The position numbers and the translations under genes were made by a program. Shown here piece by piece: positions 1-64,000 of a stretch of DNA of 64,000 bases; position 1 is the stretch's first letter; every line of letters begins with the position of its first letter. The notes below the pieces were generated by a model. It was not told the DNA's origin. It saw only the letters and a list, made by a program, of their open reading frames with translations, and searched no databases. Location: positions 1 to 64,000 of the forward strand of contig NZ_VTZU01000008.1 in NCBI RefSeq assembly GCF_008370685.1, read 5' to 3'. The DNA is from Aquimarina sp. RZ0 (GTDB lineage: Bacteria > Bacteroidota > Bacteroidia > Flavobacteriales > Flavobacteriaceae).

Positions 1-59
1 AGTAAAGTCAAGGTTGTCAAAGTAATGACCAGCAGGCAGAAGGGTTTTTAAACATACTC
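1..59. mobile_element. MITE family 2, right-end fragment
   Basis: The first 63 bases are identical to 13128-13190, which is the right part of a complete 155-bp family-2 element. The element ends in CTC at 57-59 and is followed by TTA, as in the complete copy. The left part lies outside the window. Confidence 0.85.
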
Positions 60-96
60 TTATAATAGTATCAACCTTATAATTTAAAACAATACT

Positions 97-453
97 TTGA
101 GTATAACGGATTTCAGAAAATCAATCGAATCTTCCTTTGAAGCAAAAAAAGAACGAAAACACAAGTCAGATAAAGCCGCTGCTTATAAAGCAAAAAATGA
201 TTATATGAATGTTGTTGATGAAGTCTCTAAAAGTGTACCGAATAAAACAAAAGTAAAAATAGCAAAACATACAGGGCCAAAAATACGAATACTTAAAAAA
301 AACGCAGCACTGGCAAATGAACAGAATTCTGATGTGAACAAAAAATACCAAAATAGAATAGATAGTGCAAAACGTGTAGGGAATGACCTTAAACAGAGAC
401 CATTTAATAAAAGAACCAAGTCCAATGAAATACCGAGAGGAAGAAGACCATAA
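97..453 (+). CDS. Lysine-rich hypothetical protein, doubtful start
   Basis: A 118-codon open frame, very rich in Lys, Arg and Asn, with no recognised family. The only start near its beginning is TTG at 97; an in-frame stop lies at 85-87. It begins 35 bases after a MITE end and is followed by a strong terminator at 516-555, which favours a real transcript. It may be an intact small basic protein or the 3' remnant of a gene cut by the element. No function is proposed. Confidence 0.35.
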   Translation: MSITDFRKSIESSFEAKKERKHKSDKAAAYKAKNDYMNVVDEVSKSVPNKTKVKIAKHTGPKIRILKKNAALANEQNSDVNKKYQNRIDSAKRVGNDLKQRPFNKRTKSNEIPRGRRP

Positions 454-515
454 AGTATTTCGTAGTTTATACTAAACTTTACTGCTTTATGCAATAAAAT
501 GTGTTTTAAAAAAGT

Positions 516-555
516 CCTCATAAAAAAGCCTCAATATTGAGGCTTTTTTATGAGG
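516..555. terminator. Perfect 40-bp palindromic terminator
   Basis: Two perfect 20-base arms form a hairpin whose core is AAAAAAGCCTCAATATTGAG, with A and T runs on either side. It is a rho-independent terminator usable from both strands. It lies 63 bases after the 97-453 frame and 260 bases before the end of the AAA+ gene. The rest of 454-814 shows nothing recognisable. Confidence 0.85.
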
Positions 556-814
556 TTTCTTTTTTTATTGTACACTATAGACAAAATTATTAATCGTTTA
601 ATAATTAATACTACTAGTAATTACTTTCACCCCCATTAACAAAGAGGTTTTATCAAGGTTAATACAAACTAAATAGCAAACTATTAATAACTATGAGTAA
701 AAAACATAATGATTTCATTAGCGAAACTTCTATTTTTAGTCATCCTGAATAATTTATAGGTAAAGCGATATAATCGCAATTTCATTTTGTTCTGAATTGA
801 TCAAAATGACTTTA

Positions 815-2278
815 TTATAGATCACTTATATAACTCCCGTACAAATCTTTGAATCTAAACCCTTCTGACAATCTATATTTACTGAGTTTTTTATATTCTA
901 CCAATCCCCATAACAAAAATTCTTTTACAAAATATCGATCTTGTTGATCAATATCTTCCTGATACTTTTTTATCAAATTATTTAGTGGGGGTATTCCATC
1001 GAGCTTTTCTCTATAATCGCTATCAGCTATATCATCCAAAAGTTCGAAACCACTTTCTTCAAAAAACCAATCAATCAATTCTTGATAGGGGCTTTGTTCG
1101 CTTTCTTTTTCTAATCGTTCTATTTTAGGAAAATAATCCGGGAATAAGGTTTTGATCGAATCAGAGATTAAGGAATGTGCTACAGATGCTGCTCCCTCCT
1201 GCTCTCCTTCATATACCAGTTCTACCTTACCCGTAATTGCCGGAACGACTCCCATAAAATCACTTAGTCGCACCATCGTTTTTTCTTCTCCGGATTTTAA
1301 AGCTCTGTATTCTGCTGTACTTAATAAGTTTTCATAAGCCGTGATACTCATCCTGGCACTTACTCCGCTTTTATGATCAATAAATTCACTTTCTCTTGCC
1401 TGAAAACTAAGTTGCTCTAACAAATCTTTTGCCAGATCCGGTACGTAAACTAAACCACTTTGCCTGGTATCAAGTTGGGCTTCTTGCTGGGTAATTGTTT
1501 TTGCTATTTCGATAGTCTCTGGATAATGTGTAAGAATCTGAGATCCTATTCTATCTTTTAATGGAGTAACGATACTTCCCCGATTTGTATAATCTTCTGG
1601 ATTGGCAGTAAATACAAATTGCATATCCAGTGGGAGACGCAGTTTAAATCCTCTTATCTGTATATCTCCTTCTTGTAAAATATTAAATAGGGCTACCTGG
1701 ATACGAGCCTGTAAATCCGGTAACTCGTTAATAACAAAGATACAGCGATTAGCTCTTGGAATCATCCCAAAATGAATCACTCTGTCGTCTGCATAACTTA
1801 GCTTTAGATTAGCCGCTTTAATAGGATCTACATCTCCGATAATATCAGCTACTGTAACATCTGGAGTGGCTAATTTCTCAGCAAAACGATCGCTGCGATG
1901 TACCCAGGATATTGGAGTATCTTCTCCTTTTTCTGCAATTAGACTAACTGCATACCTTGATATGGGTTGAAATGGATCATCATTGATCTCAGATCCATCT
2001 ACAACAGGAATCCATTCATCCAAAAGATTCGTCATTTGTCTTGCCAACCGCGTTTTCGCTTGTCCTCTTAACCCTAATAAATTAATATTATGCCTGGATA
2101 AAATTGCTCTCTCCAGCTCAGGAATCACTGTATTCTCATATCCATGAATACCTGTAAAAGTATCTTCTTTTCTATTTATTTTATCTCTTAGATTTTCTCT
2201 AAGTTCTTCTTTTATACTTTTACTCTTATATCCTGATTCTTTTAATTGACCAATCGTGGTTATATTTTTTATATTCAT
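815..2278 (-). CDS. MoxR/ChlI-type AAA+ ATPase
   Basis: A 487-aa cytoplasmic AAA+ ATPase of the MoxR / magnesium-chelatase-I-like group. Visible motifs are Walker A GLRGQAKT (residues 69-76), a Walker B-like segment FVINELPDL (about 181-189) with Asn-Glu in place of the usual Asp-Glu, and sensor 1 FTANPEDY (223-230). The C-terminal 200 residues form a helical lid and an unassigned tail. It lies 32 bases downstream of a VWA gene on the same strand. In MoxR/VWA and ChlI/ChlD pairs the ATPase and VWA proteins form a complex that remodels a client protein, often for metal insertion or complex assembly. The client here is unknown. No other chelatase or cofactor genes are nearby. Confidence 0.8.
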   Translation of the reverse strand: MNIKNITTIGQLKESGYKSKSIKEELRENLRDKINRKEDTFTGIHGYENTVIPELERAILSRHNINLLGLRGQAKTRLARQMTNLLDEWIPVVDGSEINDDPFQPISRYAVSLIAEKGEDTPISWVHRSDRFAEKLATPDVTVADIIGDVDPIKAANLKLSYADDRVIHFGMIPRANRCIFVINELPDLQARIQVALFNILQEGDIQIRGFKLRLPLDMQFVFTANPEDYTNRGSIVTPLKDRIGSQILTHYPETIEIAKTITQQEAQLDTRQSGLVYVPDLAKDLLEQLSFQARESEFIDHKSGVSARMSITAYENLLSTAEYRALKSGEEKTMVRLSDFMGVVPAITGKVELVYEGEQEGAASVAHSLISDSIKTLFPDYFPKIERLEKESEQSPYQELIDWFFEESGFELLDDIADSDYREKLDGIPPLNNLIKKYQEDIDQQDRYFVKEFLLWGLVEYKKLSKYRLSEGFRFKDLYGSYISDL

Positions 2279-2310
2279 ATTTTTTTTTCAAAAAATTCTA
2301 GTTTATACTA

Positions 2311-3441
2311 TTATCCTCTAATTCTTTTTTTTCTATTAGTTTCATAATCTTCAAAAATCATTTCTCCTAATCCTTTTAGACCGGTATAAAATGCTTTTCC
2401 TTGATTCGCATGTGTAAATTCTCTTACAAACTGCATTAGATAAGGATCTCTGGCGATCATAAACGTAGTAATCGGTATATGTAATTTACGAGCTTGCTGC
2501 GCCATCATATAGCATTTATTCACAATATGCTTATCTAATCCATTACTATTCTTATAATATTGACCATCTGGCAGAATCAAACAGCTGGGTTTACCATCTG
2601 TAATCATGAAAATTTGCTTATTGGTATTTCTCTTTCTTCTTAACATATCCATCGCTAGTTGTAAACCTGCAACTGTATTGGTATGATAGGGGCCTACCTG
2701 CAGATACGGCAAATCTTTGATAGCAATTGGCCAGGCGTCATTACCAAAAACTAAGATATCCAATGTATCCTTCGGATAACGGGTAGTGATTAATTCTGCT
2801 AATGCCATCGCTACTTTTTTGGCAGGAGTAATACGATCTTCTCCATATAAGATCATACTATGACTTATATCGATCATCAATACCGTACTCATCTGTGCTT
2901 TAAACTGGGTTTCTTCTACTACCAGATCATCTTCTGTAAGATTCAGTTCCCCGATGCCATGATTTATCTGAGCGTTTTTCAGACTTTCTGTGATAGAAAT
3001 ACGCTCTAATGCATCTCCATATTGATAGTTCCTAAACTCTCCTGCATGCTCATCACCTCTACCCGTATACTTGGTTCTGTGATTCCCTGATCCGCTTCGT
3101 TTTAGCTTCCCGAAAATTTGATCCAGCGCTTTTTTTCTAATTGCCCGTTCTGTTTTAGACGTAATAGACATTCCTCCTTTTCCATCAGGTTTGACTTCTT
3201 CTTTAATGTATCCTTTCTTTTTTAGATCTTCTATAAAATCATCCAAAGTATACGTTTCACTGGTTAACTGATACTCCTTATCTAGTTCTTTCATCCAATC
3301 CAGCGCTTCATCCAGATCACCAGAAGTATGCGTTATGATTTCCTGAAATATATCAAAAAGTTTTTCGAATGGAGATTGTTCAGGTGCTTCGTATTTTCTA
3401 AAAGCAAACCCACTTTTTAAAATTTCCTTTTTCTTTTTCAT
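2311..3441 (-). CDS. VWA domain protein, partner of AAA+ ATPase
   Basis: A 376-aa cytoplasmic protein without a signal peptide. Residues 1-180 are charged and unassigned. A C-terminal von Willebrand factor A domain starts near residue 185. The metal-site (MIDAS) motif DISHS is at 191-195, a Thr in the HTNT stretch is at about 254-256, and TDGKPS is at 281-286. It is the first gene of a two-gene operon with the downstream AAA+ ATPase. By analogy with MoxR-VWA systems it should present the client to the ATPase. The pairing is seen directly; the function is inferred. Confidence 0.8.
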   Translation of the reverse strand: MKKKKEILKSGFAFRKYEAPEQSPFEKLFDIFQEIITHTSGDLDEALDWMKELDKEYQLTSETYTLDDFIEDLKKKGYIKEEVKPDGKGGMSITSKTERAIRKKALDQIFGKLKRSGSGNHRTKYTGRGDEHAGEFRNYQYGDALERISITESLKNAQINHGIGELNLTEDDLVVEETQFKAQMSTVLMIDISHSMILYGEDRITPAKKVAMALAELITTRYPKDTLDILVFGNDAWPIAIKDLPYLQVGPYHTNTVAGLQLAMDMLRRKRNTNKQIFMITDGKPSCLILPDGQYYKNSNGLDKHIVNKCYMMAQQARKLHIPITTFMIARDPYLMQFVREFTHANQGKAFYTGLKGLGEMIFEDYETNRKKRIRG

Positions 3442-4153
3442 TAGATAAAGTTAGTACATTTTATAAAAGATGAAAACTATAGCTCATCCTAATATAGAAT
3501 AATTAACATATGTTTTGGAGATTTTGCCATCAACCCGACTAATAGCATGTCAGTTAATAGATTCTTTGCATTTCCTAATCATCATAAAATATATCTGCCA
3601 AACATAATATTAAAAAACAAGTGCATTACATAGTCTCTTAACTCTAGTAAAAAAGTCGTACTCAAAAAAAAGAGAAATTAATTACAGATTTAAGCAACAT
3701 ATAGGCTATCACCATGCAAAAGTAAAAAATGACTATAGAGACTGGATTTTATCGCTTCTAAGTATCGAAAATCTAACAAAATTGTTACATCTGATTACAT
3801 CACTCCAATGAATGAGATAAAAGGTTACTTGCCCTAATAATGATTAGAAAGTTACAGGTACAAAAAAAGAATAAAAATAAGCCAATTCATTTTTGTTTAA
3901 ATTTTTATTAATTTTTATAAACAAACTTCTTTTTTTTAGGCCCTTAAAGGTCTAATTTTAAGAATATTCGCATTTTTTTAACACAAAGAAATCGTAAAAA
4001 ACACTTTAATACTTTAACTTTATAATCCCCTCTATTAAGATTGTCAATAGTCAATAATCAGTGAAAAACAAATACAATATGATTACAAATATAAAAATCT
4101 AATACGCACGTATTATCAGGGGAGTATAGTACGTGATTTAAAAAATTACGAAT
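3442..4153. other. Intergenic stretch, divergent promoters presumed
   Basis: About 710 bases between divergently transcribed genes. It is very AT-rich with many short A/T runs and no open frame of note. It must carry the promoter of the VWA/AAA+ operon and of the 4154 gene, but I found no convincing TTTG / TAnnTTTG pair. Confidence 0.5.
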
Positions 4154-4501
4154 ATGAAACATTATATACTATGTGCATTAGTACTCTCTTGTTGGTTTTC
4201 ATATCCAAAAACCTTTGTCAATCTTACAGATAATCCGAACTTTATTCAAAATACTATTGATCGAAGACTTTCTGAAGAAGAAGTTCTAAAAAGAGGATTA
4301 GGGCTATTAGCTACAGAAGTAATTGAAAAAATTGATGAAATTGATTTAAGAAAAATGGCGCGTTCTTCAATTTTTGAAACATCTTATGGTTTTCGGTGGA
4401 AAATGATCAATGTAAAAACTGGCAAAATTATAATAGTAAAAGTTAATAAAAACTTTGAACTAATTTCTGTTAGGAATAGCAAAAGGCGGAAAGCTATTTA
4501 G
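4154..4501 (+). CDS. Small secreted hypothetical protein
   Basis: A 115-aa protein with an N-terminal signal peptide (residues 1 to about 20, hydrophobic ILCALVLSCWFSY). The rest is a charged domain with predicted helix around 40-65 and strands around 75-105, ending in a basic tail. It is probably periplasmic. I do not recognise the family. The gene stands alone, with long gaps on both sides. Confidence 0.6.
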   Translation: MKHYILCALVLSCWFSYPKTFVNLTDNPNFIQNTIDRRLSEEEVLKRGLGLLATEVIEKIDEIDLRKMARSSIFETSYGFRWKMINVKTGKIIIVKVNKNFELISVRNSKRRKAI

Positions 4502-4628
4502 TATAAGTAAATAATAATCCACTTTATTTCATTTTCAATAAAACTCTTCAATCATGTAGCTTTAATTGTAAATCATTAACGCGATGACAAATCTTTGTGG
4601 TTTTTATACAAATACAAATCAATACTGC

Positions 4629-4868
4629 TTATGATGATGTCAACATCTTCTTTACCTTTTTATAGCTCTCCATATACTCCCAATAAATAACTCTATTATA
4701 GGCATATTTTACTAATATAAACTTTTCACTTACTGATAAAATTCTATCAATCGCTACTAGCTTTTTTGATGCTTCATCTACTTTTACATCTTCTACAATT
4801 TCTTGATTCCTTGCATCAAATCCATGAACAATGGTATGATTCTTTACTGTAAGCTCTATAAATTTCAT
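4629..4868 (-). CDS. Small cytoplasmic hypothetical protein
   Basis: A 79-aa soluble protein without signal peptide or membrane segment. The pattern of short strands (MKFIELTV, KLVAIDRILSV, FILVKYAY) followed by an aromatic-rich YWEYMESYKKV tail looks like a compact beta-rich domain. It is a single gene convergent with 4154-4501. Family and role are unknown. Confidence 0.55.
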   Translation of the reverse strand: MKFIELTVKNHTIVHGFDARNQEIVEDVKVDEASKKLVAIDRILSVSEKFILVKYAYNRVIYWEYMESYKKVKKMLTSS

Positions 4869-4980
4869 GTGTCCTATATTTTTGAATCAAAGCTAACTCT
4901 TTTTCACCTTAACACCTCTTTAAGAGTTTCGCATTTTCATTTTCTTAACTTTAAGCTCATATTTACATAATCTATCAAAA

Positions 4981-5754
4981 ATGTTAAAAAGATTCTTTCT
5001 TTTTACTATCCTTTCTCTAAGCATTTCTTGTTTTTCCCAAAAGGAACTATTGCTTGTATATACTGGAAATATGGGTGTATATATTACAAACCATACCTCT
5101 TCTGTTTTAATAGATGGATTGCATACTGAGTATGGTAAAGATTATCTTTTTCCTCCTGTTTCCTTGACTCATAAAATAACTCATCAACTGCGACCGGATG
5201 CAATTATATTCACACATCATCATGGAGATCATTTTAGTGCGCCACTTGCTGATGAATACCTAAAAGCTAATAAAACAGCCTTATTATACGGATCACAGCA
5301 AATTACAAAAGAAATCAGTACACATCCTGATAGGTTAATCAGCATCATTACAAATGATTATACACCACAAACAAGTGTTCTAAAAGATCTAAAAATTACA
5401 GGAATAAAAATCAATCATGCTGGCAAAAGGCATATTACTGTAGAAAATGTAGGATATATTATTGATTTTGGTCATAAAAAAATTCTCCACGTAGGAGATA
5501 CTAACTGGATGGAAGATATTCATCTTTTTGATCAATTACAACTTATCAAAAAAGATATCGATATTGCGATTTTACCTTATTGGATGTTGTTAGAACATCA
5601 AGCCCCTATACTTATCAAAAAATATATAAACCCCAAGCGAATAATCGCCACTCATATTTCTCCCAGAATAACAAAAGATGAATTATTTGATTTACAAAAT
5701 AAATACCCAACCGTAGATTTTTTAACAAAACTAGAACAACGGATACAACTATAA
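4981..5754 (+). CDS. Exported MBL-fold metallo-hydrolase
   Basis: A 257-aa protein of the metallo-beta-lactamase superfamily, UlaG-like subgroup. The zinc-binding motif HHHGDH is at 79-84, and further ligand candidates are in INHAGKRH (about 145) and HVGDTNW (about 167). An N-terminal signal peptide (residues 1-20, ending near SISCFSQ) sends it to the periplasm; the Cys could be a non-canonical lipobox. The substrate cannot be inferred. The next gene starts 21 bases downstream, so the two probably form an operon. Confidence 0.8.
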   Translation: MLKRFFLFTILSLSISCFSQKELLLVYTGNMGVYITNHTSSVLIDGLHTEYGKDYLFPPVSLTHKITHQLRPDAIIFTHHHGDHFSAPLADEYLKANKTALLYGSQQITKEISTHPDRLISIITNDYTPQTSVLKDLKITGIKINHAGKRHITVENVGYIIDFGHKKILHVGDTNWMEDIHLFDQLQLIKKDIDIAILPYWMLLEHQAPILIKKYINPKRIIATHISPRITKDELFDLQNKYPTVDFLTKLEQRIQL

Positions 5755-5775
5755 TTAACTCTCACTTACACCAAA

Positions 5776-8700
5776 ATGAAAAAATATTTTTTTCTATTAA
5801 TCCTGATACTATCGTCTATTATTACTGCTCAGGAGTTTTCTATAAACTATGTAAAAAACAAAAAACCTCGCAATATTGGCCCTGGTGGCATGAGTGGCCG
5901 CGTAACGACCATAGATGTTGTCAATGCTGACACCGATATTATGTATGCAGGAACTGCTTCTGGTGGTTTATGGAAATCTACCTCTGGCGGCATTAAATGG
6001 GAGTCTATTTTTAATAAAGAAATAACGGCATCTATTGGAGCAGTAGCTATACAACAATCCAACCCTTCCGTTATTTGGGTAGGAACTGGAGAGGGTAACC
6101 CAAGAAATAGTCTTAATGGTGGATATGGAATCTTTAGATCTCTGGATGGAGGTAAGAACTGGGTATCGATGGGACTGGAAAAGACGAGACATATTCATAG
6201 AATTATAATAGACCCTACAAACCCTGATATTGTTTATGTAGCCGCTATTGGTGCTCCCTGGGGGGAACATCCGGAAAGAGGCGTTTTTAAAACAACCAAT
6301 GGAGGCAAAACCTGGAATAAAATCTTATTTGCAAATAATAAAACTGGTGCCGCTGATCTGATCATAGACCCTTCGAACCCTAATAAATTGATTGCCGCTT
6401 TATGGGAACATAAGCGTGATCCGTGGTTTTTTAAATCTGGTGGAAAAGGGTCTGGTCTCTTTATTACTCACGATGGTGGTAAAACCTGGCAGCAAAGAAC
6501 TCACAAAGATGGATTACCAAAAGGAGATTTAGGAAGAATAGGAATTGCTATCGCAAAAAATAAACCAAATACAATCTATGCACTGATAGAAGCAAAGAAA
6601 AATGCTTTGTACAAATCAGAGGATGGAGGTTTTAACTGGACAAAAATAAATGACAAAAAAGATATTGGCAACCGTCCTTTCTATTATTCGGATATTCATG
6701 TAGACCCTCAGAATGAAAATCGCATCTATTCTGTATTTACCTATGTGAACGTGTCGGAAGATGGTGGTAAAAATTTCAATCAATTAATGCCTGCTTATGG
6801 AGTAGATAATGGAGTACATCCTGATCATCACGCCTGGTGGATACACCCGCAGGATGGGAATTTTATGATTGATGGTAATGATGGTGGACTAAATATTACC
6901 AGAGATGGTGGAAAAACATGGAGGTTTATTGGCAATTTGCCCGTAGCACAATTCTATCATATCAATGTAGATAACGAATTTCCTTATAATGTTTATGGAG
7001 GAATGCAAGATAATGGTAGTTGGCGAGGTCCTGCATATGTTTGGAAAGATCAGGGAATCAGAAATTCATACTGGCAGGAAATTTCTTTTGGAGATGGATT
7101 TGATGTCGTTCCGGATCGAGATGATTCCAGATATGGCTGGTCTATGAGTCAGCAGGGATATGTTAGTCGTTATGATTGGATTACCGGGAATAACTATACT
7201 GTGCGCCCTACACATCCTGATCCTGCCATAAAATTAAGGTTTAATTGGAATGCTGCTATTAACATAGACCCATTTGATAATAGTACCATATATTTTGGTA
7301 GTCAATATGTACATAAAAGTAGAGATAAGGGATTGACCTGGGAAATTATTTCTCCCGACCTGTCTACCAATAATCCCGAAAAATTAAAACAAGCAGAAAG
7401 TGGTGGATTAACAATGGATGCTACAGGAGCAGAAAACCATTGCACTATTTTGGTGGTAGAACCTTCTGTATTAGAACAAAATATGCTTTGGGCAGCCACA
7501 GATGATGGGCGTGTTCATATAACAAAAGATGGAGGTGCAAACTGGACAGATATTTCTAAAAACATAAAAGGATTACCGGCAGGTAGTTGGATTGTGCAAA
7601 TCAAAGCTTCTAATAAGAATAAAGGTGAAGCATTATTAGTGGCCAATGATTATCGTAGATTTAATTACACGCCATATGCATATAGAACGACTGATTATGG
7701 AAACACCTGGCAACGGATTGTTGATGGAAATGATGTAAAAAGTTATACCCTCAGTATTGTAGAAGATCCTATAGAAAAAAACTTACTCTTTCTGGGGACA
7801 GATGATGGCCTATACATATCTTTTAATGCAGGAAGTAGCTGGGTAAAATGGACAGCGGGTTTCCCGACTGTTCCTGTAAAAGACTTAGTCATTCAAACCA
7901 GAGAACACGATTTGGTGATTGGGACTTTTGGTAGAGCAGCATGGGTATTGGATGATATAAGACCTTTGCGTGCTTTGGCAAAGAATAAAAATATTTTAAA
8001 CAAAAAATTACAACTCTTTGATCCACCTATAGCATATCAAGCCGTATATCAACAACCTACCGGAAGTCGTTTTGGTGGTGATGCATTGTATAATGCTGAA
8101 AATCGTGATTATGGTGCGCATATCTCCTATTTCGTAACAGTAGAAGAAAAGACAAAAGAAGAAACTGATAAAGAAGAGGAAGAAGAAGAGGAAGAAACAA
8201 ATGAGGATGAAAACAATGAAGCCAAAACAAAGTGGGACTCTATCCATCTAAAAATCTATGACGGAAATCGGTTAATCAGAACATTGAAACAAAAAACACC
8301 TGACTCTACCGGTATTCATAAAATAGTATGGGATATGGATGAAAAAGGAGTAGATCAACCCTCCAGAACCATTCAAAAAACTAAGAAAGAGCCAGGAGGA
8401 GTTGATGTTAAACCTGGAACATATAAATTGGTCATTCACTACGGTGATCAGAAATCTGAAACGAATATCCAGGTAGCATCAGATCCAAGGCTACAAGTTT
8501 CTAAGCAAAACATTGATGAAATATATAGCGCATCAAAAAACTTAGAAACCATGACAGCATCTGCTACAAATGCGGTAAAACAATTAGTAGAGAGTAAAGA
8601 AATAGCTGCTAAGTATCAGAAAGAACTAAAAAAACTTGATAAAAATAAATTCAAAGACCAGATCAAAGGTTCTAAAGATATTATTAAGAAAATTAACACC

Positions 8701-8988
8701 ACAATAGCAATCTACCTTGGTAAGGAAGACAAAAGACAAGGAATCACTCGTAATCCCGAAGTAACTGTAATGCAACGATTAGGAACCGCCAGATGGTATA
8801 CAACAAGTCGACAAAATGGATTAACAGATACCGAAACAACATTAATCAAACAAGCTAAAGATGCATTAAATGAGGCGTTAAAAACTACTAACAAGTTCTT
8901 TGAGGAAGACTGGAAACCATATCAGAAAACTATAGAAGAATTAAATGTATCCCCTTTTAAAGAGGTCAAAGTCTTTTCGATCAAATAA
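5776..8988 (+). CDS. Secreted BNR/VPS10-type beta-propeller protein
   Basis: A 1070-aa exported protein with a signal peptide (residues 1-18). Residues 20 to about 740 contain many Asp-box/BNR-type motifs of the form S/T-x-D-G-G-x-x-W (for example DGGKNW, DGGKTW, DGGFNW, DGGANW). These mark the sortilin/VPS10-like WD40/YVTN propeller proteins often annotated as glycosyl hydrolases in Bacteroidota. A linker near residues 790-815 is extremely acidic, with a run of eight Glu. The C-terminal 200 residues are helical and Lys-rich. There is no T9SS sorting domain, so it is probably periplasmic. It is co-transcribed with the MBL-fold gene. Enzyme activity is uncertain. Confidence 0.8.
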   Translation: MKKYFFLLILILSSIITAQEFSINYVKNKKPRNIGPGGMSGRVTTIDVVNADTDIMYAGTASGGLWKSTSGGIKWESIFNKEITASIGAVAIQQSNPSVIWVGTGEGNPRNSLNGGYGIFRSLDGGKNWVSMGLEKTRHIHRIIIDPTNPDIVYVAAIGAPWGEHPERGVFKTTNGGKTWNKILFANNKTGAADLIIDPSNPNKLIAALWEHKRDPWFFKSGGKGSGLFITHDGGKTWQQRTHKDGLPKGDLGRIGIAIAKNKPNTIYALIEAKKNALYKSEDGGFNWTKINDKKDIGNRPFYYSDIHVDPQNENRIYSVFTYVNVSEDGGKNFNQLMPAYGVDNGVHPDHHAWWIHPQDGNFMIDGNDGGLNITRDGGKTWRFIGNLPVAQFYHINVDNEFPYNVYGGMQDNGSWRGPAYVWKDQGIRNSYWQEISFGDGFDVVPDRDDSRYGWSMSQQGYVSRYDWITGNNYTVRPTHPDPAIKLRFNWNAAINIDPFDNSTIYFGSQYVHKSRDKGLTWEIISPDLSTNNPEKLKQAESGGLTMDATGAENHCTILVVEPSVLEQNMLWAATDDGRVHITKDGGANWTDISKNIKGLPAGSWIVQIKASNKNKGEALLVANDYRRFNYTPYAYRTTDYGNTWQRIVDGNDVKSYTLSIVEDPIEKNLLFLGTDDGLYISFNAGSSWVKWTAGFPTVPVKDLVIQTREHDLVIGTFGRAAWVLDDIRPLRALAKNKNILNKKLQLFDPPIAYQAVYQQPTGSRFGGDALYNAENRDYGAHISYFVTVEEKTKEETDKEEEEEEEETNEDENNEAKTKWDSIHLKIYDGNRLIRTLKQKTPDSTGIHKIVWDMDEKGVDQPSRTIQKTKKEPGGVDVKPGTYKLVIHYGDQKSETNIQVASDPRLQVSKQNIDEIYSASKNLETMTASATNAVKQLVESKEIAAKYQKELKKLDKNKFKDQIKGSKDIIKKINTTIAIYLGKEDKRQGITRNPEVTVMQRLGTARWYTTSRQNGLTDTETTLIKQAKDALNEALKTTNKFFEEDWKPYQKTIEELNVSPFKEVKVFSIK

Positions 8989-9000
8989 TTTTTTTAATAT

Positions 9001-9169
9001 AGAAGTGGTTTAAGCTTTTTTTCAATTCGATGTAAAAATGCTCTTTTTGACTGAATTTTCGGCTTTTTCTAACTTCGTAGCGCTGCTATGAAGGGCAAAA
9101 AAAAACATTGCAATTGATCAAAAAACAACTATTTTTCGCCATAATCAAGAAAGTTTGAATCACTTTGCT
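9001..9169. repeat. Dispersed palindromic repeat family 4, copy A
   Basis: The left end AGAAGTGGTTTAAGCTTTTT and the right end (reverse complement GCAAAGTGATTCAAACTTTC) are imperfect inverted repeats. The right half resembles 13190-13290 and 52540-52630, with shared segments such as CAATTGATCAAAAAACA. It is an old, diverged MITE-like element filling the gap between the BNR and DUF2490 genes. Confidence 0.6.
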
Positions 9170-9207
9170 AATAAAATAAAAACCTTAAAAAATAGTATTG
9201 CAAAATA

Positions 9208-9888
9208 ATGATGAGAAAAACCATTTTAACGCTAACTATCATAATGACCATTACTATCAGTAATGCACAAGAAACCGGCGAAGATGAATTAGGTGCGTGG
9301 TATATGTATTTTGGCACAAACCAGATAACTGATAAATTAAGTATACATACCGAAGCACAATTCAGGTTTTATGAAATTGCCACTACATTTAATCAATTAT
9401 TACTCCGTACGGGACTAAATTATCATATAAATGATAATGCTATTGCCACTATGGGATATGGATACATCAATACCGATGGAAGCTTTGCTGATATTCCCGA
9501 AGAAGAAAACACTGATGAACATAGGATATTTGAGCAATTTATCCTAAAAAACAGTATTGGAAAGTTCAAGTTCGAGCATCGGTATAGACTTGAACAACGA
9601 TTTATCAGTGCGCAATCTGATAATTTTACAGAACATAGAGCCCGATATCGACTACAACTTACATATGTCATAAATAAAAAATGGTTTCTTAATCTATATG
9701 ATGAAGTTTTTATCAACCTACAAGAACCTATTTTTGGTCAGAATAGATTGTATGGAGCCATTGGATATACTTTTAAACCGAATCTGAGTATTCAATTAGG
9801 GTATCTTAAAAATCATTTTACAAATAGAAATTTTGATCGTTTGCAACTAGGAGTCATTTTCAACACTGATTTCAGAAAAAAGAAATAA
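9208..9888 (+). CDS. DUF2490 outer-membrane-type protein
   Basis: A 226-aa protein with a signal peptide ending at about residue 20 (TISNAQ), followed by alternating aromatic/polar strands typical of DUF2490 proteins. Recognisable features are the early GAWYMYFGTNQ segment, repeated FRFYE / RYRLEQRF strands and a closing FNRLQLGV-like strand. The family is thought to form small outer-membrane beta-barrels in Bacteroidota; its function is not established. Two ATG codons are adjacent at 9208 and 9211 and either may be used. Confidence 0.8.
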   Translation: MMRKTILTLTIIMTITISNAQETGEDELGAWYMYFGTNQITDKLSIHTEAQFRFYEIATTFNQLLLRTGLNYHINDNAIATMGYGYINTDGSFADIPEEENTDEHRIFEQFILKNSIGKFKFEHRYRLEQRFISAQSDNFTEHRARYRLQLTYVINKKWFLNLYDEVFINLQEPIFGQNRLYGAIGYTFKPNLSIQLGYLKNHFTNRNFDRLQLGVIFNTDFRKKK

Positions 9889-9934
9889 CATGGAGTTCCC
9901 ACTATCAAAATAACTTGAAGATAAATACATTACT

Positions 9935-10507
9935 ATGAAATTAAAAAAACAAGACAATCCTGCACTTCTACTGATTGATGTCCAGGAAGGTTTTAAAGAT
10001 ATTGCCTATTGGGGCGGTGAACGTAATAACCTAAATGCAGAAGATAATATGGAGCAATTATTAGCGATTTGGAGAAAAAACGATTTGCCGGTTTTTCATA
10101 TCAAACACTGCTCCACCAATCCCGTTTCTCCACTAGCAAAAGGAAATACCGGTAATGAGTTCAAAGGTTTTATTATACCCCAATCTGGTGAATCTATTAT
10201 TGAAAAAAATGTTAATAGCGCTTTTATAAATACCGATCTAAAAGAAAGATTACAAGGCAATAACATCGATACTCTGGTAATAGTAGGGCTTACAACAGAT
10301 CATTGTGTATCTACAACTACGAGAATGGCTGGTAATTATGGATTTACAACTTATCTGGTAGAAGATGCTGTAGCCACTTTTAATAAAATAGGTGCTAATG
10401 GTCAGGAATATAGTGCACAACTAATTCATGATACAGCAATTGCAAGTCTTAAGGATGAATTTGCCTCTATTATAAAAACAGCGGATCTTCTATTCTTTGA
10501 TAGCTGA
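9935..10507 (+). CDS. Isochorismatase-family cysteine hydrolase
   Basis: A 190-aa soluble enzyme of the isochorismatase-like cysteine hydrolase superfamily. The expected catalytic triad is visible: Asp15 in LLIDVQEGF, Lys91 in IIEKNVNSAF and Cys124 in TTDHCVSTTTRMA. Family members hydrolyse amides or related bonds (nicotinamidase, ureidoacrylate, N-carbamoyl substrates), but the substrate cannot be told from sequence. It stands alone, 46 bases after the DUF2490 gene on the same strand. Confidence 0.85.
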   Translation: MKLKKQDNPALLLIDVQEGFKDIAYWGGERNNLNAEDNMEQLLAIWRKNDLPVFHIKHCSTNPVSPLAKGNTGNEFKGFIIPQSGESIIEKNVNSAFINTDLKERLQGNNIDTLVIVGLTTDHCVSTTTRMAGNYGFTTYLVEDAVATFNKIGANGQEYSAQLIHDTAIASLKDEFASIIKTADLLFFDS

Positions 10508-10753
10508 ATTAAACTTTAATTCCATAGCACTACTAATACTATCTGTTATTTGAATTTACTGTATATATATTTCATTCTGAAATTTAAGGTAGAAAATAAC
10601 ATTTTATTCCAATAAAGTCATTGGATAAATGGTATCAATTCTATTTGAAAAATACGCAAATAAAAAGTAGCAATTTTTATATTTTGGAAAAAGAAATTAT
10701 GCTTCATTAAAAAAATCCATTGTTAATATTGATTCTAAAAAAAAAATATAAAA

Positions 10754-10908
10754 GAACTCATCTTGAGTAATGCTTTGAACTTCAGAATTTACATTTTGCA
10801 CACTAATTTTGTTGATTTTTTTAACCGTATGGCTATGCTGAAAAAACCACTTCCTTATAGCAGAAAAGCTAAACTTTTCGGTTCAAAACCACTATTCAAG
10901 ATGAGTTC
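10754..10908. repeat. Palindromic element family 6, complete copy
   Basis: A 155-bp element with about 27-bp imperfect terminal inverted repeats. The left end is GAACTCATCTTGAGTAATGC; the right end reads GAACTCATCTTGAATAGTGG on the other strand. Related ends occur near 20688 and 47320-47372. It is probably a decayed MITE. A 92-codon plus-strand frame over it is not credible as a gene. The preceding 10508-10753 shows nothing else. Confidence 0.6.
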
Positions 10909-10944
10909 AAAGAGAGTATTTTGTTTTAAAAATCAGGAATGGTA

Positions 10945-12555
10945 TTATAATGCAGCAATTTGTTTATTGCGACTCCTGCATACTGTTTTAAGCTGGTCTA
11001 TAGTGTCTTCATTTAGTCCATTATTTTTCCAGGAAATATAGCCATCAGGACGAATTAAAAAATATTTTTCCTGATAGATTTTTTTTGCATCTTCATCTGT
11101 TACCAATCTAGCTTGTATAGGTAGTAACGCATCAGCAATCAATTTTTCTAAAGAAATCAATTCTTCCTTTGTGCCAAAACAAAGAATCACATAATTTTTC
11201 CCAAAAAGATCTATGATGGATTGATCTTTACCTATGAATACATGAGGAGCTCTGTATCCCACCATGGCAGATTTTTGCCAGTTATTAGGAGTGTTATTTT
11301 TATCTGCTGTATTTTTTTGTTTTTTATCTATAAGATCTGAGGAATACCCTAATCCCAAATGTACATCTGGAGCATCAAATTCTTTCCCTACCTGTTGTTT
11401 AATTAACACATCCGTGAACTCTTTTCTACATTTTCCCCCTTCAGAGGTATCCAGTGCGATAGCTGTAGGAACTTTTCTGTTCAAAGTTCTAGATAAATTT
11501 TCTTTAGACTTTTCTAAACTTTTTAAGGCAATAGGTCTTCTTTCATCGTGATATGAATCTAGAATCCGCTCATCGGCATTTCCTTTTAGTACTTCAGAAA
11601 TTTTCCACGCCAGGTTTTCAGTATCTGCCACACCGGTATTCATCCCAAATCCTCCTGAAGGAGAAATAACATGAGCAGCATCTCCAGCAAAGAATATTCT
11701 TTTATCTCTGTACTTATCTACAATTCTATGTGATAACTCCCAATGAACATTAGATTTAATATAAAAAGGGGTCTCATAATTTAAAGCCATATTAACTAAC
11801 TCATATGGAGTTTTGTCTTTTTGAGGTTTCACGGTAATACGATATAAAGACCTACCATCCATAGATCGAAGTGGATATCGTAAACCTGTAGGAGATACTA
11901 AGAAATGAACAAGCGCATTAGAAGTTCCAAGGAGGTTTTTTAGATAGGGAGCTTCAAAAAGAATATTCTGAAAGTGATTTGATTCATGAAACTGTTCAAA
12001 GGTAACATCACATTGTTCTCGTATACTACTTCTGGCACCATCGCAGGCAATTAGATATTTTCCCTGAATGGTACTTTGTGTACCTTCTTTAGTATTTTGT
12101 GTTTTTACTATAACTCCGGTATCAGACTGAGTAAAAGAGATCATTTTAGTGTTAAGTAAAAGAGATTTGGGTGCAGTATCAGCTATCTCTTTTAGTAAAA
12201 TAGGGCATAACCAGTGGTGAGGACACACTTGCTCCGTTTCTGGAGAAAAGGTAGGAAGAAGGCGGTCATTATAGGTTCCTCTTTTAATTCTTAGTAGTTC
12301 GTGACCCCCGAGAGAAGTTGTCCAGGATATATCCAACGGGTGATCTTCTGGCCATCCACTTTTTTGCATTTTACCACTGATACCAAGTTTACGAAATATT
12401 TCCATAGATCGTACACCAACCGTACCTACTCTTGGATAGGTGATAATACCATTTCCCTTATCAATTAGTATTGCATCCACTCCGTGGTATTGGAGCATCA
12501 GCATCATGGTTAACCCTACAGGTCCACCTCCTACAATAATAACATCTGTATTCAT
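10945..12555 (-). CDS. RebC/StaC-like FAD-dependent monooxygenase
   Basis: A 536-aa flavoprotein of the PHBH-fold class A monooxygenases. The FAD motifs are GGGPVG (9-14), CDGARSS (171-177) and the long GD motif FAGDAAHVISPSGGFG (289-304). A thioredoxin-like C-terminal domain covers about 400-536. Several stretches match what I remember of RebC, the flavoenzyme that works with P450 RebP in rebeccamycin synthesis: PRVGTVGVRSMEIF, SGWPEDHPLD, LRYPLRSMDGRSLYR and EFDAPDVHLG. Arg230 and Arg239 fall at the RebC positions I recall as substrate-contacting. It is on the same strand as the tryptophan-dimer cluster but 10.8 kb beyond it. It could instead be an unrelated aromatic hydroxylase; class confidence is high, RebC assignment moderate. 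Confidence 0.72.
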   Translation of the reverse strand: MNTDVIIVGGGPVGLTMMLMLQYHGVDAILIDKGNGIITYPRVGTVGVRSMEIFRKLGISGKMQKSGWPEDHPLDISWTTSLGGHELLRIKRGTYNDRLLPTFSPETEQVCPHHWLCPILLKEIADTAPKSLLLNTKMISFTQSDTGVIVKTQNTKEGTQSTIQGKYLIACDGARSSIREQCDVTFEQFHESNHFQNILFEAPYLKNLLGTSNALVHFLVSPTGLRYPLRSMDGRSLYRITVKPQKDKTPYELVNMALNYETPFYIKSNVHWELSHRIVDKYRDKRIFFAGDAAHVISPSGGFGMNTGVADTENLAWKISEVLKGNADERILDSYHDERRPIALKSLEKSKENLSRTLNRKVPTAIALDTSEGGKCRKEFTDVLIKQQVGKEFDAPDVHLGLGYSSDLIDKKQKNTADKNNTPNNWQKSAMVGYRAPHVFIGKDQSIIDLFGKNYVILCFGTKEELISLEKLIADALLPIQARLVTDEDAKKIYQEKYFLIRPDGYISWKNNGLNEDTIDQLKTVCRSRNKQIAAL

Positions 12556-13028
12556 ATTGTTTTACTTTTTTTATTTAGAGAATTATCAGATTTAATAAAT
12601 TTTAACTTTGTTTTTTTGATTAAAAAGGTATTGGATATGTTTTTAAAAATGTACTCATCGTGAGTAGTAGCTTTTAAATGAAAAATTAGTTTTTTAGGAC
12701 AAATCAGTTTTCAGGATAAGTTCCATACCTTATCCCTTACCTACCTTATATTATTTGGCATGGTTTTTCATTTTAATATTGATATGAAATGAATGCTAAA
12801 AGTATGATTTTTTCCCCATTAAAAGGAGTTTTTGAGATTAAAAATATTGTAATAAAAAAAGAGTTTTACAGAGCTTATTTTAATAAAGCGGTCAACTATA
12901 TTTGAGCGGATGTTTAAGGTCATAAATCTTTTGTGATATTTTGGAGAATACTCTTCTTTTCACTCTTGAAATCGTTTCAACTATGCTCAATTTGCTATAA
13001 AAACGATTTTTTTTACTCAACTTTTGTC
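12556..13028. other. Intergenic stretch ending in repeat remnants
   Basis: The stretch upstream of the FAD monooxygenase should contain its promoter; no clear consensus was found. From about 12950 the sequence resembles the left half of a family-4 repeat, which is then interrupted by the family-2 MITE at 13032. Confidence 0.45.
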
Positions 13029-13031
13029 TTA

Positions 13032-13186
13032 GAGCATGTTTAAAAACAATCCAAACTGATTGTCAGTAGTTTGGTGTTCTGACGACACTTCAAATCGACG
13101 ACATATCGAGATATGTTGCTTACTTGAAGTAAAGTCAAGGTTGTCAAAGTAATGACCAGCAGGCAGAAGGGTTTTTAAACATACTC
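13032..13186. mobile_element. MITE family 2, complete copy (155 bp)
   Basis: Terminal inverted repeats are GAGCATGTTTAAAAAC at the left and GAGTATGTTTAAAAAC (reverse complement) at the right, with a TTA duplication at 13029-13031 and 13187-13189. The interior is itself largely palindromic. GAG ends and a 3-bp TNA target duplication are typical of elements moved by IS5-family (IS1031-type) transposases. It has no coding capacity. It appears to lie inside a family-4 repeat. Confidence 0.85.
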
Positions 13187-13189
13187 TTA

Positions 13190-13290
13190 TTATTACATCG
13201 TAGTGCTACTATAAAGAACGAAAAACAATTAAATTGGTTAAAAAACTACCATTTTTTGCTAGAATCAAAAAAGTGCAAATCACTTCATCA
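13190..13290. repeat. Dispersed repeat family 4, right half (copy B)
   Basis: The sequence after the family-2 MITE aligns with 9072-9165 and 52560-52630: a segment TTAAAAAACTACCATTTTTT, then AGAATCAAAAAAG, then AATCACTTC. Together with about 12950-13028 it appears to be one old element split by the family-2 insertion. Confidence 0.5.
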
Positions 13291-13425
13291 ATAAATAATT
13301 AAATTTGAAGATAGAACTCATTTTTAGATTTAGACAAAGAAGAGTATGTATGATTAGAGTGAATTGAAAAACTCCAAATAAGTTCTATAAGTAATTTAAA
13401 AAAATAAGGAATTCAACTCTAGAAT

Positions 13426-13494
13426 ATGCGTTCAGTACTTTTTAGTATAAGTTTATTATTGCTGTATATAGTTACCGCTCAGGAAAGTAAATAA
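13426..13494 (+). pseudogene. Orphan signal-peptide fragment
   Basis: An ATG preceded by an AAGGAATT sequence opens a 22-residue frame that is a textbook Bacteroidota signal peptide (MRSVLFSISLLLLYIVTAQ, then ESK) and stops at once. A family-3 palindrome begins 2 bases later. It is most likely the 5' stub of an exported-protein gene whose body was lost to element activity. Confidence 0.5.
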
Positions 13495-13495
13495 T

Positions 13496-13516
13496 CCTTG
13501 GGGCAAGCCCACGAGG
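13496..13516. repeat. Family-3 palindrome next to IS200 tnpA
   Basis: CCTTGGGGCAAGCCCACGAG plus a final G folds as a hairpin (GGGC-AA-GCCC core with a CCT/AGG base). The same palindrome occurs at 18950, 37201 and 58029. It lies just beyond the 3' end of the IS200-type tnpA, where such elements carry their right-end hairpin. Confidence 0.6.
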
Positions 13517-13518
13517 CA

Positions 13519-14140
13519 TTAAAATAATTTTAGCTGATTATCTTTTTTCAAAACCTTATACTCTTCTTCAATCCCTTGATTTTTGACATATTTTGCTATC
13601 ATTTGTTCTCTGCCATGTTGACCAACTGTATTAACAAAATACCCTTTGCCCCAAAATTCACCTCCCCACAATTGTTTTTTGACTTCTGGGCAACGGCGAA
13701 AAACTTCCCCTGCTATCAAACTTTTTACAGTCGTAACAATTTTTGTAACACTATATGACGGAATACTCTGAATCAAAAAATGAACATGATTCTTATCCGT
13801 ACCTATTTCTAAAAAAAGAATTTCATATCTATCACTTATCTCTTCACAAACTTCAACTAATACGATTTATAACTAAAAATTTCGCATATTCATCGTTTCT
13901 TTTTCCTTTCTACTTCGTTTAAAAAATAAACCGTAGCTATAGCTATGCTTGATTTTTTTGCCTTGCATAAAGAAAAAATAATTCAATGAATTTATACGAA
14001 TTTTTTAATCACAAATCGTATAAAACCTTATCTACTGAATTAGTCAATACAACTCTCCTATATTTAGCACTACTCACCAAATGATACAGCAAAACTGTAA
14101 CGTTATAACTCTTATGGATATATTTACTATTTTGTGACAT
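13519..14140 (-). pseudogene. tnpA: IS200-type Y1 transposase split by a MITE
   Basis: The gene starts at ATG 14140, runs 40 codons (through NVTVLLYHLV and AKYRRVVLT), is interrupted by the 160-bp MITE at 13861-14020, and resumes at 13857. Removing the MITE and one TAA duplication restores a continuous 152-residue frame, the usual IS200/IS605 TnpA length. The HUH motif HVHFLIQ is in the second part, and the catalytic Tyr is in EQMIAKYVKNQG near the C terminus. The split protein is presumably inactive. A hairpin at 14125-14157 encloses the start codon. This insertion gives direct proof of the MITE boundaries. Confidence 0.9.
13861..14020 (+). mobile_element. MITE family 1, copy 1 (inside tnpA)
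   Basis: A 160-bp element flanked by TAA at 13858-13860 and 14021-14023. It starts TACGATTTATAACTAAAAAT and ends with the imperfect inverted repeat (TACGATTTGTGATTAAAAAA on the other strand). The whole unit is a long imperfect palindrome with TAGCTATAGCTA at its centre. It has no gene. It splits the IS200-type transposase. Confidence 0.97.
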
Positions 14141-14157
14141 CGAGTCACAAAATAGTA
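14125..14157. promoter_or_regulatory. IS200-type hairpin over tnpA start
   Basis: Two perfect 14-base arms (TACTATTTTGTGAC / GTCACAAAATAGTA) enclose a 5-base loop. On the minus strand the tnpA start codon spans the loop and the first stem pair. IS200 elements are known to hide the transposase start in such a structure and to use subterminal hairpins for transposition. Confidence 0.7.
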
Positions 14158-14165
14158 ATAATTAA

Positions 14166-14310
14166 CGAAGCAAGCCTAGAGGTATTATAAACCCAAAAGC
14201 AAAATATAAAGAAGTTGTTTTAAATAGAAAAGGTCCATTTTTTCCAAAAGATATAGCAATCATACATATAGAGCGGGTTACGATGCTGGATATTATACCT
14301 GATGTATGGG
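14166..14310 (+). pseudogene. Possible gene remnant before MITE copy 2
   Basis: The frame is open from 14166 and encodes a protein-like stretch (NPKAKYKEVVLNRKGPFF, then KDIAIIHIERVTMLDIIPDV) until it runs into the MITE at 14314. There is no start codon and no family match. It may be chance; composition and pattern look like a coding remnant. Confidence 0.3.
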
Positions 14311-14313
14311 TTA

Positions 14314-14473
14314 TACGATTTATAACTAAAAATTTCGCATATTCATCGTTTCTTTTTCCTTTCTACTTCGTTTAAAAAATAAACCGTAGCTATAGCTATG
14401 CTTGATTTTTTTGCCTTGCATAAAGAAAAAATAATTCAATGAATTTATACGAATTTTTTAATCACAAATCGTA
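14314..14473 (+). mobile_element. MITE family 1, copy 2
   Basis: A 160-bp copy flanked by TTA at 14311-14313 and 14474-14476. The right-hand TTA is also the left flank of the family-2 element that follows, so the MITE landed exactly at that element's edge. Confidence 0.95.
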
Positions 14474-14476
14474 TTA

Positions 14477-14631
14477 GAGCTTGTTTAAAAACCTTACTTC
14501 CTGAAAACAAATATTTTAAGAACCGCAAGCTTACTTCAAATAATTCAAATATCCTGATATGCTCATCATTTGAAGTGTCCTCAGAACCTCAAACTATTGA
14601 TTTTCAATTTGTATTCTTTTTAAACATACTC
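14477..14631 (-). mobile_element. MITE family 2, inverted copy (155 bp)
   Basis: Starts GAGCTTGTTTAAAAACC and ends in CTC (reverse complement GAGTATGTTTAAAAAG). It has the same 155-bp length as 13032-13186. Its reverse complement aligns with that copy through the shared GACACTTCAAAT segment. The flanks are TTA and TAA. Confidence 0.8.
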
Positions 14632-14680
14632 TAAAAGAGAATTCCCTAAATATTTAATCACACGATAAAGAAGTAACTTG

Positions 14681-15571
14681 CTATTTAGAATATGTATACG
14701 TATGTATCCAATCTATATACATAGTATTTGCACTATCATTCTGCGTTTGTAAGCTCTCTTTAGTTGCCAGCCCACCATCGTGGTCATGTGTCCATAGATC
14801 CCAAATGACATTGAGACTTCTTGTGAAATCTGTTTTAGAAATATCTGTTCCTGATTCTTCACCATTAATATAATATGTCATATGGTTAGCATCCTTCCAG
14901 TAGAGTCCAAATGTTTGAAAATCTTCATTCCATTTTTTACCCTTTGCAGGATTCTTATCAGAGAGATTTCTATTATCAAAATCGGCGACTCTTTCAAAAT
15001 TATCCTTGATTTCCGGATGTACCCTTTTACTTCTTTCTTCAACACCATTTTTTAAAATAAAAAATTGAGATTGTCTTATATACGGTAAATTCGGATCCTT
15101 GTTTATTGGATTAGACATATTTTCGCAGATATCAATTTCATCCCTATCTTTGGCATCCCCATCATTCAACCAGAATGTATTGTAAGCAGAGATGTTAGCA
15201 GTTTTCATACGACATTCTATATATATTGGAAATGAGATTTGCTCAAGCGAATATATTCTAGATGTTTCAAACCATCGTTCAGTATTTTTATCAGAAGAAA
15301 CAGATGCTTTAATCCATAATTTACCATCAGTCACTCCAGAATTTTCTTCCTTCATTTTATTTGGCGCTGGATAATCCCAAAGTTCCTTTCTCCATTTTGT
15401 TTCATCCCAAGTATCAAACTCATCTGTTAAATTTGGCACTATTTCCCAGGTAACACCTTTAGGAGGAGTTGGTTGTGCGTAAATTGAGACTAAGAGGAAA
15501 CTAATAAAAAAGAAAAATATATTGGTCGAGAATTTTATTCTCATCAGGATTGATTTAATAGTAATGTTCAT
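14681..15571 (-). CDS. Secreted GH16 glycoside hydrolase
   Basis: A 296-aa enzyme with a signal peptide (cleavage near residue 32, after SIYAQ) and a single GH16 domain. The GH16 catalytic signature EIDICE is at 145-150 (E145 nucleophile, D147, E150 acid/base), followed by beta-jelly-roll strands such as FQTFGLYWKDANHMTYYING. GH16 members acting on marine galactans (beta-agarases, porphyranases, kappa-carrageenases) are the closest by general pattern; laminarinase is another possibility. A second Met at residue 10 may be the true start. There is no T9SS domain. Neighbouring beta-helix/CBM6 and cellulase genes fit algal or plant polysaccharide use. Confidence 0.8.
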   Translation of the reverse strand: MNITIKSILMRIKFSTNIFFFFISFLLVSIYAQPTPPKGVTWEIVPNLTDEFDTWDETKWRKELWDYPAPNKMKEENSGVTDGKLWIKASVSSDKNTERWFETSRIYSLEQISFPIYIECRMKTANISAYNTFWLNDGDAKDRDEIDICENMSNPINKDPNLPYIRQSQFFILKNGVEERSKRVHPEIKDNFERVADFDNRNLSDKNPAKGKKWNEDFQTFGLYWKDANHMTYYINGEESGTDISKTDFTRSLNVIWDLWTHDHDGGLATKESLQTQNDSANTMYIDWIHTYTYSK

Positions 15572-15640
15572 AGGGTTGAAATTAATAAAAATATAGAACT
15601 TGTACTATTTTTATTAAAAAACATTGTGACGGTATGCTAT

Positions 15641-15679
15641 ATAAGGAGCAAGAGAATGTACTATTCTCTTGCTCCTTAT
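15641..15679. terminator. 17-bp hairpin between GH16 and beta-helix genes
   Basis: ATAAGGAGCAAGAGAAT and its exact complement flank a 5-base loop. It lies 78 bases after the stop of the beta-helix gene and 70 bases before GH16 on the minus strand. It probably ends transcription of the former, although the T run is weak. Confidence 0.55.
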
Positions 15680-15756
15680 AAAAAATATTGAATCGTAATT
15701 CTCAGATTAACCCTATTTCTCAAAGAAGTTACCCGCTAAAATCATTTCTTTTTGTT

Positions 15757-18150
15757 TCATTCTTTAACTAGTTTAACAACCTGTGCTGATTTTTCTTGGG
15801 TGACAGTATTTTCTATAGTGAAACGTAGGATATATACTCCTTTTGGTATATTTTTTACATCATAATTTGATGCAGTCGATTGCAGGTTTTTAATTAAATT
15901 ACCATGGATTGAGTAGAGATCTACATTTTTTATAGTCACATCAGTATTATAAGTACTTGCAATATCAAAAAATCCAGAAGTCGGATTAGGGTGGAGTGTA
16001 ATTTTTTCTGTTGTATTATTAGTTTCTATGGATATATTTCTGGAAGCATCTATTTTAGAAAACATCAACCGATCTATGTTATATAGATATCCATTATCTC
16101 CTTCAAAATTTAGTTTTAGTTTTTGAATTCCCGCGTTTAATATTACTTCTTTAGATATCTTGATATATGAATGCCAGGCATTATTTACTGTTGCATTTAC
16201 AGCTCCTAGATTATCCGTATTCATAAAAAAATGTAATGTCCCACCGACACCATTACTAGACACATAGGCATCTATTTTATAAATACCTCCGGTATTTACT
16301 TTTACTTCATACTCTACATAATCCCCATTTCTAATAAACCCTAAGTTTTTACGTGATGTCCCTGGAATTCGTGCTATGCCTACGCTGCCATTTTTGGTAG
16401 TAAATGATTCTGCCTGGATTGTCCCGGGAATCTCTAAAAAAGAAGAAGGGTTTATAGTATCGCAATCATCAAGCCCTCCAATACCTTGTATCAATGTGTT
16501 TTGACCAAGACACATATCTGTAATACTATTAGGGATGATATTAGGATCCGTCTTATCTACAGAAGACGTGGAGACATTACTAAATAAAGACATATCTGCT
16601 CCGGGGATGAACTGATTATTTCCGCTTCCGGCTATTGGATGGCTTACTTGTTTTATTCTATTGTTTTTATTTGAGCGATAAAAGATTGAATTGTTCAAAG
16701 TGTATTTTTCCTGAGTACCGTTCCAAAAATGTATATCACTAGCAATTGATTGATTTTTTGGATCTTGCGGATGTGGTTCATTATTATAAAAAGTACAGTT
16801 ATTAATAGCTCCTTTGTTAGGCTCTCCTCTTAGCATTAAAGCACCTTTGCCTATTCTGAATTTTCCATTTTTATCTTTGATTCTTAGTACTTTAGTATTA
16901 GCAAATAGACTATTAGAAATTTCAAATTCCATGAGGGCTCTGATATTAGATTCGCCAATCTCATTACCTATAAATTTAGAATTGGTAATTTTCATTTTGG
17001 CTCCATTAAAATTAGCATCTAATCTACCGCCGTGAAAAAGTAAACATCCTGCAAAAAAATCTCCTCTCTCTGGATCATTTGCTCCTTCAAAATTATAATA
17101 TTTATTGTTTTCAAAAATACAATCATCAATAATCAATGCGAATTGGGAAAGATTAGGATACGGACCTGTTTCAGTTCCGTTATCTCTGAGAGGACGTATA
17201 AATACTTCCATAACTGATGCCTTCAGATTTGCTGCATTTTCTTTGAAATGAGTTCGATAGATTTCTAATGGTTTTGCAGTTCGATCTACTCTAAGTGCTC
17301 CTGCACCTTCTGGAATTCTCCTTTTTGTAGAGTTTTTGGTATTATATGAAGTAGAAATATTTTTATCAAAAGAGCTATCCATAATAGTTAATTTATTAAT
17401 GGATGTGGCACCAATTGCTCCTCCGGTTACTGCTTTATTGTTTAGAAATTTACATTTAAATATTTCTCCTGTAGTGTGATAGTTGAATCGGATTGCAGCT
17501 CCATTCTGGTTTTCACCAACACCTGTATAACCCCCACCCGGAATATCGTCCCATTCATCAACAGTATTATCAGCAAATGTACAACTATAAACTCTAAGGG
17601 CAGCTCCTGCAGTTATCTCGATAGCTCCACCGCCAACTCTAAAGTTTTGTCGATTTTGAATGATTTCTCTTTTTAGCCTTGCATCCTGAAAAATAGTATT
17701 TTGAATAATAACTTTTACACTCTTTCTGATTACAAAAACACTGGAGCTTTTACCACCATCAAATGTAACTTTATTTGCTCCTTCAATTAAAATAGTGACA
17801 CAAGGTCTCGAAGGGCTATTATTAATTTCTATAGGCTCATCAAAAAATATAGTTTTATTACTTGCTATATTTTTAAAAGAAATGACTCCTCCTTCATTGG
17901 CAGTGAGGTTTTCAATAGCATTTTTTAATTCAGTATAATCAGGATTAATTACTTTTTTGACAAGTCCGGCATAATCAATATCAATAGGGATAGGGGCAGG
18001 TAGCATTCCAGGTTGTTGCAGGTCTTGCGTAAAATCCTGCCACAGTCTGTTCGACGGATTTATAACTCCATTGCATTGGGTAACTACTTGCGCAATAGAA
18101 AAATTAACGCATAGCAAAATAATTGAAATAATAGTTGTAATTTTTTTCAT
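15757..18150 (-). CDS. T9SS-exported beta-helix/CBM6 protein
   Basis: A 797-aa protein with a signal peptide (1-20, ending SIAQ). Right-handed parallel beta-helix repeats cover about 100-540 (many N-N-x-A/F and I-x-x-S-x-F turns). A carbohydrate-binding CBM6 domain covers about 570-700 (IPGTIQAESFTTKNG at its start). A type IX sorting domain follows (LHPNPTSGFFDI near 733, final KGVYILRF strand). Beta-helix proteins of this build are polysaccharide lyases or adhesins; no catalytic residues are clear. With the downstream GH16 it probably forms an exported carbohydrate-binding and -degrading pair. Confidence 0.75.
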   Translation of the reverse strand: MKKITTIISIILLCVNFSIAQVVTQCNGVINPSNRLWQDFTQDLQQPGMLPAPIPIDIDYAGLVKKVINPDYTELKNAIENLTANEGGVISFKNIASNKTIFFDEPIEINNSPSRPCVTILIEGANKVTFDGGKSSSVFVIRKSVKVIIQNTIFQDARLKREIIQNRQNFRVGGGAIEITAGAALRVYSCTFADNTVDEWDDIPGGGYTGVGENQNGAAIRFNYHTTGEIFKCKFLNNKAVTGGAIGATSINKLTIMDSSFDKNISTSYNTKNSTKRRIPEGAGALRVDRTAKPLEIYRTHFKENAANLKASVMEVFIRPLRDNGTETGPYPNLSQFALIIDDCIFENNKYYNFEGANDPERGDFFAGCLLFHGGRLDANFNGAKMKITNSKFIGNEIGESNIRALMEFEISNSLFANTKVLRIKDKNGKFRIGKGALMLRGEPNKGAINNCTFYNNEPHPQDPKNQSIASDIHFWNGTQEKYTLNNSIFYRSNKNNRIKQVSHPIAGSGNNQFIPGADMSLFSNVSTSSVDKTDPNIIPNSITDMCLGQNTLIQGIGGLDDCDTINPSSFLEIPGTIQAESFTTKNGSVGIARIPGTSRKNLGFIRNGDYVEYEVKVNTGGIYKIDAYVSSNGVGGTLHFFMNTDNLGAVNATVNNAWHSYIKISKEVILNAGIQKLKLNFEGDNGYLYNIDRLMFSKIDASRNISIETNNTTEKITLHPNPTSGFFDIASTYNTDVTIKNVDLYSIHGNLIKNLQSTASNYDVKNIPKGVYILRFTIENTVTQEKSAQVVKLVKE

Positions 18151-18168
18151 TTTGAGTTTGTGTTTTAA

Positions 18169-18238
18169 GAGTATGTTTAAAAAGAATGTAAACTAAAAAA
18201 ATAATTGTTTTCGAGAAGTAAGGTTTTTAAGCAAGCTC
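18169..18238 (+). mobile_element. MITE family 2, short internally deleted copy
   Basis: A 70-bp element with GAGTATGTTTAAAAAG at the left and GAGCTTGCTTAAAAACC (reverse complement) at the right, flanked by TAA at 18166-18168 and 18239-18241. It has lost most of the interior. It lies directly upstream of the beta-helix gene start and may affect its promoter. Confidence 0.8.
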
Positions 18239-18488
18239 TAAGTTAGTTTATGGTTTTATAACTTAAAATTAGATAAAATTTTATTGAATAGCTTTATAGA
18301 ATCTCAAATATTAACAGTTTCGTAATTTAGTATAAGATTCCGGGAAATAACAGATTTTATTTACATATGAAATTGGTATTGACTTTATGATTAACACAAT
18401 TTATTAATGTTTTAGTAACCAAGGGCATGCTATTTATTGAGTGATTGATTACGAAATTTACTTCTGTTAATTCTTAAAACCTTATACA

Positions 18489-18908
18489 ATGAAATACATT
18501 AGAAAAATTGGATTATTCGTTATTATTGGCTTTTTATTCTCTTGTGATGCAGAGCATGCTACAGAAGATTTAAAAACAAAATCGATTGAAGAAATTAAAA
18601 ATGATGAGATAACCAAATCTGATAAAAGTTTTGATGTATATATTAGATTGGTAGATGAAAGATCAGGGGTAGAGATTCCCGCAGATAGGTTATTAGGCTA
18701 TGGAGCTACAAATATAGAAACTGGAGAACTCTCTTTTGATTCTGGTTATGAAATTGGTTTTTTTGAAAGCCTTCCTGAGGGAACCTATCGATTTGACGCC
18801 CGTGATGGATATTTTGACGGTGCATCTTCTGAAATAGTAGTAATAAACTCTGAGAATGAAACAGCAGATGGTTGGGTTATAGTAACATTAAAGTATTGGT
18901 CAGAATAA
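18489..18908 (+). CDS. Lipoprotein of unknown function
   Basis: A 139-aa protein with a lipoprotein signal ending in the lipobox FLFSC (Cys at residue 19), so it is a lipid-anchored envelope protein. A charged linker leads to a domain of about 90 residues beginning SFDVYIRLVDERSG. It has a beta-rich, carboxypeptidase-regulatory-like or Ig-like pattern (strand, LPEGTYRFDA, strand). No family is recognised with confidence. It is a single gene ending convergently with the hydrolase/OsmC gene. Confidence 0.6.
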   Translation: MKYIRKIGLFVIIGFLFSCDAEHATEDLKTKSIEEIKNDEITKSDKSFDVYIRLVDERSGVEIPADRLLGYGATNIETGELSFDSGYEIGFFESLPEGTYRFDARDGYFDGASSEIVVINSENETADGWVIVTLKYWSE

Positions 18909-18944
18909 TATTTCTTACAACCGCTGATCCAAACAAGTACGGCA

Positions 18945-19040
18945 GACTACCTCGGGGCAAGCCTACGAGGCATTTATTGAAAAAAAAAATGATTTCGAGG
19001 CAAGTCTCGGAGCATTTAAATCTCGATTATTTTGAGTAAA
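18945..19040. repeat. Family-3 triple-hairpin repeat, copy b
   Basis: Three palindromes in a row: CCTCGGGGCAAGCCTACGAG (18950-18969), CGAGGCAAGTCTCG (18996-19009) and CTCGATTATTTTGAG (19022-19036). They are separated by CATTTATTGAAAA- and AGCATTTAAAT-type spacers, in the same order as 37201-37290. It sits between two convergent genes. Confidence 0.7.
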
Positions 19041-19041
19041 T

Positions 19042-19076
19042 AAAAGGGAAGTTTTATAGAAAATTACTTCCCTTTT
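19042..19076. terminator. Bidirectional terminator
   Basis: AAAAGGGAAGT and ACTTCCCTTTT form an 11-bp stem with flanking A and T runs. It lies between the convergent lipoprotein and hydrolase/OsmC genes and can serve both. Confidence 0.8.
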
Positions 19077-19106
19077 GTTTTATAATTGAGGTTCTCTTTA
19101 TTCTTG

Positions 19107-20318
19107 TTATAGTAAAGTTGTGATTACTTGCGTTTCGCTATGCAAGGTTTTGTGTACAGGGCATTTATCAGCGATCTGTAATATTCTATTGATTTGTTTT
19201 TCATCCAGATTCCCTTCTAATTTAATTTCTCTTATAAAAGTATCGATTTTGGCTGTTGGATCCTCACAGTTTTCACAATCTGCGGCGTGTGATTTTTTAT
19301 AACTGGTATGTACTTCTACATTTTGTAGATCCCAATTTTTTCTGGAAACGTACATTTTTATCGTCATGGCGGTACAGGCAGATAGTCCTGCAGAGACTAA
19401 TTCATATGGTGATGGTCCAAAATCATGACCGCCAACACTTTCGGGCTCGTCTGCTACTATATAATGATCACCTACTTTTAACTGTGTTGTGTATCCTTCT
19501 GCATTTCCCAGACTCGCAACTACTTGGTGTGTGGTTTTTAATTGAGGTGTTGTTGGAATATCCATATACCTGGATGACCAGCCCGCAATTACTTTTCCTA
19601 CATATATAGAGTCTTTTTTGTTCATTAATAAGTGATCTGCACCATCTAGCGTTACAAAACTTTTAGGGTGTTTTGCCGCAAGGTATATTTCTTCAGCGTT
19701 TTTTATGCCTACAGTAGTATCTTGTGGAGAATGCATTACTAACAATGCCTTTCCTAAATTTTCGGCTATATTGAATAGTGATTTAGTCTCCAGATCATCC
19801 AGAAACTGCTTTTTTATTGTAAAATCTCTTCCACTTAGATTTACTACTGCTTTACCGTGAGTTTCAATTTCTTCCAGACCACTTTTTAATAAGTGTTGCA
19901 CGTGTGTAGGATCAGATGGTGCTCCGATTGTTGCTACTGCTTTTATAGAATCTATCTGGGCAGCTGCAAAAATAGCAGCAGCACCGCCCAATGAATGTCC
20001 GATGAGTAACGTAGGAGCTTTGTGCTCTATTGCTAAATAATTAGCCGCTGCAATCAGATCATCTACATTTCCAGAGAAATTAGTATCAGCAAAATCACCT
20101 TCACTTTCTCCAAGCCCCGTAAAATCAAAACGCAAAACTCCAAAGCCCTGTGAGGTTAAGGCTCTGCTAATATTTCTTACTGCGCCTAAGTTTTTATTAC
20201 AGGTAAAGCAATGTGCAAATAGAGCAAAGTTATGAGGATGCTGATCGGCAGGCAATTCTAAGCGCCCTGAAAGCATCTGACCCTCAGTATTTGTAAAAGA
20301 AATTTTAGAAAGACTCAT
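19107..20318 (-). CDS. Alpha/beta hydrolase-OsmC fusion protein
   Basis: A 403-aa cytoplasmic fusion. Residues 1-255 are an alpha/beta hydrolase with nucleophile elbow GHSLGG (Ser109) and a conserved FAHCFTCNKN oxyanion-region stretch. Residues about 265-403 are an OsmC domain with the two redox Cys at 315 (SACTAMT) and 386 (CPVHKTL). OsmC/Ohr proteins reduce organic hydroperoxides. The fused hydrolase may handle peroxidised lipid esters, although this is not established. The fusion is a known architecture in Bacteroidota and Proteobacteria. It is a single gene. Confidence 0.88.
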   Translation of the reverse strand: MSLSKISFTNTEGQMLSGRLELPADQHPHNFALFAHCFTCNKNLGAVRNISRALTSQGFGVLRFDFTGLGESEGDFADTNFSGNVDDLIAAANYLAIEHKAPTLLIGHSLGGAAAIFAAAQIDSIKAVATIGAPSDPTHVQHLLKSGLEEIETHGKAVVNLSGRDFTIKKQFLDDLETKSLFNIAENLGKALLVMHSPQDTTVGIKNAEEIYLAAKHPKSFVTLDGADHLLMNKKDSIYVGKVIAGWSSRYMDIPTTPQLKTTHQVVASLGNAEGYTTQLKVGDHYIVADEPESVGGHDFGPSPYELVSAGLSACTAMTIKMYVSRKNWDLQNVEVHTSYKKSHAADCENCEDPTAKIDTFIREIKLEGNLDEKQINRILQIADKCPVHKTLHSETQVITTLL

Positions 20319-20736
20319 ATGTGGATGTTAATTTTCTTAAATGTCGAATTTTTTGAGGTATTCTAACTTTAGATTTGGGTTAAAAATGTGTTAAACTCAT
20401 TTTTACGCTATAAACACTGTAACCGTAAGAAACTGTTTTTGAAATATCCCGAAATCCTTCCGTAAAAAAACAAGTTGCCTTTTCTTCACCATTTACAAAT
20501 TGATATTATCGAACACAATCCTTTAAAATAAAATAGCGTGTGTCAAAATCCTTACCTTATTTCAAAATTAGTACTGCTTTTTTAAAAGATTTTATTAAGG
20601 TATTTTCGACAATAGCATTTATTTCGTTTTGTCAAACTTATTAAGTGCTAAAATGAATTGTTTTAATATTTCTTTCACTTTGTTTTTTATGAATTCAAAA
20701 GTATTACTCAAGATCAGCTCAATAAAACAGGTTTTA
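20319..20736. other. Intergenic stretch with family-6 repeat fragment
   Basis: An AT-rich stretch without a credible gene. Near 20688-20720 it carries a fragment of the family-6 repeat end (reverse complement GAGCTGATCTTGAGTAATAC). It is followed directly by MITE copy 3. Confidence 0.45.
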
Positions 20737-20896
20737 TACGATTTATAACTAAAAATTTCGCATATTCATCGTTTCTTTTTCCTTTCTACTTCGTTTAAAA
20801 AATAAACCGTAGCTATAGCTATGCTTGATTTTTTTGCCTTGCATAAAGAAAAAATAATTCAATGAATTTATACGAATTTTTTAATCACAAATCGTA
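20737..20896 (+). mobile_element. MITE family 1, copy 3
   Basis: A full 160-bp copy. It is the only copy whose flanks differ: TTA on the left (20734-20736) and TAA on the right (20897-20899). This suggests recombination between copies or later change. A degenerate palindromic stretch around 20920-21000 follows. Confidence 0.93.
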
Positions 20897-21052
20897 TAAG
20901 TCTATTTCTAACTTGAATATACCTAATAAAATGATATCTTTTACTCGATCTTTCGTTATAAAAATTAGCCATAGATAGCTATGCTAGTTTTTATTTTCTG
21001 GAGAGAAAAATTGAATGAATAATTTTGGGGCAGCTATGGTATATAATGAAAA

Positions 21053-21080
21053 ACGACAAAACCTCTAGAGGTTTTGTCGT
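21053..21080. terminator. 28-bp perfect palindromic terminator
   Basis: ACGACAAAACCTCT and its exact complement are directly joined. It lies 58 bases after the DUF547 stop on the minus strand and is the likely end of that operon. Confidence 0.75.
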
Positions 21081-21137
21081 TAATCTAAAAATTACGAATT
21101 ACAGAAATTTCTAAGCTGTTCTTATGTTAAATGGATG

Positions 21138-21848
21138 TTATCGTTCATTCAGACTCCAATCATATTGTAAGTATTCTATCTTTATGTTATTTTTAATTTT
21201 TGTTTTAGAATATTTATTGATATAACTTTTAATAGCTCCTGAATTAAAATCTTTGGCATACCATTCGAATACCTGTGATAGTTTAGCATTATTAGCTGTA
21301 ATCTGATTCTTTGTAGGATCATTAATATAATCAATAGTCCTTTCGTTTAAAGCTTCAGTGATATTTCTACCTGTATAAGCTCGATTCCATAATTTAGGAG
21401 AAGATTTTGCTGCACAGTTCAGTAAAAAATGAATTCTAGGTTCGTTCATTTTTCTTAAAACAGTATGTTCAATATCATCAAGACTGTACGCTGTATTGTT
21501 AATCTTAATTATTTTCTGCTTCCATGGATTTTTTATATCATTTATGGAACCAACAGGATACTTGTCAATTATCATTTTCATGACAATAGCATTATATAGA
21601 TTCACCCAATATGCTAGTTTCTCTGTACTTTCTGAATTGTCAGATGGATAATTAGTCGATAAGGATTTAAAATATTTATCAAATAAAAATTTATCTCTAA
21701 TAAATCCTTTGTAATCAACATTACCTTCATCGGATACATTAACCAATAAAAGTTGATCCCATACCATATGATCAATTCGTTTTTGAGCGGTCACTCCAAA
21801 AACAATAAATAAGGATAAGAGTACTATTACAAGGTGTTTTTTTTTCAT
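21138..21848 (-). CDS. Exported DUF547 protein
   Basis: A 236-aa protein with a signal peptide (cleavage near residue 21, GVTAQ) and a DUF547 domain. The typical motifs AYWVNLYNAIVMKMI, IHFLLNCAAKSSPKL and YTGRNITEAL are visible. The conserved Cys-Ala pair in the second suggests a papain-like fold, but function is unknown. It lies 23 bases downstream of a beta-barrel gene and ends in a strong terminator, so the two form an operon. Confidence 0.82.
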   Translation of the reverse strand: MKKKHLVIVLLSLFIVFGVTAQKRIDHMVWDQLLLVNVSDEGNVDYKGFIRDKFLFDKYFKSLSTNYPSDNSESTEKLAYWVNLYNAIVMKMIIDKYPVGSINDIKNPWKQKIIKINNTAYSLDDIEHTVLRKMNEPRIHFLLNCAAKSSPKLWNRAYTGRNITEALNERTIDYINDPTKNQITANNAKLSQVFEWYAKDFNSGAIKSYINKYSKTKIKNNIKIEYLQYDWSLNER

Positions 21849-21871
21849 AGCATCTGTTTTGTTAGGAATGT

Positions 21872-22780
21872 TTAATTTGATTTATAGACCAGTCCTAGAG
21901 AAAATGATGTTGCATTTACGTAGTTTCTTCCTTCCATGTTAGTAGCATATCCAGAAGAAATCCCGAGAGCATCTTTATAAACGGGTACATATATATCAAA
22001 ATAGAAATTAGTATAATCTACTTCAGTTTCTAATAATGCCTGTGGTCCCCCGACATCTGCAAACTCTTGAGACCCCAGGTCAAAACCTGTCAAAGAATTC
22101 TGAACCCCGATTTTAGCGTGTGTATAGAACCATTTATTATAATATCCTAATTTAGCACTATACAACATTGCATCCGGAACATTCGCATCTGGGTTTTCTC
22201 TTAAACTATAGGCAGCTTGTACTTCAAGAAATAGATTGATTGAGGTATTATATTGAACAAAACCACAACCTTCATAAGCAGTGGAGTTTTGTCCTATTGC
22301 CATAATCCCGATTCCATCATATCCTCCCACTGGCAAAATGACACCCGATGCACCTCCCAGAGATAATCTGGATGAATTAGAAAACGTTTTATCTACTATT
22401 TTTGCTTTTAAAAACAAACTTAAATCCTGTATACTTTCTATCTCTGTCTCTCCCAAAATAGGATCTGCCACATTGTTCTCATTTGTACTTGAGATGTATG
22501 GAAGATTGATTGTCGTAGACAACCAATTAGTAACACCATATTCTCCGTATAAATTAAAAATGGATGAGTTAATCGCCCCCATATCTGCGGGGTTTCCTTC
22601 TGTAATAGTTGTTCCACGAAAGAAATTATCAAAACTTTTAAAAGAATAAGACGATGCAATAGTGAGGTCGTTTTTTTTAGGGAAAAAACCATTAAGTAAA
22701 GTCTGAGCAGACAACGAGGATATCGAAGTAAGACAAAGAACCCAAATCATTTTTTTAGTAATTTTATTCATATTTTTCAA
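21872..22780 (-). CDS. Predicted outer-membrane beta-barrel protein
   Basis: A 302-aa protein with a signal peptide (about residues 1-25, ending SSLSAQ) and regular amphipathic strands through to the terminal SFSLGLVYKSN. This resembles the Phenol_MetA_deg / transporter-like barrel group (early LTIASSYSFKSFDNFFRGT, then GVTNWLSTTINLPYIS). It is probably an outer-membrane channel or small-molecule binder and is the first gene of the operon with DUF547. The ligand is unknown. Confidence 0.65.
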   Translation of the reverse strand: MKNMNKITKKMIWVLCLTSISSLSAQTLLNGFFPKKNDLTIASSYSFKSFDNFFRGTTITEGNPADMGAINSSIFNLYGEYGVTNWLSTTINLPYISSTNENNVADPILGETEIESIQDLSLFLKAKIVDKTFSNSSRLSLGGASGVILPVGGYDGIGIMAIGQNSTAYEGCGFVQYNTSINLFLEVQAAYSLRENPDANVPDAMLYSAKLGYYNKWFYTHAKIGVQNSLTGFDLGSQEFADVGGPQALLETEVDYTNFYFDIYVPVYKDALGISSGYATNMEGRNYVNATSFSLGLVYKSN

Positions 22781-23104
22781 AAATTAGGTTAATTAAATGT
22801 TAAAATTATTACGGTTTTAGCGTAAATTACATTTTTCACGTTGAAAAACAAAATTTGAAAGACAAAATACCACTTTTTTAATTTATATACTGAATAAAGC
22901 TTGTTTTTTTTCCAGCATTTATCTCATGCAAGACGATCATTATAAATATCAATTTTCCCATCGAAGAAAGCGTAATTTAAAGCTCTAATTATATCAATGT
23001 CGTTATATATTGAGTTACATATTTTTAAATCAATAATTTAATGGTGTTTTTGATAATTTTATTTTTAGCCAATATGCATCATGTAGATTTATATATAGAA
23101 CTCA
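22781..23104. other. Intergenic stretch upstream of the barrel operon
   Basis: It should contain the operon promoter; no clear consensus and no small gene were seen. It ends at MITE copy 4. Confidence 0.4.
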
Positions 23105-23264
23105 TACGATTTGTGATTAAAAAATTCGTATAAATTCATTGAATTATTTTTTCTTTATGCAAGGCAAAAAAATCAAGCATAGCTATAGCTACCGTTTATT
23201 TTTTAAACGAAGTAGAAAGGAAAAAGAAACGATGAATATGCGAAATTTTTAGTTATAAATCGTA
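23105..23264 (-). mobile_element. MITE family 1, copy 4 (inverted)
   Basis: A full 160-bp copy in reverse orientation, flanked by TCA at 23102-23104 and 23265-23267. It differs from the others by single bases (CCGTTTA where others read CGGTTTA). It lies just after the end of the tryptophan-dimer cluster. Confidence 0.95.
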
Positions 23265-23272
23265 TCATATAA

Positions 23273-23392
23273 GTATTGAAGAGTAGCCATATCATACAAT
23301 TAGATGGTGAAATAGAATCGAGAGACCTGATAAGTATTGATTACGTTTACAATGGAGAAGTACAAATAAAAACAGCAAATAGTATACTATAA
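23273..23392 (+). pseudogene. C-terminal remnant of an unknown gene
   Basis: A 39-residue frame with no start codon (SSHIIQLDGEIESRDLISID, then YVYNGEVQIKTANSIL, then stop). It looks like the end of a beta-rich protein. It begins next to MITE copy 4 and its last 6 bases overlap the P450 3' end. Joining the sequences on either side of the MITE does not restore a frame, so other rearrangement is implied. Confidence 0.35.
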
Positions 23393-24625
23393 AACTTGCC
23401 TGTCTATTTTTCTAAGCCATAATTCTCTAAACCCATGAAAGACAATGGAATTGCCCCATACAATAGCTTTATCTCTTTTATCATCTAATTCATAATTTAC
23501 TATAATAGTGTCCAAATGCCTGAAAGCTACTTTAGCTTCAAGTCTAGCTAATGCAGATCCTAAGCAATAATGAATACCTCCGCCAAAGGAAAGATGCATC
23601 TTTTTACGGTGTAAAACCAAAGTATCCGGGTTTTCAAAAATCTGAGAATCTCTGTTTGATGCTCCCAGCATTAATGCAATCTGGCTTCCTTTCTCTATCG
23701 TTTTTCCTGATATACTAAAAGTTTCTGTAACCCATCTGGTAACCATTTGTACAGGATTATCATATCGTAACAATTCTTCTGCTAATGCCTTATAATCATT
23801 AGATTCCTTTTTAAAGTCAACATAAAACTTTCGGTTACTTTGCAATGCATGTGTTCCTTTTGCAATTAAATTAATTGTTGTTTCAAAACCTGCATTCAAA
23901 ATATGAATGCAATTAGAAATAATTTCTTCTTTATTCAATTTATCATCAATACCGCTTTCTATCATTAAACTGATCAGATCATCTTCTAGATTATTTGCTT
24001 TTTTTGATATCACATCCGTGAAATATTCGATAAACTCCTGCATTGATTTTTCAGCTAATGCAAATACATCTTCATTTTTTCTATCTACAGAAAAGCTTGC
24101 TGCTAATAGCGCTAAAGACAACTCTTCAAATTTTGAACTATCTTCTGATGATATTCCCAAAATTTTGCAGATTACCCGAATAGGTAGTGGTAGTGCAAAT
24201 TCAGAAATAAATTCTATTTCATTTTTTTGTTCAATCTTTTCTAACAATTCTAAGGTAATACTCTCAATAATAGCTTCCATGTTCTTTAATGACCTACCGG
24301 AAAAAGCGTTATTTAGTACTGATCTTATTCTGGTATGTTCCGGTGGATCCTGAAAAACAAGCCATTTTGAAATGACACTTTTAAAACTTCTATATATAGG
24401 AGGTACTAACTCGATCTCCTCTCTAGGAGGGGTTCTAACAAAATTCTTAGACTTAAGCACCTGGTTAATATCCTTATAATTAAATAAATACCAAGTACCT
24501 TCTAGTTCTTTATGTAATGAAACTCCAAAATGAACCGGATCTGTATTTCTATACTGCTCATAATATTTATATGGATCTTCAATAACTGATGGTAACTTAG
24601 GGTTAAATAATGTATCTATTATCAT
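23387..24625 (-). CDS. StaP/RebP-like cytochrome P450
   Basis: A 412-aa soluble bacterial P450. The heme signature FGGGIHYCLG is at 347-356 (ligand Cys354), the I-helix AGFETT at 245-250 and the ExxR at E284-R287. Beyond the general motifs it shares stretches I remember from StaP, the P450 that couples and decarboxylates chromopyrrolic acid in staurosporine synthesis: WLVFQDPPEHT (88-98), PLPIRVICKILGI (146-158), RYDNPVQMVTRW (287-298) and a terminal IVFHGFREL. The start codon overlaps the vioE stop by 4 bases (ATGA), so translation is coupled. It is the last gene of the cluster. Expected role: oxidation of a bisindole intermediate. Confidence 0.85.
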   Translation of the reverse strand: MIIDTLFNPKLPSVIEDPYKYYEQYRNTDPVHFGVSLHKELEGTWYLFNYKDINQVLKSKNFVRTPPREEIELVPPIYRSFKSVISKWLVFQDPPEHTRIRSVLNNAFSGRSLKNMEAIIESITLELLEKIEQKNEIEFISEFALPLPIRVICKILGISSEDSSKFEELSLALLAASFSVDRKNEDVFALAEKSMQEFIEYFTDVISKKANNLEDDLISLMIESGIDDKLNKEEIISNCIHILNAGFETTINLIAKGTHALQSNRKFYVDFKKESNDYKALAEELLRYDNPVQMVTRWVTETFSISGKTIEKGSQIALMLGASNRDSQIFENPDTLVLHRKKMHLSFGGGIHYCLGSALARLEAKVAFRHLDTIIVNYELDDKRDKAIVWGNSIVFHGFRELWLRKIDRQVL

Positions 24626-25152
24626 TTTCTTAATTTAAATATCGTTTCTTGAATTTCTCCTATCAGAGGAGATATGAATTTCTTAACATGAGTTTGCTCA
24701 TTCTTTTTTAATTCCATTTTTAAAGGAACGTGGGTTACTGAAGATATATACAATTTTTTATCCTGAGATTCGGATTCCCATATATCCACGCTTTGCTCTT
24801 CTATTTCTGTTTGACCTATATGACTAGCATTCCATAAAGACAATACATTTTGGGGTAATGGATGTTTCCCTTCATAAACATGGTTTTCTAAATTCTCTAC
24901 AAGTTTGTCTGGATAAATATTGATTGTCTTTTTCTGTTTTTTTTTCTCTGCTTGAACACCTATTTCAGAAAGCCATAATTTATAACCTGTTGTTTTGACA
25001 TCCCACGGGTTTGATAATCCATCAATACGGTATAATCCTTTGTCATAATCAAACCAAGCCATCCCATTAGAAATAAAATTTTCTGGCATCATAGGTTTCC
25101 ATAAACTAATATAAGCAGCTTGCCAAGTATCTGGCAATTGAGGTAAATTCAT
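24622..25152 (-). CDS. vioE: VioE homologue (violacein-type indole-shift enzyme)
   Basis: A 176-aa soluble protein aligning with Chromobacterium VioE (191 aa) along its N-terminal half: LPDTWQAAYISLWKPMMPE, AWFDYDKGLYRIDGL, SNPW, then TGYKLWLSEIG. VioE catalyses the 1,2-shift of an indole ring that turns the VioB imine dimer toward protodeoxyviolaceinic acid instead of chromopyrrolic acid. Tyr14, Ser16, Asn48 and Glu63 match VioE Tyr17, Ser19, Asn51 and Glu66. Phe50 of VioE is Ser47 here, and the C-terminal Arg172 site appears to be Lys. It overlaps the P450 gene by 4 bases. The 321-base gap upstream suggests its own promoter. Confidence 0.88.
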   Translation of the reverse strand: MNLPQLPDTWQAAYISLWKPMMPENFISNGMAWFDYDKGLYRIDGLSNPWDVKTTGYKLWLSEIGVQAEKKKQKKTINIYPDKLVENLENHVYEGKHPLPQNVLSLWNASHIGQTEIEEQSVDIWESESQDKKLYISSVTHVPLKMELKKNEQTHVKKFISPLIGEIQETIFKLRK

Positions 25153-25473
25153 AATTTTAAGACAGTTTGTTTTTTTAAAGTAAATACCATTTTCAGAAGA
25201 AGATATTCGATACTAAAATCATTAGTTTTTCTCCAAATTTCAAAATAAAACGAATAGATATCCTTGCTATCTCTACTTCTTCTTTTCATTGTAATCTGAA
25301 TAATTTATATCCATTTGAGTTTGCTTATAACAAAATATCCTGTAAAAAGAGGTAGTTTTATTGAGTAAACCCATGGTAGAAACGGTATCTAGTCCTTTTA
25401 TTAATAATAGCATTAATTTGTTATCTTACGTTGGTGTCCATATGATTTTTTTCTTTTCTTAATACACAACAGC
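25153..25473. promoter_or_regulatory. Gap inside the cluster, probable vioE-P450 promoter
   Basis: This 321-base non-coding stretch between the vioB C-terminal gene and vioE is unusually long for an operon and probably holds a promoter for vioE and the P450. No exact TAnnTTTG motif was found on the minus strand. A 28-codon plus-strand frame inside it is not credible. Confidence 0.35.
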
Positions 25474-26724
25474 TTATTCTAAAGTCCTTGTATACTCAAC
25501 AAAATATTCCAGTAGTTCTACAACAGAAGGTGGTAAAATTTCTAATCTAACTGCACGGGTGTGTAGCTCCTTGAACTTAGCACTCATTTGCGCTAAAGCT
25601 TTGTCGTGATCAGTAATAAATATTATAGGTTTGGGCAATTCAAAAGAAGGACCTGCTGTATACTTTTCTATACCCGATTCAATGTTCATTATAAATATCC
25701 CCAAATACCGCATAACCCCAGACATAATATCTATGGATGCATTCATTAAATAAGATCTTCTGAGTGTTTCTGTCGGGCGTAATCCAAAATGTTGAGTCAT
25801 CATTTGCATACTAATACCAAAACATTCATTAAAGATATACATCGCTTCTTTTGCTACCTCATTTGTAACTTTTATGGTACCGATTTCGCCATGAACAGAA
25901 GGGTTTTTAAGACAGGGATACATTAAAGGTGTCTCGTGATTCTCTAAATATTCTTTTATTTTCCTAAATTTATTAAAATGAGATTCTTCCAGACTTTTAT
26001 CATCCGTAGGAACGCCTTCACCTTGTTCTGCAATAAGGTCTATTGCAAAAATTGCAGATTGTACATCATCTACCCTACATTGATAACTAGGAAATAAGGT
26101 ATTTGTTTTTTCATTTAAGAAAAGATGATGTTCTCCTCCCGTTTTTCCTTTTTCGACAGAAATAAATTCTGGAAACTTGATAAAAGCGTTTTTTATTTTT
26201 CGGTATAAATCACTCACACTTGTATATGCCAAGTCTGTACCGGGTTGAGGTTGGTTTTTACCTTCTGTCACAAAAGTATGTGGTGATTCCAGGTGCATAA
26301 ATCTTTCGATACTATTCTTAGAAAATGGTTCTAAAGCCATTTCCAGACCTACCGGGTAAAATTTAGACACTTTAGAATAGCTGGGAGAGCTTACATAAAA
26401 CGTTCCCCCAATGGCCATTAATAAATTGTTTGCCATAAGAAAATGTATCATTTCTTCCTTGGCAATACCCAAGATCAATCCTCTTGCTCCTTGATCCATT
26501 CGCTCCTCTCCATCTCCACACATAAAAGAAAGTTGCTCCTCACTCCACAACCCTCTTTTTACATATTCTTTTCCTGTTACCAAATTAGGTACAGAATACG
26601 CTGCATATATGTATTGTACCATCAGGGTCATCTCTAATTCTACTGCTTCTTTTAAATAGCAAATGAGTTCTTCTCTCGTGGTTATTTCAGTTGTTGCAGT
26701 AATCTGGGTTTCTGTAACACTCAT
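25474..26724 (-). CDS. vioB: VioB/RebD C-terminal ferritin-like domain protein
   Basis: A 416-aa protein corresponding to the C-terminal, ferritin-like part of VioB/RebD/StaD (iminophenylpyruvate dimer synthase domain). Matching stretches include LKEAVELEMTLMVQYIYAAY (24-43), the iron-type EEMIHFLMANNLLMAIGG (90-107), KTGGEHHLFLNEKTN and RRSYLMNASIDIMSG. In known pathways this is one domain of a polypeptide of about 1000 residues that oxidatively dimerises two indole-pyruvate imines. Here it is a separate gene whose ATG overlaps the upstream stop by 4 bases. The two halves (676 plus 416 residues) should assemble into one enzyme. Confidence 0.9.
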   Translation of the reverse strand: MSVTETQITATTEITTREELICYLKEAVELEMTLMVQYIYAAYSVPNLVTGKEYVKRGLWSEEQLSFMCGDGEERMDQGARGLILGIAKEEMIHFLMANNLLMAIGGTFYVSSPSYSKVSKFYPVGLEMALEPFSKNSIERFMHLESPHTFVTEGKNQPQPGTDLAYTSVSDLYRKIKNAFIKFPEFISVEKGKTGGEHHLFLNEKTNTLFPSYQCRVDDVQSAIFAIDLIAEQGEGVPTDDKSLEESHFNKFRKIKEYLENHETPLMYPCLKNPSVHGEIGTIKVTNEVAKEAMYIFNECFGISMQMMTQHFGLRPTETLRRSYLMNASIDIMSGVMRYLGIFIMNIESGIEKYTAGPSFELPKPIIFITDHDKALAQMSAKFKELHTRAVRLEILPPSVVELLEYFVEYTRTLE

Positions 26725-28751
26725 CTCGTTTCTTTTTTGGGTACATATCCTATCGCCGATACGTGTGTCAGGAATTCTTTAAATAGTAATGCTTTTGGGT
26801 ACGATAAATCCCTAGTAGGCGGCATATAATAGGATTTTGATTTATTCATTGGATCACACATCTGCCAGGATAATCTGGCATATGTTTTTGTCTTTGGCTT
26901 ATTGGCCAGGCTAAAAACTTCTCTATTCATAAAGGGAAATAGTAATTCATAAAAAGACAACACTTCTTTATACATAAAATCAAAACTCATTGAACCGGGA
27001 TCTTTATTAAAAAGATGCCAATCATCATTCATAACAACCGCATGTAGCATATTAGAATCAGGATATATTGATTGTAAACTCTCTATCGTATAAGCTTCAA
27101 AATCATCTTTTTTTAAAAGATTCGATATTTTTTCTTTCTCCTGATCGTTATGAATAAAGAATACCCGCAGAGAACCGCTGGATATTCCTCTTAGCGTAAT
27201 TGTTGCCTTACCATCAATATCGGTAGAAAAAACTATCTGATCAGAAAAAATAGTATGATCATCTTCTGTTGCCACAGATATGGATGCTTTTTTTATCGTA
27301 TCTAATAAAAAATCTGAATTATTAAAAGGATGAAAAAACGGATTGTATTGTTGTACGATCTGAATCTCTTCTATAGAACAAGGCTTTCCTCTCTTAAAAC
27401 TCCTGATTTCTATAGATTCATCAAAAAAGAGGTTATTCTTTTCTGAAGGAATTTCCAGATATATACTTGCCTGATCTGCCTGTATTATAATCGATTGCTC
27501 CATTAATACAAGATCAGATGTTCCTTGTGAACTTTCTACGGCAAAATACAAGTCGTTTTGTTCTATATGATGCCATTCTTCATCTGTAAATTCATTACAG
27601 ATAGGAATATCCAGAACTCCACAGCTTACTAAAAAATCTGGGGTAGAAAATGATTCTTTTGTGAGTTTTATAATCGGTTTATCTAATCCTTTAGAAAAAA
27701 GGTTCAGATTTTCTTCTATACAAACCACTCCTACCTCATGCAAAGGACCATTAATGGCATGTAGACTTCTCTTTGAAAAAGGAAAACCAATAATAGCATT
27801 GAGCGACACATGATCTTTTTTTATTTTTGCACTTAGCATCCCCAAATTCTTACACCATTGATTTTGTAAATTTTTATAATTTGGCACAAATACTCTACCA
27901 GCCGGATATGTTGCCATCTCTGTAGAAGGATTCCAGATACCAATAGTACCGTAGAGTGAGTAAAATGCAGGTGTATCAGGTGCTACAGGATTTGATGCAT
28001 TGCATAATGTAAACTGAACAACGATCCCTTGTGCTTCTTGTTTATTCTTCAGGATTTCTTTGAACAAATGTGTACAAGTGGCATTAGATTGTTCATCTAA
28101 TTCAATTATGTCTTTTTCTGAAATTACAAATTGGTATACGGCAGCTCTTCCGATCTCATCATTATTCCAATGTTCCGGAAGATCCTTATAATGCATTGTT
28201 TTATTCCATCTGGCATGTTGAACTTGATTAATATTGCCATTAATATAATATCCGGATGAAATATCAGTAAGCCTTTCACCTACCGTAAATTGTCCTCCAA
28301 AAATTTGTCTCGTACTTGCATCTGTTGGATCCAGTTTAACCACTTTGGGCTGATTAAAACTTGTTTGCAGGTATTCATTATAATGCCCCCAAAGGCTTAC
28401 TGATTCACCTATCAGTACTCCCTGAGTAATGGTTTCCTGAGGAGACAGTTGATAACTTGTTACCTTTGCATCCCATAAAACGCGACTGTTGCCTTCATAA
28501 TCTCTACCAGCCGTAGGATTAAAATTTCCTTCTTTTGATAATTTCCCATCAGTATCAAATCGATCTCCTATGGAGGTGAAGTACTTATAAAACTCCTCTG
28601 GGTTGGTATTAAAATCAATTAACCTACCCTTTTCATCATAAATTTGATTTTTTGTTAGGTCTATATTCCCTGAAAAATTATTATTCCCCGTTGGTTCATG
28701 TAAAGAGCAAATACCCGAAAAGTGAATACGGGGAAAGTCTAAAACTGACAT
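26721..28751 (-). CDS. vioB: VioB/RebD N-terminal part, separate gene
   Basis: A 676-aa protein matching the N-terminal two-thirds of VioB. It opens with LDFPRIHFSGICSLHEPTGN, close to the VioB opening, and shares SVSLWGHYNEYLQTSFNQP, RQIFGGQFTVG and, near 622-650, KTYARLSWQMCDPMNKSKSY followed by YMPPTRDLS. In VioB that last stretch leads straight into the ferritin-like domain. Here the frame stops at TGA in an ATGA junction and the next gene carries on. A single-base slip would fuse them to 1092 residues, so either true gene fission or an error or frameshift is possible. It starts 21 bases after the oxidase gene. Confidence 0.9.
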   Translation of the reverse strand: MSVLDFPRIHFSGICSLHEPTGNNNFSGNIDLTKNQIYDEKGRLIDFNTNPEEFYKYFTSIGDRFDTDGKLSKEGNFNPTAGRDYEGNSRVLWDAKVTSYQLSPQETITQGVLIGESVSLWGHYNEYLQTSFNQPKVVKLDPTDASTRQIFGGQFTVGERLTDISSGYYINGNINQVQHARWNKTMHYKDLPEHWNNDEIGRAAVYQFVISEKDIIELDEQSNATCTHLFKEILKNKQEAQGIVVQFTLCNASNPVAPDTPAFYSLYGTIGIWNPSTEMATYPAGRVFVPNYKNLQNQWCKNLGMLSAKIKKDHVSLNAIIGFPFSKRSLHAINGPLHEVGVVCIEENLNLFSKGLDKPIIKLTKESFSTPDFLVSCGVLDIPICNEFTDEEWHHIEQNDLYFAVESSQGTSDLVLMEQSIIIQADQASIYLEIPSEKNNLFFDESIEIRSFKRGKPCSIEEIQIVQQYNPFFHPFNNSDFLLDTIKKASISVATEDDHTIFSDQIVFSTDIDGKATITLRGISSGSLRVFFIHNDQEKEKISNLLKKDDFEAYTIESLQSIYPDSNMLHAVVMNDDWHLFNKDPGSMSFDFMYKEVLSFYELLFPFMNREVFSLANKPKTKTYARLSWQMCDPMNKSKSYYMPPTRDLSYPKALLFKEFLTHVSAIGYVPKKETR

Positions 28752-28772
28752 ATCTAAAAACTAAATTATAAT

Positions 28773-30224
28773 TTAAACTGCTACCTTTGCCAAATCTTTT
28801 TTGGTAATAGCCTCTATTTGTTCTAAAGAAGATCTGATCGCTCCTTCTATCCAGGCTTGTTTTTCTGAGCAGTGTTCACCTGCAAAAAACAAATTCCCTT
28901 CTGGTTTAATGATATCTTCATACAATTGATCTATAGGATCTCCTAATTCCTGATCATTTTCTCCGTTCCACATAACACTGCATCCCCCTAATGTCCATTT
29001 ATGATCCTCCCAGGAAATACTTTCTGTTTTTAATACCATATTATTTTCTTTTATTTCGGGATGAAACCTTCCTATCAATTCTTTTACCTCATTGAGCCTA
29101 TCTTGTTTGCGCATCGATGCGATTTCTTTAGAATCTCCACCAATTGCATATGATCCTAACAAAACTCCTTCTTTGGTTTTACTTTCATTATCCGGGTAAT
29201 ACACCTGCCTTAATTTATTATCTGTGATAGAAGCGCCACTTTTTATTTTATGTTTTTCATTTTCCCAAAATCGTTCTTTACACAAAAACAATACCTTAGA
29301 GGCATCAGCATACTTCAAATCATTAATTGCTCTAAGTTTTGAATCAGAAAAACCGGATAACTTCAAATTTTTAAGCACACTATATGGTATAGTACAGATA
29401 GTTTCAGAACTTATAATAGTATCACCATCATTAAATTCTATATGAACCTCATCTCCTAAAACTGAAATACCGCTCACTGGTTTATTGAGATGTATTTCTT
29501 CTTTTAAAAATTGTGCCAATGCTTCAGGAAATATACTCATCCCTCCTTCTAATCTGTACAATTCTTTTTTTGTTTCTAAAATAATATCTCTTAAAAATAA
29601 TTGTAGTGAAGGGTTTACCTTGTCTAGAAATTTATCTGCGTGCTTCAATATATTTCTAAATGTAACTTCTTCTTCATCATACTTAATTTCATTATTACAA
29701 AATAATGTATCTATTTCTTGTGCAAGCCCGTTATAAAGGTCTCTGGTAAAAAGTTCTCTGATTTCTACCGGAGAAATGGCTTCGATCAAAATTTTGAGCC
29801 CGGTAATATATTTTCTTGCTGTCTCTGATTTTAAATTCTGATCAAACCTGTTTAGGTAACATAAACTTAATTCTTTGATTACTTTATCGATCCTGTATAT
29901 TTTATTATTCAGATCTGCATAACAATTATCTTCATTAAAAACTGTCTTAAACCTCCTGAGCTTATTGCAAAGCCCTAATTCTTTAATATAATGAAGTACT
30001 AACTCGTGGTCATCAGGAATTCTCATTGCTCCTAGTTCCCCATATAAGTCTGGATTAAAATATTTAGTAAAAACCCTTCCTCCTATCCTGTCACTCGCTT
30101 CATAAATTTTAACTGTATACCCTTTTTTCTTTAACTCGTACCCTGCAACTAAACCAGCTATTCCTGCTCCAAGAATAATGATTTCCTTTTGTTCTTTAAA
30201 AATGTTTTCACTTACCATTGCCAT
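28773..30224 (-). CDS. RebO/StaO/VioA-type tryptophan oxidase
   Basis: A 483-aa flavin amine oxidase. The dinucleotide-binding motif GAGIAG is at 19-24 followed by YEASDRIGGR (41-50). The substrate-domain motif ELGAMRIPDDHELVLHYI is near 63-80, and the C-terminal FAD motif FFAGEHCSEKQAWIEGAIRS is near 447-466. RebO, StaO and VioA oxidise tryptophan (or 7-chlorotryptophan) to the indole-3-pyruvate imine, supplying the dimer synthase. This protein is longer than VioA (about 418 aa) and reads more like RebO. It is first in the cluster, so it defines the operon start. A general L-amino-acid oxidase is the alternative, but the context argues for tryptophan. Confidence 0.82.
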   Translation of the reverse strand: MAMVSENIFKEQKEIIILGAGIAGLVAGYELKKKGYTVKIYEASDRIGGRVFTKYFNPDLYGELGAMRIPDDHELVLHYIKELGLCNKLRRFKTVFNEDNCYADLNNKIYRIDKVIKELSLCYLNRFDQNLKSETARKYITGLKILIEAISPVEIRELFTRDLYNGLAQEIDTLFCNNEIKYDEEEVTFRNILKHADKFLDKVNPSLQLFLRDIILETKKELYRLEGGMSIFPEALAQFLKEEIHLNKPVSGISVLGDEVHIEFNDGDTIISSETICTIPYSVLKNLKLSGFSDSKLRAINDLKYADASKVLFLCKERFWENEKHKIKSGASITDNKLRQVYYPDNESKTKEGVLLGSYAIGGDSKEIASMRKQDRLNEVKELIGRFHPEIKENNMVLKTESISWEDHKWTLGGCSVMWNGENDQELGDPIDQLYEDIIKPEGNLFFAGEHCSEKQAWIEGAIRSSLEQIEAITKKDLAKVAV

Positions 30225-31305
30225 TGGAATTTGTTTTAAAATAATTCGTTGTTTAAATGATTTTAGTTATTCATTTATGACGATTTTGTGTACAATATTA
30301 GTAAGCTTTAGTTTTGTGGATATCTATGAGCCCAACACTCTATAAATATGCCATGGGATATCTTCAATAAGATGCCTTAATGATTGACATGCTAATTGTA
30401 ACTTTATTTATTTTTTAAAGATTAAAAAAAACGAAATATGCTGTACCTGTGTTTTATCAAACACAATACATTACTATTTCATCTAACTATGGAGGGGGTT
30501 CTAAATCTAAAGGGGTATCTTTTCTTAATTAAAATCAAAGAATTTAGATTTATTTCATAACTGTAACTCGATCTAAATACTATTTTTAAGTATCCTTTTT
30601 GTTTAAAGCGATTGTTATCATCTTATGTAATTTAATATCTGTTATGTATTACTCTTATTATTAATCAATTGAATATCCACCAAGTGAATCAAATGAATAA
30701 TTGTATATTTTTCTATTTATAATCATTCTTACGGGTATAATTTTGATGCTGCAAACTGTTTTTTTAATCTTTCTAGTACTCAAATTAAAACTATACCACA
30801 ATTTTTAATAATTTATAAAGTTAGTTTTACTTCATTTAGTATACATTAATGATTTGTAACATCTTAGATAGTATACATACGAATTCTGAAGGCCGTTTAA
30901 CATTGTTTATTGGTTTTAAAAGTTGTGAGTTAGATTAAAATCTGGAGTGAATTTAATACAAAAAAAGTAAAATTCCCTCAATTTAACACAAAATATTTAT
31001 AAAAATAATAGGTTGATAATATTGGCAAGAGTAATAATGTAGATTACAAAACTCTATTTTACCCTTACTTTTATTACACTATTAATATCTATTTATCATA
31101 GAATATCTGGTGATTACTAAACGTTTAATGTCTGATCAAAAATCTCGGTAAAGATTAGATTTTGGCAATAATCAGTACAATCATATCGTATAATATCATA
31201 TAAGACCAGCCACTAATATAGAAAAGACCGTCCAAAAGTTTTTGGGCAGTCTTACTATAATTTTTAAATATCTTTTTTATTAGTTTACCAGATGTTGATA
31301 CTTTA
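30225..31305. other. Long non-coding stretch upstream of the cluster
   Basis: About 1080 AT-rich bases with no open frame of note. The cluster promoter should be within the first few hundred bases, but no regulator gene, exact Bacteroidota promoter or riboswitch-like structure was recognised. A terminator for the 31306 gene is at 31224-31253. Confidence 0.45.
31224..31253 (-). terminator. Terminator of the beta-helix/ricin-like gene
   Basis: AAGACCGTCCAAAAG pairs imperfectly with TTTTTGGGCAGTCTT. It lies about 50 bases after the stop of the 31306-33390 gene and is followed on the minus strand by TTTT. Confidence 0.65.
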
Positions 31306-33390
31306 TTATTTCACAACAAGTCTTTTGACGAAATCGTTTGAGGAACGTAATAAATAAATACCACTGGCTAATTGAGATACATCCAAAACATTATTCGTAT
31401 GTGTATGTATTTTTTCTTTTCGTACCAGCATTCCTGCTGCATTATAGAAAGCTACGCTAATCACAGGATTATTTTCATCTTCAAAATAAATTGAGGCAAT
31501 ATCGCTAACAATGTTAGGAACTATTTGCAATCCTTCTACAGGCGTTTTTTGAAGAAGACCAGCATTTTTTGCAGTAGAAGAAGGATTGATCCACCATCTC
31601 CCAAAGTTATCAGGCTCTTTGACTGATCGTGTTCCATCACTATTAAATTGTTTATGCATGATTAGTTTTGGAGTCGTTCCATCCATAGCAAGAACAGATT
31701 GTTTTTCGTTCCCTGCCGGTAAAATTTTAAATAAACCACTCATTCCTCCTTCTCTCAAAATCCATTTTGGAATATCATTCCCCTGATATGCTAAGAATGG
31801 ATATACATTTTCCTGAACACCATCTAGAATTTCTTTTTCTGTATATCCTTTATGCGTCTCCAAATGTCTGTTATTGCTTACATTTTTGATATGATAATAG
31901 AATGGTGGAACCCAGGTAATCTCCCATTTAACACTATTATTACTTGCATTCGCAGTTTTTAAAGTATAGCTATTACCGTCTGAAGCAAGTTTCCTATTGG
32001 TATTTCCTGCATTAACGATTTCATAAATTCCTGTACCTCTCAGTTCAATAGGATCATTGATGCTCGTTAAATTTAATTTACCAGAAGCAAATTGAGCACT
32101 ATTTATATTGTTATTACCTCCACTATAGGGTACATTGATTTCACATCCTTTTGACCAGTTTTGAAAACCTGTATTTCCTGTAATTGTAATATTTCTGGAA
32201 ACAAATTCTTGATTTGCAGCAATTTCTTCTCCTGTCTTATATCTATTCTCATAATACTTAAAGTCTATCATATTCACACCAAACGGATAAGCACTTGATA
32301 GGTTATTGTTCTTAATACTTATGTTTGTGGGTGCATAGCCATTTACAAAAAAGTTATATTCTCCTGATACTGTATTATTTTGAATATTAATATTAGTTAC
32401 TGCCTGCAATTCACTATCCAGAGTAATAATTCTACTTCTTTCAAAATCTGTTCTGGTTGATTGCGCATTACAAACAAATTGATTGTAAGAAATTAGAATA
32501 TTATTAGAGAACTCCTCTACATGGATCATATCTACATACGCATTGTTATCTGTAAAGGTATTTACACTTATGTTTATATTTTTGATTCTAGAAAGTGCTA
32601 CTCCAGTATTTTCGAAGTCACACTCGAGAATGTAAGTACCTTCGCCACTCCATACAACAGGGTAAGAAGTATTACCTGCATCAAGTGAAATACCTCTACT
32701 ATCAAATCCAAAAGCTCCAGAAGGCGTTACAGGTTTAAATTTACATCTAAAAAAAGTAGCTTTTTTCATTCCATTAACTCGTGTTCTACGATCGTTTATA
32801 TATCCTATCCTTGCAAAATCTAAAAAGGATACATTTTTAAAATCTACTTGCATACCATTGCCTGCAAAACAACTATAGAATCCACCAGATAACTCTACGT
32901 TAGTAAATGCAATACCTGTATATTGATCATCTGCAGTATAACCAGGGGATCTAAAATTATCAATATACGTCTGAGAACGTGCATCAACCAACACAACCTC
33001 ATTATTAACAGCAGAAATTTTAATATTAGTAAATTTCACATCATTTGACCTAATAAGAAATGAAGTGACATTCGTAAGGTTTGTTCCGATACCAGAACTA
33101 CCCCTTACATTAGCATTATAACCGTTGGGAGTAAACCCTTGAAAAGTAATTCCTTTATTCACAACTATAACTTTACCATTCAGATTATAATTTCCTGCTT
33201 CAATAAAGTAAATTATATCTCCAGAGGCTGCTTGGTCAATTAAGTATTGTAAATGATCTCCATTTTGAGTTTTATTCATATACCATGTACTGGCATTCAG
33301 TCCATTAACAAATAAAAAAGTAAATAAAATTAGGCAATAGAGGCTTAACCTCTTGGGACTACGTCCCGGAAGAGTACTAGTAAATGTCAT
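31306..33390 (-). CDS. T9SS-exported beta-helix protein with ricin-like region
   Basis: A 694-aa protein with an N-terminal export signal (hydrophobic core at 17-32, ending NGLNAS). A right-handed parallel beta-helix covers about 45-430, with ladders of N-I-x-I-x-N-N turns. A region at about 455-590 has ricin-B-lectin-like repeats (NRKLASDGNSYTLKT, KWILREGG). A type IX sorting domain closes it (final LDVSQLASGIYLLRSS). The helix resembles PL6/chondroitinase-B-like lyases, but no Lys/Arg catalytic pair could be assigned. It is an isolated gene with about 1.1 kb of non-coding DNA on both sides. Confidence 0.7.
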   Translation of the reverse strand: MTFTSTLPGRSPKRLSLYCLILFTFLFVNGLNASTWYMNKTQNGDHLQYLIDQAASGDIIYFIEAGNYNLNGKVIVVNKGITFQGFTPNGYNANVRGSSGIGTNLTNVTSFLIRSNDVKFTNIKISAVNNEVVLVDARSQTYIDNFRSPGYTADDQYTGIAFTNVELSGGFYSCFAGNGMQVDFKNVSFLDFARIGYINDRRTRVNGMKKATFFRCKFKPVTPSGAFGFDSRGISLDAGNTSYPVVWSGEGTYILECDFENTGVALSRIKNINISVNTFTDNNAYVDMIHVEEFSNNILISYNQFVCNAQSTRTDFERSRIITLDSELQAVTNINIQNNTVSGEYNFFVNGYAPTNISIKNNNLSSAYPFGVNMIDFKYYENRYKTGEEIAANQEFVSRNITITGNTGFQNWSKGCEINVPYSGGNNNINSAQFASGKLNLTSINDPIELRGTGIYEIVNAGNTNRKLASDGNSYTLKTANASNNSVKWEITWVPPFYYHIKNVSNNRHLETHKGYTEKEILDGVQENVYPFLAYQGNDIPKWILREGGMSGLFKILPAGNEKQSVLAMDGTTPKLIMHKQFNSDGTRSVKEPDNFGRWWINPSSTAKNAGLLQKTPVEGLQIVPNIVSDIASIYFEDENNPVISVAFYNAAGMLVRKEKIHTHTNNVLDVSQLASGIYLLRSSNDFVKRLVVK

Positions 33391-34157
33391 ATTTTGGGGT
33401 TTTTTTGTTTTCTTAGTTACGAATGTAGTATTTTTCTTATACTAAAAAAAGGAATAATCGATAAAATGTCATAATTTTTACGCTTAAACCATAATTATAC
33501 TACTTTTTTAACATATCGAAACACCTCTAAACGTTATATCTCTTCTAAAGCCTCAATATCTGAAAACCGGGTATACAATCGCTAAAAAAGTAGACCTTAG
33601 AAAGCACACCTGTATTTTTTATAGAAAATATTTTTCTTAGAACAATAAAATCATGTATGCACAGCATTTATTAATGCTACTGTAAAAAGCAAGGAAAATG
33701 TAGCTCAATAAATAAAGAAAAACTCGATAAATAGCACCTCTTAAATACTAAAACCCGAATATCAGAGATCAAACTGGTTTTGAATTCTTACTAAAAAATC
33801 CAAAAATTTATTTTTATTACTTATTTTTTTAATGCATATCCCGATGTTTCCGTTAATTCTATCTTAAGCCCTTTTAATCCTTGATTTTTTTTATACTGCT
33901 ATAAAACTTATGATAATAACACAACCCAGTATGTCTAGTAATTACAAGGTATCAGGCCAACGAATGAAAAATTATTGAAAAACTTAACCGGAAAAGCATA
34001 TAATTTTTTATCTCAAATTTTTGAAGAAAAATCTATTCACCTAAGTCATCACTATTTTGACTTACTTTGATCTAATTATATAGTGTAGAATAAAATTTTA
34101 GAAGGGCATCATTCGAGCAAACTATTTTTAGAATTAGAAACTAATTAATTCAATTCT
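33391..34157. other. Long intergenic stretch
   Basis: An AT-rich stretch upstream of the beta-helix gene with no gene or clear motif. Family-5 repeat sequence begins at 34158. Confidence 0.4.
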
Positions 34158-34284
34158 CTGCTAAAGTCATTTCTTTTTGTTTTACACTGAAACAAAAAAC
34201 ATCGATAGTGTAGCGCTAGTATCTATGAATTTTCCTTCTCGTCTGAATTAATAAATAATTTGATTCAGTTTACGGCGATTTCAT
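34158..34284. repeat. Dispersed repeat family 5, longer copy
   Basis: CTGCTAAAGTCATTTCTTTT at the left and GTCTGAATTAATAAATAATT, then TGATTCAGTTTACGGCGAT at the right match the shorter copy at 60501-60570. A fragment of the left part occurs at 15734-15757, and a middle segment of about 57 bases is absent from the 60.5-kb copy. Confidence 0.65.
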
Positions 34285-34370
34285 TTAATAAGAATTGGTA
34301 TAAAGAATTGATGAAAGCTTAAAGTCGAAAGGGGATTATGACTTTCTGATAGATTTTATAATCTTTCAAA

Positions 34371-34405
34371 AAAAATAACCATCTCAATATGAGATGGTTA
34401 TTTTT
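34371..34405. terminator. Terminator after the metallophosphoesterase gene
   Basis: AAAAATAACCATCTC and GAGATGGTTATTTTT form a perfect 15-bp stem with a 5-base loop and A/T runs on both sides. It lies 122 bases beyond the stop of the minus-strand gene. Confidence 0.8.
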
Positions 34406-34527
34406 ATTAGACCAAAAATTTAGATCTATATAGGTTTTTATGAAATAATTTTAGCCTAAGAAGATAGAGGCAAAAGCATTCTATCTAGAACTCTTTACTA
34501 TAACATCAAAAGGTAAAATTTGATCAC

Positions 34528-36798
34528 TTACCTTTTTACCAATCGTTTTGTAAACAAGGTAGTACCATCTTGATCATTAATTGTCAACAGGTAAATCCCT
34601 TTCTGACTCACCTTTGAATTTAATGTAATTGTTGTATCCTGCGATGTATTTGAAAGCTTTTTTCTATAGATAATACTTCCATTAAGGTTATAAATAACGG
34701 CTGTGTATTTTTTATTGGATGTAAGTGTGGATGTCGCAAAAATATTTATTTGATTCTTAAAAGGGTTCGGGAATACTTTAAAATCGGCCTCTCCGTCTAA
34801 AAACGGTTTCTGAACCAACATTTTTTGAGAATCAATGCTGGATCTACTACTACAGGAACCTAAATTTGTCCATCCGCCATCTACTCTTTCAAACAAAGAG
34901 CCTTCATGTACTACTCTACTCCCAATAGCATAGTTTTCCTCACTATCCCAAGCTGGAATACCTGCACATATATCAACCGAGCCTGTATCATCAGTTTCAT
35001 AGTCTACCACTAATCGAGCTGCTTTATTTGCTCCTCCCTCATAAGAATCTGCTACTCTTTTTGCAGAAGTATTTGTTAAGCTAATCCCTATACCTCTTAT
35101 TATAAAACTGGCACTATTACCCGATCTCCAATTACTTTTATTCACCAGTCTTTGCACCATATTCTTAAGATTCGGAGAACGTTGAGCACTTCCGCTTTGA
35201 TTACTTGACCAGGAAGAAGGATTCCAGTTTACTTTACTAGAAAAAACGGATCTTCCAGAAACATTATTAGAACTAGAAAAGGCGGAAGAATTACTGCTAT
35301 TGTGCAATGAAATTTCTAACGCTGCATCTGCACTATTATCTTCATCAGCAGTAAACTGAATATAGGCATTTGTAATCGTTGCATTTTTGGGCAACGCTAT
35401 CGAGTTAAATCGTAGTCCTACGATCTGGTTCCCCGCATCATTATGACTATCATATACAAGTTCAAGATCACTACTATCTCTATACAAATCTCCATTTTGT
35501 CCTTCTTCTACGTCATCACGACCATTATTGATAGCAACTTCTATCCTACCACTGTCCGGATTTATGATAGTACCTTTATTTATTGTCACTACACTACCAT
35601 TAGAAGGGTTCCAGATATCCAGATTTGATGGGATACGAAAAACGTTATTATTAGAAACCTGTCCTACTTGTGATGCATTATCTACTTTAATCGTTCTTGT
35701 CTCTATTTTATTTTCATCAACAAAAATCCATTTAAACTGATTGAACTTTGATGAATTGCGTGTCCAGTCTTTACGATCATTATTAGTCCGTAATGGTGCC
35801 CCCCAGCAACCTTCTCCTACATAGACAGTTCCATCCTCATCATCTCTCTTAAAACCTTCATCATTACCAGAACTAGATGATGGGCGAAGTGGCCAGGTCG
35901 TTTTTACGGTATGCGCATCACACTCTACTACTAATCTGACACCTTTATCATAGAAGAGTCGTGCCCAATTATTATACTGGCTATTACCTTCATCTTTTGA
36001 GCGTACGTGCGGACGCATAGGTTTATGATACTGAGCCATCTTCCAGACTACATCAGAATTTGCATTTAAATCATTTTTTAACCACGTAGTTTGATTTCCT
36101 GAAATTGATGTTTCTGTATTCAACGTATAAGTTCTTATCAGGTTATTCCCAAAAGTAATTGCATAATAAATGTTTGATGATGGTGTATCAAATAGATTAT
36201 AAATACTTCTATTACTATCTTCGTGATTCCCTCTGGCAGCAATAATAGGAAACATCCTACCATCTGAGGCTATAGTTAACTGCCAGTCATTGAACCAGGT
36301 TTGCCATTGGCTACTGGAATCTCTATCTGTCATATCGCCTCCGAATAAAACTGCATGAGGCTTTAGTTTTGAAACAAGAGTATTTGCATTTCTTCTGGGA
36401 GTTCTATTGTTACGAGAATCTCCTCCTGCAATAAAGGATAACCTACTATTATCAGCTGGTGCGGTTTTAAACCAAAAACGCTCACTAGTCCCGCGACTAT
36501 CCCTGATCACAAAATAATAGGCGGTATCTGGTCGTAATCCGGTTAATCTTGCAAACGTATTCTCCATCCCTTTGTAAGAAACAGTCCTATCTGGTGATTT
36601 CACATTTGGATAATCATCATAATTAGTTCCATAATCTGTAGTGCCATAATATACTTTGGGGCTACTACCTGAGGTTTGATCCCATCCTACAACTATAGAC
36701 GTAGCAGGATTACCTCGTAAAGTGAGTCGGTATTTGTCATTAGAAGCTTGTATTTGTAATCCAAGAAGAATTACAAAAAGAGTAAATGCTCTTTTCAT
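34528..36798 (-). CDS. T9SS-exported purple-acid-phosphatase-like enzyme
   Basis: A 756-aa exported protein with a signal peptide (1-18). An N-terminal fibronectin-III-like domain (about 22-110) precedes a calcineurin-like metallophosphoesterase with motifs IAGGDSRNN, LFGGDMTDRD, RGNHEDS, AQYHKP and a final CDAHTVKT. A linker leads to a DNRLRE-type beta domain (about 420-610), then a chitin-binding-type CBM5/12 module (PAWDSEENYAIGSRVVHEG, about 623-660) and a T9SS sorting domain (VFPNPFKNQINI, about 678). It should hydrolyse phosphate esters at the surface, anchored or targeted by the carbohydrate-binding module. Confidence 0.82.
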   Translation of the reverse strand: MKRAFTLFVILLGLQIQASNDKYRLTLRGNPATSIVVGWDQTSGSSPKVYYGTTDYGTNYDDYPNVKSPDRTVSYKGMENTFARLTGLRPDTAYYFVIRDSRGTSERFWFKTAPADNSRLSFIAGGDSRNNRTPRRNANTLVSKLKPHAVLFGGDMTDRDSSSQWQTWFNDWQLTIASDGRMFPIIAARGNHEDSNRSIYNLFDTPSSNIYYAITFGNNLIRTYTLNTETSISGNQTTWLKNDLNANSDVVWKMAQYHKPMRPHVRSKDEGNSQYNNWARLFYDKGVRLVVECDAHTVKTTWPLRPSSSSGNDEGFKRDDEDGTVYVGEGCWGAPLRTNNDRKDWTRNSSKFNQFKWIFVDENKIETRTIKVDNASQVGQVSNNNVFRIPSNLDIWNPSNGSVVTINKGTIINPDSGRIEVAINNGRDDVEEGQNGDLYRDSSDLELVYDSHNDAGNQIVGLRFNSIALPKNATITNAYIQFTADEDNSADAALEISLHNSSNSSAFSSSNNVSGRSVFSSKVNWNPSSWSSNQSGSAQRSPNLKNMVQRLVNKSNWRSGNSASFIIRGIGISLTNTSAKRVADSYEGGANKAARLVVDYETDDTGSVDICAGIPAWDSEENYAIGSRVVHEGSLFERVDGGWTNLGSCSSRSSIDSQKMLVQKPFLDGEADFKVFPNPFKNQINIFATSTLTSNKKYTAVIYNLNGSIIYRKKLSNTSQDTTITLNSKVSQKGIYLLTINDQDGTTLFTKRLVKR

Positions 36799-37190
36799 AG
36801 AAAATATAGTTAAATTGGTTGGTATAAAATTACATTTTAATCATAAAACTAATCTATTAAATAAGGTGAAAATCATTTTTATTTTTTTTTAATTTAAAAT
36901 TAAACCTGCCAACAAAAGAGTGCTAAAAGAATAACTTCTGTTTTACAATCAATTAACATTTAGCCCAGTAATTCTATTATGTCTAAAACCTATTACATTA
37001 ATAAAATATAGTATGTATCAGGCATTGGTTTTTTTGGTATAAAAAAGGCGTTATTTATACTATCTCGTTTTAAAATTACCCATACAAATTTGCTTTTTAT
37101 CTCAATATTCTAAAAACAAGATTAGACTAAACTACTACAGAGTATTAACCAATATTTATCGATTGATATGAGTAATTATTGCACAAGAAA
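36799..37190. other. Intergenic stretch between divergent genes
   Basis: AT-rich, with no gene or distinctive motif. Family-3 hairpins follow directly at 37191. Confidence 0.4.
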
Positions 37191-37295
37191 TAGTAAACTA
37201 CCTCGGGGCAAGCCCACAAGGCATTTATTGAAAAAAACATTTTGATTTCGATGCAAGCCTCTGAGCATTTAAATCTCGATTATCGAGTAAAAACC
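37191..37295. repeat. Family-3 triple-hairpin repeat, copy c
   Basis: CCTCGGGGCAAGCCCACAAG (37201-37220), then the degenerate CGATGCAAGCCTCTGAG (37250-37266) and CTCGATTATCGAG (37275-37287). It has the same order and spacing as 18945-19040. The preceding TAGTAAACTA matches the flank of the 58-kb copy. Confidence 0.7.
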
Positions 37296-37446
37296 AAGCT
37301 ATTAAAAAGTCAAATCTTATAGCTTAAGAAGGTTCACAGTATGTCCCGCTTGAATTACTTAAAAATTAATCATCGCAACAATATTTTTCAAAAAAATAAC
37401 AATGAGTTTTCGATGAATTAATGTATTTACAGTTTACTTTGTAGTC

Positions 37447-38328
37447 ATGACAAAATCTCAAACTCAAATACTTCTTCAAGCTTCTGTTTTTTTAATTTTT
37501 ATTGGTCGTGCATACCAACATCTCTTCTGGGATGCTCCTTACCGCTCCTTTTTCTGGGATGAATCCCTGCTTACACCGGTTGTCGAGAATCTTCTGAATG
37601 TATCATGGCAGGAATATGCTACTAGTATTAGTACAGATCGTTTTATCCAAAATGGCATTAGAATACATGGTGTATTATATCTAATCGCTGCTTTATGCTC
37701 TTTGGGTATCCGTAAAAATCTTGCCAAATGGTTTCGAATTCCAATTTTTCTGGGTGGATGTAGCCTTGTATTACTTAGTATACTCCTAACCAAGGAAAAA
37801 TTTTATCATGTCGCTCAATTTTTTGAGCATAGTATTCAATTTGGATTACCCTTTATTTTACTCTATACGTATAGGGAACATTATAACCAAACACTGCTTA
37901 TCACAACTTCTAAAATTTTAATAGCGCTGACCTTCTTTTCTCATGGGTTATATGCCTTTGGGTTTTATCCGATACCTGGAAAATTCATTGATATGGTAAT
38001 ACAAATCTTTGGTTGTACGGAAAGTACAGCTGTCATATTTTTATATATTGCCGGAATCCTTGATTTTGTAGTAGCCGTTTTTATCTTTATTCCTAAAACA
38101 CAAAAATATACCTTATGGTATGCTGTGTTTTGGGGGCTTTTGACAGCTTTAGCAAGAATAGTTGCCAATTTTTATTGGGATTTCCCTATACAATCCATTC
38201 ATCAAAATCTACACGAAGTATTATATCGTCTTTCTCATGGGGTAGTACCTTTGATCGTTTTGTATTTTCAAGAACGATCAAAACTATCTAATCATAGTAA
38301 AACACAAAAAATAGTAACATCTGTCTGA
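37447..38328 (+). CDS. Polytopic membrane protein of unknown function
   Basis: A 293-aa inner-membrane protein with about seven hydrophobic segments (near 10-22, 70-85, 97-112, 128-145, 152-168, 185-218 and 225-240) and aromatic-rich loops such as FWDAPYRSFFWDES. The C terminus is short and basic. The family is not recognised; DoxX-like terminal-oxidase-associated proteins share the general form. It is a single gene with no informative neighbours. Confidence 0.6.
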   Translation: MTKSQTQILLQASVFLIFIGRAYQHLFWDAPYRSFFWDESLLTPVVENLLNVSWQEYATSISTDRFIQNGIRIHGVLYLIAALCSLGIRKNLAKWFRIPIFLGGCSLVLLSILLTKEKFYHVAQFFEHSIQFGLPFILLYTYREHYNQTLLITTSKILIALTFFSHGLYAFGFYPIPGKFIDMVIQIFGCTESTAVIFLYIAGILDFVVAVFIFIPKTQKYTLWYAVFWGLLTALARIVANFYWDFPIQSIHQNLHEVLYRLSHGVVPLIVLYFQERSKLSNHSKTQKIVTSV

Positions 38329-38563
38329 TCAAAACTATAGAAGTATACGATTTTGGATTGAAAACAAGTATTTTTCAACTATACTGATTCTGTTTTAAGT
38401 ACTCAGATAAAAAACAGTCTTTTTTTATGTAAATGAAAAAAGAGAAAACTTGAACTGGTAATTTTAAATCAGAGATGGGATCATACTATGCTACCATGAA
38501 TTTCTATGTTACAATCACATTTTATTATTATGATAATCAACATATTAAATACACATATATACA

Positions 38564-38595
38564 AAAAGCGCCTTAACAAAATGTAAGGCGCTTTT
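38564..38595. terminator. Terminator of the M36 protease gene
   Basis: AAAAGCGCCTTA and TAAGGCGCTTTT form a 12-bp stem. It lies 42 bases after the stop of the minus-strand M36 gene and may also stop the plus-strand gene ending at 38328. Confidence 0.85.
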
Positions 38596-38636
38596 ACTAT
38601 TAAAAGAGTTTTTACTATTATATAATATTTAGAGAT

Positions 38637-41600
38637 TTATTGGATCACTAATTTTTGTATAATTTTTTCTCCTTCACTTTCTATACTTACAAGATAAATA
38701 CCTGAGGATAATGCTAAATTTTTAGCCGAAATATTATTTTCTCCAGCATGTAATCTAATCACAGAATGTTTTCTTCCTAAAACTGTATAGATTGTAGCAG
38801 ATATATTAGCTGCATCTTTCTTATTTTGAGTTAATACATTAATTACAAAACTATCTTTTGTTGGATTTGGAGCCATCGATATGGATGATAAAACACCTTC
38901 TCCTTCATCTCCTATAATAGGTGTATTAGCCCCAAAACTTGCTGCCACTCTAGATCCGCCACAAGAACCTTCATAAATCTTAACATTAGAAAATATAGAT
39001 GTGTTTCCTGAGCCTGTATCGTTATCATTGATAAACAACAACTTATCCATACTACCTGTGTAGAAGTCTCCTACAGGAATTACATAGGTAGTAGTTCCGC
39101 TTGAATAATTATCATAATTAGTTATTCCATAATTTTGAGTACCATAAACCTTGAAATACCTTGTAGGTGTCAATCCATTATCATCTTCAAAACCTACTGC
39201 GTGAATTTCTCCTTCTGCCGTACTACTAAAATCAAATTCGATCACTGTATTTGCAGTAACATTATACGCTAGAGAAATATATTTCCAAGTATTATCCACT
39301 AATGATAATCCTGCACCACCACTTACTATAGAGAAAATACCAGCTGCATCTTGATTAGCAAAAGGAGTTATCGTAAAATCATTAAAATTTAATGCTTCAC
39401 ATGGATCAGGACCAGGACCACTGCCACCTTCTTCTATCATAAGATCATCAATGGCAATATCTCCTTGCCAGCTATTTCCTGTAACAACATTTAGTCGTAA
39501 TTGCACACTTGCATTCCCAACATAAGAAGCCAGATCGATATCTGCAGCATTCCAGTCACTACCCTGAGCTCCTGTTCTGCTAAAGATATTATCCCAATCT
39601 CCAGTATTGTCTGTTCTTGCCTCTACAGTAAAAGTTCCTATTGCAGAGCCAACCATATGATACTGAAATGAGAGACTTGCTTCAGATACTCCACTTAGAT
39701 CTAAACAAGGTGAGTTTAGAATTGCTCTTTTAGACGGATAACCAGAACCATTACCAGATGCTTCTACATAAATATAAGACGTTCCAGCAGCCGCAGCACC
39801 AGGACCAGTACCATTAGAAGGTGTCCCTCCAGAATTCACAGTCCAATTTAGATCATCACCAGAAGTTACCTGAGACCAAGCTCCTACAGTTCCTTCAAAA
39901 CTTTCGGCATATGGGAATGAAGAGATATCTCCAGTACATTCATCAGTTCCAGGACCAGGCCCTCCTCCATCACATGGATTCACAAAAGAAACAGTCTGAT
40001 CACTCTGACCATTAGAACCACCATTGTTATTTTCATCAGCATCTTGCCCCACTCCGCGATCAGCAAAAGCTTTCCATATAATACACTCATATTGCCCGCC
40101 ATAAAGATCTTGATCTGCTTGTAAAATACCATCTCTACCAGATACGAATCCAGGATTGTTGGCAGTATTTTTCAGCCCTTCTATGACAAGTGCCATGGCT
40201 ATATTATTACCTCCAGTTCCTGTGTAGAAATTATCATCAAAGCCTTCTGCATCAATTAAACCCCAGGTCATATCCCATAAAATAGTTGCAAACGCATAGC
40301 CTACTCCGTGAGGTCTGGCTAATCCACCAATATCAGCATAATCTGTATTATTAATAGATCTGTTTGTAGAATATGCTGTAGGTCTTATCCCTCCACCAGT
40401 AGTTGGCTGTCCGATAGCATAGGTTCCTACACCTCTTCCTGTAGTACCTACATCTCCAGCTTTCATAGTTAACATCAATCCAAACCAATCAGACCATCCT
40501 TCACCCATTTGTTCAGAACCACCTAAATTATTAGAACTTGGGCCTCCTACTAATCTAATAGAAATTCCGTGCCCATACTCATGAGCTATAATAACATTAT
40601 CTAAATCACCATCTCTTGTTGGATTCGTAAATAGAAACATCTGCATTCTTGGATTCCCTCCATCTGGAGGAGTAGAGAAATTTGCATTATTAGTTCCACT
40701 ACCGTCTTGTGCATCAGCATTCACAGAATCACTTCCTACACCGCCGTTTCCGTAATTATTTTCCTGGAAATTTCCACTAGCTTCATCAAAACCGTATTGA
40801 TAGAAAACATCGTGCATAATATTATTCCAAAAGAACAAATTAGTGATCGCAGCACTTCTCCATACACTTGGTTGCTGATTAAAGTCGATAGGAAAATCAA
40901 AATCCAATCCTGAACCTCCATCTGGAGAAAAACCAGTACCATTATTACCATTACTATCATCCTGAGCCCATACATTATTACCTCTGGTAATTGTAAACTC
41001 GGCTCCACTACTACCGTTTGTATCGTGCCATCCAAATGGAGACGCGGTAAGATTTGCGGGATTTGTTACTATAGAACGATTCCCGTGATTAGGACTCTCT
41101 ATTGGTACAGGATATACATTATATGAATCTGGAGCCAAAGCTGCCGTGGTAGCTTCTGGCATCTTAGTGACATCCTTAAATAATCTTGATTCATGCTCAT
41201 GTGATTCATGGCTATCGCCAAAATTACAGCTGATTACCCAATCTTCTGTATGTAAAATTTTACCCGATACTGCATCCACATTAGCATTCCACCAATGTTG
41301 ACCATCTTCCTGGTATATACTTACTCTCCAGGTTAATTTAAGGTCTTCACCTTCTTTGATATAAACCTGTTTTGCTTCTATTGGTTGTAATGATATACCA
41401 GAATTATCATAAACCAATGCCCCATCAGTCTTGCTTTTAGAACGAACCAACTGTGGCGATGGTAAGTTATGAGCGCTTACTACCTTAAGAATGGCATTCT
41501 CTGGAGAAAGCGCAGATTTTGAAGAAGTAATTCTGGATTTTACATCTGTTATGAATTGATTAATTTTCCACGTCACTGTCTGTTTATCCTTGATTGTCAG

Positions 41601-41846
41601 TTTGTAAGTTGCATACTGAATCGGAATCCCTAAATGATACTGCTGCACATATACGTGTTGTATTGCTGGGTTTAAGGAAGGAACCACATCTGTGATTTTC
41701 CAATCTAACACGTCATCAGTTGTTAAATCAGATTTGGCCGTTACATTGTCAAAATGTTTTTTTACAATACCATCCATAATATTTTGTGAAAACATTATCT
41801 GACTAGTCAAAATTGTAAAAATAATAAACGAATACATTTTTTTCAT
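38637..41846 (-). CDS. T9SS-exported M36 (fungalysin) metalloprotease
   Basis: A 1069-aa secreted protease with a signal peptide (1-20) and an FTP propeptide domain (about 25-200, including a PepSY-like LTWRVSIYQEDGQHWW). The M36 catalytic domain covers about 240-630. It carries the zinc motif HEYGH (422-426) and the third ligand in the GEGWSDWFGL region (about 452). A MAM-like/jelly-roll domain covers about 640-800 (YAESFEGTVGAWSQ), then a further beta-domain (about 810-960), and a type IX sorting domain (MAPNPTKDSFVINV). It should degrade extracellular protein, with propeptide removal for activation. Confidence 0.92.
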   Translation of the reverse strand: MKKMYSFIIFTILTSQIMFSQNIMDGIVKKHFDNVTAKSDLTTDDVLDWKITDVVPSLNPAIQHVYVQQYHLGIPIQYATYKLTIKDKQTVTWKINQFITDVKSRITSSKSALSPENAILKVVSAHNLPSPQLVRSKSKTDGALVYDNSGISLQPIEAKQVYIKEGEDLKLTWRVSIYQEDGQHWWNANVDAVSGKILHTEDWVISCNFGDSHESHEHESRLFKDVTKMPEATTAALAPDSYNVYPVPIESPNHGNRSIVTNPANLTASPFGWHDTNGSSGAEFTITRGNNVWAQDDSNGNNGTGFSPDGGSGLDFDFPIDFNQQPSVWRSAAITNLFFWNNIMHDVFYQYGFDEASGNFQENNYGNGGVGSDSVNADAQDGSGTNNANFSTPPDGGNPRMQMFLFTNPTRDGDLDNVIIAHEYGHGISIRLVGGPSSNNLGGSEQMGEGWSDWFGLMLTMKAGDVGTTGRGVGTYAIGQPTTGGGIRPTAYSTNRSINNTDYADIGGLARPHGVGYAFATILWDMTWGLIDAEGFDDNFYTGTGGNNIAMALVIEGLKNTANNPGFVSGRDGILQADQDLYGGQYECIIWKAFADRGVGQDADENNNGGSNGQSDQTVSFVNPCDGGGPGPGTDECTGDISSFPYAESFEGTVGAWSQVTSGDDLNWTVNSGGTPSNGTGPGAAAAGTSYIYVEASGNGSGYPSKRAILNSPCLDLSGVSEASLSFQYHMVGSAIGTFTVEARTDNTGDWDNIFSRTGAQGSDWNAADIDLASYVGNASVQLRLNVVTGNSWQGDIAIDDLMIEEGGSGPGPDPCEALNFNDFTITPFANQDAAGIFSIVSGGAGLSLVDNTWKYISLAYNVTANTVIEFDFSSTAEGEIHAVGFEDDNGLTPTRYFKVYGTQNYGITNYDNYSSGTTTYVIPVGDFYTGSMDKLLFINDNDTGSGNTSIFSNVKIYEGSCGGSRVAASFGANTPIIGDEGEGVLSSISMAPNPTKDSFVINVLTQNKKDAANISATIYTVLGRKHSVIRLHAGENNISAKNLALSSGIYLVSIESEGEKIIQKLVIQ

Positions 41847-42561
41847 AAATAAAAAGTTTTGAGTTTCTGTTGTTTAAAATTAGAAAAAACCCATGCTTTT
41901 ATCACATAAAACCAAAATCAATAATTAATATTCAACATATTTACATTTTTAATAAGAATTCATCAATGTTAAAATTTTATAGTTTTCACTAACTATCGAT
42001 AGTTAGTTAGCCTATATGAACACTGGGGTTAAAAAAAAGTTAAAACACATTTTCAATTAATGCCTTAAAAGCAAAAGAACAATTAGACCTTTTTATAATT
42101 ACGGTATAGCAGTATGCTTTTTTGCACTATTTATGACTGATAAGAATACTTTAGAAAGATTTTTCTTGCATTTTGACTAACCAAGTTACAAAAACATTAA
42201 ACAATTAATTCTTGACAAAGAATATTCTACAACGGTTATGTTTAAAATATTTTTAATTTTAATTATATGAAATACTGATTCTTACCTAAGCACACACTTT
42301 ACATATAAAAAATAATCTCGCTACTTTTATTAAACAGCATGTCAAATCTATATAACATTTAAAAATATATAGTACATATAATACTACATATGAGAAAGAG
42401 AATATTCTGGACTCGTTAAAAAAAACAGCATTTATTTACTAAAGTGTTAATTAAAAGCACGTATTACTGACGAATATATTTTTTTTTGAATCCAGAAGGT
42501 ATTCTTCCTAGTTTTTAATTCATACGTGTATCACTATATTTTTATCATACTATAGTATTCA
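41847..42561. other. Long promoter-side stretch of the M36 gene
   Basis: About 715 AT-rich bases with no gene. The only outstanding structure is the 20-bp palindrome at 41989-42008. MITE copy 5 follows. Confidence 0.45.
41989..42008. promoter_or_regulatory. Perfect 20-bp palindrome upstream of M36 gene
   Basis: ACTAACTATCGATAGTTAGT is an exact palindrome 143 bases upstream of the protease start. Its length and lack of a loop or T run suit a dimeric regulator's operator better than a terminator. No cognate regulator is visible. Confidence 0.4.
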
Positions 42562-42721
42562 TACGATTTATAACTAAAAATTTCGCATATTCATCGTTTC
42601 TTTTTCCTTTCTACTTCGTTTAAAAAATAAACCGTAGCTATAGCTATGCTTGATTTTTTTGCCTTGCATAAAGAAAAAATAATTCAATGAATTTATACGA
42701 ATTTTTTAATCACAAATCGTA
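42562..42721 (+). mobile_element. MITE family 1, copy 5
   Basis: A full 160-bp copy flanked by TCA at 42559-42561 and 42722-42724. It lies between the M36 and Cu/Zn SOD genes. Confidence 0.95.
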
Positions 42722-42930
42722 TCACTCTATAATACCCAAAAGCGTATTAACTTTTAGAACCGAAACGAAAAAAATCAGGGAATTATGATTTTTTTCGTGC
42801 AACATAGAAATCTTTTATAATTACTCTCTGAGAAACTGGATATTATAAATAGTCTGTTACTTAGGATATCATTTCCGGAATTAGTGCACTCCAGCTAATC
42901 AGGGTAAGTTTTTAAAAACATCTTAAATCT

Positions 42931-42961
42931 TTTGCCATAAGCGAAAACTGCACTATATTGG
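42931..42961 (+). promoter_or_regulatory. Bacteroidota-type promoter of the SOD gene
   Basis: TTTG (42931-42934) and TATATTGG (42954-42961) are exactly 19 bases apart. This fits the Bacteroidota TTTG-N19-TAnnTTTG consensus with one mismatch. The start codon follows 29 bases later. Confidence 0.6.
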
Positions 42962-42990
42962 GTCTGAAAACATAACAAATCATCAAAATT

Positions 42991-43587
42991 ATGAAAACGC
43001 TAAACCTCGTAGTGCTTACTCTTTTGACCATAACTATTTTAAGCTGTAAAGGTGAAAAAAAAGAAAATACTAATGCTGAAAAAGAAGTAACAGAGGAAAA
43101 AACTGTTGAAAAAATTAAAGAAGACATTAAGGAAACAAAAACCTTAGAGATTTCATTAAATCCAAAAAGTGAAAGTTCTGTTTCTGGTACTGTTGTTTTT
43201 ACTCAAGAGGGGGAATTGGTTACTATGGTAGCAAATTTGAACGGTCTTTCTGAAGGAGCTCATGCTATTCATATCCACCAAAAAGCCGATTGTTCTTCTG
43301 CTGATGGTAAGTCTACCGGAGGTCACTGGAATCCAACCTTGGAACCTCACGGGAAATGGGGCGCTAAAGAAGGATATCATAAAGGTGATATTGGTAATTT
43401 TAATGCTTCTCCTGATGGTAAAGGTTCTATAACTTTTGCTACAAATGATTGGTGCATTAGTTGTGATGATGAGAAAAAAAATATTGTAGGCAAGGCTATT
43501 ATCGTGCATCAAGGTACCGATGATTATACTTCTCAGCCATCAGGTGCTGCCGGAAGTAGAGTAAGCTGTGGTGCAATTATTCAATAA
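42991..43587 (+). CDS. sodC: Cu/Zn superoxide dismutase lipoprotein
   Basis: A 198-aa lipoprotein (lipobox TILSC, Cys19) with a Glu/Lys-rich tether (20-50) and a Cu/Zn SOD domain. Metal ligands are visible in HAIHIHQKADC, the GGHWNP and HGKWG stretches, and the IVHQGTDDYT segment. A Cys pair (in HQKADCSS and the C-terminal SRVSCGAI) matches the family disulphide. It removes superoxide at the cell envelope. The extra CISCDD loop is unusual and could form another disulphide. It has its own promoter and terminator. Confidence 0.93.
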   Translation: MKTLNLVVLTLLTITILSCKGEKKENTNAEKEVTEEKTVEKIKEDIKETKTLEISLNPKSESSVSGTVVFTQEGELVTMVANLNGLSEGAHAIHIHQKADCSSADGKSTGGHWNPTLEPHGKWGAKEGYHKGDIGNFNASPDGKGSITFATNDWCISCDDEKKNIVGKAIIVHQGTDDYTSQPSGAAGSRVSCGAIIQ

Positions 43588-43598
43588 TTACATTTTAT

Positions 43599-43652
43599 AA
43601 AGCAAAAGAGGTTATTAATAGGAGTTTTCTTATTAATAACCTCTTTTGCTTT
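43599..43652. terminator. Strong terminator after sodC
   Basis: AAAGCAAAAGAGGTTATTAA plus TA pairs perfectly with the 22 bases at 43631-43652 around a 10-base loop. It is 11 bases after the sodC stop. Confidence 0.88.
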
Positions 43653-43762
43653 GTATGAAATAAATATAGTAAAAATCTTTCTTAGTATCTGTGTAATCAG
43701 ATAAGCTAATATCATTGAAGTTCTTTAAAATATCAAAAAACCAACCCGCAAATTATTTATTA

Positions 43763-43922
43763 TACGATTTATAACTAAAAATTTCGCATATTCATCGTTT
43801 CTTTTTCCTTTCTACTTCGTTTAAAAAATAAACCGTAGCTATAGCTATGCTTGATTTTTTTGCCTTGCATAAAGAAAAAATAATTCAATGAATTTATACG
43901 AATTTTTTAATCACAAATCGTA
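43763..43922 (+). mobile_element. MITE family 1, copy 6
   Basis: A full 160-bp copy flanked by TTA at 43760-43762 and 43923-43925. It lies 1.0 kb from copy 5 in the same orientation, so the pair brackets sodC. Confidence 0.95.
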
Positions 43923-44132
43923 TTAGACACACCATACCAAAGGAAAAAAGTATTTTCTGATATGGCAAATACTCCGAATATAGAACTCATATATAAATCG
44001 GTACTTAATTCACTGCTTTTTTAAAGGGTTCAAAAAGCAGGTCTCTGATAAAATGAATACTCCAATTGATTTGCTTAAAACTCGGAACAGAATTTGCTAT
44101 AATATATTCAGAAAACCCCTGAATTAATAATT

Positions 44133-44468
44133 ATGGATAGCAAACAATACATATCGTCTGAAATATTGGAACTCTATGTATACGGTACTTTGTCAGAAAA
44201 AGAAAATATCGAAGTATATAATACACTAAAAAAATATCCAGAAATTGAAGACGAGATAAATGAGGTTAAAAAATCTTTAATCCACCCGTCTGTTAACGAG
44301 CTACAATACAACCCAGAATCTGTTTTTAAACGTATACAACAAAAATTAAATTTCTCAGATAAAGAAGCAGTCATAATTCCCATTCCCAGAAAACGCATAA
44401 ATTGGACAACATATATTGGTTGGGTAGTTTCTTTTATCTTGTTAATCTGGTTTATTTTTTCTGTTTGA
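44133..44468 (+). CDS. Short RskA-like anti-sigma factor homologue
   Basis: A 111-aa protein. The N terminus (SSEILELYVYGTLSEKENIE, then VYNTLKKYPEIEDEI) resembles the cytoplasmic domain of RskA-type anti-sigma factors in Flavobacteriia. One transmembrane helix near residues 92-109 ends the protein, so the usual periplasmic RskA domain of about 150 residues is missing. No ECF sigma factor gene is adjacent. It may be a natural minimal anti-sigma factor or a truncated remnant. Confidence 0.55.
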   Translation: MDSKQYISSEILELYVYGTLSEKENIEVYNTLKKYPEIEDEINEVKKSLIHPSVNELQYNPESVFKRIQQKLNFSDKEAVIIPIPRKRINWTTYIGWVVSFILLIWFIFSV

Positions 44469-44497
44469 TAAAAGCCGGCAACGACGACATTAGTAAG

Positions 44498-44977
44498 CTA
44501 ATGTGTTTCTATCTTGATTGGTTTTTTATCTATTTGATAACTATCTAAAATTTCCTTTGCCTCAGTTTTTGTTATAGTCTGTAAATCCAGATTTTTTAAA
44601 ACGTCTTCTTCTGATGTGACAGACCTCATTAATATCAACCTGAAGATTTCTTTACGTTTTTCTAATAGATCTTCTCCTTTATTTTTTGATGATGCTTTTT
44701 TATATGATGTTACCATAGCAGACCATAGCTCAATCTCCTTATCAGGATGGTGATCTCTTTTAAAATTTTTTATTGTTTCTTGCAACGATATCGGATATAC
44801 TTCTTTAAAAGCATTATAAATTTCTTTAATTTTTTCTAACTGTTCCTCTGTTAACGATTCATGAACAACAGGGTCTGGTCCTATTTGTTCTATTTCTATA
44901 TTTTCGTATGTTGGTTTTTTACCTTCCTTACAAGAAATTATTGCTATACAAATGAATAATAATATTTGATTTTTCAT
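44498..44977 (-). CDS. Helical lipoprotein of unknown function
   Basis: A 159-aa lipoprotein (lipobox AIISC, Cys16) followed by a mostly helical, charged domain (EEQLEKIKEIYNAFKEVY, then NFKRDHHPDKEIELWSAMV). The family is not recognised. It is the third gene of a tight minus-strand operon, starting 3 bases after the lipoyl-like gene. Confidence 0.65.
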   Translation of the reverse strand: MKNQILLFICIAIISCKEGKKPTYENIEIEQIGPDPVVHESLTEEQLEKIKEIYNAFKEVYPISLQETIKNFKRDHHPDKEIELWSAMVTSYKKASSKNKGEDLLEKRKEIFRLILMRSVTSEEDVLKNLDLQTITKTEAKEILDSYQIDKKPIKIETH

Positions 44978-44980
44978 GAT

Positions 44981-45208
44981 TTATGTGGTTTCTACTTTAC
45001 ATACTTCTTCTCCTGTTTTTAGGATCTTATTAGCTGTGTAAATCGAAATTATTCTTCCATCAGCTACGCATTCAAGTTCCATAGTAACTGTATCATTTTC
45101 TAATTCACAAATGATATCTCCTTCTTTAATTAAATCTCCCGCTTGAAAATACCATCTAGTGACTCCGAAGTTTTTCTGATCACTAAATTCCGGAAGTGTA
45201 ATAGACAT
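44981..45208 (-). CDS. Stand-alone lipoyl/biotinyl-like domain lacking the Lys
   Basis: A 75-aa protein with the complete lipoyl/biotinyl domain pattern (GVTRWYFQAGDLIKEGDIIC, then ELENDTVTMELEC, then ILKTGEEVCKVE). In true lipoyl domains the hairpin reads D-K-A/V with the modified Lys. Here it reads D39-T40-V41, so there is no Lys to modify. It may be a structural or regulatory relative, or bind a ligand without covalent attachment. It is coupled to the upstream 44-aa gene by TAATG and is 3 bases from the lipoprotein gene. Confidence 0.7.
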   Translation of the reverse strand: MSITLPEFSDQKNFGVTRWYFQAGDLIKEGDIICELENDTVTMELECVADGRIISIYTANKILKTGEEVCKVETT

Positions 45209-45342
45209 TATTTTACCTTTCTCAAAAGGTAACCTATTAATCTTCTCTTGAGTATTTTTTTACTTACAATTTCTTTATTAGTTCTAAAAGCAGGCATGAT
45301 TTTTAATTCTTTTATGACCTTATGTTGCTTTTTATCAGGCAT
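45208..45342 (-). CDS. 44-aa basic small protein heading the lipoyl-like operon
   Basis: ATG at 45342 opens a 44-residue frame (MPDKKQHKVIKELKIMPAFR, then TNKEIVSKKILKRRLIGYLL, then RKVK) with about 30% Lys/Arg. The stop overlaps the next start by one base (TAATG), a strong sign of a real coupled gene. No family is recognised. It could be a membrane-interacting or nucleic-acid-binding peptide. Confidence 0.55.
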   Translation of the reverse strand: MPDKKQHKVIKELKIMPAFRTNKEIVSKKILKRRLIGYLLRKVK

Positions 45343-45545
45343 AAAAAAATTACGGCAAAATGATTTGATCATATGATATCTGTAATAGAAGTAGTTTACT
45401 TTTTACAACTCATTAAAAGAATGTTCTTTTTGATTAGAATCAAAAAAAGTTACAAAACTTCATAGTTATAACAACTAAAATACATACTATCAATGAATAA
45501 ATTTTTATCATACCAAAATATATCTTCTTATAAACTAAGGACTAA

Positions 45546-45705
45546 TACGATTTGTGATTAAAAAATTCGTATAAATTCATTGAATTATTTTTTCTTTATG
45601 CAAGGCAAAAAAATCAAGCATAGCTATAGCTACGGTTTATTTTTTAAACGAAGTAGAAAGGAAAAAGAAACGATGAATATGCGAAATTTTTAGTTATAAA
45701 TCGTA
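45546..45705 (-). mobile_element. MITE family 1, copy 7 (inverted)
   Basis: A full 160-bp copy in reverse orientation, flanked by TAA at 45543-45545 and 45706-45708. It lies between divergent operons; 45343-45545 and 45709-45855 hold no other recognisable gene. Confidence 0.95.
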
Positions 45706-45828
45706 TAACCTGCATACTAGTCGAAAAAAAAAAGCCTGCGTACACCAATCCTAAACGAACTTCTTCTTTGAGGAAGTCAAAAAAACTTTAAACTAATATT
45801 CCAAATGTGTTTTTATTTAAAATAAATT

Positions 45829-45836
45829 TAACTTTG
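45829..45836 (+). promoter_or_regulatory. Promoter -7 element of the LETM1-like gene
   Basis: TAACTTTG exactly fits the Bacteroidota TAnnTTTG box, with a weak TGTG 19 bases upstream. The start codon is 19 bases downstream. Confidence 0.5.
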
Positions 45837-45855
45837 TACTAAATGCAATAACTCA

Positions 45856-47037
45856 ATGAACCCTTCAACTTCTGGTTGGATAGATAAGTTTTTAAGAAAT
45901 CTGAATGAAAATCTAGTACGATTTTCATCAATGGATGCGCTATATCCAGAACTTAGAAAAACCGGGTTTATTTATGGTACTTCGGTTAGTGTTTTAGTAC
46001 CCATTAATTCTGAAATTCTATATTCTGAAGAAGAAAGAACTAAGATCAACCTATTCTCTGCTTTGGTAATCACATACTACGAAACCATTGAAAACGGAAC
46101 CAAAAAAGATTGTATCAATGCACTTATACAATTTTATGAATATCTAGATACAAAAAAATCTTTTTTCTCTTTTGTAAACGCTTTAACAAATAGCAAAAAT
46201 GAAAAACTGGAAAAAATAATACATACACGGATACAAACAAATGAATCCATTTTTAAGAAGAATTTTAGTCATTTACTCACCAATGCACTCCTGTTTATAG
46301 ATGTACTCGCTTTTGAGCATTTTTTGATTCACGATAAGAATCCCATTGAATATGCATCCAGTTTAGAAGAAGCTATAACCAATACTGTTTTTCTTGCACT
46401 CAATTCTAAATTAGAGAAAGATAATTATGACGAACTATTGGTCAAGTTATTTGCATCTTCTGTAAGGTATACCGAGGTCAGTACTGAAGAGGATGCCAGT
46501 TTTGATCAAATACATCTGGAAAATTATACGGATGAGTTAGAAAAAAGATATATTCTGGATCTAACCAGTTTAGCCGTCTGGAATGATCGGGAAATTGATC
46601 TTGGTGAACAGGATTTTATTCGTGCTTTGGGTGCAGAGCTTGCATTACCTCGAGAATGGGTCAAAGAATCCCTTAGCTCTGTTCAATCTTTTGTGAAACA
46701 GCATAAAAAAGATATTTCTTTTTTTAATTATTCTAATCCGGCACATCATTTTTACAAGCAAACTTCCAGAACGGTTAGTATATTAATTCTTAGAAATAAG
46801 AAAAGACTGACAAAAGAAATAGTAGAAAGTAAAGAACTTATGATATTACTAGGGCAATCTACTGTAAGAGATTTATCTAAAGAAGAAAAACAACAGGTAA
46901 AACAGCAATTACTGGATGTATGCAAAACAATTCCTTCTCTCGCTATATTTATTTTGCCTGGAGGAAGCTTACTTTTACCTTTATTGATAAAGTTTATTCC
47001 TCAGTTACTTCCTTCAGCCTTTAATGAAAATAAGTAA
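45856..47037 (+). CDS. LETM1-related biofilm-associated protein
   Basis: A 393-aa protein of the flavobacterial LETM1-related family. It has an acidic helical body without a signal peptide. The typical C terminus is TVRDLSKEEKQQVKQQLLDV, then CKTIPSLAIFILPGGSLLLP, then LLIKFIPQLLPSAF, containing the LETM1-like hydrophobic segment (about 360-385). Members are linked by annotation to biofilm formation and the membrane; mechanism is not known. It has its own promoter and no operon partner. Confidence 0.82.
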   Translation: MNPSTSGWIDKFLRNLNENLVRFSSMDALYPELRKTGFIYGTSVSVLVPINSEILYSEEERTKINLFSALVITYYETIENGTKKDCINALIQFYEYLDTKKSFFSFVNALTNSKNEKLEKIIHTRIQTNESIFKKNFSHLLTNALLFIDVLAFEHFLIHDKNPIEYASSLEEAITNTVFLALNSKLEKDNYDELLVKLFASSVRYTEVSTEEDASFDQIHLENYTDELEKRYILDLTSLAVWNDREIDLGEQDFIRALGAELALPREWVKESLSSVQSFVKQHKKDISFFNYSNPAHHFYKQTSRTVSILILRNKKRLTKEIVESKELMILLGQSTVRDLSKEEKQQVKQQLLDVCKTIPSLAIFILPGGSLLLPLLIKFIPQLLPSAFNENK

Positions 47038-47134
47038 CAGTGATTATTGACAAATCAACATCTTGTTAGAAAATTTGGTATTGAAATCTGGAAATTCTGT
47101 GCTATATTGAAGTAACTTATCAGTTTAGCTCTAA

Positions 47135-47294
47135 TACGATTTATAACTAAAAATTTCGCATATTCACCGTTTCTTTTTCCTTTCTACTTCGTTTAAAAAA
47201 TAAACCGTAGCTATAGCTATGCTTGATTTTTTTGCCTTGCATAAAGAAAAAATAATTCAATGAATTTATACGAATTTTTTAATCACAAATCGTA
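47135..47294 (+). mobile_element. MITE family 1, copy 8
   Basis: A full 160-bp copy flanked by TAA at 47132-47134 and 47295-47297, with one base change (CACCG for CATCG). The flanks appear to be two halves of a family-6 repeat, so this is probably a nested insertion. Confidence 0.95.
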
Positions 47295-47297
47295 TAA

Positions 47298-47372
47298 CTA
47301 TGTTTAAAAAAATTAACAAAATAAAAGTTCTGAAGGTCAAAGCATTACTTAAGATGAGTTCGATTAATACTT
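47298..47372. repeat. Family-6 repeat fragment after MITE copy 8
   Basis: TTTAAAAAAATTAACAAAAT and GGTCAAAGCATTACTTAAGA, then TGAGTTC, match the reverse complement of the left half of the 10754-10908 element. The other half, upstream of the MITE, is more diverged. The remaining 47373-47637 before clpB shows no gene. Confidence 0.55.
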
Positions 47373-47637
47373 ATCTACAGAATTAAAACGTATACAAGTA
47401 CACATTCGTTCCAGGAATGTTTGTAATCGTGTAATAACGAACAAGAAATGTCATTTTGACTGTTTTTTAAATAGAAAAAAAGACAATTTGACCGGTTATT
47501 TTTATAGGAACATAGTTTGATTAACTTCTATCACAAACGAAATATAACCTAATGAAATGCTATACTTATAAAATTACCATAAGCGCTATACTTAATTTTT
47601 AATAGTTGATTTCTGTTTTACTAAAAAAACAAATACA

Positions 47638-50238
47638 ATGAATTTTAATAATTTTACTATAAAATCTCAGGAGACCATACAACAAGCACAAGAACTTGCA
47701 CAAAGTTTTGGTCACCAGCAAATAGAAAATGAGCATATTTTTAAAGCAATCTTTACTGTAGACGAAAGTGTACTCCCGTTCTTATTAAAAAAACTAAATG
47801 TTAACATTTCACTTCTTCAACAAGTTTTAGACAGCACGTTGGATAGCTTTCCTAAAGTAAGTGGTGGAGAATTGCAATTATCGCGAGATGTAGGAACCAC
47901 GCTAAATGAAGCTAGTATTATTGCCAAAAAAATGAATGATGAATATGTCTCTATTGAGCATCTGATTTTAGCTATTTTTAAATCTAAAAGTAAAATAGCT
48001 CAGATCTTAAAGGATCAGGGAGTTACTCAAAAACATTTAACCGAAGCTATTACTGAGATCAGAAAAGGAGAACGCGTTACTTCTCAAAATGCAGAAGACA
48101 CCTATCAATCTCTTAACAAATACGCTAAAAACCTCAATGAACTCGCAGAAAATGGAAAGTTAGATCCGGTAATCGGGCGTGACGAAGAAATTCGTAGAAT
48201 ATTGCAAATTTTATCTCGTCGTACTAAAAATAACCCTATGCTAGTTGGAGAACCTGGTGTAGGTAAAACTGCCATCGCAGAAGGATTAGCGCATCGTATC
48301 ATTGCTGGAGATATACCCGATAACCTAAAAGACAAACAGATCTATTCATTAGATATGGGAGCTTTGATTGCAGGCGCAAAATTCAAGGGAGAATTTGAAG
48401 AACGATTAAAGGCCGTAGTAAAAGAAGTAACATCCAGTGATGGAAATATCGTATTGTTTATTGATGAGATACATACACTTGTAGGCGCTGGAGGTGGGCA
48501 AGGTGCTATGGATGCCGCTAATATACTAAAACCAGCTTTGGCTCGCGGAGAATTACGGGCGATCGGCGCGACAACACTGGATGAATATCAAAAATACTTT
48601 GAGAAAGATAAAGCACTCGAAAGACGTTTCCAGAAAGTAATGGTAGACGAACCTGATACAGAAAGTGCCATTTCAATCTTAAGAGGTATCAAAGAAAAAT
48701 ACGAAACCCATCATAAAGTTAGAATTAAAGATGAAGCAATAATTGCGGCTGTAGAACTATCTCAACGATATATTACTAATAGATTTTTACCAGACAAAGC
48801 CATTGATCTAATGGATGAGGCTGCTTCTAAGCTTAGGATGGAGATCAACTCTAAACCCGAAGAATTAGACGTTCTGGATCGTAAAATCATGCAGCTAGAA
48901 ATTGAAATTGAAGCAATTAAACGTGAAAATGATGAAACCAAATTAAAATCATTAAACGCTGATCTTGCTAATTTTAAAGAAGAACGTAATGAGATATTTG
49001 CAAAATGGCAAAGTGAAAAAGAAGTGGTTGATGCAATACAAAATGCTAAAACTAGTATAGAAACCTACAAACAGGAAGCTGAGCGTGCTGAGCGTAATGG
49101 AGAGTATGGAAAAGTTGCTGAATTACGTTATGGAAAAATTAAAGACGTTCAAGAACAGCTAGAAACACTACAGGAACAACTAGATCAACAGCAGAATGCT
49201 TCTTCTCTTATAAAAGAGGAAGTGACTAATGATGATATTGCAGAAGTCGTTGCCAAATGGACTGGAATTCCGGTTACCAAAATGCTACAAAGTGAACGCG
49301 AAAAATTATTAGTTCTCGAAAAAGAATTACAAAAGCGCGTTGTAGGGCAGTCTGAAGCAATACTGGCTGTAAGTGATGCTGTTCGTAGAAGTCGAGCAGG
49401 ATTGCAAGACCAAAAAAAACCTATAGGATCTTTTTTATTCCTGGGTACTACTGGTGTTGGTAAAACAGAATTAGCAAAAGCACTGGCTGATTATTTGTTT
49501 GATGATGAAACAGCAATGACTCGTATTGATATGAGTGAATACCAGGAGCGTCATTCTGTAAGTAGATTAGTAGGAGCGCCTCCTGGCTATATCGGCTATG
49601 ATGAAGGAGGACAATTGACAGAAGCAGTAAGAAGAAAACCATATTCTGTAGTATTATTAGATGAAATCGAAAAAGCACATCCTGATACTTTTAATATTCT
49701 ATTGCAAGTACTTGATGAAGGCAGACTAACAGATAATAAAGGGAGAGTTGCTGATTTTAGAAATACCATCATTATTATGACCAGCAATCTGGGAGGACAT
49801 ATCATTCAGGATAAATTCAAGGCAGTCGATAATGTAGACGCAGCTATGGAAAGTGCCAAAGTAGAAGTTCTGGGACTATTAAAACAATCTGTTCGACCAG
49901 AGTTTCTAAACAGAATTGATGATATTATCGTATTTACTCCTTTGACAAGAGGCAATATCAATGAAATTGTAAAGCTACAGCTGAAACAAGTGTCCAGAAT
50001 GTTATCAAAACAACATATCACATTGGATGCTACAAATGAAGCAATTGATTTTCTGGCCGAACGAGGATATCAACCAGAATTTGGAGCCAGACCTGTAAAA
50101 AGAACCATTCAGAAAGAGGTACTCAATGCATTATCTAAGGAAATTTTAGCAGGAAATGTATCCACTGATAGTATCATATTATTAGATGAGTTTGACAATA
50201 ATCTGGTATTCAGAAATCAAACGGATTTAGTAACCTAA
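47638..50238 (+). CDS. clpB: ATP-dependent chaperone ClpB
   Basis: An 866-aa Hsp100 disaggregase with the full ClpB layout. The Clp N-domain is at 1-145. NBD1 has Walker A GEPGVGKT (204-211) and Walker B VLFIDE (272-277). The coiled-coil M domain (about 405-525, Glu/Lys-rich) separates the two ATPases. NBD2 has Walker A GTTGVGKT (603-610), DEIEKAHPD near 675-683, and the C-terminal domain with FGARPVKR. With DnaK it resolubilises aggregated protein in the cytoplasm. Length and motifs are typical. It is a single gene followed by a terminator. Confidence 0.97.
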
Positions 50239-50269
50239 ACAACTAACAAACAAACAGATACTCTAAAAC

Positions 50270-50310
50270 ATCAGGTGAATTGATCACAAATCGGTTTACC
50301 TGATATTTTT
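50270..50310 (+). terminator. Terminator after clpB
   Basis: ATCAGGTGAA pairs with TTTACCTGAT (one G-T pair) and is followed by a T run, 32 bases after the clpB stop. Confidence 0.65.
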
Positions 50311-50362
50311 ATAGCCCTTAATAATTACCTTACCTAAATATCATAAAAGGAGATCTATAAAC

Positions 50363-52333
50363 CTATTGAATAATGATTCGTTTTTGTATTATTCTTCCCT
50401 CTGAAACTATTTTTGCAATGTAAACTCCTTTCGCAAAACTCTCTACAGGAATACGTATATCTTGATCAAAATGTAACGATAAAAGGCTATTTCCTACTAT
50501 ATCAAAAATTTCTATAGTGCTTTTATTGGATATGCCTTCAACAAATAAAAATTCTTTAGTCGGATTAGGGAATATTGATATTTTTGTAAGTTCATTATTC
50601 GTTACAGACAATGAATTAAACCATATTTCACCTATATTATCTCCCCAAATATATTCTACAAGATCAGGTTGATCAATAAAAGGATTGCGATTAAACTGCC
50701 AGGAATAAATGATATTATTCCGGTTCATTTCAAAATCATCTGGAGGGTCATTTCTGTGCCAGTCCAACAAAGTGGTTAAATCTCCTAATTGTCCCATAGT
50801 ACTATTAGGCAGGTCCCCATCGACTACTGCTATTCCATTGTATCGTATTGCAAGAAAAAAAACACTTCTGGCTACATCGCCTTTCCAGCTCCCCAAAGTG
50901 CCTTGGGGTCCAGAATATTCTCCATAATCCTGATTTCCTCTGGAGCTGTTCTCTGGACCATCTGCTGCTCTTAATCCGTGAGCATCAGAATTTGCATGCC
51001 TTAGAGAATCTGCTCGTGTAGCGGTAAATATATCTATTCCATCTGCAAAATCATCTGCTTCTATACTATCAAAACCTCCTCTTGATCTTGGATACGTATG
51101 TTCTCTATTCCATCGACCGGTACTGCTACCTCCACTAGTCTGAAAATCTAATTTAGATCGCTCTTGTTCTGTATATAGCAACCATACTTTATTACTGTTC
51201 AACGGACTCTGATCTGCTGCTTTAAGAATATCAATAACATCCGCATATGTCTGTGATCTTACTGTCGCTGGATCTGCAATAATATCCTGTATCGCCTGAA
51301 CCAGAATAGCATCTGATAAACCTTCTAGTGAATCATAATAATTTACAGGAGCAGTATTAGTAACAATATCAAAAGTAGGATCTAATGGTGATCCCCAGAG
51401 AGCCATCGTAAAATCATTATCTACAATCCTGATTTCCTTATTATCAGTAAGACGCCTAAAACCTGAGGGAATTACTCCAAAGGTAATTTTCATCACCTCA
51501 TCACCCTCATCATCAGTATCGTCAATAAGCTGGATGGTATTCGTCGCAGTATTCATTCCACCAGGAATTATGACAGAAATACTCCCTGAATAATCTGCAG
51601 TTGTAAAACCATCATTCGTAACAGAAAAATCAAAAATGAGATCATCAGTCACATTGGTTTCTGTGGTAAACACAATAGCTATGGTATCTCCTTCATCATA
51701 CTGATTCTGGAACGTGGTAAATGAAATCCCATTATCTTGTATCCCTCCTCCGTCATTAAGAACATCTGGAGTTGGTGTTTTTACCTCATAAGTCCCATCA
51801 TCTTTGCGCTGTATGGATTCTGTGTCTCTATTTCCATTTTGAGCCTCGTTAATCTGTACTGTCTCCCCTAATAAGTTTAATAGATTACTATCATCACTCT
51901 GACCCGTATCATACACTAATGCATCAATTAAATTGGCCGTGGTTGCCTGTGTAAATTCAGGAAAATCAATTTCATTTCCCAAGTAAATAGCAATTGCATC
52001 AGCCCCATTCTGAATGGTATTATCAAAAAGAATGCAATCTGGCACAGGAGAAACTTTGGAACTACCTATAAGAAGCAATCCATTCATATCTGTAGTATAT
52101 CCATCTAGATCTAATGAAAAGTAACTTGCATCGTTTCCACTGGAAGAACCATTAAACAACACTAAAACATAACCATCTGTAGAAAAATTAGGAGTATCGG
52201 ATTTGATTTCTATAATTTCCAGATCATCAATACCGGGAGTACTGGAATCTAATTCATTAATTACTAATTGTCCGTAAGAAAAGTTACTAATTATAACTAT
52301 AACAAAGGAAAAACAAAACTCTTTCATCAGCAT
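50363..52333 (-). CDS. T9SS-exported endonuclease I family nuclease
   Basis: A 656-aa secreted nuclease with a signal peptide (1-21). A lamin-tail-like domain covers about 22-170 (LVINELDSSTPGIDDLEIIE). A Calx-beta-like domain covers about 200-310. An endonuclease I (EndA/NucM) catalytic domain covers about 330-580, with the motif RWNREHTYPRSRG and catalytic His412. A type IX sorting domain follows (IFPNPTKEFLFVEG). It should degrade extracellular DNA, as nutrient or matrix. The multi-domain layout is common in marine Bacteroidota. It is convergent with clpB. Confidence 0.88.
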   Translation of the reverse strand: MLMKEFCFSFVIVIISNFSYGQLVINELDSSTPGIDDLEIIEIKSDTPNFSTDGYVLVLFNGSSSGNDASYFSLDLDGYTTDMNGLLLIGSSKVSPVPDCILFDNTIQNGADAIAIYLGNEIDFPEFTQATTANLIDALVYDTGQSDDSNLLNLLGETVQINEAQNGNRDTESIQRKDDGTYEVKTPTPDVLNDGGGIQDNGISFTTFQNQYDEGDTIAIVFTTETNVTDDLIFDFSVTNDGFTTADYSGSISVIIPGGMNTATNTIQLIDDTDDEGDEVMKITFGVIPSGFRRLTDNKEIRIVDNDFTMALWGSPLDPTFDIVTNTAPVNYYDSLEGLSDAILVQAIQDIIADPATVRSQTYADVIDILKAADQSPLNSNKVWLLYTEQERSKLDFQTSGGSSTGRWNREHTYPRSRGGFDSIEADDFADGIDIFTATRADSLRHANSDAHGLRAADGPENSSRGNQDYGEYSGPQGTLGSWKGDVARSVFFLAIRYNGIAVVDGDLPNSTMGQLGDLTTLLDWHRNDPPDDFEMNRNNIIYSWQFNRNPFIDQPDLVEYIWGDNIGEIWFNSLSVTNNELTKISIFPNPTKEFLFVEGISNKSTIEIFDIVGNSLLSLHFDQDIRIPVESFAKGVYIAKIVSEGRIIQKRIIIQ

Positions 52334-52431
52334 ACGATTGATATCACAAGATAGCTATAATCTATTGTTTCTTACGTTATATTTTTATTAAGATTAATAG
52401 CATTTCCAGCCTGAATTGAGCATACTACTAC

Positions 52432-52544
52432 ATTTCTATAAACTGTTGTGCGTTTAGAAACAATTATGTTAAAAAAGCGTCAATTAGGGAGATTCAATAA
52501 AAAATTTATCTCAAAAATGTCTAAATGCACAACAGGTTTCTATA
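52432..52544. repeat. Palindromic element with 25-bp inverted ends
   Basis: TCTATAAACTGTTGTGCGTT, then TAG at the left, and its near-complement CTAAATGCACAACAGGTTTC, then TATAG at the right, bound about 60 unique bases. It looks like a small MITE-type element of a separate family. No second copy is seen in the window. A family-4 fragment (52545-52630) follows. Confidence 0.5.
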
Positions 52545-52630
52545 GTCTTTTCTATGAAGTGCAAAAAATTGTTCAATTGATCAAAAAACAGCCATTTCTC
52601 GCCAGAATCAAAAAAAATCAAACCACTTCA
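52545..52630. repeat. Dispersed repeat family 4, copy C (right half)
   Basis: CAATTGATCAAAAAACAGCC and the terminal AATCAAACCACTTC match the right halves at 9118-9165 and 13220-13290. A 92-codon frame running through this repeat is rejected. Confidence 0.55.
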
Positions 52631-52651
52631 ATGTTAAAAACCAATTTAAAA

Positions 52652-52667
52652 TATACTGATTGGTATA
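52652..52667. promoter_or_regulatory. Putative TetR operator upstream of its own gene
   Basis: TATACTGATTGGTATA differs by two bases from the perfect palindrome at 53314-53329 and lies 33 bases before the TetR start. This is consistent with autorepression. Confidence 0.6.
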
Positions 52668-52700
52668 TTTTGAATATATTTGGGTACAATTTTTATTCAT

Positions 52701-53297
52701 ATGCTCACAAAGGCAGAACAGACTAAAGAGTTTATAATTCAGACCGTTGCTCCTATATTTAATAAAAATGGGTATGCCGCAACAAGTTTAAGTGATATAA
52801 CTGCCGCTACTGCCCTAACGAAAGGTGCCATTTATGGGAATTTCAAAAATAAAGAAGAATTAGCCATAGCAGCTTTTACAATGACAGTTAAAAAGATGCT
52901 TAGACGTATAACTGATCATCAATCTCTGACCAGCTCGCCGATTGAGAAATTATTGTTGATTACAGATTTTTACAGAAAATATTACGATTACAGCCAGGAA
53001 ATTGGAGGATGCCCTATATTAAATATGGGGGTTGATGCAAAGCATCAGAACACTCCATTATTTCAATATGTACAATACACTATCTCTAAGATTGAAACAA
53101 ATATTGCCAAACTACTTGATGCTGGAAAAGAAGCAGGTGAAATACGGGGAAAAGTTGATTCTCTTATATACGCCAAAAGATTATATACAATGATTACCGG
53201 AGCCATTTTTATGACACATACGATGGATGATGTAAATTATTTATTACAAACTATGGATCTTATTGACGAAATGATACTTAAAGAATTGAAACGATAA
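52701..53297 (+). CDS. TetR/AcrR family regulator
   Basis: A 198-aa repressor starting at ATG 52701; a longer frame from TTG 52680 is less likely. The N-terminal helix-turn-helix is clear (YAATSLSDITAATALTKGAI, YGNFKNKEEL, residues 25-54). The C-terminal ligand domain has the CPILNMGVDAKH-type segment seen in fatty-acid or xenobiotic sensors of this family. Matching palindromes precede this gene and the thioesterase gene downstream. It therefore probably represses both and senses a lipid-like or acyl compound. Confidence 0.85.
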   Translation: MLTKAEQTKEFIIQTVAPIFNKNGYAATSLSDITAATALTKGAIYGNFKNKEELAIAAFTMTVKKMLRRITDHQSLTSSPIEKLLLITDFYRKYYDYSQEIGGCPILNMGVDAKHQNTPLFQYVQYTISKIETNIAKLLDAGKEAGEIRGKVDSLIYAKRLYTMITGAIFMTHTMDDVNYLLQTMDLIDEMILKELKR

Positions 53298-53313
53298 TTT
53301 TTTTAAACCAAAA

Positions 53314-53329
53314 TATACCAATTGGTATA
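53314..53329. promoter_or_regulatory. Perfect TetR-type operator
   Basis: TATACCAATTGGTATA is an exact 16-bp palindrome between the TetR stop and the thioesterase start. The near-identical site at 52652-52667 supports it as the TetR binding site. Confidence 0.65.
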
Positions 53330-53344
53330 AAAACTATTTTAATT

Positions 53345-53830
53345 ATGACTACACTGCCAAAAAATTTAGAAAGCAAAGCCAAAATAAGATTTCAACATTG
53401 CGATCCATTTAATCACCTAAACAATGCAGAATATATAAATTATATGATTAATGCCCGTGAAGATCAGATTATTGATCATTATGATCTCGATCTATTTAAG
53501 ATGGCAAAAACTCAGGGAATCAGTTGGGTAGTTGGAACGAACCAAATTGCATATCTAAAACCAGCGCTGTTAATGGAAACAGTACATATTGATTCTCAGC
53601 TATTTGATTATTCTGAAAGCCAGTTACATGTAGAGATACGTATGTGGAATCACGATAAAACAGAATTAAAAGCAGTGATGTGGAGTTCTTTTGTACATTT
53701 TAATTTACTAAAACAAAAACGTTGGAATCATACTTCAGAACTGATGGAATTGTTTGATTCTGTATTAAATCCTTTAGAAGCAACAACGTTTACTAAAAGA
53801 ATTTTACAATTTAAACCGCAGAAAGTGTAA
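53345..53830 (+). CDS. Hotdog-fold acyl-CoA thioesterase
   Basis: A 161-aa soluble 4HBT-type thioesterase. It shows the hotdog signature KIRFQHCDPFNHLNNAEYIN with the Asp-Pro-x-x-His active-site pattern (residues about 15-25), the YLKPALLMETVHIDS strand and the HVEIRMWNHDKTELKAVMWS sheet. It should hydrolyse acyl-CoA or acyl-thioester substrates. It is controlled by the adjacent TetR protein, with an operator 16 bases before the start. The TetR plus thioesterase pair suggests response to fatty acid or an aromatic thioester. Confidence 0.85.
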   Translation: MTTLPKNLESKAKIRFQHCDPFNHLNNAEYINYMINAREDQIIDHYDLDLFKMAKTQGISWVVGTNQIAYLKPALLMETVHIDSQLFDYSESQLHVEIRMWNHDKTELKAVMWSSFVHFNLLKQKRWNHTSELMELFDSVLNPLEATTFTKRILQFKPQKV

Positions 53831-53887
53831 CATTTACATCTAGATACCGTCTTATAAAAACACATCAATCAATAAAATCGAACTGTT

Positions 53888-54013
53888 ATGAAACCTTCTG
53901 GAGGTTTTAACTCCTCTCTCAAAAAGAGAAGTTTATATTTTTTTATAGGTTTTTTTATAATTGCAATCCTTTCTATGGCTATTGTAGTCTGGAAACTAGG
54001 TATCATCGATTAA
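53888..54013 (+). CDS. 41-aa single-pass membrane protein
   Basis: ATG at 53888 opens a 41-residue frame: a polar, basic N terminus (MKPSGGFNSSLKKRS), one strong transmembrane helix (LYFFIGFFIIAILSMAIVVW) and a KLGIID tail. The shape is typical of a small inner-membrane protein. It lies 57 bases after the thioesterase gene and may share its transcript. Function is unknown. Confidence 0.5.
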   Translation: MKPSGGFNSSLKKRSLYFFIGFFIIAILSMAIVVWKLGIID

Positions 54014-54492
54014 CTAAATTTATCGAAAAAATTTACTCCTCTTTATACTGTAGAACTTCGTTATGAAGCTTTGAGATCTAATAAGCACTGGCTTTTTCTT
54101 AGTTTCTGGATAGCATGTATGCTGTGCTAAAATTTAAAAAAATAGCTTAGCATAGTATTTCAAATAGTTCACCGATAAAATAGATTTTTAATGTATAACA
54201 AGTAGTTTAACACTGCCTCTAAATATCTCTTATTCATTCCTTATCTAAAAAGGTAAAGGAATTCTCCAATTTAAATTACAAAACTATTAACAATTCATTA
54301 AATAAGGAAAAATTGAAAGAAAATTCTTTCTTATACATATCTATTACAGTTTTTAACCTACTTAAATGAATACATCAACGAATAATCCAATACAATCATA
54401 CTAAACACAAAAACACTTCGTTAATCACAAATCTAAATCAGACTAAACGATAAATAAATCTTTATTTTATTAACTTAATTTAAACATAAATC
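54014..54492. promoter_or_regulatory. Leader region of the first GH5 gene
   Basis: About 480 non-coding bases. The segment ACTTCGTTAATCACAAATCT at 54415 recurs as ACTTCGTTAATTCATAATTC at 56625, before the second GH5 gene, at nearly the same distance from the start (about 55 and 48 bases). It is a candidate shared regulatory or leader element. Confidence 0.4.
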
Positions 54493-56424
54493 ATGAAAAT
54501 TATTTTTACTCAAAACTTTTTATTAATTAATACGCTAATCTCATATGGTAGACACATAGCCTTTGTGTTATCTATTTTTATTTCGACTATCGCTTTTGCC
54601 CAAAATACTACAGTAACTGATAATGGTCTTCTAAAAGTAAATGGCAATCGTATTGAAAATAAAAATGGACAAGCCTATAGTGTAGCTGGAAATAGTATTT
54701 TCTGGAGTGGATTTGAAACCGTTGGTGGTAAATTTTACAAATCAGAAGTAGTTGATCATTTAGCACAAAACTGGGGCTCTCAGGTTGTTAGAGCAGCTAT
54801 AGCCGTAGAAGAAGCTGATCTGGTTAACATCACCAATTTTAACACTAATTTTCCACAAGGCTTAGTACCTAATCCTAGTGGAAGTGGTCTTTTTAATAAT
54901 TATGAATTTGAATTAGCTAAAGCCAAAGTAATTATCGATGCCGCTATAGCAAATGATATTTATGTCATTGTGGATTTCCATACCCATTTTGCACATCACT
55001 TTGAAGATATAGCAATTAGATTTTTTGAAGAAATAGCTGAGGAATATGGCGATAATGATCATATAATATATGAAATTTTTAATGAACCAATTAACACTAA
55101 CGATTTTAGAATTACAGGAGATCCTAATACTTTTAGCCCAACAAATTTTACTCAAACTTGGGATAATATTATAAAGCCTTATGCAATAAATGTTATAAAT
55201 GCCATTAGAGCTATTGACCCAGACAATCTAATTGTAGTAGGTACTCCAGGTTTTTCTCAGGGAGTTGGAGCAGCAGCTGCTAATCAAATAAGAGAATCAG
55301 ACTTAAATTTAAACGGAGCAGATTTAAATTTAGCCTATACATTACACTTTTATGCAGCTCAAACCGAGCACGATGCATTAATTCAAAGTGCTACAGATGC
55401 AATGAATCAAGGCATTGCTTTATTTGTTACAGAATGGGGTACAGTTGCAGCAAGTGGTGATGGTGATGTTGATCAAGATCAAACATTGGTATGGATGGAT
55501 TTCATGAAAGAAAACAACATCAGTCACGCGAACTGGTCAATCTCTGATAAGTTTGAAGGTGCTTCGGTTATCACTGGAAATGGAGGCGTTGATGGTTTAT
55601 TAAATAATGATTTGACAAGCTCTGGAAATTTTGTAAAATGTATTATTGAAAATTGGGAAGACAACTCTTTTGGATCCTGTGAAGCCGTAATCACAGATGG
55701 ACCAGGAGGTGGTGATAGTGCTTTAGTTCCAAATGGTTTTGGGATCAAATTTGAAGTAGAAAGACCAACAGAATTAGATGCTAGTACCAATTCAAGAATT
55801 GATTTTATATCTCCAGATTTATCAATTGGTGACTTTGATGGAGAAGGTATTTTATCAGGATTTAAACCAGGAGAGTCTGTAGTTGTAAATGCAAATGGTT
55901 TTCTTCCAAATAATACTTATGCTATTCAGATAGTTCTTTCTTCTAGTGCTGCAAATAACTTTGTATTACTATTAGATGACAGTTTCGAGTTTATTGGTGG
56001 AGAGAATACAACAAGCACAAGCCTTAATGAATATGAAATTGTTACGATTCGTAATGTGCAATTAGGTGATAATTCGCAAAATATAAGAATAGCTATTGGA
56101 GAGAATTTTTCAGGTTCTATGAATATTGAGTCGTTTTACGTTATTCCTGATAATGAATACGATAATGCTGTTTTAGGTGTACCAACATTTGATGCAGAAT
56201 TAGGAGTGAGTATCTCTCCAGTACCGGTTACAAACAACTTGTATATAAATACAGCGACAAATGCAGATGTGAAGTACAGTATTTTTGATATCACTGGTAA
56301 GAAATTAATTTCTGAATCTAAATATAATGGTTCTGTAAACACCTCTGACCTAAAAAATGGGATATACATGATACAACTATTTATTGATGATCAAAATCAA
56401 ACATATAAGTTTATTAAAGAATAA
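54493..56424 (+). CDS. T9SS-exported GH5 cellulase, long form
   Basis: A 643-aa secreted glycoside hydrolase family 5 enzyme. The signal peptide ends near residue 37 (TIAFAQ). The GH5 barrel covers about 40-390, with acid/base Glu198 in IFNEP and nucleophile Glu314 in FVTEWGT. An unassigned beta-sandwich covers about 410-555, probably carbohydrate-binding (FGIKFEVERPTELDAS). A type IX sorting domain closes it (ISPVPVTNNLYIN, about 576). The likely substrate is cellulose or a beta-1,4-glucan/mannan. A paralogue follows directly. The terminator is at 56445. Confidence 0.92.
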   Translation: MKIIFTQNFLLINTLISYGRHIAFVLSIFISTIAFAQNTTVTDNGLLKVNGNRIENKNGQAYSVAGNSIFWSGFETVGGKFYKSEVVDHLAQNWGSQVVRAAIAVEEADLVNITNFNTNFPQGLVPNPSGSGLFNNYEFELAKAKVIIDAAIANDIYVIVDFHTHFAHHFEDIAIRFFEEIAEEYGDNDHIIYEIFNEPINTNDFRITGDPNTFSPTNFTQTWDNIIKPYAINVINAIRAIDPDNLIVVGTPGFSQGVGAAAANQIRESDLNLNGADLNLAYTLHFYAAQTEHDALIQSATDAMNQGIALFVTEWGTVAASGDGDVDQDQTLVWMDFMKENNISHANWSISDKFEGASVITGNGGVDGLLNNDLTSSGNFVKCIIENWEDNSFGSCEAVITDGPGGGDSALVPNGFGIKFEVERPTELDASTNSRIDFISPDLSIGDFDGEGILSGFKPGESVVVNANGFLPNNTYAIQIVLSSSAANNFVLLLDDSFEFIGGENTTSTSLNEYEIVTIRNVQLGDNSQNIRIAIGENFSGSMNIESFYVIPDNEYDNAVLGVPTFDAELGVSISPVPVTNNLYINTATNADVKYSIFDITGKKLISESKYNGSVNTSDLKNGIYMIQLFIDDQNQTYKFIKE

Positions 56425-56444
56425 TATGTCTAAATAATTTAGTA

Positions 56445-56493
56445 AAAGAATCCTATCTTTTGAACTATTTGTTCAAAATGATAGGATTCTTTT
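56445..56493. terminator. Terminator between the two GH5 genes
   Basis: AAAGAATCCTATCTTTTGAA, then C, pairs with GTTCAAAATGATAGGATTCT, then TT, with one bulge, and is followed by Ts. It separates the two cellulase genes transcriptionally. Confidence 0.85.
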
Positions 56494-56695
56494 TTTAGAA
56501 ATACTATACTTCATCATAACTCAGAAAGAAAATTCTTCCTGTCACTCCTACCTCCAAGTTTCTTTAACGTTTAAATGTTCATCATAACGAATAGTTGATT
56601 ATTACTTGTACTAAAATGAAAATTACTTCGTTAATTCATAATTCTAAAATTGAGGAAAATTTCAATTTTTATTACACAACTCAAAAATTTAAATT

Positions 56696-57967
56696 ATGAA
56701 ACTAAATTTTACATTTTTTAAAAAAAGTCAATTTTCAAAAATTGCCATGTTATCATTGGTAACATTATTTAGTTACCAACATGTAACATCGCAATCTATT
56801 GTAGAAAGATTTGGAAGATTACAAGTAAACGGAAGCCATGTAACCGCAGAAAATGGAAACAAAATAAGCCTTGCTGGTATGAGCTTATTTTGGAGTAGTT
56901 TTCAGGATGTAGGTGGAAAATTTTATACTGCTGAAGTAGTAAATCATTTGGCTACAGACTGGAAAACTCCTATTACAAGAGCAGCCATGGGTGTTGAAGA
57001 AGCCGGATTTGGATATGCATTTAATCCTCAAGCTGAGTTAAATAAAGTAAAAACTGTAGTAGACGCAGCTATCAGTGAAGGTATCTACGTAATTATAGAC
57101 TTTCATACACATCACGCAGAAGATTATCAGCGAGAAGCTATCACATTTTTTACAGAAATGGCAGAAACATATGGAGATAATGATCATGTGATCTATGAAA
57201 TCTATAATGAACCACTAAATACAACCACCTGGGAGACAGTTAAGAATTATGCAGCACCAGTCATTGCTGCTATCAGAAGTAAAGATCCTGACAATCTTAT
57301 CATCGTCGGCACTCCTACCTGGTCGCAAGATGTACATCTTGCCGCAGCAAGCCCTATAACAGGAGATCCTAATTTAGCCTATACCTTACATTTTTATGCC
57401 GATTCTCACAGAGAATGGCTTAGAGATAGAGCCGATCAGGCGATGAATGATGGTATTGCTTTAATGGCTACCGAATGGGGTTCTGTACACTCAAGCGGAA
57501 ATGGAGGTTATAACCCGACAGAAGCTCAAAAATGGGTAAATTGGATGACAGAAAACAAGATTAGCCATTTGAACTGGTCTGTAAGTGATAAAGATGAATC
57601 CGCATCAATCATAAAACCAAATGAAGGTATACAAGGTTTGCTTAACAATAGCCTTACTCAACCAGGTGGGTTTATAAGAGATATTATTCTTACACAAGCA
57701 GAAACATTGTCTGTAGATGATTTTACTATCGATGGAAATAAATTATCAATTAGTCAAAATCCAGTAGTCGATATTGTAACCATTGGCGGAGCAAAAAATC
57801 TGGAAGAAATTACAATCTACAATATGAATGGAAGCTCTGTTATCACAAAAAAAATAGATAGAAACAATCCACAAATCAACTTATCATCTTTAAGCACAGG
57901 CAACTACATCTTACAAGTACAAGATATCAATAAATCAAAAGCTGCTATTAAGATTATAAAGAAATAA
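56696..57967 (+). CDS. T9SS-exported GH5 cellulase, short form
   Basis: A 423-aa paralogue of the preceding gene. It has a signal peptide (about 1-33, ending VTSQS), a GH5 barrel (about 36-330) with acid/base Glu172 in YNEP and nucleophile Glu260 in ATEWGS, then directly a type IX sorting domain (ISQNPVVDIVTIGG). It lacks the extra beta-sandwich of the long form. Shared stretches such as DFHTHHAEDY, YGDNDHVIYEI and LAYTLHFYA show recent common origin. The pair looks like a tandem duplication with domain gain or loss. Confidence 0.92.
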   Translation: MKLNFTFFKKSQFSKIAMLSLVTLFSYQHVTSQSIVERFGRLQVNGSHVTAENGNKISLAGMSLFWSSFQDVGGKFYTAEVVNHLATDWKTPITRAAMGVEEAGFGYAFNPQAELNKVKTVVDAAISEGIYVIIDFHTHHAEDYQREAITFFTEMAETYGDNDHVIYEIYNEPLNTTTWETVKNYAAPVIAAIRSKDPDNLIIVGTPTWSQDVHLAAASPITGDPNLAYTLHFYADSHREWLRDRADQAMNDGIALMATEWGSVHSSGNGGYNPTEAQKWVNWMTENKISHLNWSVSDKDESASIIKPNEGIQGLLNNSLTQPGGFIRDIILTQAETLSVDDFTIDGNKLSISQNPVVDIVTIGGAKNLEEITIYNMNGSSVITKKIDRNNPQINLSSLSTGNYILQVQDINKSKAAIKIIKK

Positions 57968-57984
57968 TATCTTACTTATACAAC

Positions 57985-58014
57985 AGCACCTAAAAAAGTA
58001 GTATTTTAGGTGCT
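57985..58014 (+). terminator. Terminator after second GH5 gene
   Basis: AGCACCTAAAA and TTTTAGGTGCT form an 11-bp stem followed by CTTTT, 17 bases after the stop. Confidence 0.85.
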
Positions 58015-58018
58015 CTTT

Positions 58019-58280
58019 TAGTAAACTACCTCAGAGCAAGCTCGCGAGGCATTTATTGGAGAAAAAATAGTTCGATTTCGAGGCAAGCCTCCAGTTATAC
58101 GATTTATAACTAAAAATTTCGCATATTCATCGTTTCTTTTTCCTTTCTACTTCGTTTAAAAAATAAACCGTAGCTATAGCTATGCTTGATTTTTTTGCCT
58201 TGCATAAAGAAAAAATAATTCAATGAATTTATACGAATTTTTTAATCACAAATCGTATTACATATTGATCATCGAGTAAA
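58019..58280. repeat. Family-3 repeat, copy d, split by MITE copy 9
   Basis: CCTCAGAGCAAGCTCGCGAG (58029) and CGAGGCAAGCCTC (58079) are followed by the MITE. After it, the third motif (ATCGAGTAAAC, 58271) resumes. Removing the MITE and one TTA restores the order seen at 37201-37290. Confidence 0.7.
58098..58257 (+). mobile_element. MITE family 1, copy 9
   Basis: A full 160-bp copy flanked by TTA at 58095-58097 and 58258-58260, inserted within a family-3 repeat just upstream of the phytase-like gene. Confidence 0.95.
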
Positions 58281-58289
58281 CAAAAACTT

Positions 58290-59405
58290 TTGAAAAATAA
58301 TATCCTCATATCCATTATATTTTTATGCATATCGTGTAAAAGTAGTTCTCAGAATATACACAAAGACTCTTTTAAGATCCAATACTTAGATGAATTCGTA
58401 ATATACAATGATTCTATTTTTAAAGACACTAAGATCGGAGGATTATCTGGCATAGAATATAATACGCAAAATGATACTTATTACATTATCTCTGATGATG
58501 CAAAAATGCCTAGATTTTATACTGCCTCTATAAGCATAGAAAAACATAAATTCACATCGGTAACCATAGACCAGTTGACCAGCATTAAAGATAAAAAAAA
58601 TAAATTCTTTGATACTAATATCGCAGATCTCGAAGCTATACGAATCTTAAATACCGACCAGTTAATTTTTGCTAGTGAAGGTTCTATCAAACATAATTAT
58701 GAGCCCGCTATCTTCACTACAGATAAAAGAGGTAATTTTATTAATAATTTTAAACTCCCCCCCTATTTCCTAATAAATTCTGATTCAAACAACAAACCAA
58801 GACACAATGGAATATTCGAAGGATTAGTAAATGATATAAGTAACAAAGGGTATTGGGCGGCTATGGAACTTCCTTTAGAACTGGATGGAGAAGAGCCAAC
58901 GGTTTATAATTCGGGAGCCCCGGTAAGGATTACTCATTTTGATATAAATACGAATCAAGCAGATTTTCAATTTACATATCCTCTTGATAAACTTGCTAAA
59001 GATCCAAAAGAAAAATTCGGAGTAAATGGTGTAACGGCAATGCTTCAACTTACTAAAAATCAATTCCTAATTGTGGAACGCGGATATGCTGCAGGCTATG
59101 GAACGCAAGGAAATACCGTGAGAATTTATCTAACCAATGCGCAAGATGTAACAAATACGCTAGATTTTGAATCTATAAAAGACAAAAAGTATCAATCAGC
59201 GACCAAACAATTACTTTTTGATTTTGAATCTATTAGAAATCAATTAACCGATCAGATTGTTGACAATATTGAAGGAATTACTTTTGGCCCTATATTAGCT
59301 AACGGAAATCAATCACTGATCTTAGTCGCAGATAATAACTTTAATCCTGCCACAGTTCAGATAAATCAACTTATATTACTGGAATTAATTAAAACAAAAC
59401 AGTGA
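58290..59405 (+). CDS. Phytase-like esterase lipoprotein
   Basis: A 371-aa lipoprotein (lipobox LCISC, Cys about 16) of the 'esterase-like activity of phytase' family. The propeller pattern is seen in KIGGLSGIEYN, the repeated IADLEAIRI and NIEGITFG stretches, and PRHNGIFEGLVND. The start is TTG at 58290; no ATG fits, and MITE copy 9 ends only 32 bases upstream, so the native start region may have been altered. It overlaps the histidine phosphatase gene by TGATG, so both are likely translated together. It is a possible periplasmic phosphate-ester scavenger. Confidence 0.78.
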   Translation: MKNNILISIIFLCISCKSSSQNIHKDSFKIQYLDEFVIYNDSIFKDTKIGGLSGIEYNTQNDTYYIISDDAKMPRFYTASISIEKHKFTSVTIDQLTSIKDKKNKFFDTNIADLEAIRILNTDQLIFASEGSIKHNYEPAIFTTDKRGNFINNFKLPPYFLINSDSNNKPRHNGIFEGLVNDISNKGYWAAMELPLELDGEEPTVYNSGAPVRITHFDINTNQADFQFTYPLDKLAKDPKEKFGVNGVTAMLQLTKNQFLIVERGYAAGYGTQGNTVRIYLTNAQDVTNTLDFESIKDKKYQSATKQLLFDFESIRNQLTDQIVDNIEGITFGPILANGNQSLILVADNNFNPATVQINQLILLELIKTKQ

Positions 59406-59917
59406 TGATAAAATACATTAGAGCTATTTTTGTAATATGTGCATTATCCTTTTCCGGATTTGCACAAGAAACTTCAGACAATCAGGAGACAACTTACTTT
59501 TTTATTCGGCATGCAGAAAAAGAACTGGGTGATCCCACAAACAGAAACCCCAATCTTACTGAAACAGGTAGAAATCGCGCAGAAAACTGGTCTAAGGTAT
59601 TTGCAGACACCACGATTGATTTTGTTTATAGCACCGATTATCTAAGAACACAACAGACTGCTGCACCTATTGCAAAAAGCAAGAAGCTTGTGATTACTTC
59701 TTATGATCCAAGAAATCTATATGATCAAGAATTTCGATCCAAAACAAAAGGAAAAACCTCGATTATCGTAGGTCATAGTAATTCGACCCCCGCATTTGTA
59801 AATAAGATCTTAGAGCAAAAAAAATATACCAGCATTGATGAAAAAGAGCACGGTAAGCTCTTTATTATAAAAATTGTAGGAGACACTATTACAGATACAG
59901 TTCTCACGATCAACTAG
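59405..59917 (+). CDS. Exported histidine phosphatase (SixA-like)
   Basis: A 170-aa histidine phosphatase superfamily protein with a signal peptide (about 1-21, SGFAQ). The phosphohistidine motif is FFIRHAEKE (RHA in place of RHG). Supporting motifs are LTETGRNRAENW, YSTDYLRTQQTA and the second catalytic His in VGHSNSTP. ATG 59405 gives a TGATG overlap with the previous gene; a GTG at 59402 is also possible. Coupled to a phytase-like protein, it may act on the same phosphate esters in the periplasm. Confidence 0.85.
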   Translation: MIKYIRAIFVICALSFSGFAQETSDNQETTYFFIRHAEKELGDPTNRNPNLTETGRNRAENWSKVFADTTIDFVYSTDYLRTQQTAAPIAKSKKLVITSYDPRNLYDQEFRSKTKGKTSIIVGHSNSTPAFVNKILEQKKYTSIDEKEHGKLFIIKIVGDTITDTVLTIN

Positions 59918-60125
59918 CCATTTTGCTTCACAGAATCCACATCAAACTATCTAATTTTAAGAGGATTACTTTTTAATTACAAAAAAGATAATTATTTTGC
60001 ATATTCTGAATTTTATGAGTTCAATAAAACTAAAGATGATTTAAAAAATCTTTAAACACAAAAGGGAACGGTTATTTTAATCATCTAAGTTTTGATCTGA
60101 CCTCTAAAATAATACATATAAACAG

Positions 60126-60479
60126 ATGAAATACCTACTACTTTTACTTAGCATTAGTATACAATATCTTATGGCTCAAGATGCTACTGTATATGAAAAT
60201 ACTACCAAGACTTTTCAGGAGCATTTTAACAGTCAGAATATTGATGCTGTATTTGACTTGTACACTTCTGATTTACAAGAAGAAATGACAAAAGAAGGAG
60301 TGACTCGATTTATAAAAGGGTGTCACTCTCAATTCGGAAACTTAAAAAAACTAACTTTCATAGAATCTGCAGAAGGAATTAATAGTTATACCGCAGAATT
60401 TGATAATATCAGCCTTGTTATGGAGCTAAAGCTATCGACTGATGGAAAAATTGATACGATTCAGTTTCAGGAGCCATAA
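60126..60479 (+). CDS. Secreted NTF2-like (DUF3887-like) protein
   Basis: A 117-aa exported protein with a signal peptide (1-18, ending YLMAQ). An NTF2-like cone fold follows, with helices 23-60 (FQEHFNSQNIDAVFDLYTSD) and strands ending in MELKLSTDGKIDTIQFQ, as in DUF3887. Such domains bind small ligands or act as inhibitors; no role can be assigned. It is a single gene. Confidence 0.6.
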   Translation: MKYLLLLLSISIQYLMAQDATVYENTTKTFQEHFNSQNIDAVFDLYTSDLQEEMTKEGVTRFIKGCHSQFGNLKKLTFIESAEGINSYTAEFDNISLVMELKLSTDGKIDTIQFQEP

Positions 60480-60500
60480 TACCCTTTCTAAAATAATTAC

Positions 60501-60570
60501 CTGCTAAAATCATTTCTTTTATTTCTAGTCTGAATTAAAAAATAATTTGATTCAGTTTGCGGTGATCTCA
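60501..60570. repeat. Dispersed repeat family 5, shorter copy
   Basis: CTGCTAAAATCATTTCTTTT and GTCTGAATTAAAAAATAATT, then TGATTCAGTTTGCGG, match 34158-34284 but lack about 57 middle bases. Confidence 0.6.
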
Positions 60571-60770
60571 CCTAAGAACTGATATCATTATTATAGCTGT
60601 AAACAGCTTCAATACAAAATAAGGTACGAACACCATTTATTCTATGAATTTAATAGAATAGCCTGTCTTTTTTTATCCTAATTTCAGAATAAAAATAAAA
60701 TTAAATATATTTTTTATTATAGTAAATTCAAACAACGGCTAGTATACGCTTTCTTTAAGCAAAGCTTTTG

Positions 60771-60778
60771 TATTTTTG
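60771..60778 (+). promoter_or_regulatory. Promoter -7 element of smpB
   Basis: TATTTTTG fits the Bacteroidota TAnnTTTG box exactly, 34 bases before the smpB start. The -33 element is weak. Confidence 0.5.
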
Positions 60779-60811
60779 TAATCTTTACAAATCATTTTTG
60801 TAACATATTTT

Positions 60812-61273
60812 ATGAGTCAAAACAGGATCAACATACTTAATAGAAAAGCAAAATTCGAATACGAGTTTTTGGATAAATATACCGCAGGGATTAAACTTGT
60901 AGGAACAGAAATTAAAGCAATAAGAGAAGGAAAAGCTGGAATTGCCGAGAGTTTTTGTGAGTTTCATAACGGAAGAGAACTTTTTGTCATCAATATGAAT
61001 ATAGAAGAATACTCTCACGCCACATATTTTAACCATACTCCAAAAAGTGAAAGAAAGTTACTATTAAATAAAAAAGAACTCAAAAAACTGGAAAAAGAAG
61101 TCAGAAACTCGGGGCTTACCATAGTACCAACCCGTCTTTTTGTTAATGATAGAGGTTTGGCAAAACTAGATATCGTTTTGGCACGGGGTAAAAAGTTATA
61201 TGATAAGCGTGAAACAATAAAAGATCGAGACAATAAAAGAACTCTGGATAGGATCAAAAAGAATTACAAATAG
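60812..61273 (+). CDS. smpB: SsrA-binding protein SmpB
   Basis: A 153-aa protein of standard SmpB length. It opens with INILNRKAKFEYEFLDKYTA, has the LVGTEIKAIREGKAG tmRNA-binding strand and GLTIVPTRLFVNDRGLAKLD, and ends in the basic tail DKRETIKDRDNKRTLDRIKK. It delivers tmRNA to stalled ribosomes during trans-translation. It is a single gene with its own promoter; the ssrA gene is not in the window. Confidence 0.97.
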   Translation: MSQNRINILNRKAKFEYEFLDKYTAGIKLVGTEIKAIREGKAGIAESFCEFHNGRELFVINMNIEEYSHATYFNHTPKSERKLLLNKKELKKLEKEVRNSGLTIVPTRLFVNDRGLAKLDIVLARGKKLYDKRETIKDRDNKRTLDRIKKNYK

Positions 61274-61345
61274 TTTTATGGATTAGTGAACAAACAAATA
61301 TCCCAAAAAAGTCTTCAATTCTAAACCCTACTATTGCTGTACCAA

Positions 61346-61993
61346 TCAATTCTTATTCTCTAATAAAGGGACAAAACGAAATTCTCCAAACTCGTGTTTC
61401 TCGAATTGTGTGTCATTTTTACGAATAAACAATGTCATTATCTGTGGATCATCTCCTACCGGAATGACTAATCGTCCTCCAATCGCTAATTGTGCCATCA
61501 GAGGCTTAGGAACATATGGAGCTCCTGCAGTTACAATAATGCCCTTATAAGGAGCATACTGCTCCAATCCTTTATAACCGTCACCAAAAGATAAATGCTT
61601 AGGGCTATACCCTAATTTAGGTAAAAACAGTTTAGTTTTCTTAAACAATTCTCGTTGTCGCTCAATACTATACACTTTTATTCCCAACTCACACAAAACG
61701 GCAGTTTGATATCCAGATCCTGTGCCTATTTCCAGCACTTGATCTCCACGCTTTACTTCTAATAACTCTGTCTGAAAAGCAACTGTATATGGTTGAGAAA
61801 TAGTTTGATCTGCACCAATAGGAAATGCCTTATCCTGATATGCATGATCATCAAAGCCAGAATCCATAAACAAATGTCTGGGTATCTTGCTGATTGCAGA
61901 AAGCACTTCCTTATTTTTGATTCCTTTTTTGACAAGCACATCAACCAATTGCTTCCTTTTTCCTGCGTGCTTTAGCGTATCTTTAGATTTCAT
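61346..61993 (-). CDS. pcm: Protein-L-isoaspartate O-methyltransferase
   Basis: A 215-aa SAM-dependent methyltransferase of the PCMT family. It has the substrate-site stretch AFPIGADQTISQPYTVAFQT, the SAM motif LEIGTGSGYQTAVL (about 86-99), YSIERQRELF and GGRLVIPVG. It repairs isoaspartyl residues in aged proteins. It is convergent with smpB and divergent from the Gfo/Idh/MocA oxidoreductase gene. Confidence 0.93.
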   Translation of the reverse strand: MKSKDTLKHAGKRKQLVDVLVKKGIKNKEVLSAISKIPRHLFMDSGFDDHAYQDKAFPIGADQTISQPYTVAFQTELLEVKRGDQVLEIGTGSGYQTAVLCELGIKVYSIERQRELFKKTKLFLPKLGYSPKHLSFGDGYKGLEQYAPYKGIIVTAGAPYVPKPLMAQLAIGGRLVIPVGDDPQIMTLFIRKNDTQFEKHEFGEFRFVPLLENKN

Positions 61994-62113
61994 TAAGGTA
62001 TATTAACAGGCTAAAATTACATAAAGATTTTAAAGATTGACAAACAATTTTTGCTTTAGCCTGATTATTTTACATTTTAGCAGGAATTAAGATTTAGAAT
62101 TTATAAATAATAC

Positions 62114-62121
62114 TATTTTTG
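62114..62121 (+). promoter_or_regulatory. Promoter -7 element of the oxidoreductase gene
   Basis: TATTTTTG is an exact TAnnTTTG box 17 bases before the start codon. No clear -33 element is seen. Confidence 0.45.
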
Positions 62122-62137
62122 TGTAAAATCTTCAACT

Positions 62138-63097
62138 ATGCTTAAAGCCGGAGTACTTGGTGCAGGACACCTTGGAAAAATTCACTTACGCCTTCTGGAA
62201 CAATCCGAAAATTATAATCTTATTGGTTTCTATGATTCTAATGAGCAACAAGCAAAAGCTATATCACAAGAGTTTGGATATCAACTGTTCAATTCTGTAG
62301 AAGACTTAATTAATGCTGTAGATATGGTTGATATTGTGACTCCAACTTTTGCTCATTTTGAAGTAGCAAAGCAAGCTATACTGGCTGGTAAACATGTATT
62401 TATAGAAAAACCGATCACCAATACTGTTGAGGAAGCAGAAACATTAATAGCCCTTGCTAAAGCTCAAAACGTAAAAGGACAGGTTGGACACGTAGAACGA
62501 TTTAACCCTGCTTATACAGCTGTCGCATCAAAAATTGATAATCCTATGTTTATCGAAGCGCATCGACTCGCAGAATTTAATCCCAGAGGTACTGATGTCC
62601 CAGTGGTATTAGACTTGATGATTCATGACATTGATGCCATTCTTAGTGTGGTAAACTCAGAAGTGAAAAATATTAGTGCCAGTGGAGTTTCTGTAATTAG
62701 CGAAACACCTGATATAGCAAATGCCAGAATCGAATTTAAAAATGGATGTGTTGCCAATCTTACAGCAAGTCGTATCTCCCTCAAAAACATGAGAAAATTA
62801 AGATTCTTTCAACGGGATGCTTATATCTCTATAAATTTCTTTGAAAAAAAATGTGAAGTCGTAAAAATGAAAGACGCTCCAGAAAAACCTGGTGATTTTG
62901 ATATGATTTTACAAAATGCAGAAGGTATAAAGAAACAAATCTATTTTGATAATCCAAATGTCCCTTCTAATAATGCTATCTTAGATGAATTAGATACATT
63001 TGCAAAAGCGATACAAAATAACACAACCCCTATCGTGTCATTAGAACACGGAAAAAAAGCCCTGGAAGTTGCCCTAAAAGTGATTGAATGTTTTTAG
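62138..63097 (+). CDS. Gfo/Idh/MocA family oxidoreductase
   Basis: A 319-aa NAD(P)-dependent sugar-type dehydrogenase. The Rossmann motif is GVLGAGHLGKIH (5-16), the cofactor/substrate motif is HVFIEKPITN (about 86-95) and the catalytic-region stretch is LDLMIHDIDAI (about 158-168). In Flavobacteriia this gene commonly precedes a 3-hydroxyacyl-CoA dehydrogenase, as here. The natural substrate is not known. Confidence 0.9.
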   Translation: MLKAGVLGAGHLGKIHLRLLEQSENYNLIGFYDSNEQQAKAISQEFGYQLFNSVEDLINAVDMVDIVTPTFAHFEVAKQAILAGKHVFIEKPITNTVEEAETLIALAKAQNVKGQVGHVERFNPAYTAVASKIDNPMFIEAHRLAEFNPRGTDVPVVLDLMIHDIDAILSVVNSEVKNISASGVSVISETPDIANARIEFKNGCVANLTASRISLKNMRKLRFFQRDAYISINFFEKKCEVVKMKDAPEKPGDFDMILQNAEGIKKQIYFDNPNVPSNNAILDELDTFAKAIQNNTTPIVSLEHGKKALEVALKVIECF

Positions 63098-63117
63098 TAA
63101 TTAAATAAACATAAATA

Positions 63118-63624
63118 ATGAAATTATTTCTCTTATTTTCAATCCCGTTAATCTTAGCAACGACCTACCATAAGCACAAAATTGATTTTTGTGCAACCCC
63201 TGAGACAGGATCATATTGGAATAAAGAAGAATTAGTCTGGCAATCCAAAAATATAATTCTGGCAAAAGCCATATTCTACGAGAGAAAAGAGAATAGAGAT
63301 TATTATACTTTCGAAATTTTGGAAGTTCTTAAAGGAAAAGAAGATTCGGCGATCATCATACCATCGTATCTGGATACACCTATTAAAAATCATTTTTCGT
63401 CTCATACCAGTAGTTCATTTTGGGCAGAAAACACAGGTAGATCACCGTATCCTTGTTGTGTTTGTCAACCGTTACACACATTTGAAGAAGGAAAGACATA
63501 TCTGCTATTTCCTGATGCCATTGGAGCCATGGCTTCGGCAGAGATTATTATTTCTAAACACGATAAGTGGCTAAAATATGTAAAAAATAAACTAAACAAC
63601 AAACGCCAAATCTCCTATAACTAA
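63118..63624 (+). CDS. Secreted Cys-containing hypothetical protein
   Basis: A 168-aa protein with a short signal peptide (1-16) and a domain of NTR/TIMP-like appearance: strands LVWQSKNIILAKAIFYERK and DYYTFEILEVLKGKEDSAII, then a PCCVCQPLHTFEEGKTYLLF cluster with three Cys. Family is uncertain. It starts 20 bases after the oxidoreductase gene and is followed 32 bases later by the dehydrogenase, so it is probably co-transcribed. Confidence 0.65.
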   Translation: MKLFLLFSIPLILATTYHKHKIDFCATPETGSYWNKEELVWQSKNIILAKAIFYERKENRDYYTFEILEVLKGKEDSAIIIPSYLDTPIKNHFSSHTSSSFWAENTGRSPYPCCVCQPLHTFEEGKTYLLFPDAIGAMASAEIIISKHDKWLKYVKNKLNNKRQISYN

Positions 63625-63656
63625 AAAGCATACACAATCACAATACACATAAAATA

Positions 63657-64000
63657 ATGAAAAACATTGCAGTAATTGGTGCAGGAACCATGGGAAATGG
63701 TATTGCGCATACATTTGCCCAAAAAGGTTTTAAAGTTCAGCTTATCGATATTTCTCAGAAATCCATAGATAAAGGTATCGCGACTATTACTAAAAATCTG
63801 GACAGGATGATTGCCAAAGAAAAAATCACCGAGGCAGACAAAGAAGCTACCCTTGGTAATATTTCTACTCATACCCATATCAAAGAAGGTGTAGAATATG
63901 CAGAATTGGTTATTGAAGCTGCCACAGAAAATGTAGATCTCAAATTAAACATTTTTAAAGAACTTAGTGACGCCTGTCCTGAAGATACCATTTTGGCAAC
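63657..64000 (+). CDS. 3-hydroxyacyl-CoA dehydrogenase (5' part)
   Basis: The gene starts at ATG 63657 and runs off the window end after 114 codons. The NAD-binding motif GAGTMGNGIAHTFAQKGF (8-25) and the VIEAATENVDLKLNIFKEL stretch are diagnostic of 3-hydroxybutyryl/3-hydroxyacyl-CoA dehydrogenases of fatty-acid or butyrate metabolism. The rest of the gene is missing. Confidence 0.9.
   Translation, partial: MKNIAVIGAGTMGNGIAHTFAQKGFKVQLIDISQKSIDKGIATITKNLDRMIAKEKITEADKEATLGNISTHTHIKEGVEYAELVIEAATENVDLKLNIFKELSDACPEDTILA

Follow-up and report, generated by a model that had tools for sequence, protein, structure and literature searches.

The routes to violacein and to the staurosporine/rebeccamycin family part at an imine dimer, whose fate is held to depend on whether VioE is present. 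A pathway containing VioE together with all of the indolocarbazole genes would be an exception to that rule. A locus of Aquimarina sp. RZ0 raises the question of whether such a pathway exists. In the 64,000-nucleotide stretch of DNA analysed here (hereafter, 'the window'), an initial annotation placed five minus-strand genes at 23387..30224, and sequence matches confirm all five; the list was nonetheless incomplete, for a RebC homologue lies outside that interval (10945-12555). The six features are:

28773..30224, minus strand: RebO-type flavin amino-acid oxidase, 483 aa (Pfam Amino_oxidase, 211 bits)
26721..28751, minus strand: VioB/RebD synthase, N-terminal part, 676 aa (NCBIfam TIGR04492, 404 bits)
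25474..26724, minus strand: VioB/RebD synthase, C-terminal ferritin-like part, 416 aa (TIGR04492, 369 bits)
24622..25152, minus strand: VioE-family protein, 176 aa (Pfam VioE; divergent clade with two VioE-P450 fusions)
23387..24625, minus strand: StaP/RebP-clade cytochrome P450, 412 aa (best PDB chain StaP, 235.7 bits)
10945..12555, minus strand: RebC/StaC-type flavin monooxygenase, 536 aa (RebC 2r0c, 432.6 bits)

Gene content of the window

With the RebC homologue present, the gene set becomes the whole indolocarbazole core plus VioE: one window holds homologues of all four core genes (RebO, RebD, RebP, and RebC) together with VioE, and contains one oxidase and one dimer synthase. There is a 4 bp overlap between vioE and the P450 gene and another between the genes for the two parts of the synthase, and a 321 bp gap precedes vioE, which suggests two transcription units. 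The RebC homologue lies on the same strand, 10.8 kb from the P450 with other genes between; it is single-copy (one close match in the genome, at 651 bits, the other match having 21 bits), and the crude chance of a single-copy RebC this near is ~0.3%. A tblastn search of the protein panel against four intergenic stretches detected no vestigial genes (best E 0.19), and a strict Bacteroidetes promoter pattern was absent from their minus strand.

The oxidase, initially described as RebO/VioA-type, is RebO-like and not VioA-like: it scores 348 bits to cyanobacterial RebO, 278 bits to RebO of the Pseudonocardia plasmid pBCI2-2, and 37.7 bits to VioA, and its 51.3 bits against the NCBIfam VioA model fall below the cut-off of 600. 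Its identity to RebO proteins is only 33-40%, and it is predicted to convert L-tryptophan to indolepyruvate imine. The synthase scores 338 bits to RebD and 311 bits to VioB with its N-terminal part, and 305 bits to pBCI2-2 RebD with its C-terminal part. The N-terminal part matches positions 1-441 and 485-588 of TIGR04492, the C-terminal part matches positions 592-988, the split point falls in a variable linker (12 relatives compared), and, of the 52 invariant residues of polar or aromatic type in these relatives, the two parts together retain 43. In a VioB tree, from which 5 of 15 chosen loci with no ORF under the filter were left out, the window synthase is on a long branch and its placement is unsure. 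VioB occurs in 1 of 66 genomes of the genus, six others having weak matches only (≤38 bits).

The RebC homologue is closest to RebC among solved flavoenzymes (432.6 bits to 2r0c vs. 149.7 bits for the next non-RebC chain), scores 422 bits to pBCI2-2 RebC, and, at a threshold of E 1e-40, has a match in one of the 66 genomes of the genus. Its diagnostic residues are mixed: chain positions 66 and 259 (which we take, given the tag offset, to be residues 46 and 239) hold Arg as in RebC, and positions 236 and 251 hold Val and Ser as in the changed chain 4eip, which presumably carries StaC residues.

The VioE-family protein and the cytochrome P450

The window VioE belongs to the Pfam VioE family (PF18234; 103.8 bits, cut-off 25) and has the VioE fold, but its score against the NCBIfam VioE equivalog model, 99.9 bits, is below the cut-off of 177. 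The initial reading as a VioE homologue thus holds for family and fold and is partly countered by the tree, in which, with a midpoint root, the window VioE and two natural VioE-P450 fusion proteins (P0111 and P0112) stand apart from all 44 other VioEs with support of 100/100. We take the active-site residues of VioE to be Y17, S19, N51, E66, and R172. Alignment with other VioEs indicates that Y17, S19, N51, and E66 are retained in the window, and that the RDF motif is lost in the window/fusion clade: R172 and D173, unchanged in 19 of 19 other aligned VioEs, are gone (Lys occupying the R172 position in all three members), and Y20 is changed to L/Q. Because of these three changes, the clade may catalyse a reaction different from that of VioE in the violacein pathway. 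VioE was detected in 1 of 66 genus genomes, 1 of 299 family genomes, and 1 of 395 phylum genomes; a protein search with the window VioE matched only itself, the length limits of the search putting the fusions out of reach.

The description of the P450 as StaP/RebP-like, a CYP245-like type, is borne out by a tree in which it groups with StaP/RebP (37 rows) against 14 generic P450s with support of 100/99, six rows having been removed beforehand (one Calothrix CSU_2_0 row, P0136, P0153, P0161, P0187, and P0195). In a quick tree that included those six rows, one of them mistranslated, and that had several long branches, the window P450 lies nearer the generic rows (90). The tree does not fix where the window P450 branches with respect to the P450s of cyanobacteria and actinobacteria (AU p 0.334 and 0.241). 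The window P450 scores 261 bits to pBCI2-2 RebP, retains 66 of 85 StaP-clade conserved positions, and has His at StaP position 250, a residue that we take to have a catalytic role; all 32 StaP-clade rows share this His, as against 4 of the 84 other hits. A His-to-Phe/Tyr change in the AGHETT motif might be read as loss of His250; numbering against 2z3t, supported by that entry's own residue numbers, places the change at 256, with 250 retained. All three VioE-linked P450s depart from the other 34 StaP-clade P450s at 15 positions where the latter are fixed to 95% or more, the changes including R176E, Q183L, R189V, and H256F/Y.

Structure comparison does not single out StaP (CalO2 Z 48.2, StaP 46.7); a P450 of genome G776 with 36% identity adjoins a 3037-residue ORF, with no VioE, VioB, or RebC in 20 kb; and a plasmid P450 match of a Nostoc cyanobiont lies in an unrelated peptide/polyketide cluster.

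Co-occurrence of VioE and P450 in other genomes

The P450 part of both fusion proteins is 58% identical to the window P450. One fusion locus is in Pseudoalteromonas luteoviolacea MMG020 (G749:C74; L078:10285-13938), where the fusion gene is divergent from an adjoining RebC homologue 54% identical to window RebC. The window and MMG020 proteins are mutual best matches in a 27-protein panel (VioE, 175 bits; P450, 493 bits; RebC, 606 bits). MMG020 thus resembles the window in having VioE, a P450 of the same clade, and the RebC homologue to which window RebC is closest in the panel, and differs in having VioE and P450 as one protein and a separate violacein cluster in the genome. The one VioB in the MMG020 genome sits in that violacein cluster, so the fusion module has no dimer synthase of its own, and neither an oxidase nor a VioB was matched in the 34 kb around the fusion; the imine dimer would be supplied by the strain's own violacein cluster. 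At source, the fusion is annotated as cytochrome P450 only.

Three Calothrix genomes (PCC 7103, NIES-4101, and CSU_2_0) also resemble the window: VioE adjoins a RebO-type oxidase, and a StaP-like P450, RebC, and VioB/RebD are present, with no VioC or VioD found. They differ from it in that these genes are scattered, StaP position 256 in their P450s is His rather than the Phe/Tyr of VioE-linked P450s, and the one of their VioEs in the tree (PCC 7103, P0087) groups with violacein-type VioEs.

The initial proposal of a hybrid set, VioE with a StaP/RebP-clade P450, stands, and VioC and VioD were not found in the window's genome: the best VioC match, on another contig, has 156.8 bits and 30% identity (629-646 bits for true VioC in three positive genomes), and VioD had no match at 1e-8. 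In whole-genome searches of eight genomes, four had neither VioC nor VioD, and all four of these had a StaP-like P450 and RebC (hypergeometric 0.0004 for P450 in VioE genomes without VioC/VioD, a value that counts three related Calothrix genomes as independent and is therefore given no weight here). A wider scan for VioE loci with the peptide patterns RIDGLFNP and SG[YNF][CV]WFDY matched at least 80 stretches; it covers ordinary VioEs only, because the window and MMG020 fusion VioEs lack both patterns. Among the matches listed, 48 of 54 such VioE loci had both VioC and VioD, and 0 of 54 had a window-P450 match or a RebC-grade match in the surrounding sequence available, at most 10 kb on each side.

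Proposed pathway and relation to known clusters

We lean slightly toward the reading that the locus converts two tryptophans to a bisindole, with VioE and then the P450 acting successively on the imine dimer and a RebC-type enzyme joining them. The oxidase and synthase would make the indolepyruvate imine dimer; the VioE-like protein would take the dimer before its spontaneous fall to chromopyrrolic acid and rearrange it, the likely product being protodeoxyviolaceinic acid or something closely similar; the P450 would receive this product directly and oxidise the indoles, filling the place of VioC/VioD in the violacein route; and the RebC-like enzyme would determine the oxidation level at which the pyrrole ring ends up. 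We infer as the product a bisindole that has been rearranged or re-oxidised; its precise structure goes beyond what we can confidently predict. A review (PMC5577590) describes routes lacking VioE as carrying the dimer on to chromopyrrolic acid. Fusion of two enzymes is often a sign of consecutive steps. The initial annotation left competition and action in series side by side; because VioE and P450 are fused in P0111 and P0112, and because the MMG020 best matches are mutual, the series is favored over competition. Since the same genes are scattered in Calothrix, this serial link draws on the window/MMG020/P0112 clade alone. Going further, we suggest, tentatively and at rather less than even likelihood, that a conserved VioE-P450-RebC module, fused in Pseudoalteromonas, constitutes a third bacterial bisindole branch, in which an aryl-coupling P450 would receive the rearranged tryptophan imine dimer directly and the resulting scaffold would belong neither to violacein nor to the indolo[2,3-a]carbazoles.

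Chromopyrrolic acid and its products are the standard substrates of StaP and RebC, and the window P450 retains most of the conserved StaP-clade positions, so a plain indolocarbazole pathway is an alternative, unlikely but to be taken seriously: the altered VioE would speed or channel chromopyrrolic acid to the P450 with no indole shift, yielding an arcyriaflavin/K252c-type aglycone. The retained P450 His250, the two Arg residues of the RebC homologue (chain positions 66 and 259), and the loss of R172/D173 from VioE are in its favor, as are homologues in the window of all of the four genes that are common to indolopyrrolocarbazole clusters (PMC3158105). Against it, the 15 clade-fixed positions are changed in all three VioE-linked P450s, VioE retains E66, N51, S19, and Y17, and chromopyrrolic acid arises from the dimer spontaneously with no need for VioE (PMC10851217).

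A branch point, at which the dimer pool is contested by or shared between VioE and the P450 to give parallel protodeoxyviolaceinate-type and indolocarbazole-type products, is improbable. Both enzyme families are in the window, and Anabaena azotica has both a violacein-type and an indolocarbazole-type route, as two clusters at separate places; but the window has a single oxidase and synthase, its vioE overlaps the P450 gene, the searches found neither a VioC nor a VioD that could complete a violacein branch, and it would make little sense to fuse competitors as in P0111 and P0112. Least probable is a substrate other than tryptophan (e.g. tyrosine or phenylalanine) giving diaryl-pyrrole products: the low identity of the oxidase to RebO proteins leaves its specificity unreadable from these data, but we know of VioE, StaP-clade P450s, and homologues of RebC only in routes to bisindoles from tryptophan, and MMG020 carries the module and a violacein cluster in one genome.

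If, as in our preferred serial reading, a StaP-type P450 accepts the VioE product, the result would be a new bisindole scaffold related to two bioactive classes and a tool to combine them; with the fused enzyme, one purified protein suffices to ask the question. The initial statement that no such pathway has been described holds among the matches listed from the open-licence literature, where we found no published pathway of this composition; the gene combination itself is not confined to the window, the proposed genome search having found VioE/P450 co-occurrence, in other arrangements, in MMG020 and the three Calothrix genomes.

Violacein (vioABCDE) clusters share the VioB and VioE families with the window, which differs in having no detected VioC/VioD and an oxidase that is not VioA-type. 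Indolocarbazole (reb/sta) clusters are marked by having no VioE, the dimer closing by itself to chromopyrrolic acid (PMC5577590), whereas VioE is in the window operon. The cluster of plasmid pBCI2-2 (L098), which we take to be rebeccamycin-type, its record giving enzyme types only, resembles the window in its RebO, RebD, RebC, and RebP homologues and differs in having no VioE annotated, whereas the window has a split RebD homologue and RebC 10.8 kb off. A further parallel comes from PMC3158105, in whose main text violacein and VioB have 0 occurrences: there, in the cladoniamide and BE-54017 clusters, enzymes added to a rebODCP core lead to a rearranged bisindole, the added enzymes being flavin-dependent oxygenases and methyltransferases, unlike the VioE of the window.

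Relatives of the window VioE and P450

A search with the window P450 protein returns, next closest to itself, two single-chain VioE-P450 proteins: P0111 (585 aa, from Pseudoalteromonas luteoviolacea) and P0112 (587 aa), each with 58% identity to the window P450. In phylogenetic trees, the window P450 and both fusion P450s form a clade (support 100/100). Set against 14 generic P450s, this clade falls into a single group with the StaP/RebP and cyanobacterial P450s (100/99), bearing out the initial assignment of the P450 to StaP/RebP. Alternative orders inside the StaP/RebP group are not separated by the AU test (p 0.334 and 0.241), and a quick tree that included a further six rows, among them one mistranslated, places the window clade nearer the generic P450 rows (support 90). 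All 32 clade members among 120 hits have His at StaP position 250, which we take to be catalytic, and so do 4 of 84 other hits, these four sharing RebP's motif; in the remaining four of the 120 the position-250 motif was not found. The window P450 keeps 66 of the 85 positions that are at least 95% fixed in 34 other clade members. Fifteen of the 85 are changed in all three VioE-linked P450s, including R176E, Q183L, R189V, T247N and H256F/Y, and therefore the pocket may be altered relative to the StaP clade.

The window VioE and both fusion VioEs likewise form a clade (100/100), which is set apart from 44 other VioEs in a midpoint-rooted tree whose long branches leave the exact sister unsure. 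The initial annotation of this protein as a VioE homologue holds in part, the clade splitting from the other VioEs. By the numbering of C. violaceum VioE, the alignment shows Y17, S19, N51 and E66 retained. At R172 and D173, Arg and Asp occur in 19 of 19 other aligned VioEs, but the window and fusion proteins have Lys and Lys/Thr there. The latter also carry Leu/Gln at Y20, and the window protein and P0111 share Ser at F50. Two structure papers from 2008 reportedly establish the importance of these residues. A second divergent VioE clade (P0102, P0103, P0104, P0107, P0108, P0109) has Thr in place of Ser19.

A RebC homologue and the MMG020 module

Features of the window and of L078, the fusion stretch of P. 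luteoviolacea MMG020 (genome G749)
Window 10945-12555, minus strand (same as P450), 10.8 kb from P450: RebC homologue; best solved relative RebC, 432.6 bits (best non-RebC 149.7)
Window, between RebC homologue and P450: secreted-protein gene, hydrolase/OsmC gene, DUF547 gene, others without family assignment
Window 25153-25473: 321 bp AT-rich gap parting VioB-C from VioE in the operon; no gene remnant found in it
L078:12181-13938: P0111 gene
L078:10285-11907: RebC homologue, divergent from the P0111 gene

The window RebC homologue was traced via that of Pseudoalteromonas, itself met through a search for fusion partners. The Pseudoalteromonas query has one close match in the window genome (651 bits, 54% identity), the sole other match scoring 21 bits, and a crude count puts the chance of a single-copy gene lying this near the operon at ~0.3%. 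A panel of 27 proteins was drawn from actinobacteria, cyanobacteria, violacein clusters, the window and MMG020 (P0112 left out). In it, VioE (47% identity), P450 (58%) and RebC (53% by blastp) of the window each have their best match in MMG020, and the reverse holds too. These matches, together with the shared VioE and P450 clades, link the distant RebC gene to the operon as one module.

MMG020 also has a violacein cluster, containing that genome's only VioB, VioC and VioD. Within L078:3400-14336, the 3' end of the fusion gene overlaps a short opposite-strand ORF that matches IS30 transposase weakly (35.6 bits, cut-off 80), and a TetR-like regulator and RND efflux pair lie upstream. The fusion occurs in one of 15 Pseudoalteromonas VioE genomes and one of 108 genomes of the genus; a second of the 108 with a P450 match (G776) was rejected as a further case, its match being unrelated. 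The L078:3400-14336 stretch may be a mobile unit.

Distribution and proposed order of steps

VioE was found in one of 66 genus, 299 family and 395 phylum genomes, each time the window genome. The same genome is the only one of the 66 with the RebC homologue, and the only one with VioB, six others having only weak matches (≤38 bits). A two-sequence profile search gave 109 VioE proteins. Scanning one genome per species for 84,980 species, with patterns absent from window-type VioE, gave at least 54 ordinary VioE loci. In the 54 listed (≤10 kb each side, some shortened by contig ends), VioC and VioD both exceed 300 bits in 48, no locus matches the window P450 at E 1e-4, and RebC matches do not exceed 102 bits in any. 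Six loci lack the VioC-VioD pair: Myxococcus and Fluviispira (L016 and L030, VioC only), Pleurocapsa (L045, VioD only, contig end) and three from Calothrix (neither).

VioE is described as converting the imine dimer to protodeoxyviolaceinic acid by rearrangement, and the dimer as yielding chromopyrrolic acid spontaneously without it (PMC5577590, PMC10851217). Homologues of rebO, rebD, rebP and rebC are described as common to all characterised indolopyrrolocarbazole clusters (PMC3158105). The window contains this full set together with VioE. The main rival reading, a plain indolocarbazole pathway with a repurposed VioE, seems unlikely. Of the two relations first proposed for VioE and the P450, competition or serial action, the latter is favoured because two known proteins join them in one chain and their genes overlap in the window. 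We infer that they act serially, with the RebC-like enzyme last: the imine dimer would pass to the VioE product, which the P450 and then the RebC-like enzyme would process. Among the matches listed, from literature largely outside subscription journals, none describes a pathway that combines VioE with a P450 of StaP type, in line with the initial annotation.

Comparison with cyanobacterial clusters

With the window P450 as query (E 1e-30), 39 VioE genomes were searched, and the search gave StaP-like P450s (280-357 bits) in four, all cyanobacteria (four of the six searched); the Myxococcus VioE genome has window-P450 matches of ≤163 bits only. In Calothrix PCC 7103, NIES-4101 and CSU_2_0 the genes are scattered: VioE adjoins a RebO-type oxidase, the P450 lies near RebC elsewhere, and VioB/RebD is present. 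These three genomes have no VioC match above 143 bits (positives elsewhere 629-646 bits, three genomes), and VioD was not found in them (positives elsewhere 492-505 bits, four genomes). The only VioB/RebD found in NIES-4101 (G886:C1:5877216-5882528) lies beside a second P450, 28% identical to the window's, away from that genome's VioE and RebC. The three Calothrix loci (L094, L095 and L096; family checked by Pfam in L095) have a glutathione S-transferase-like gene placed between RebC and the P450, and a similar ORF adjoins the P450 of Anabaena azotica (L093).

When eight genomes were searched in full for VioC and VioD, the four with neither (the window's and the three Calothrix, which are related) all have a StaP-like P450 and RebC; two of four VioD-bearing genomes, A. 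azotica and MMG020, have a StaP-like P450. A. azotica (L093, L021) carries two separate clusters, one violacein-type with VioC and VioD and one indolocarbazole-type with RebO, RebD, RebC and P450.
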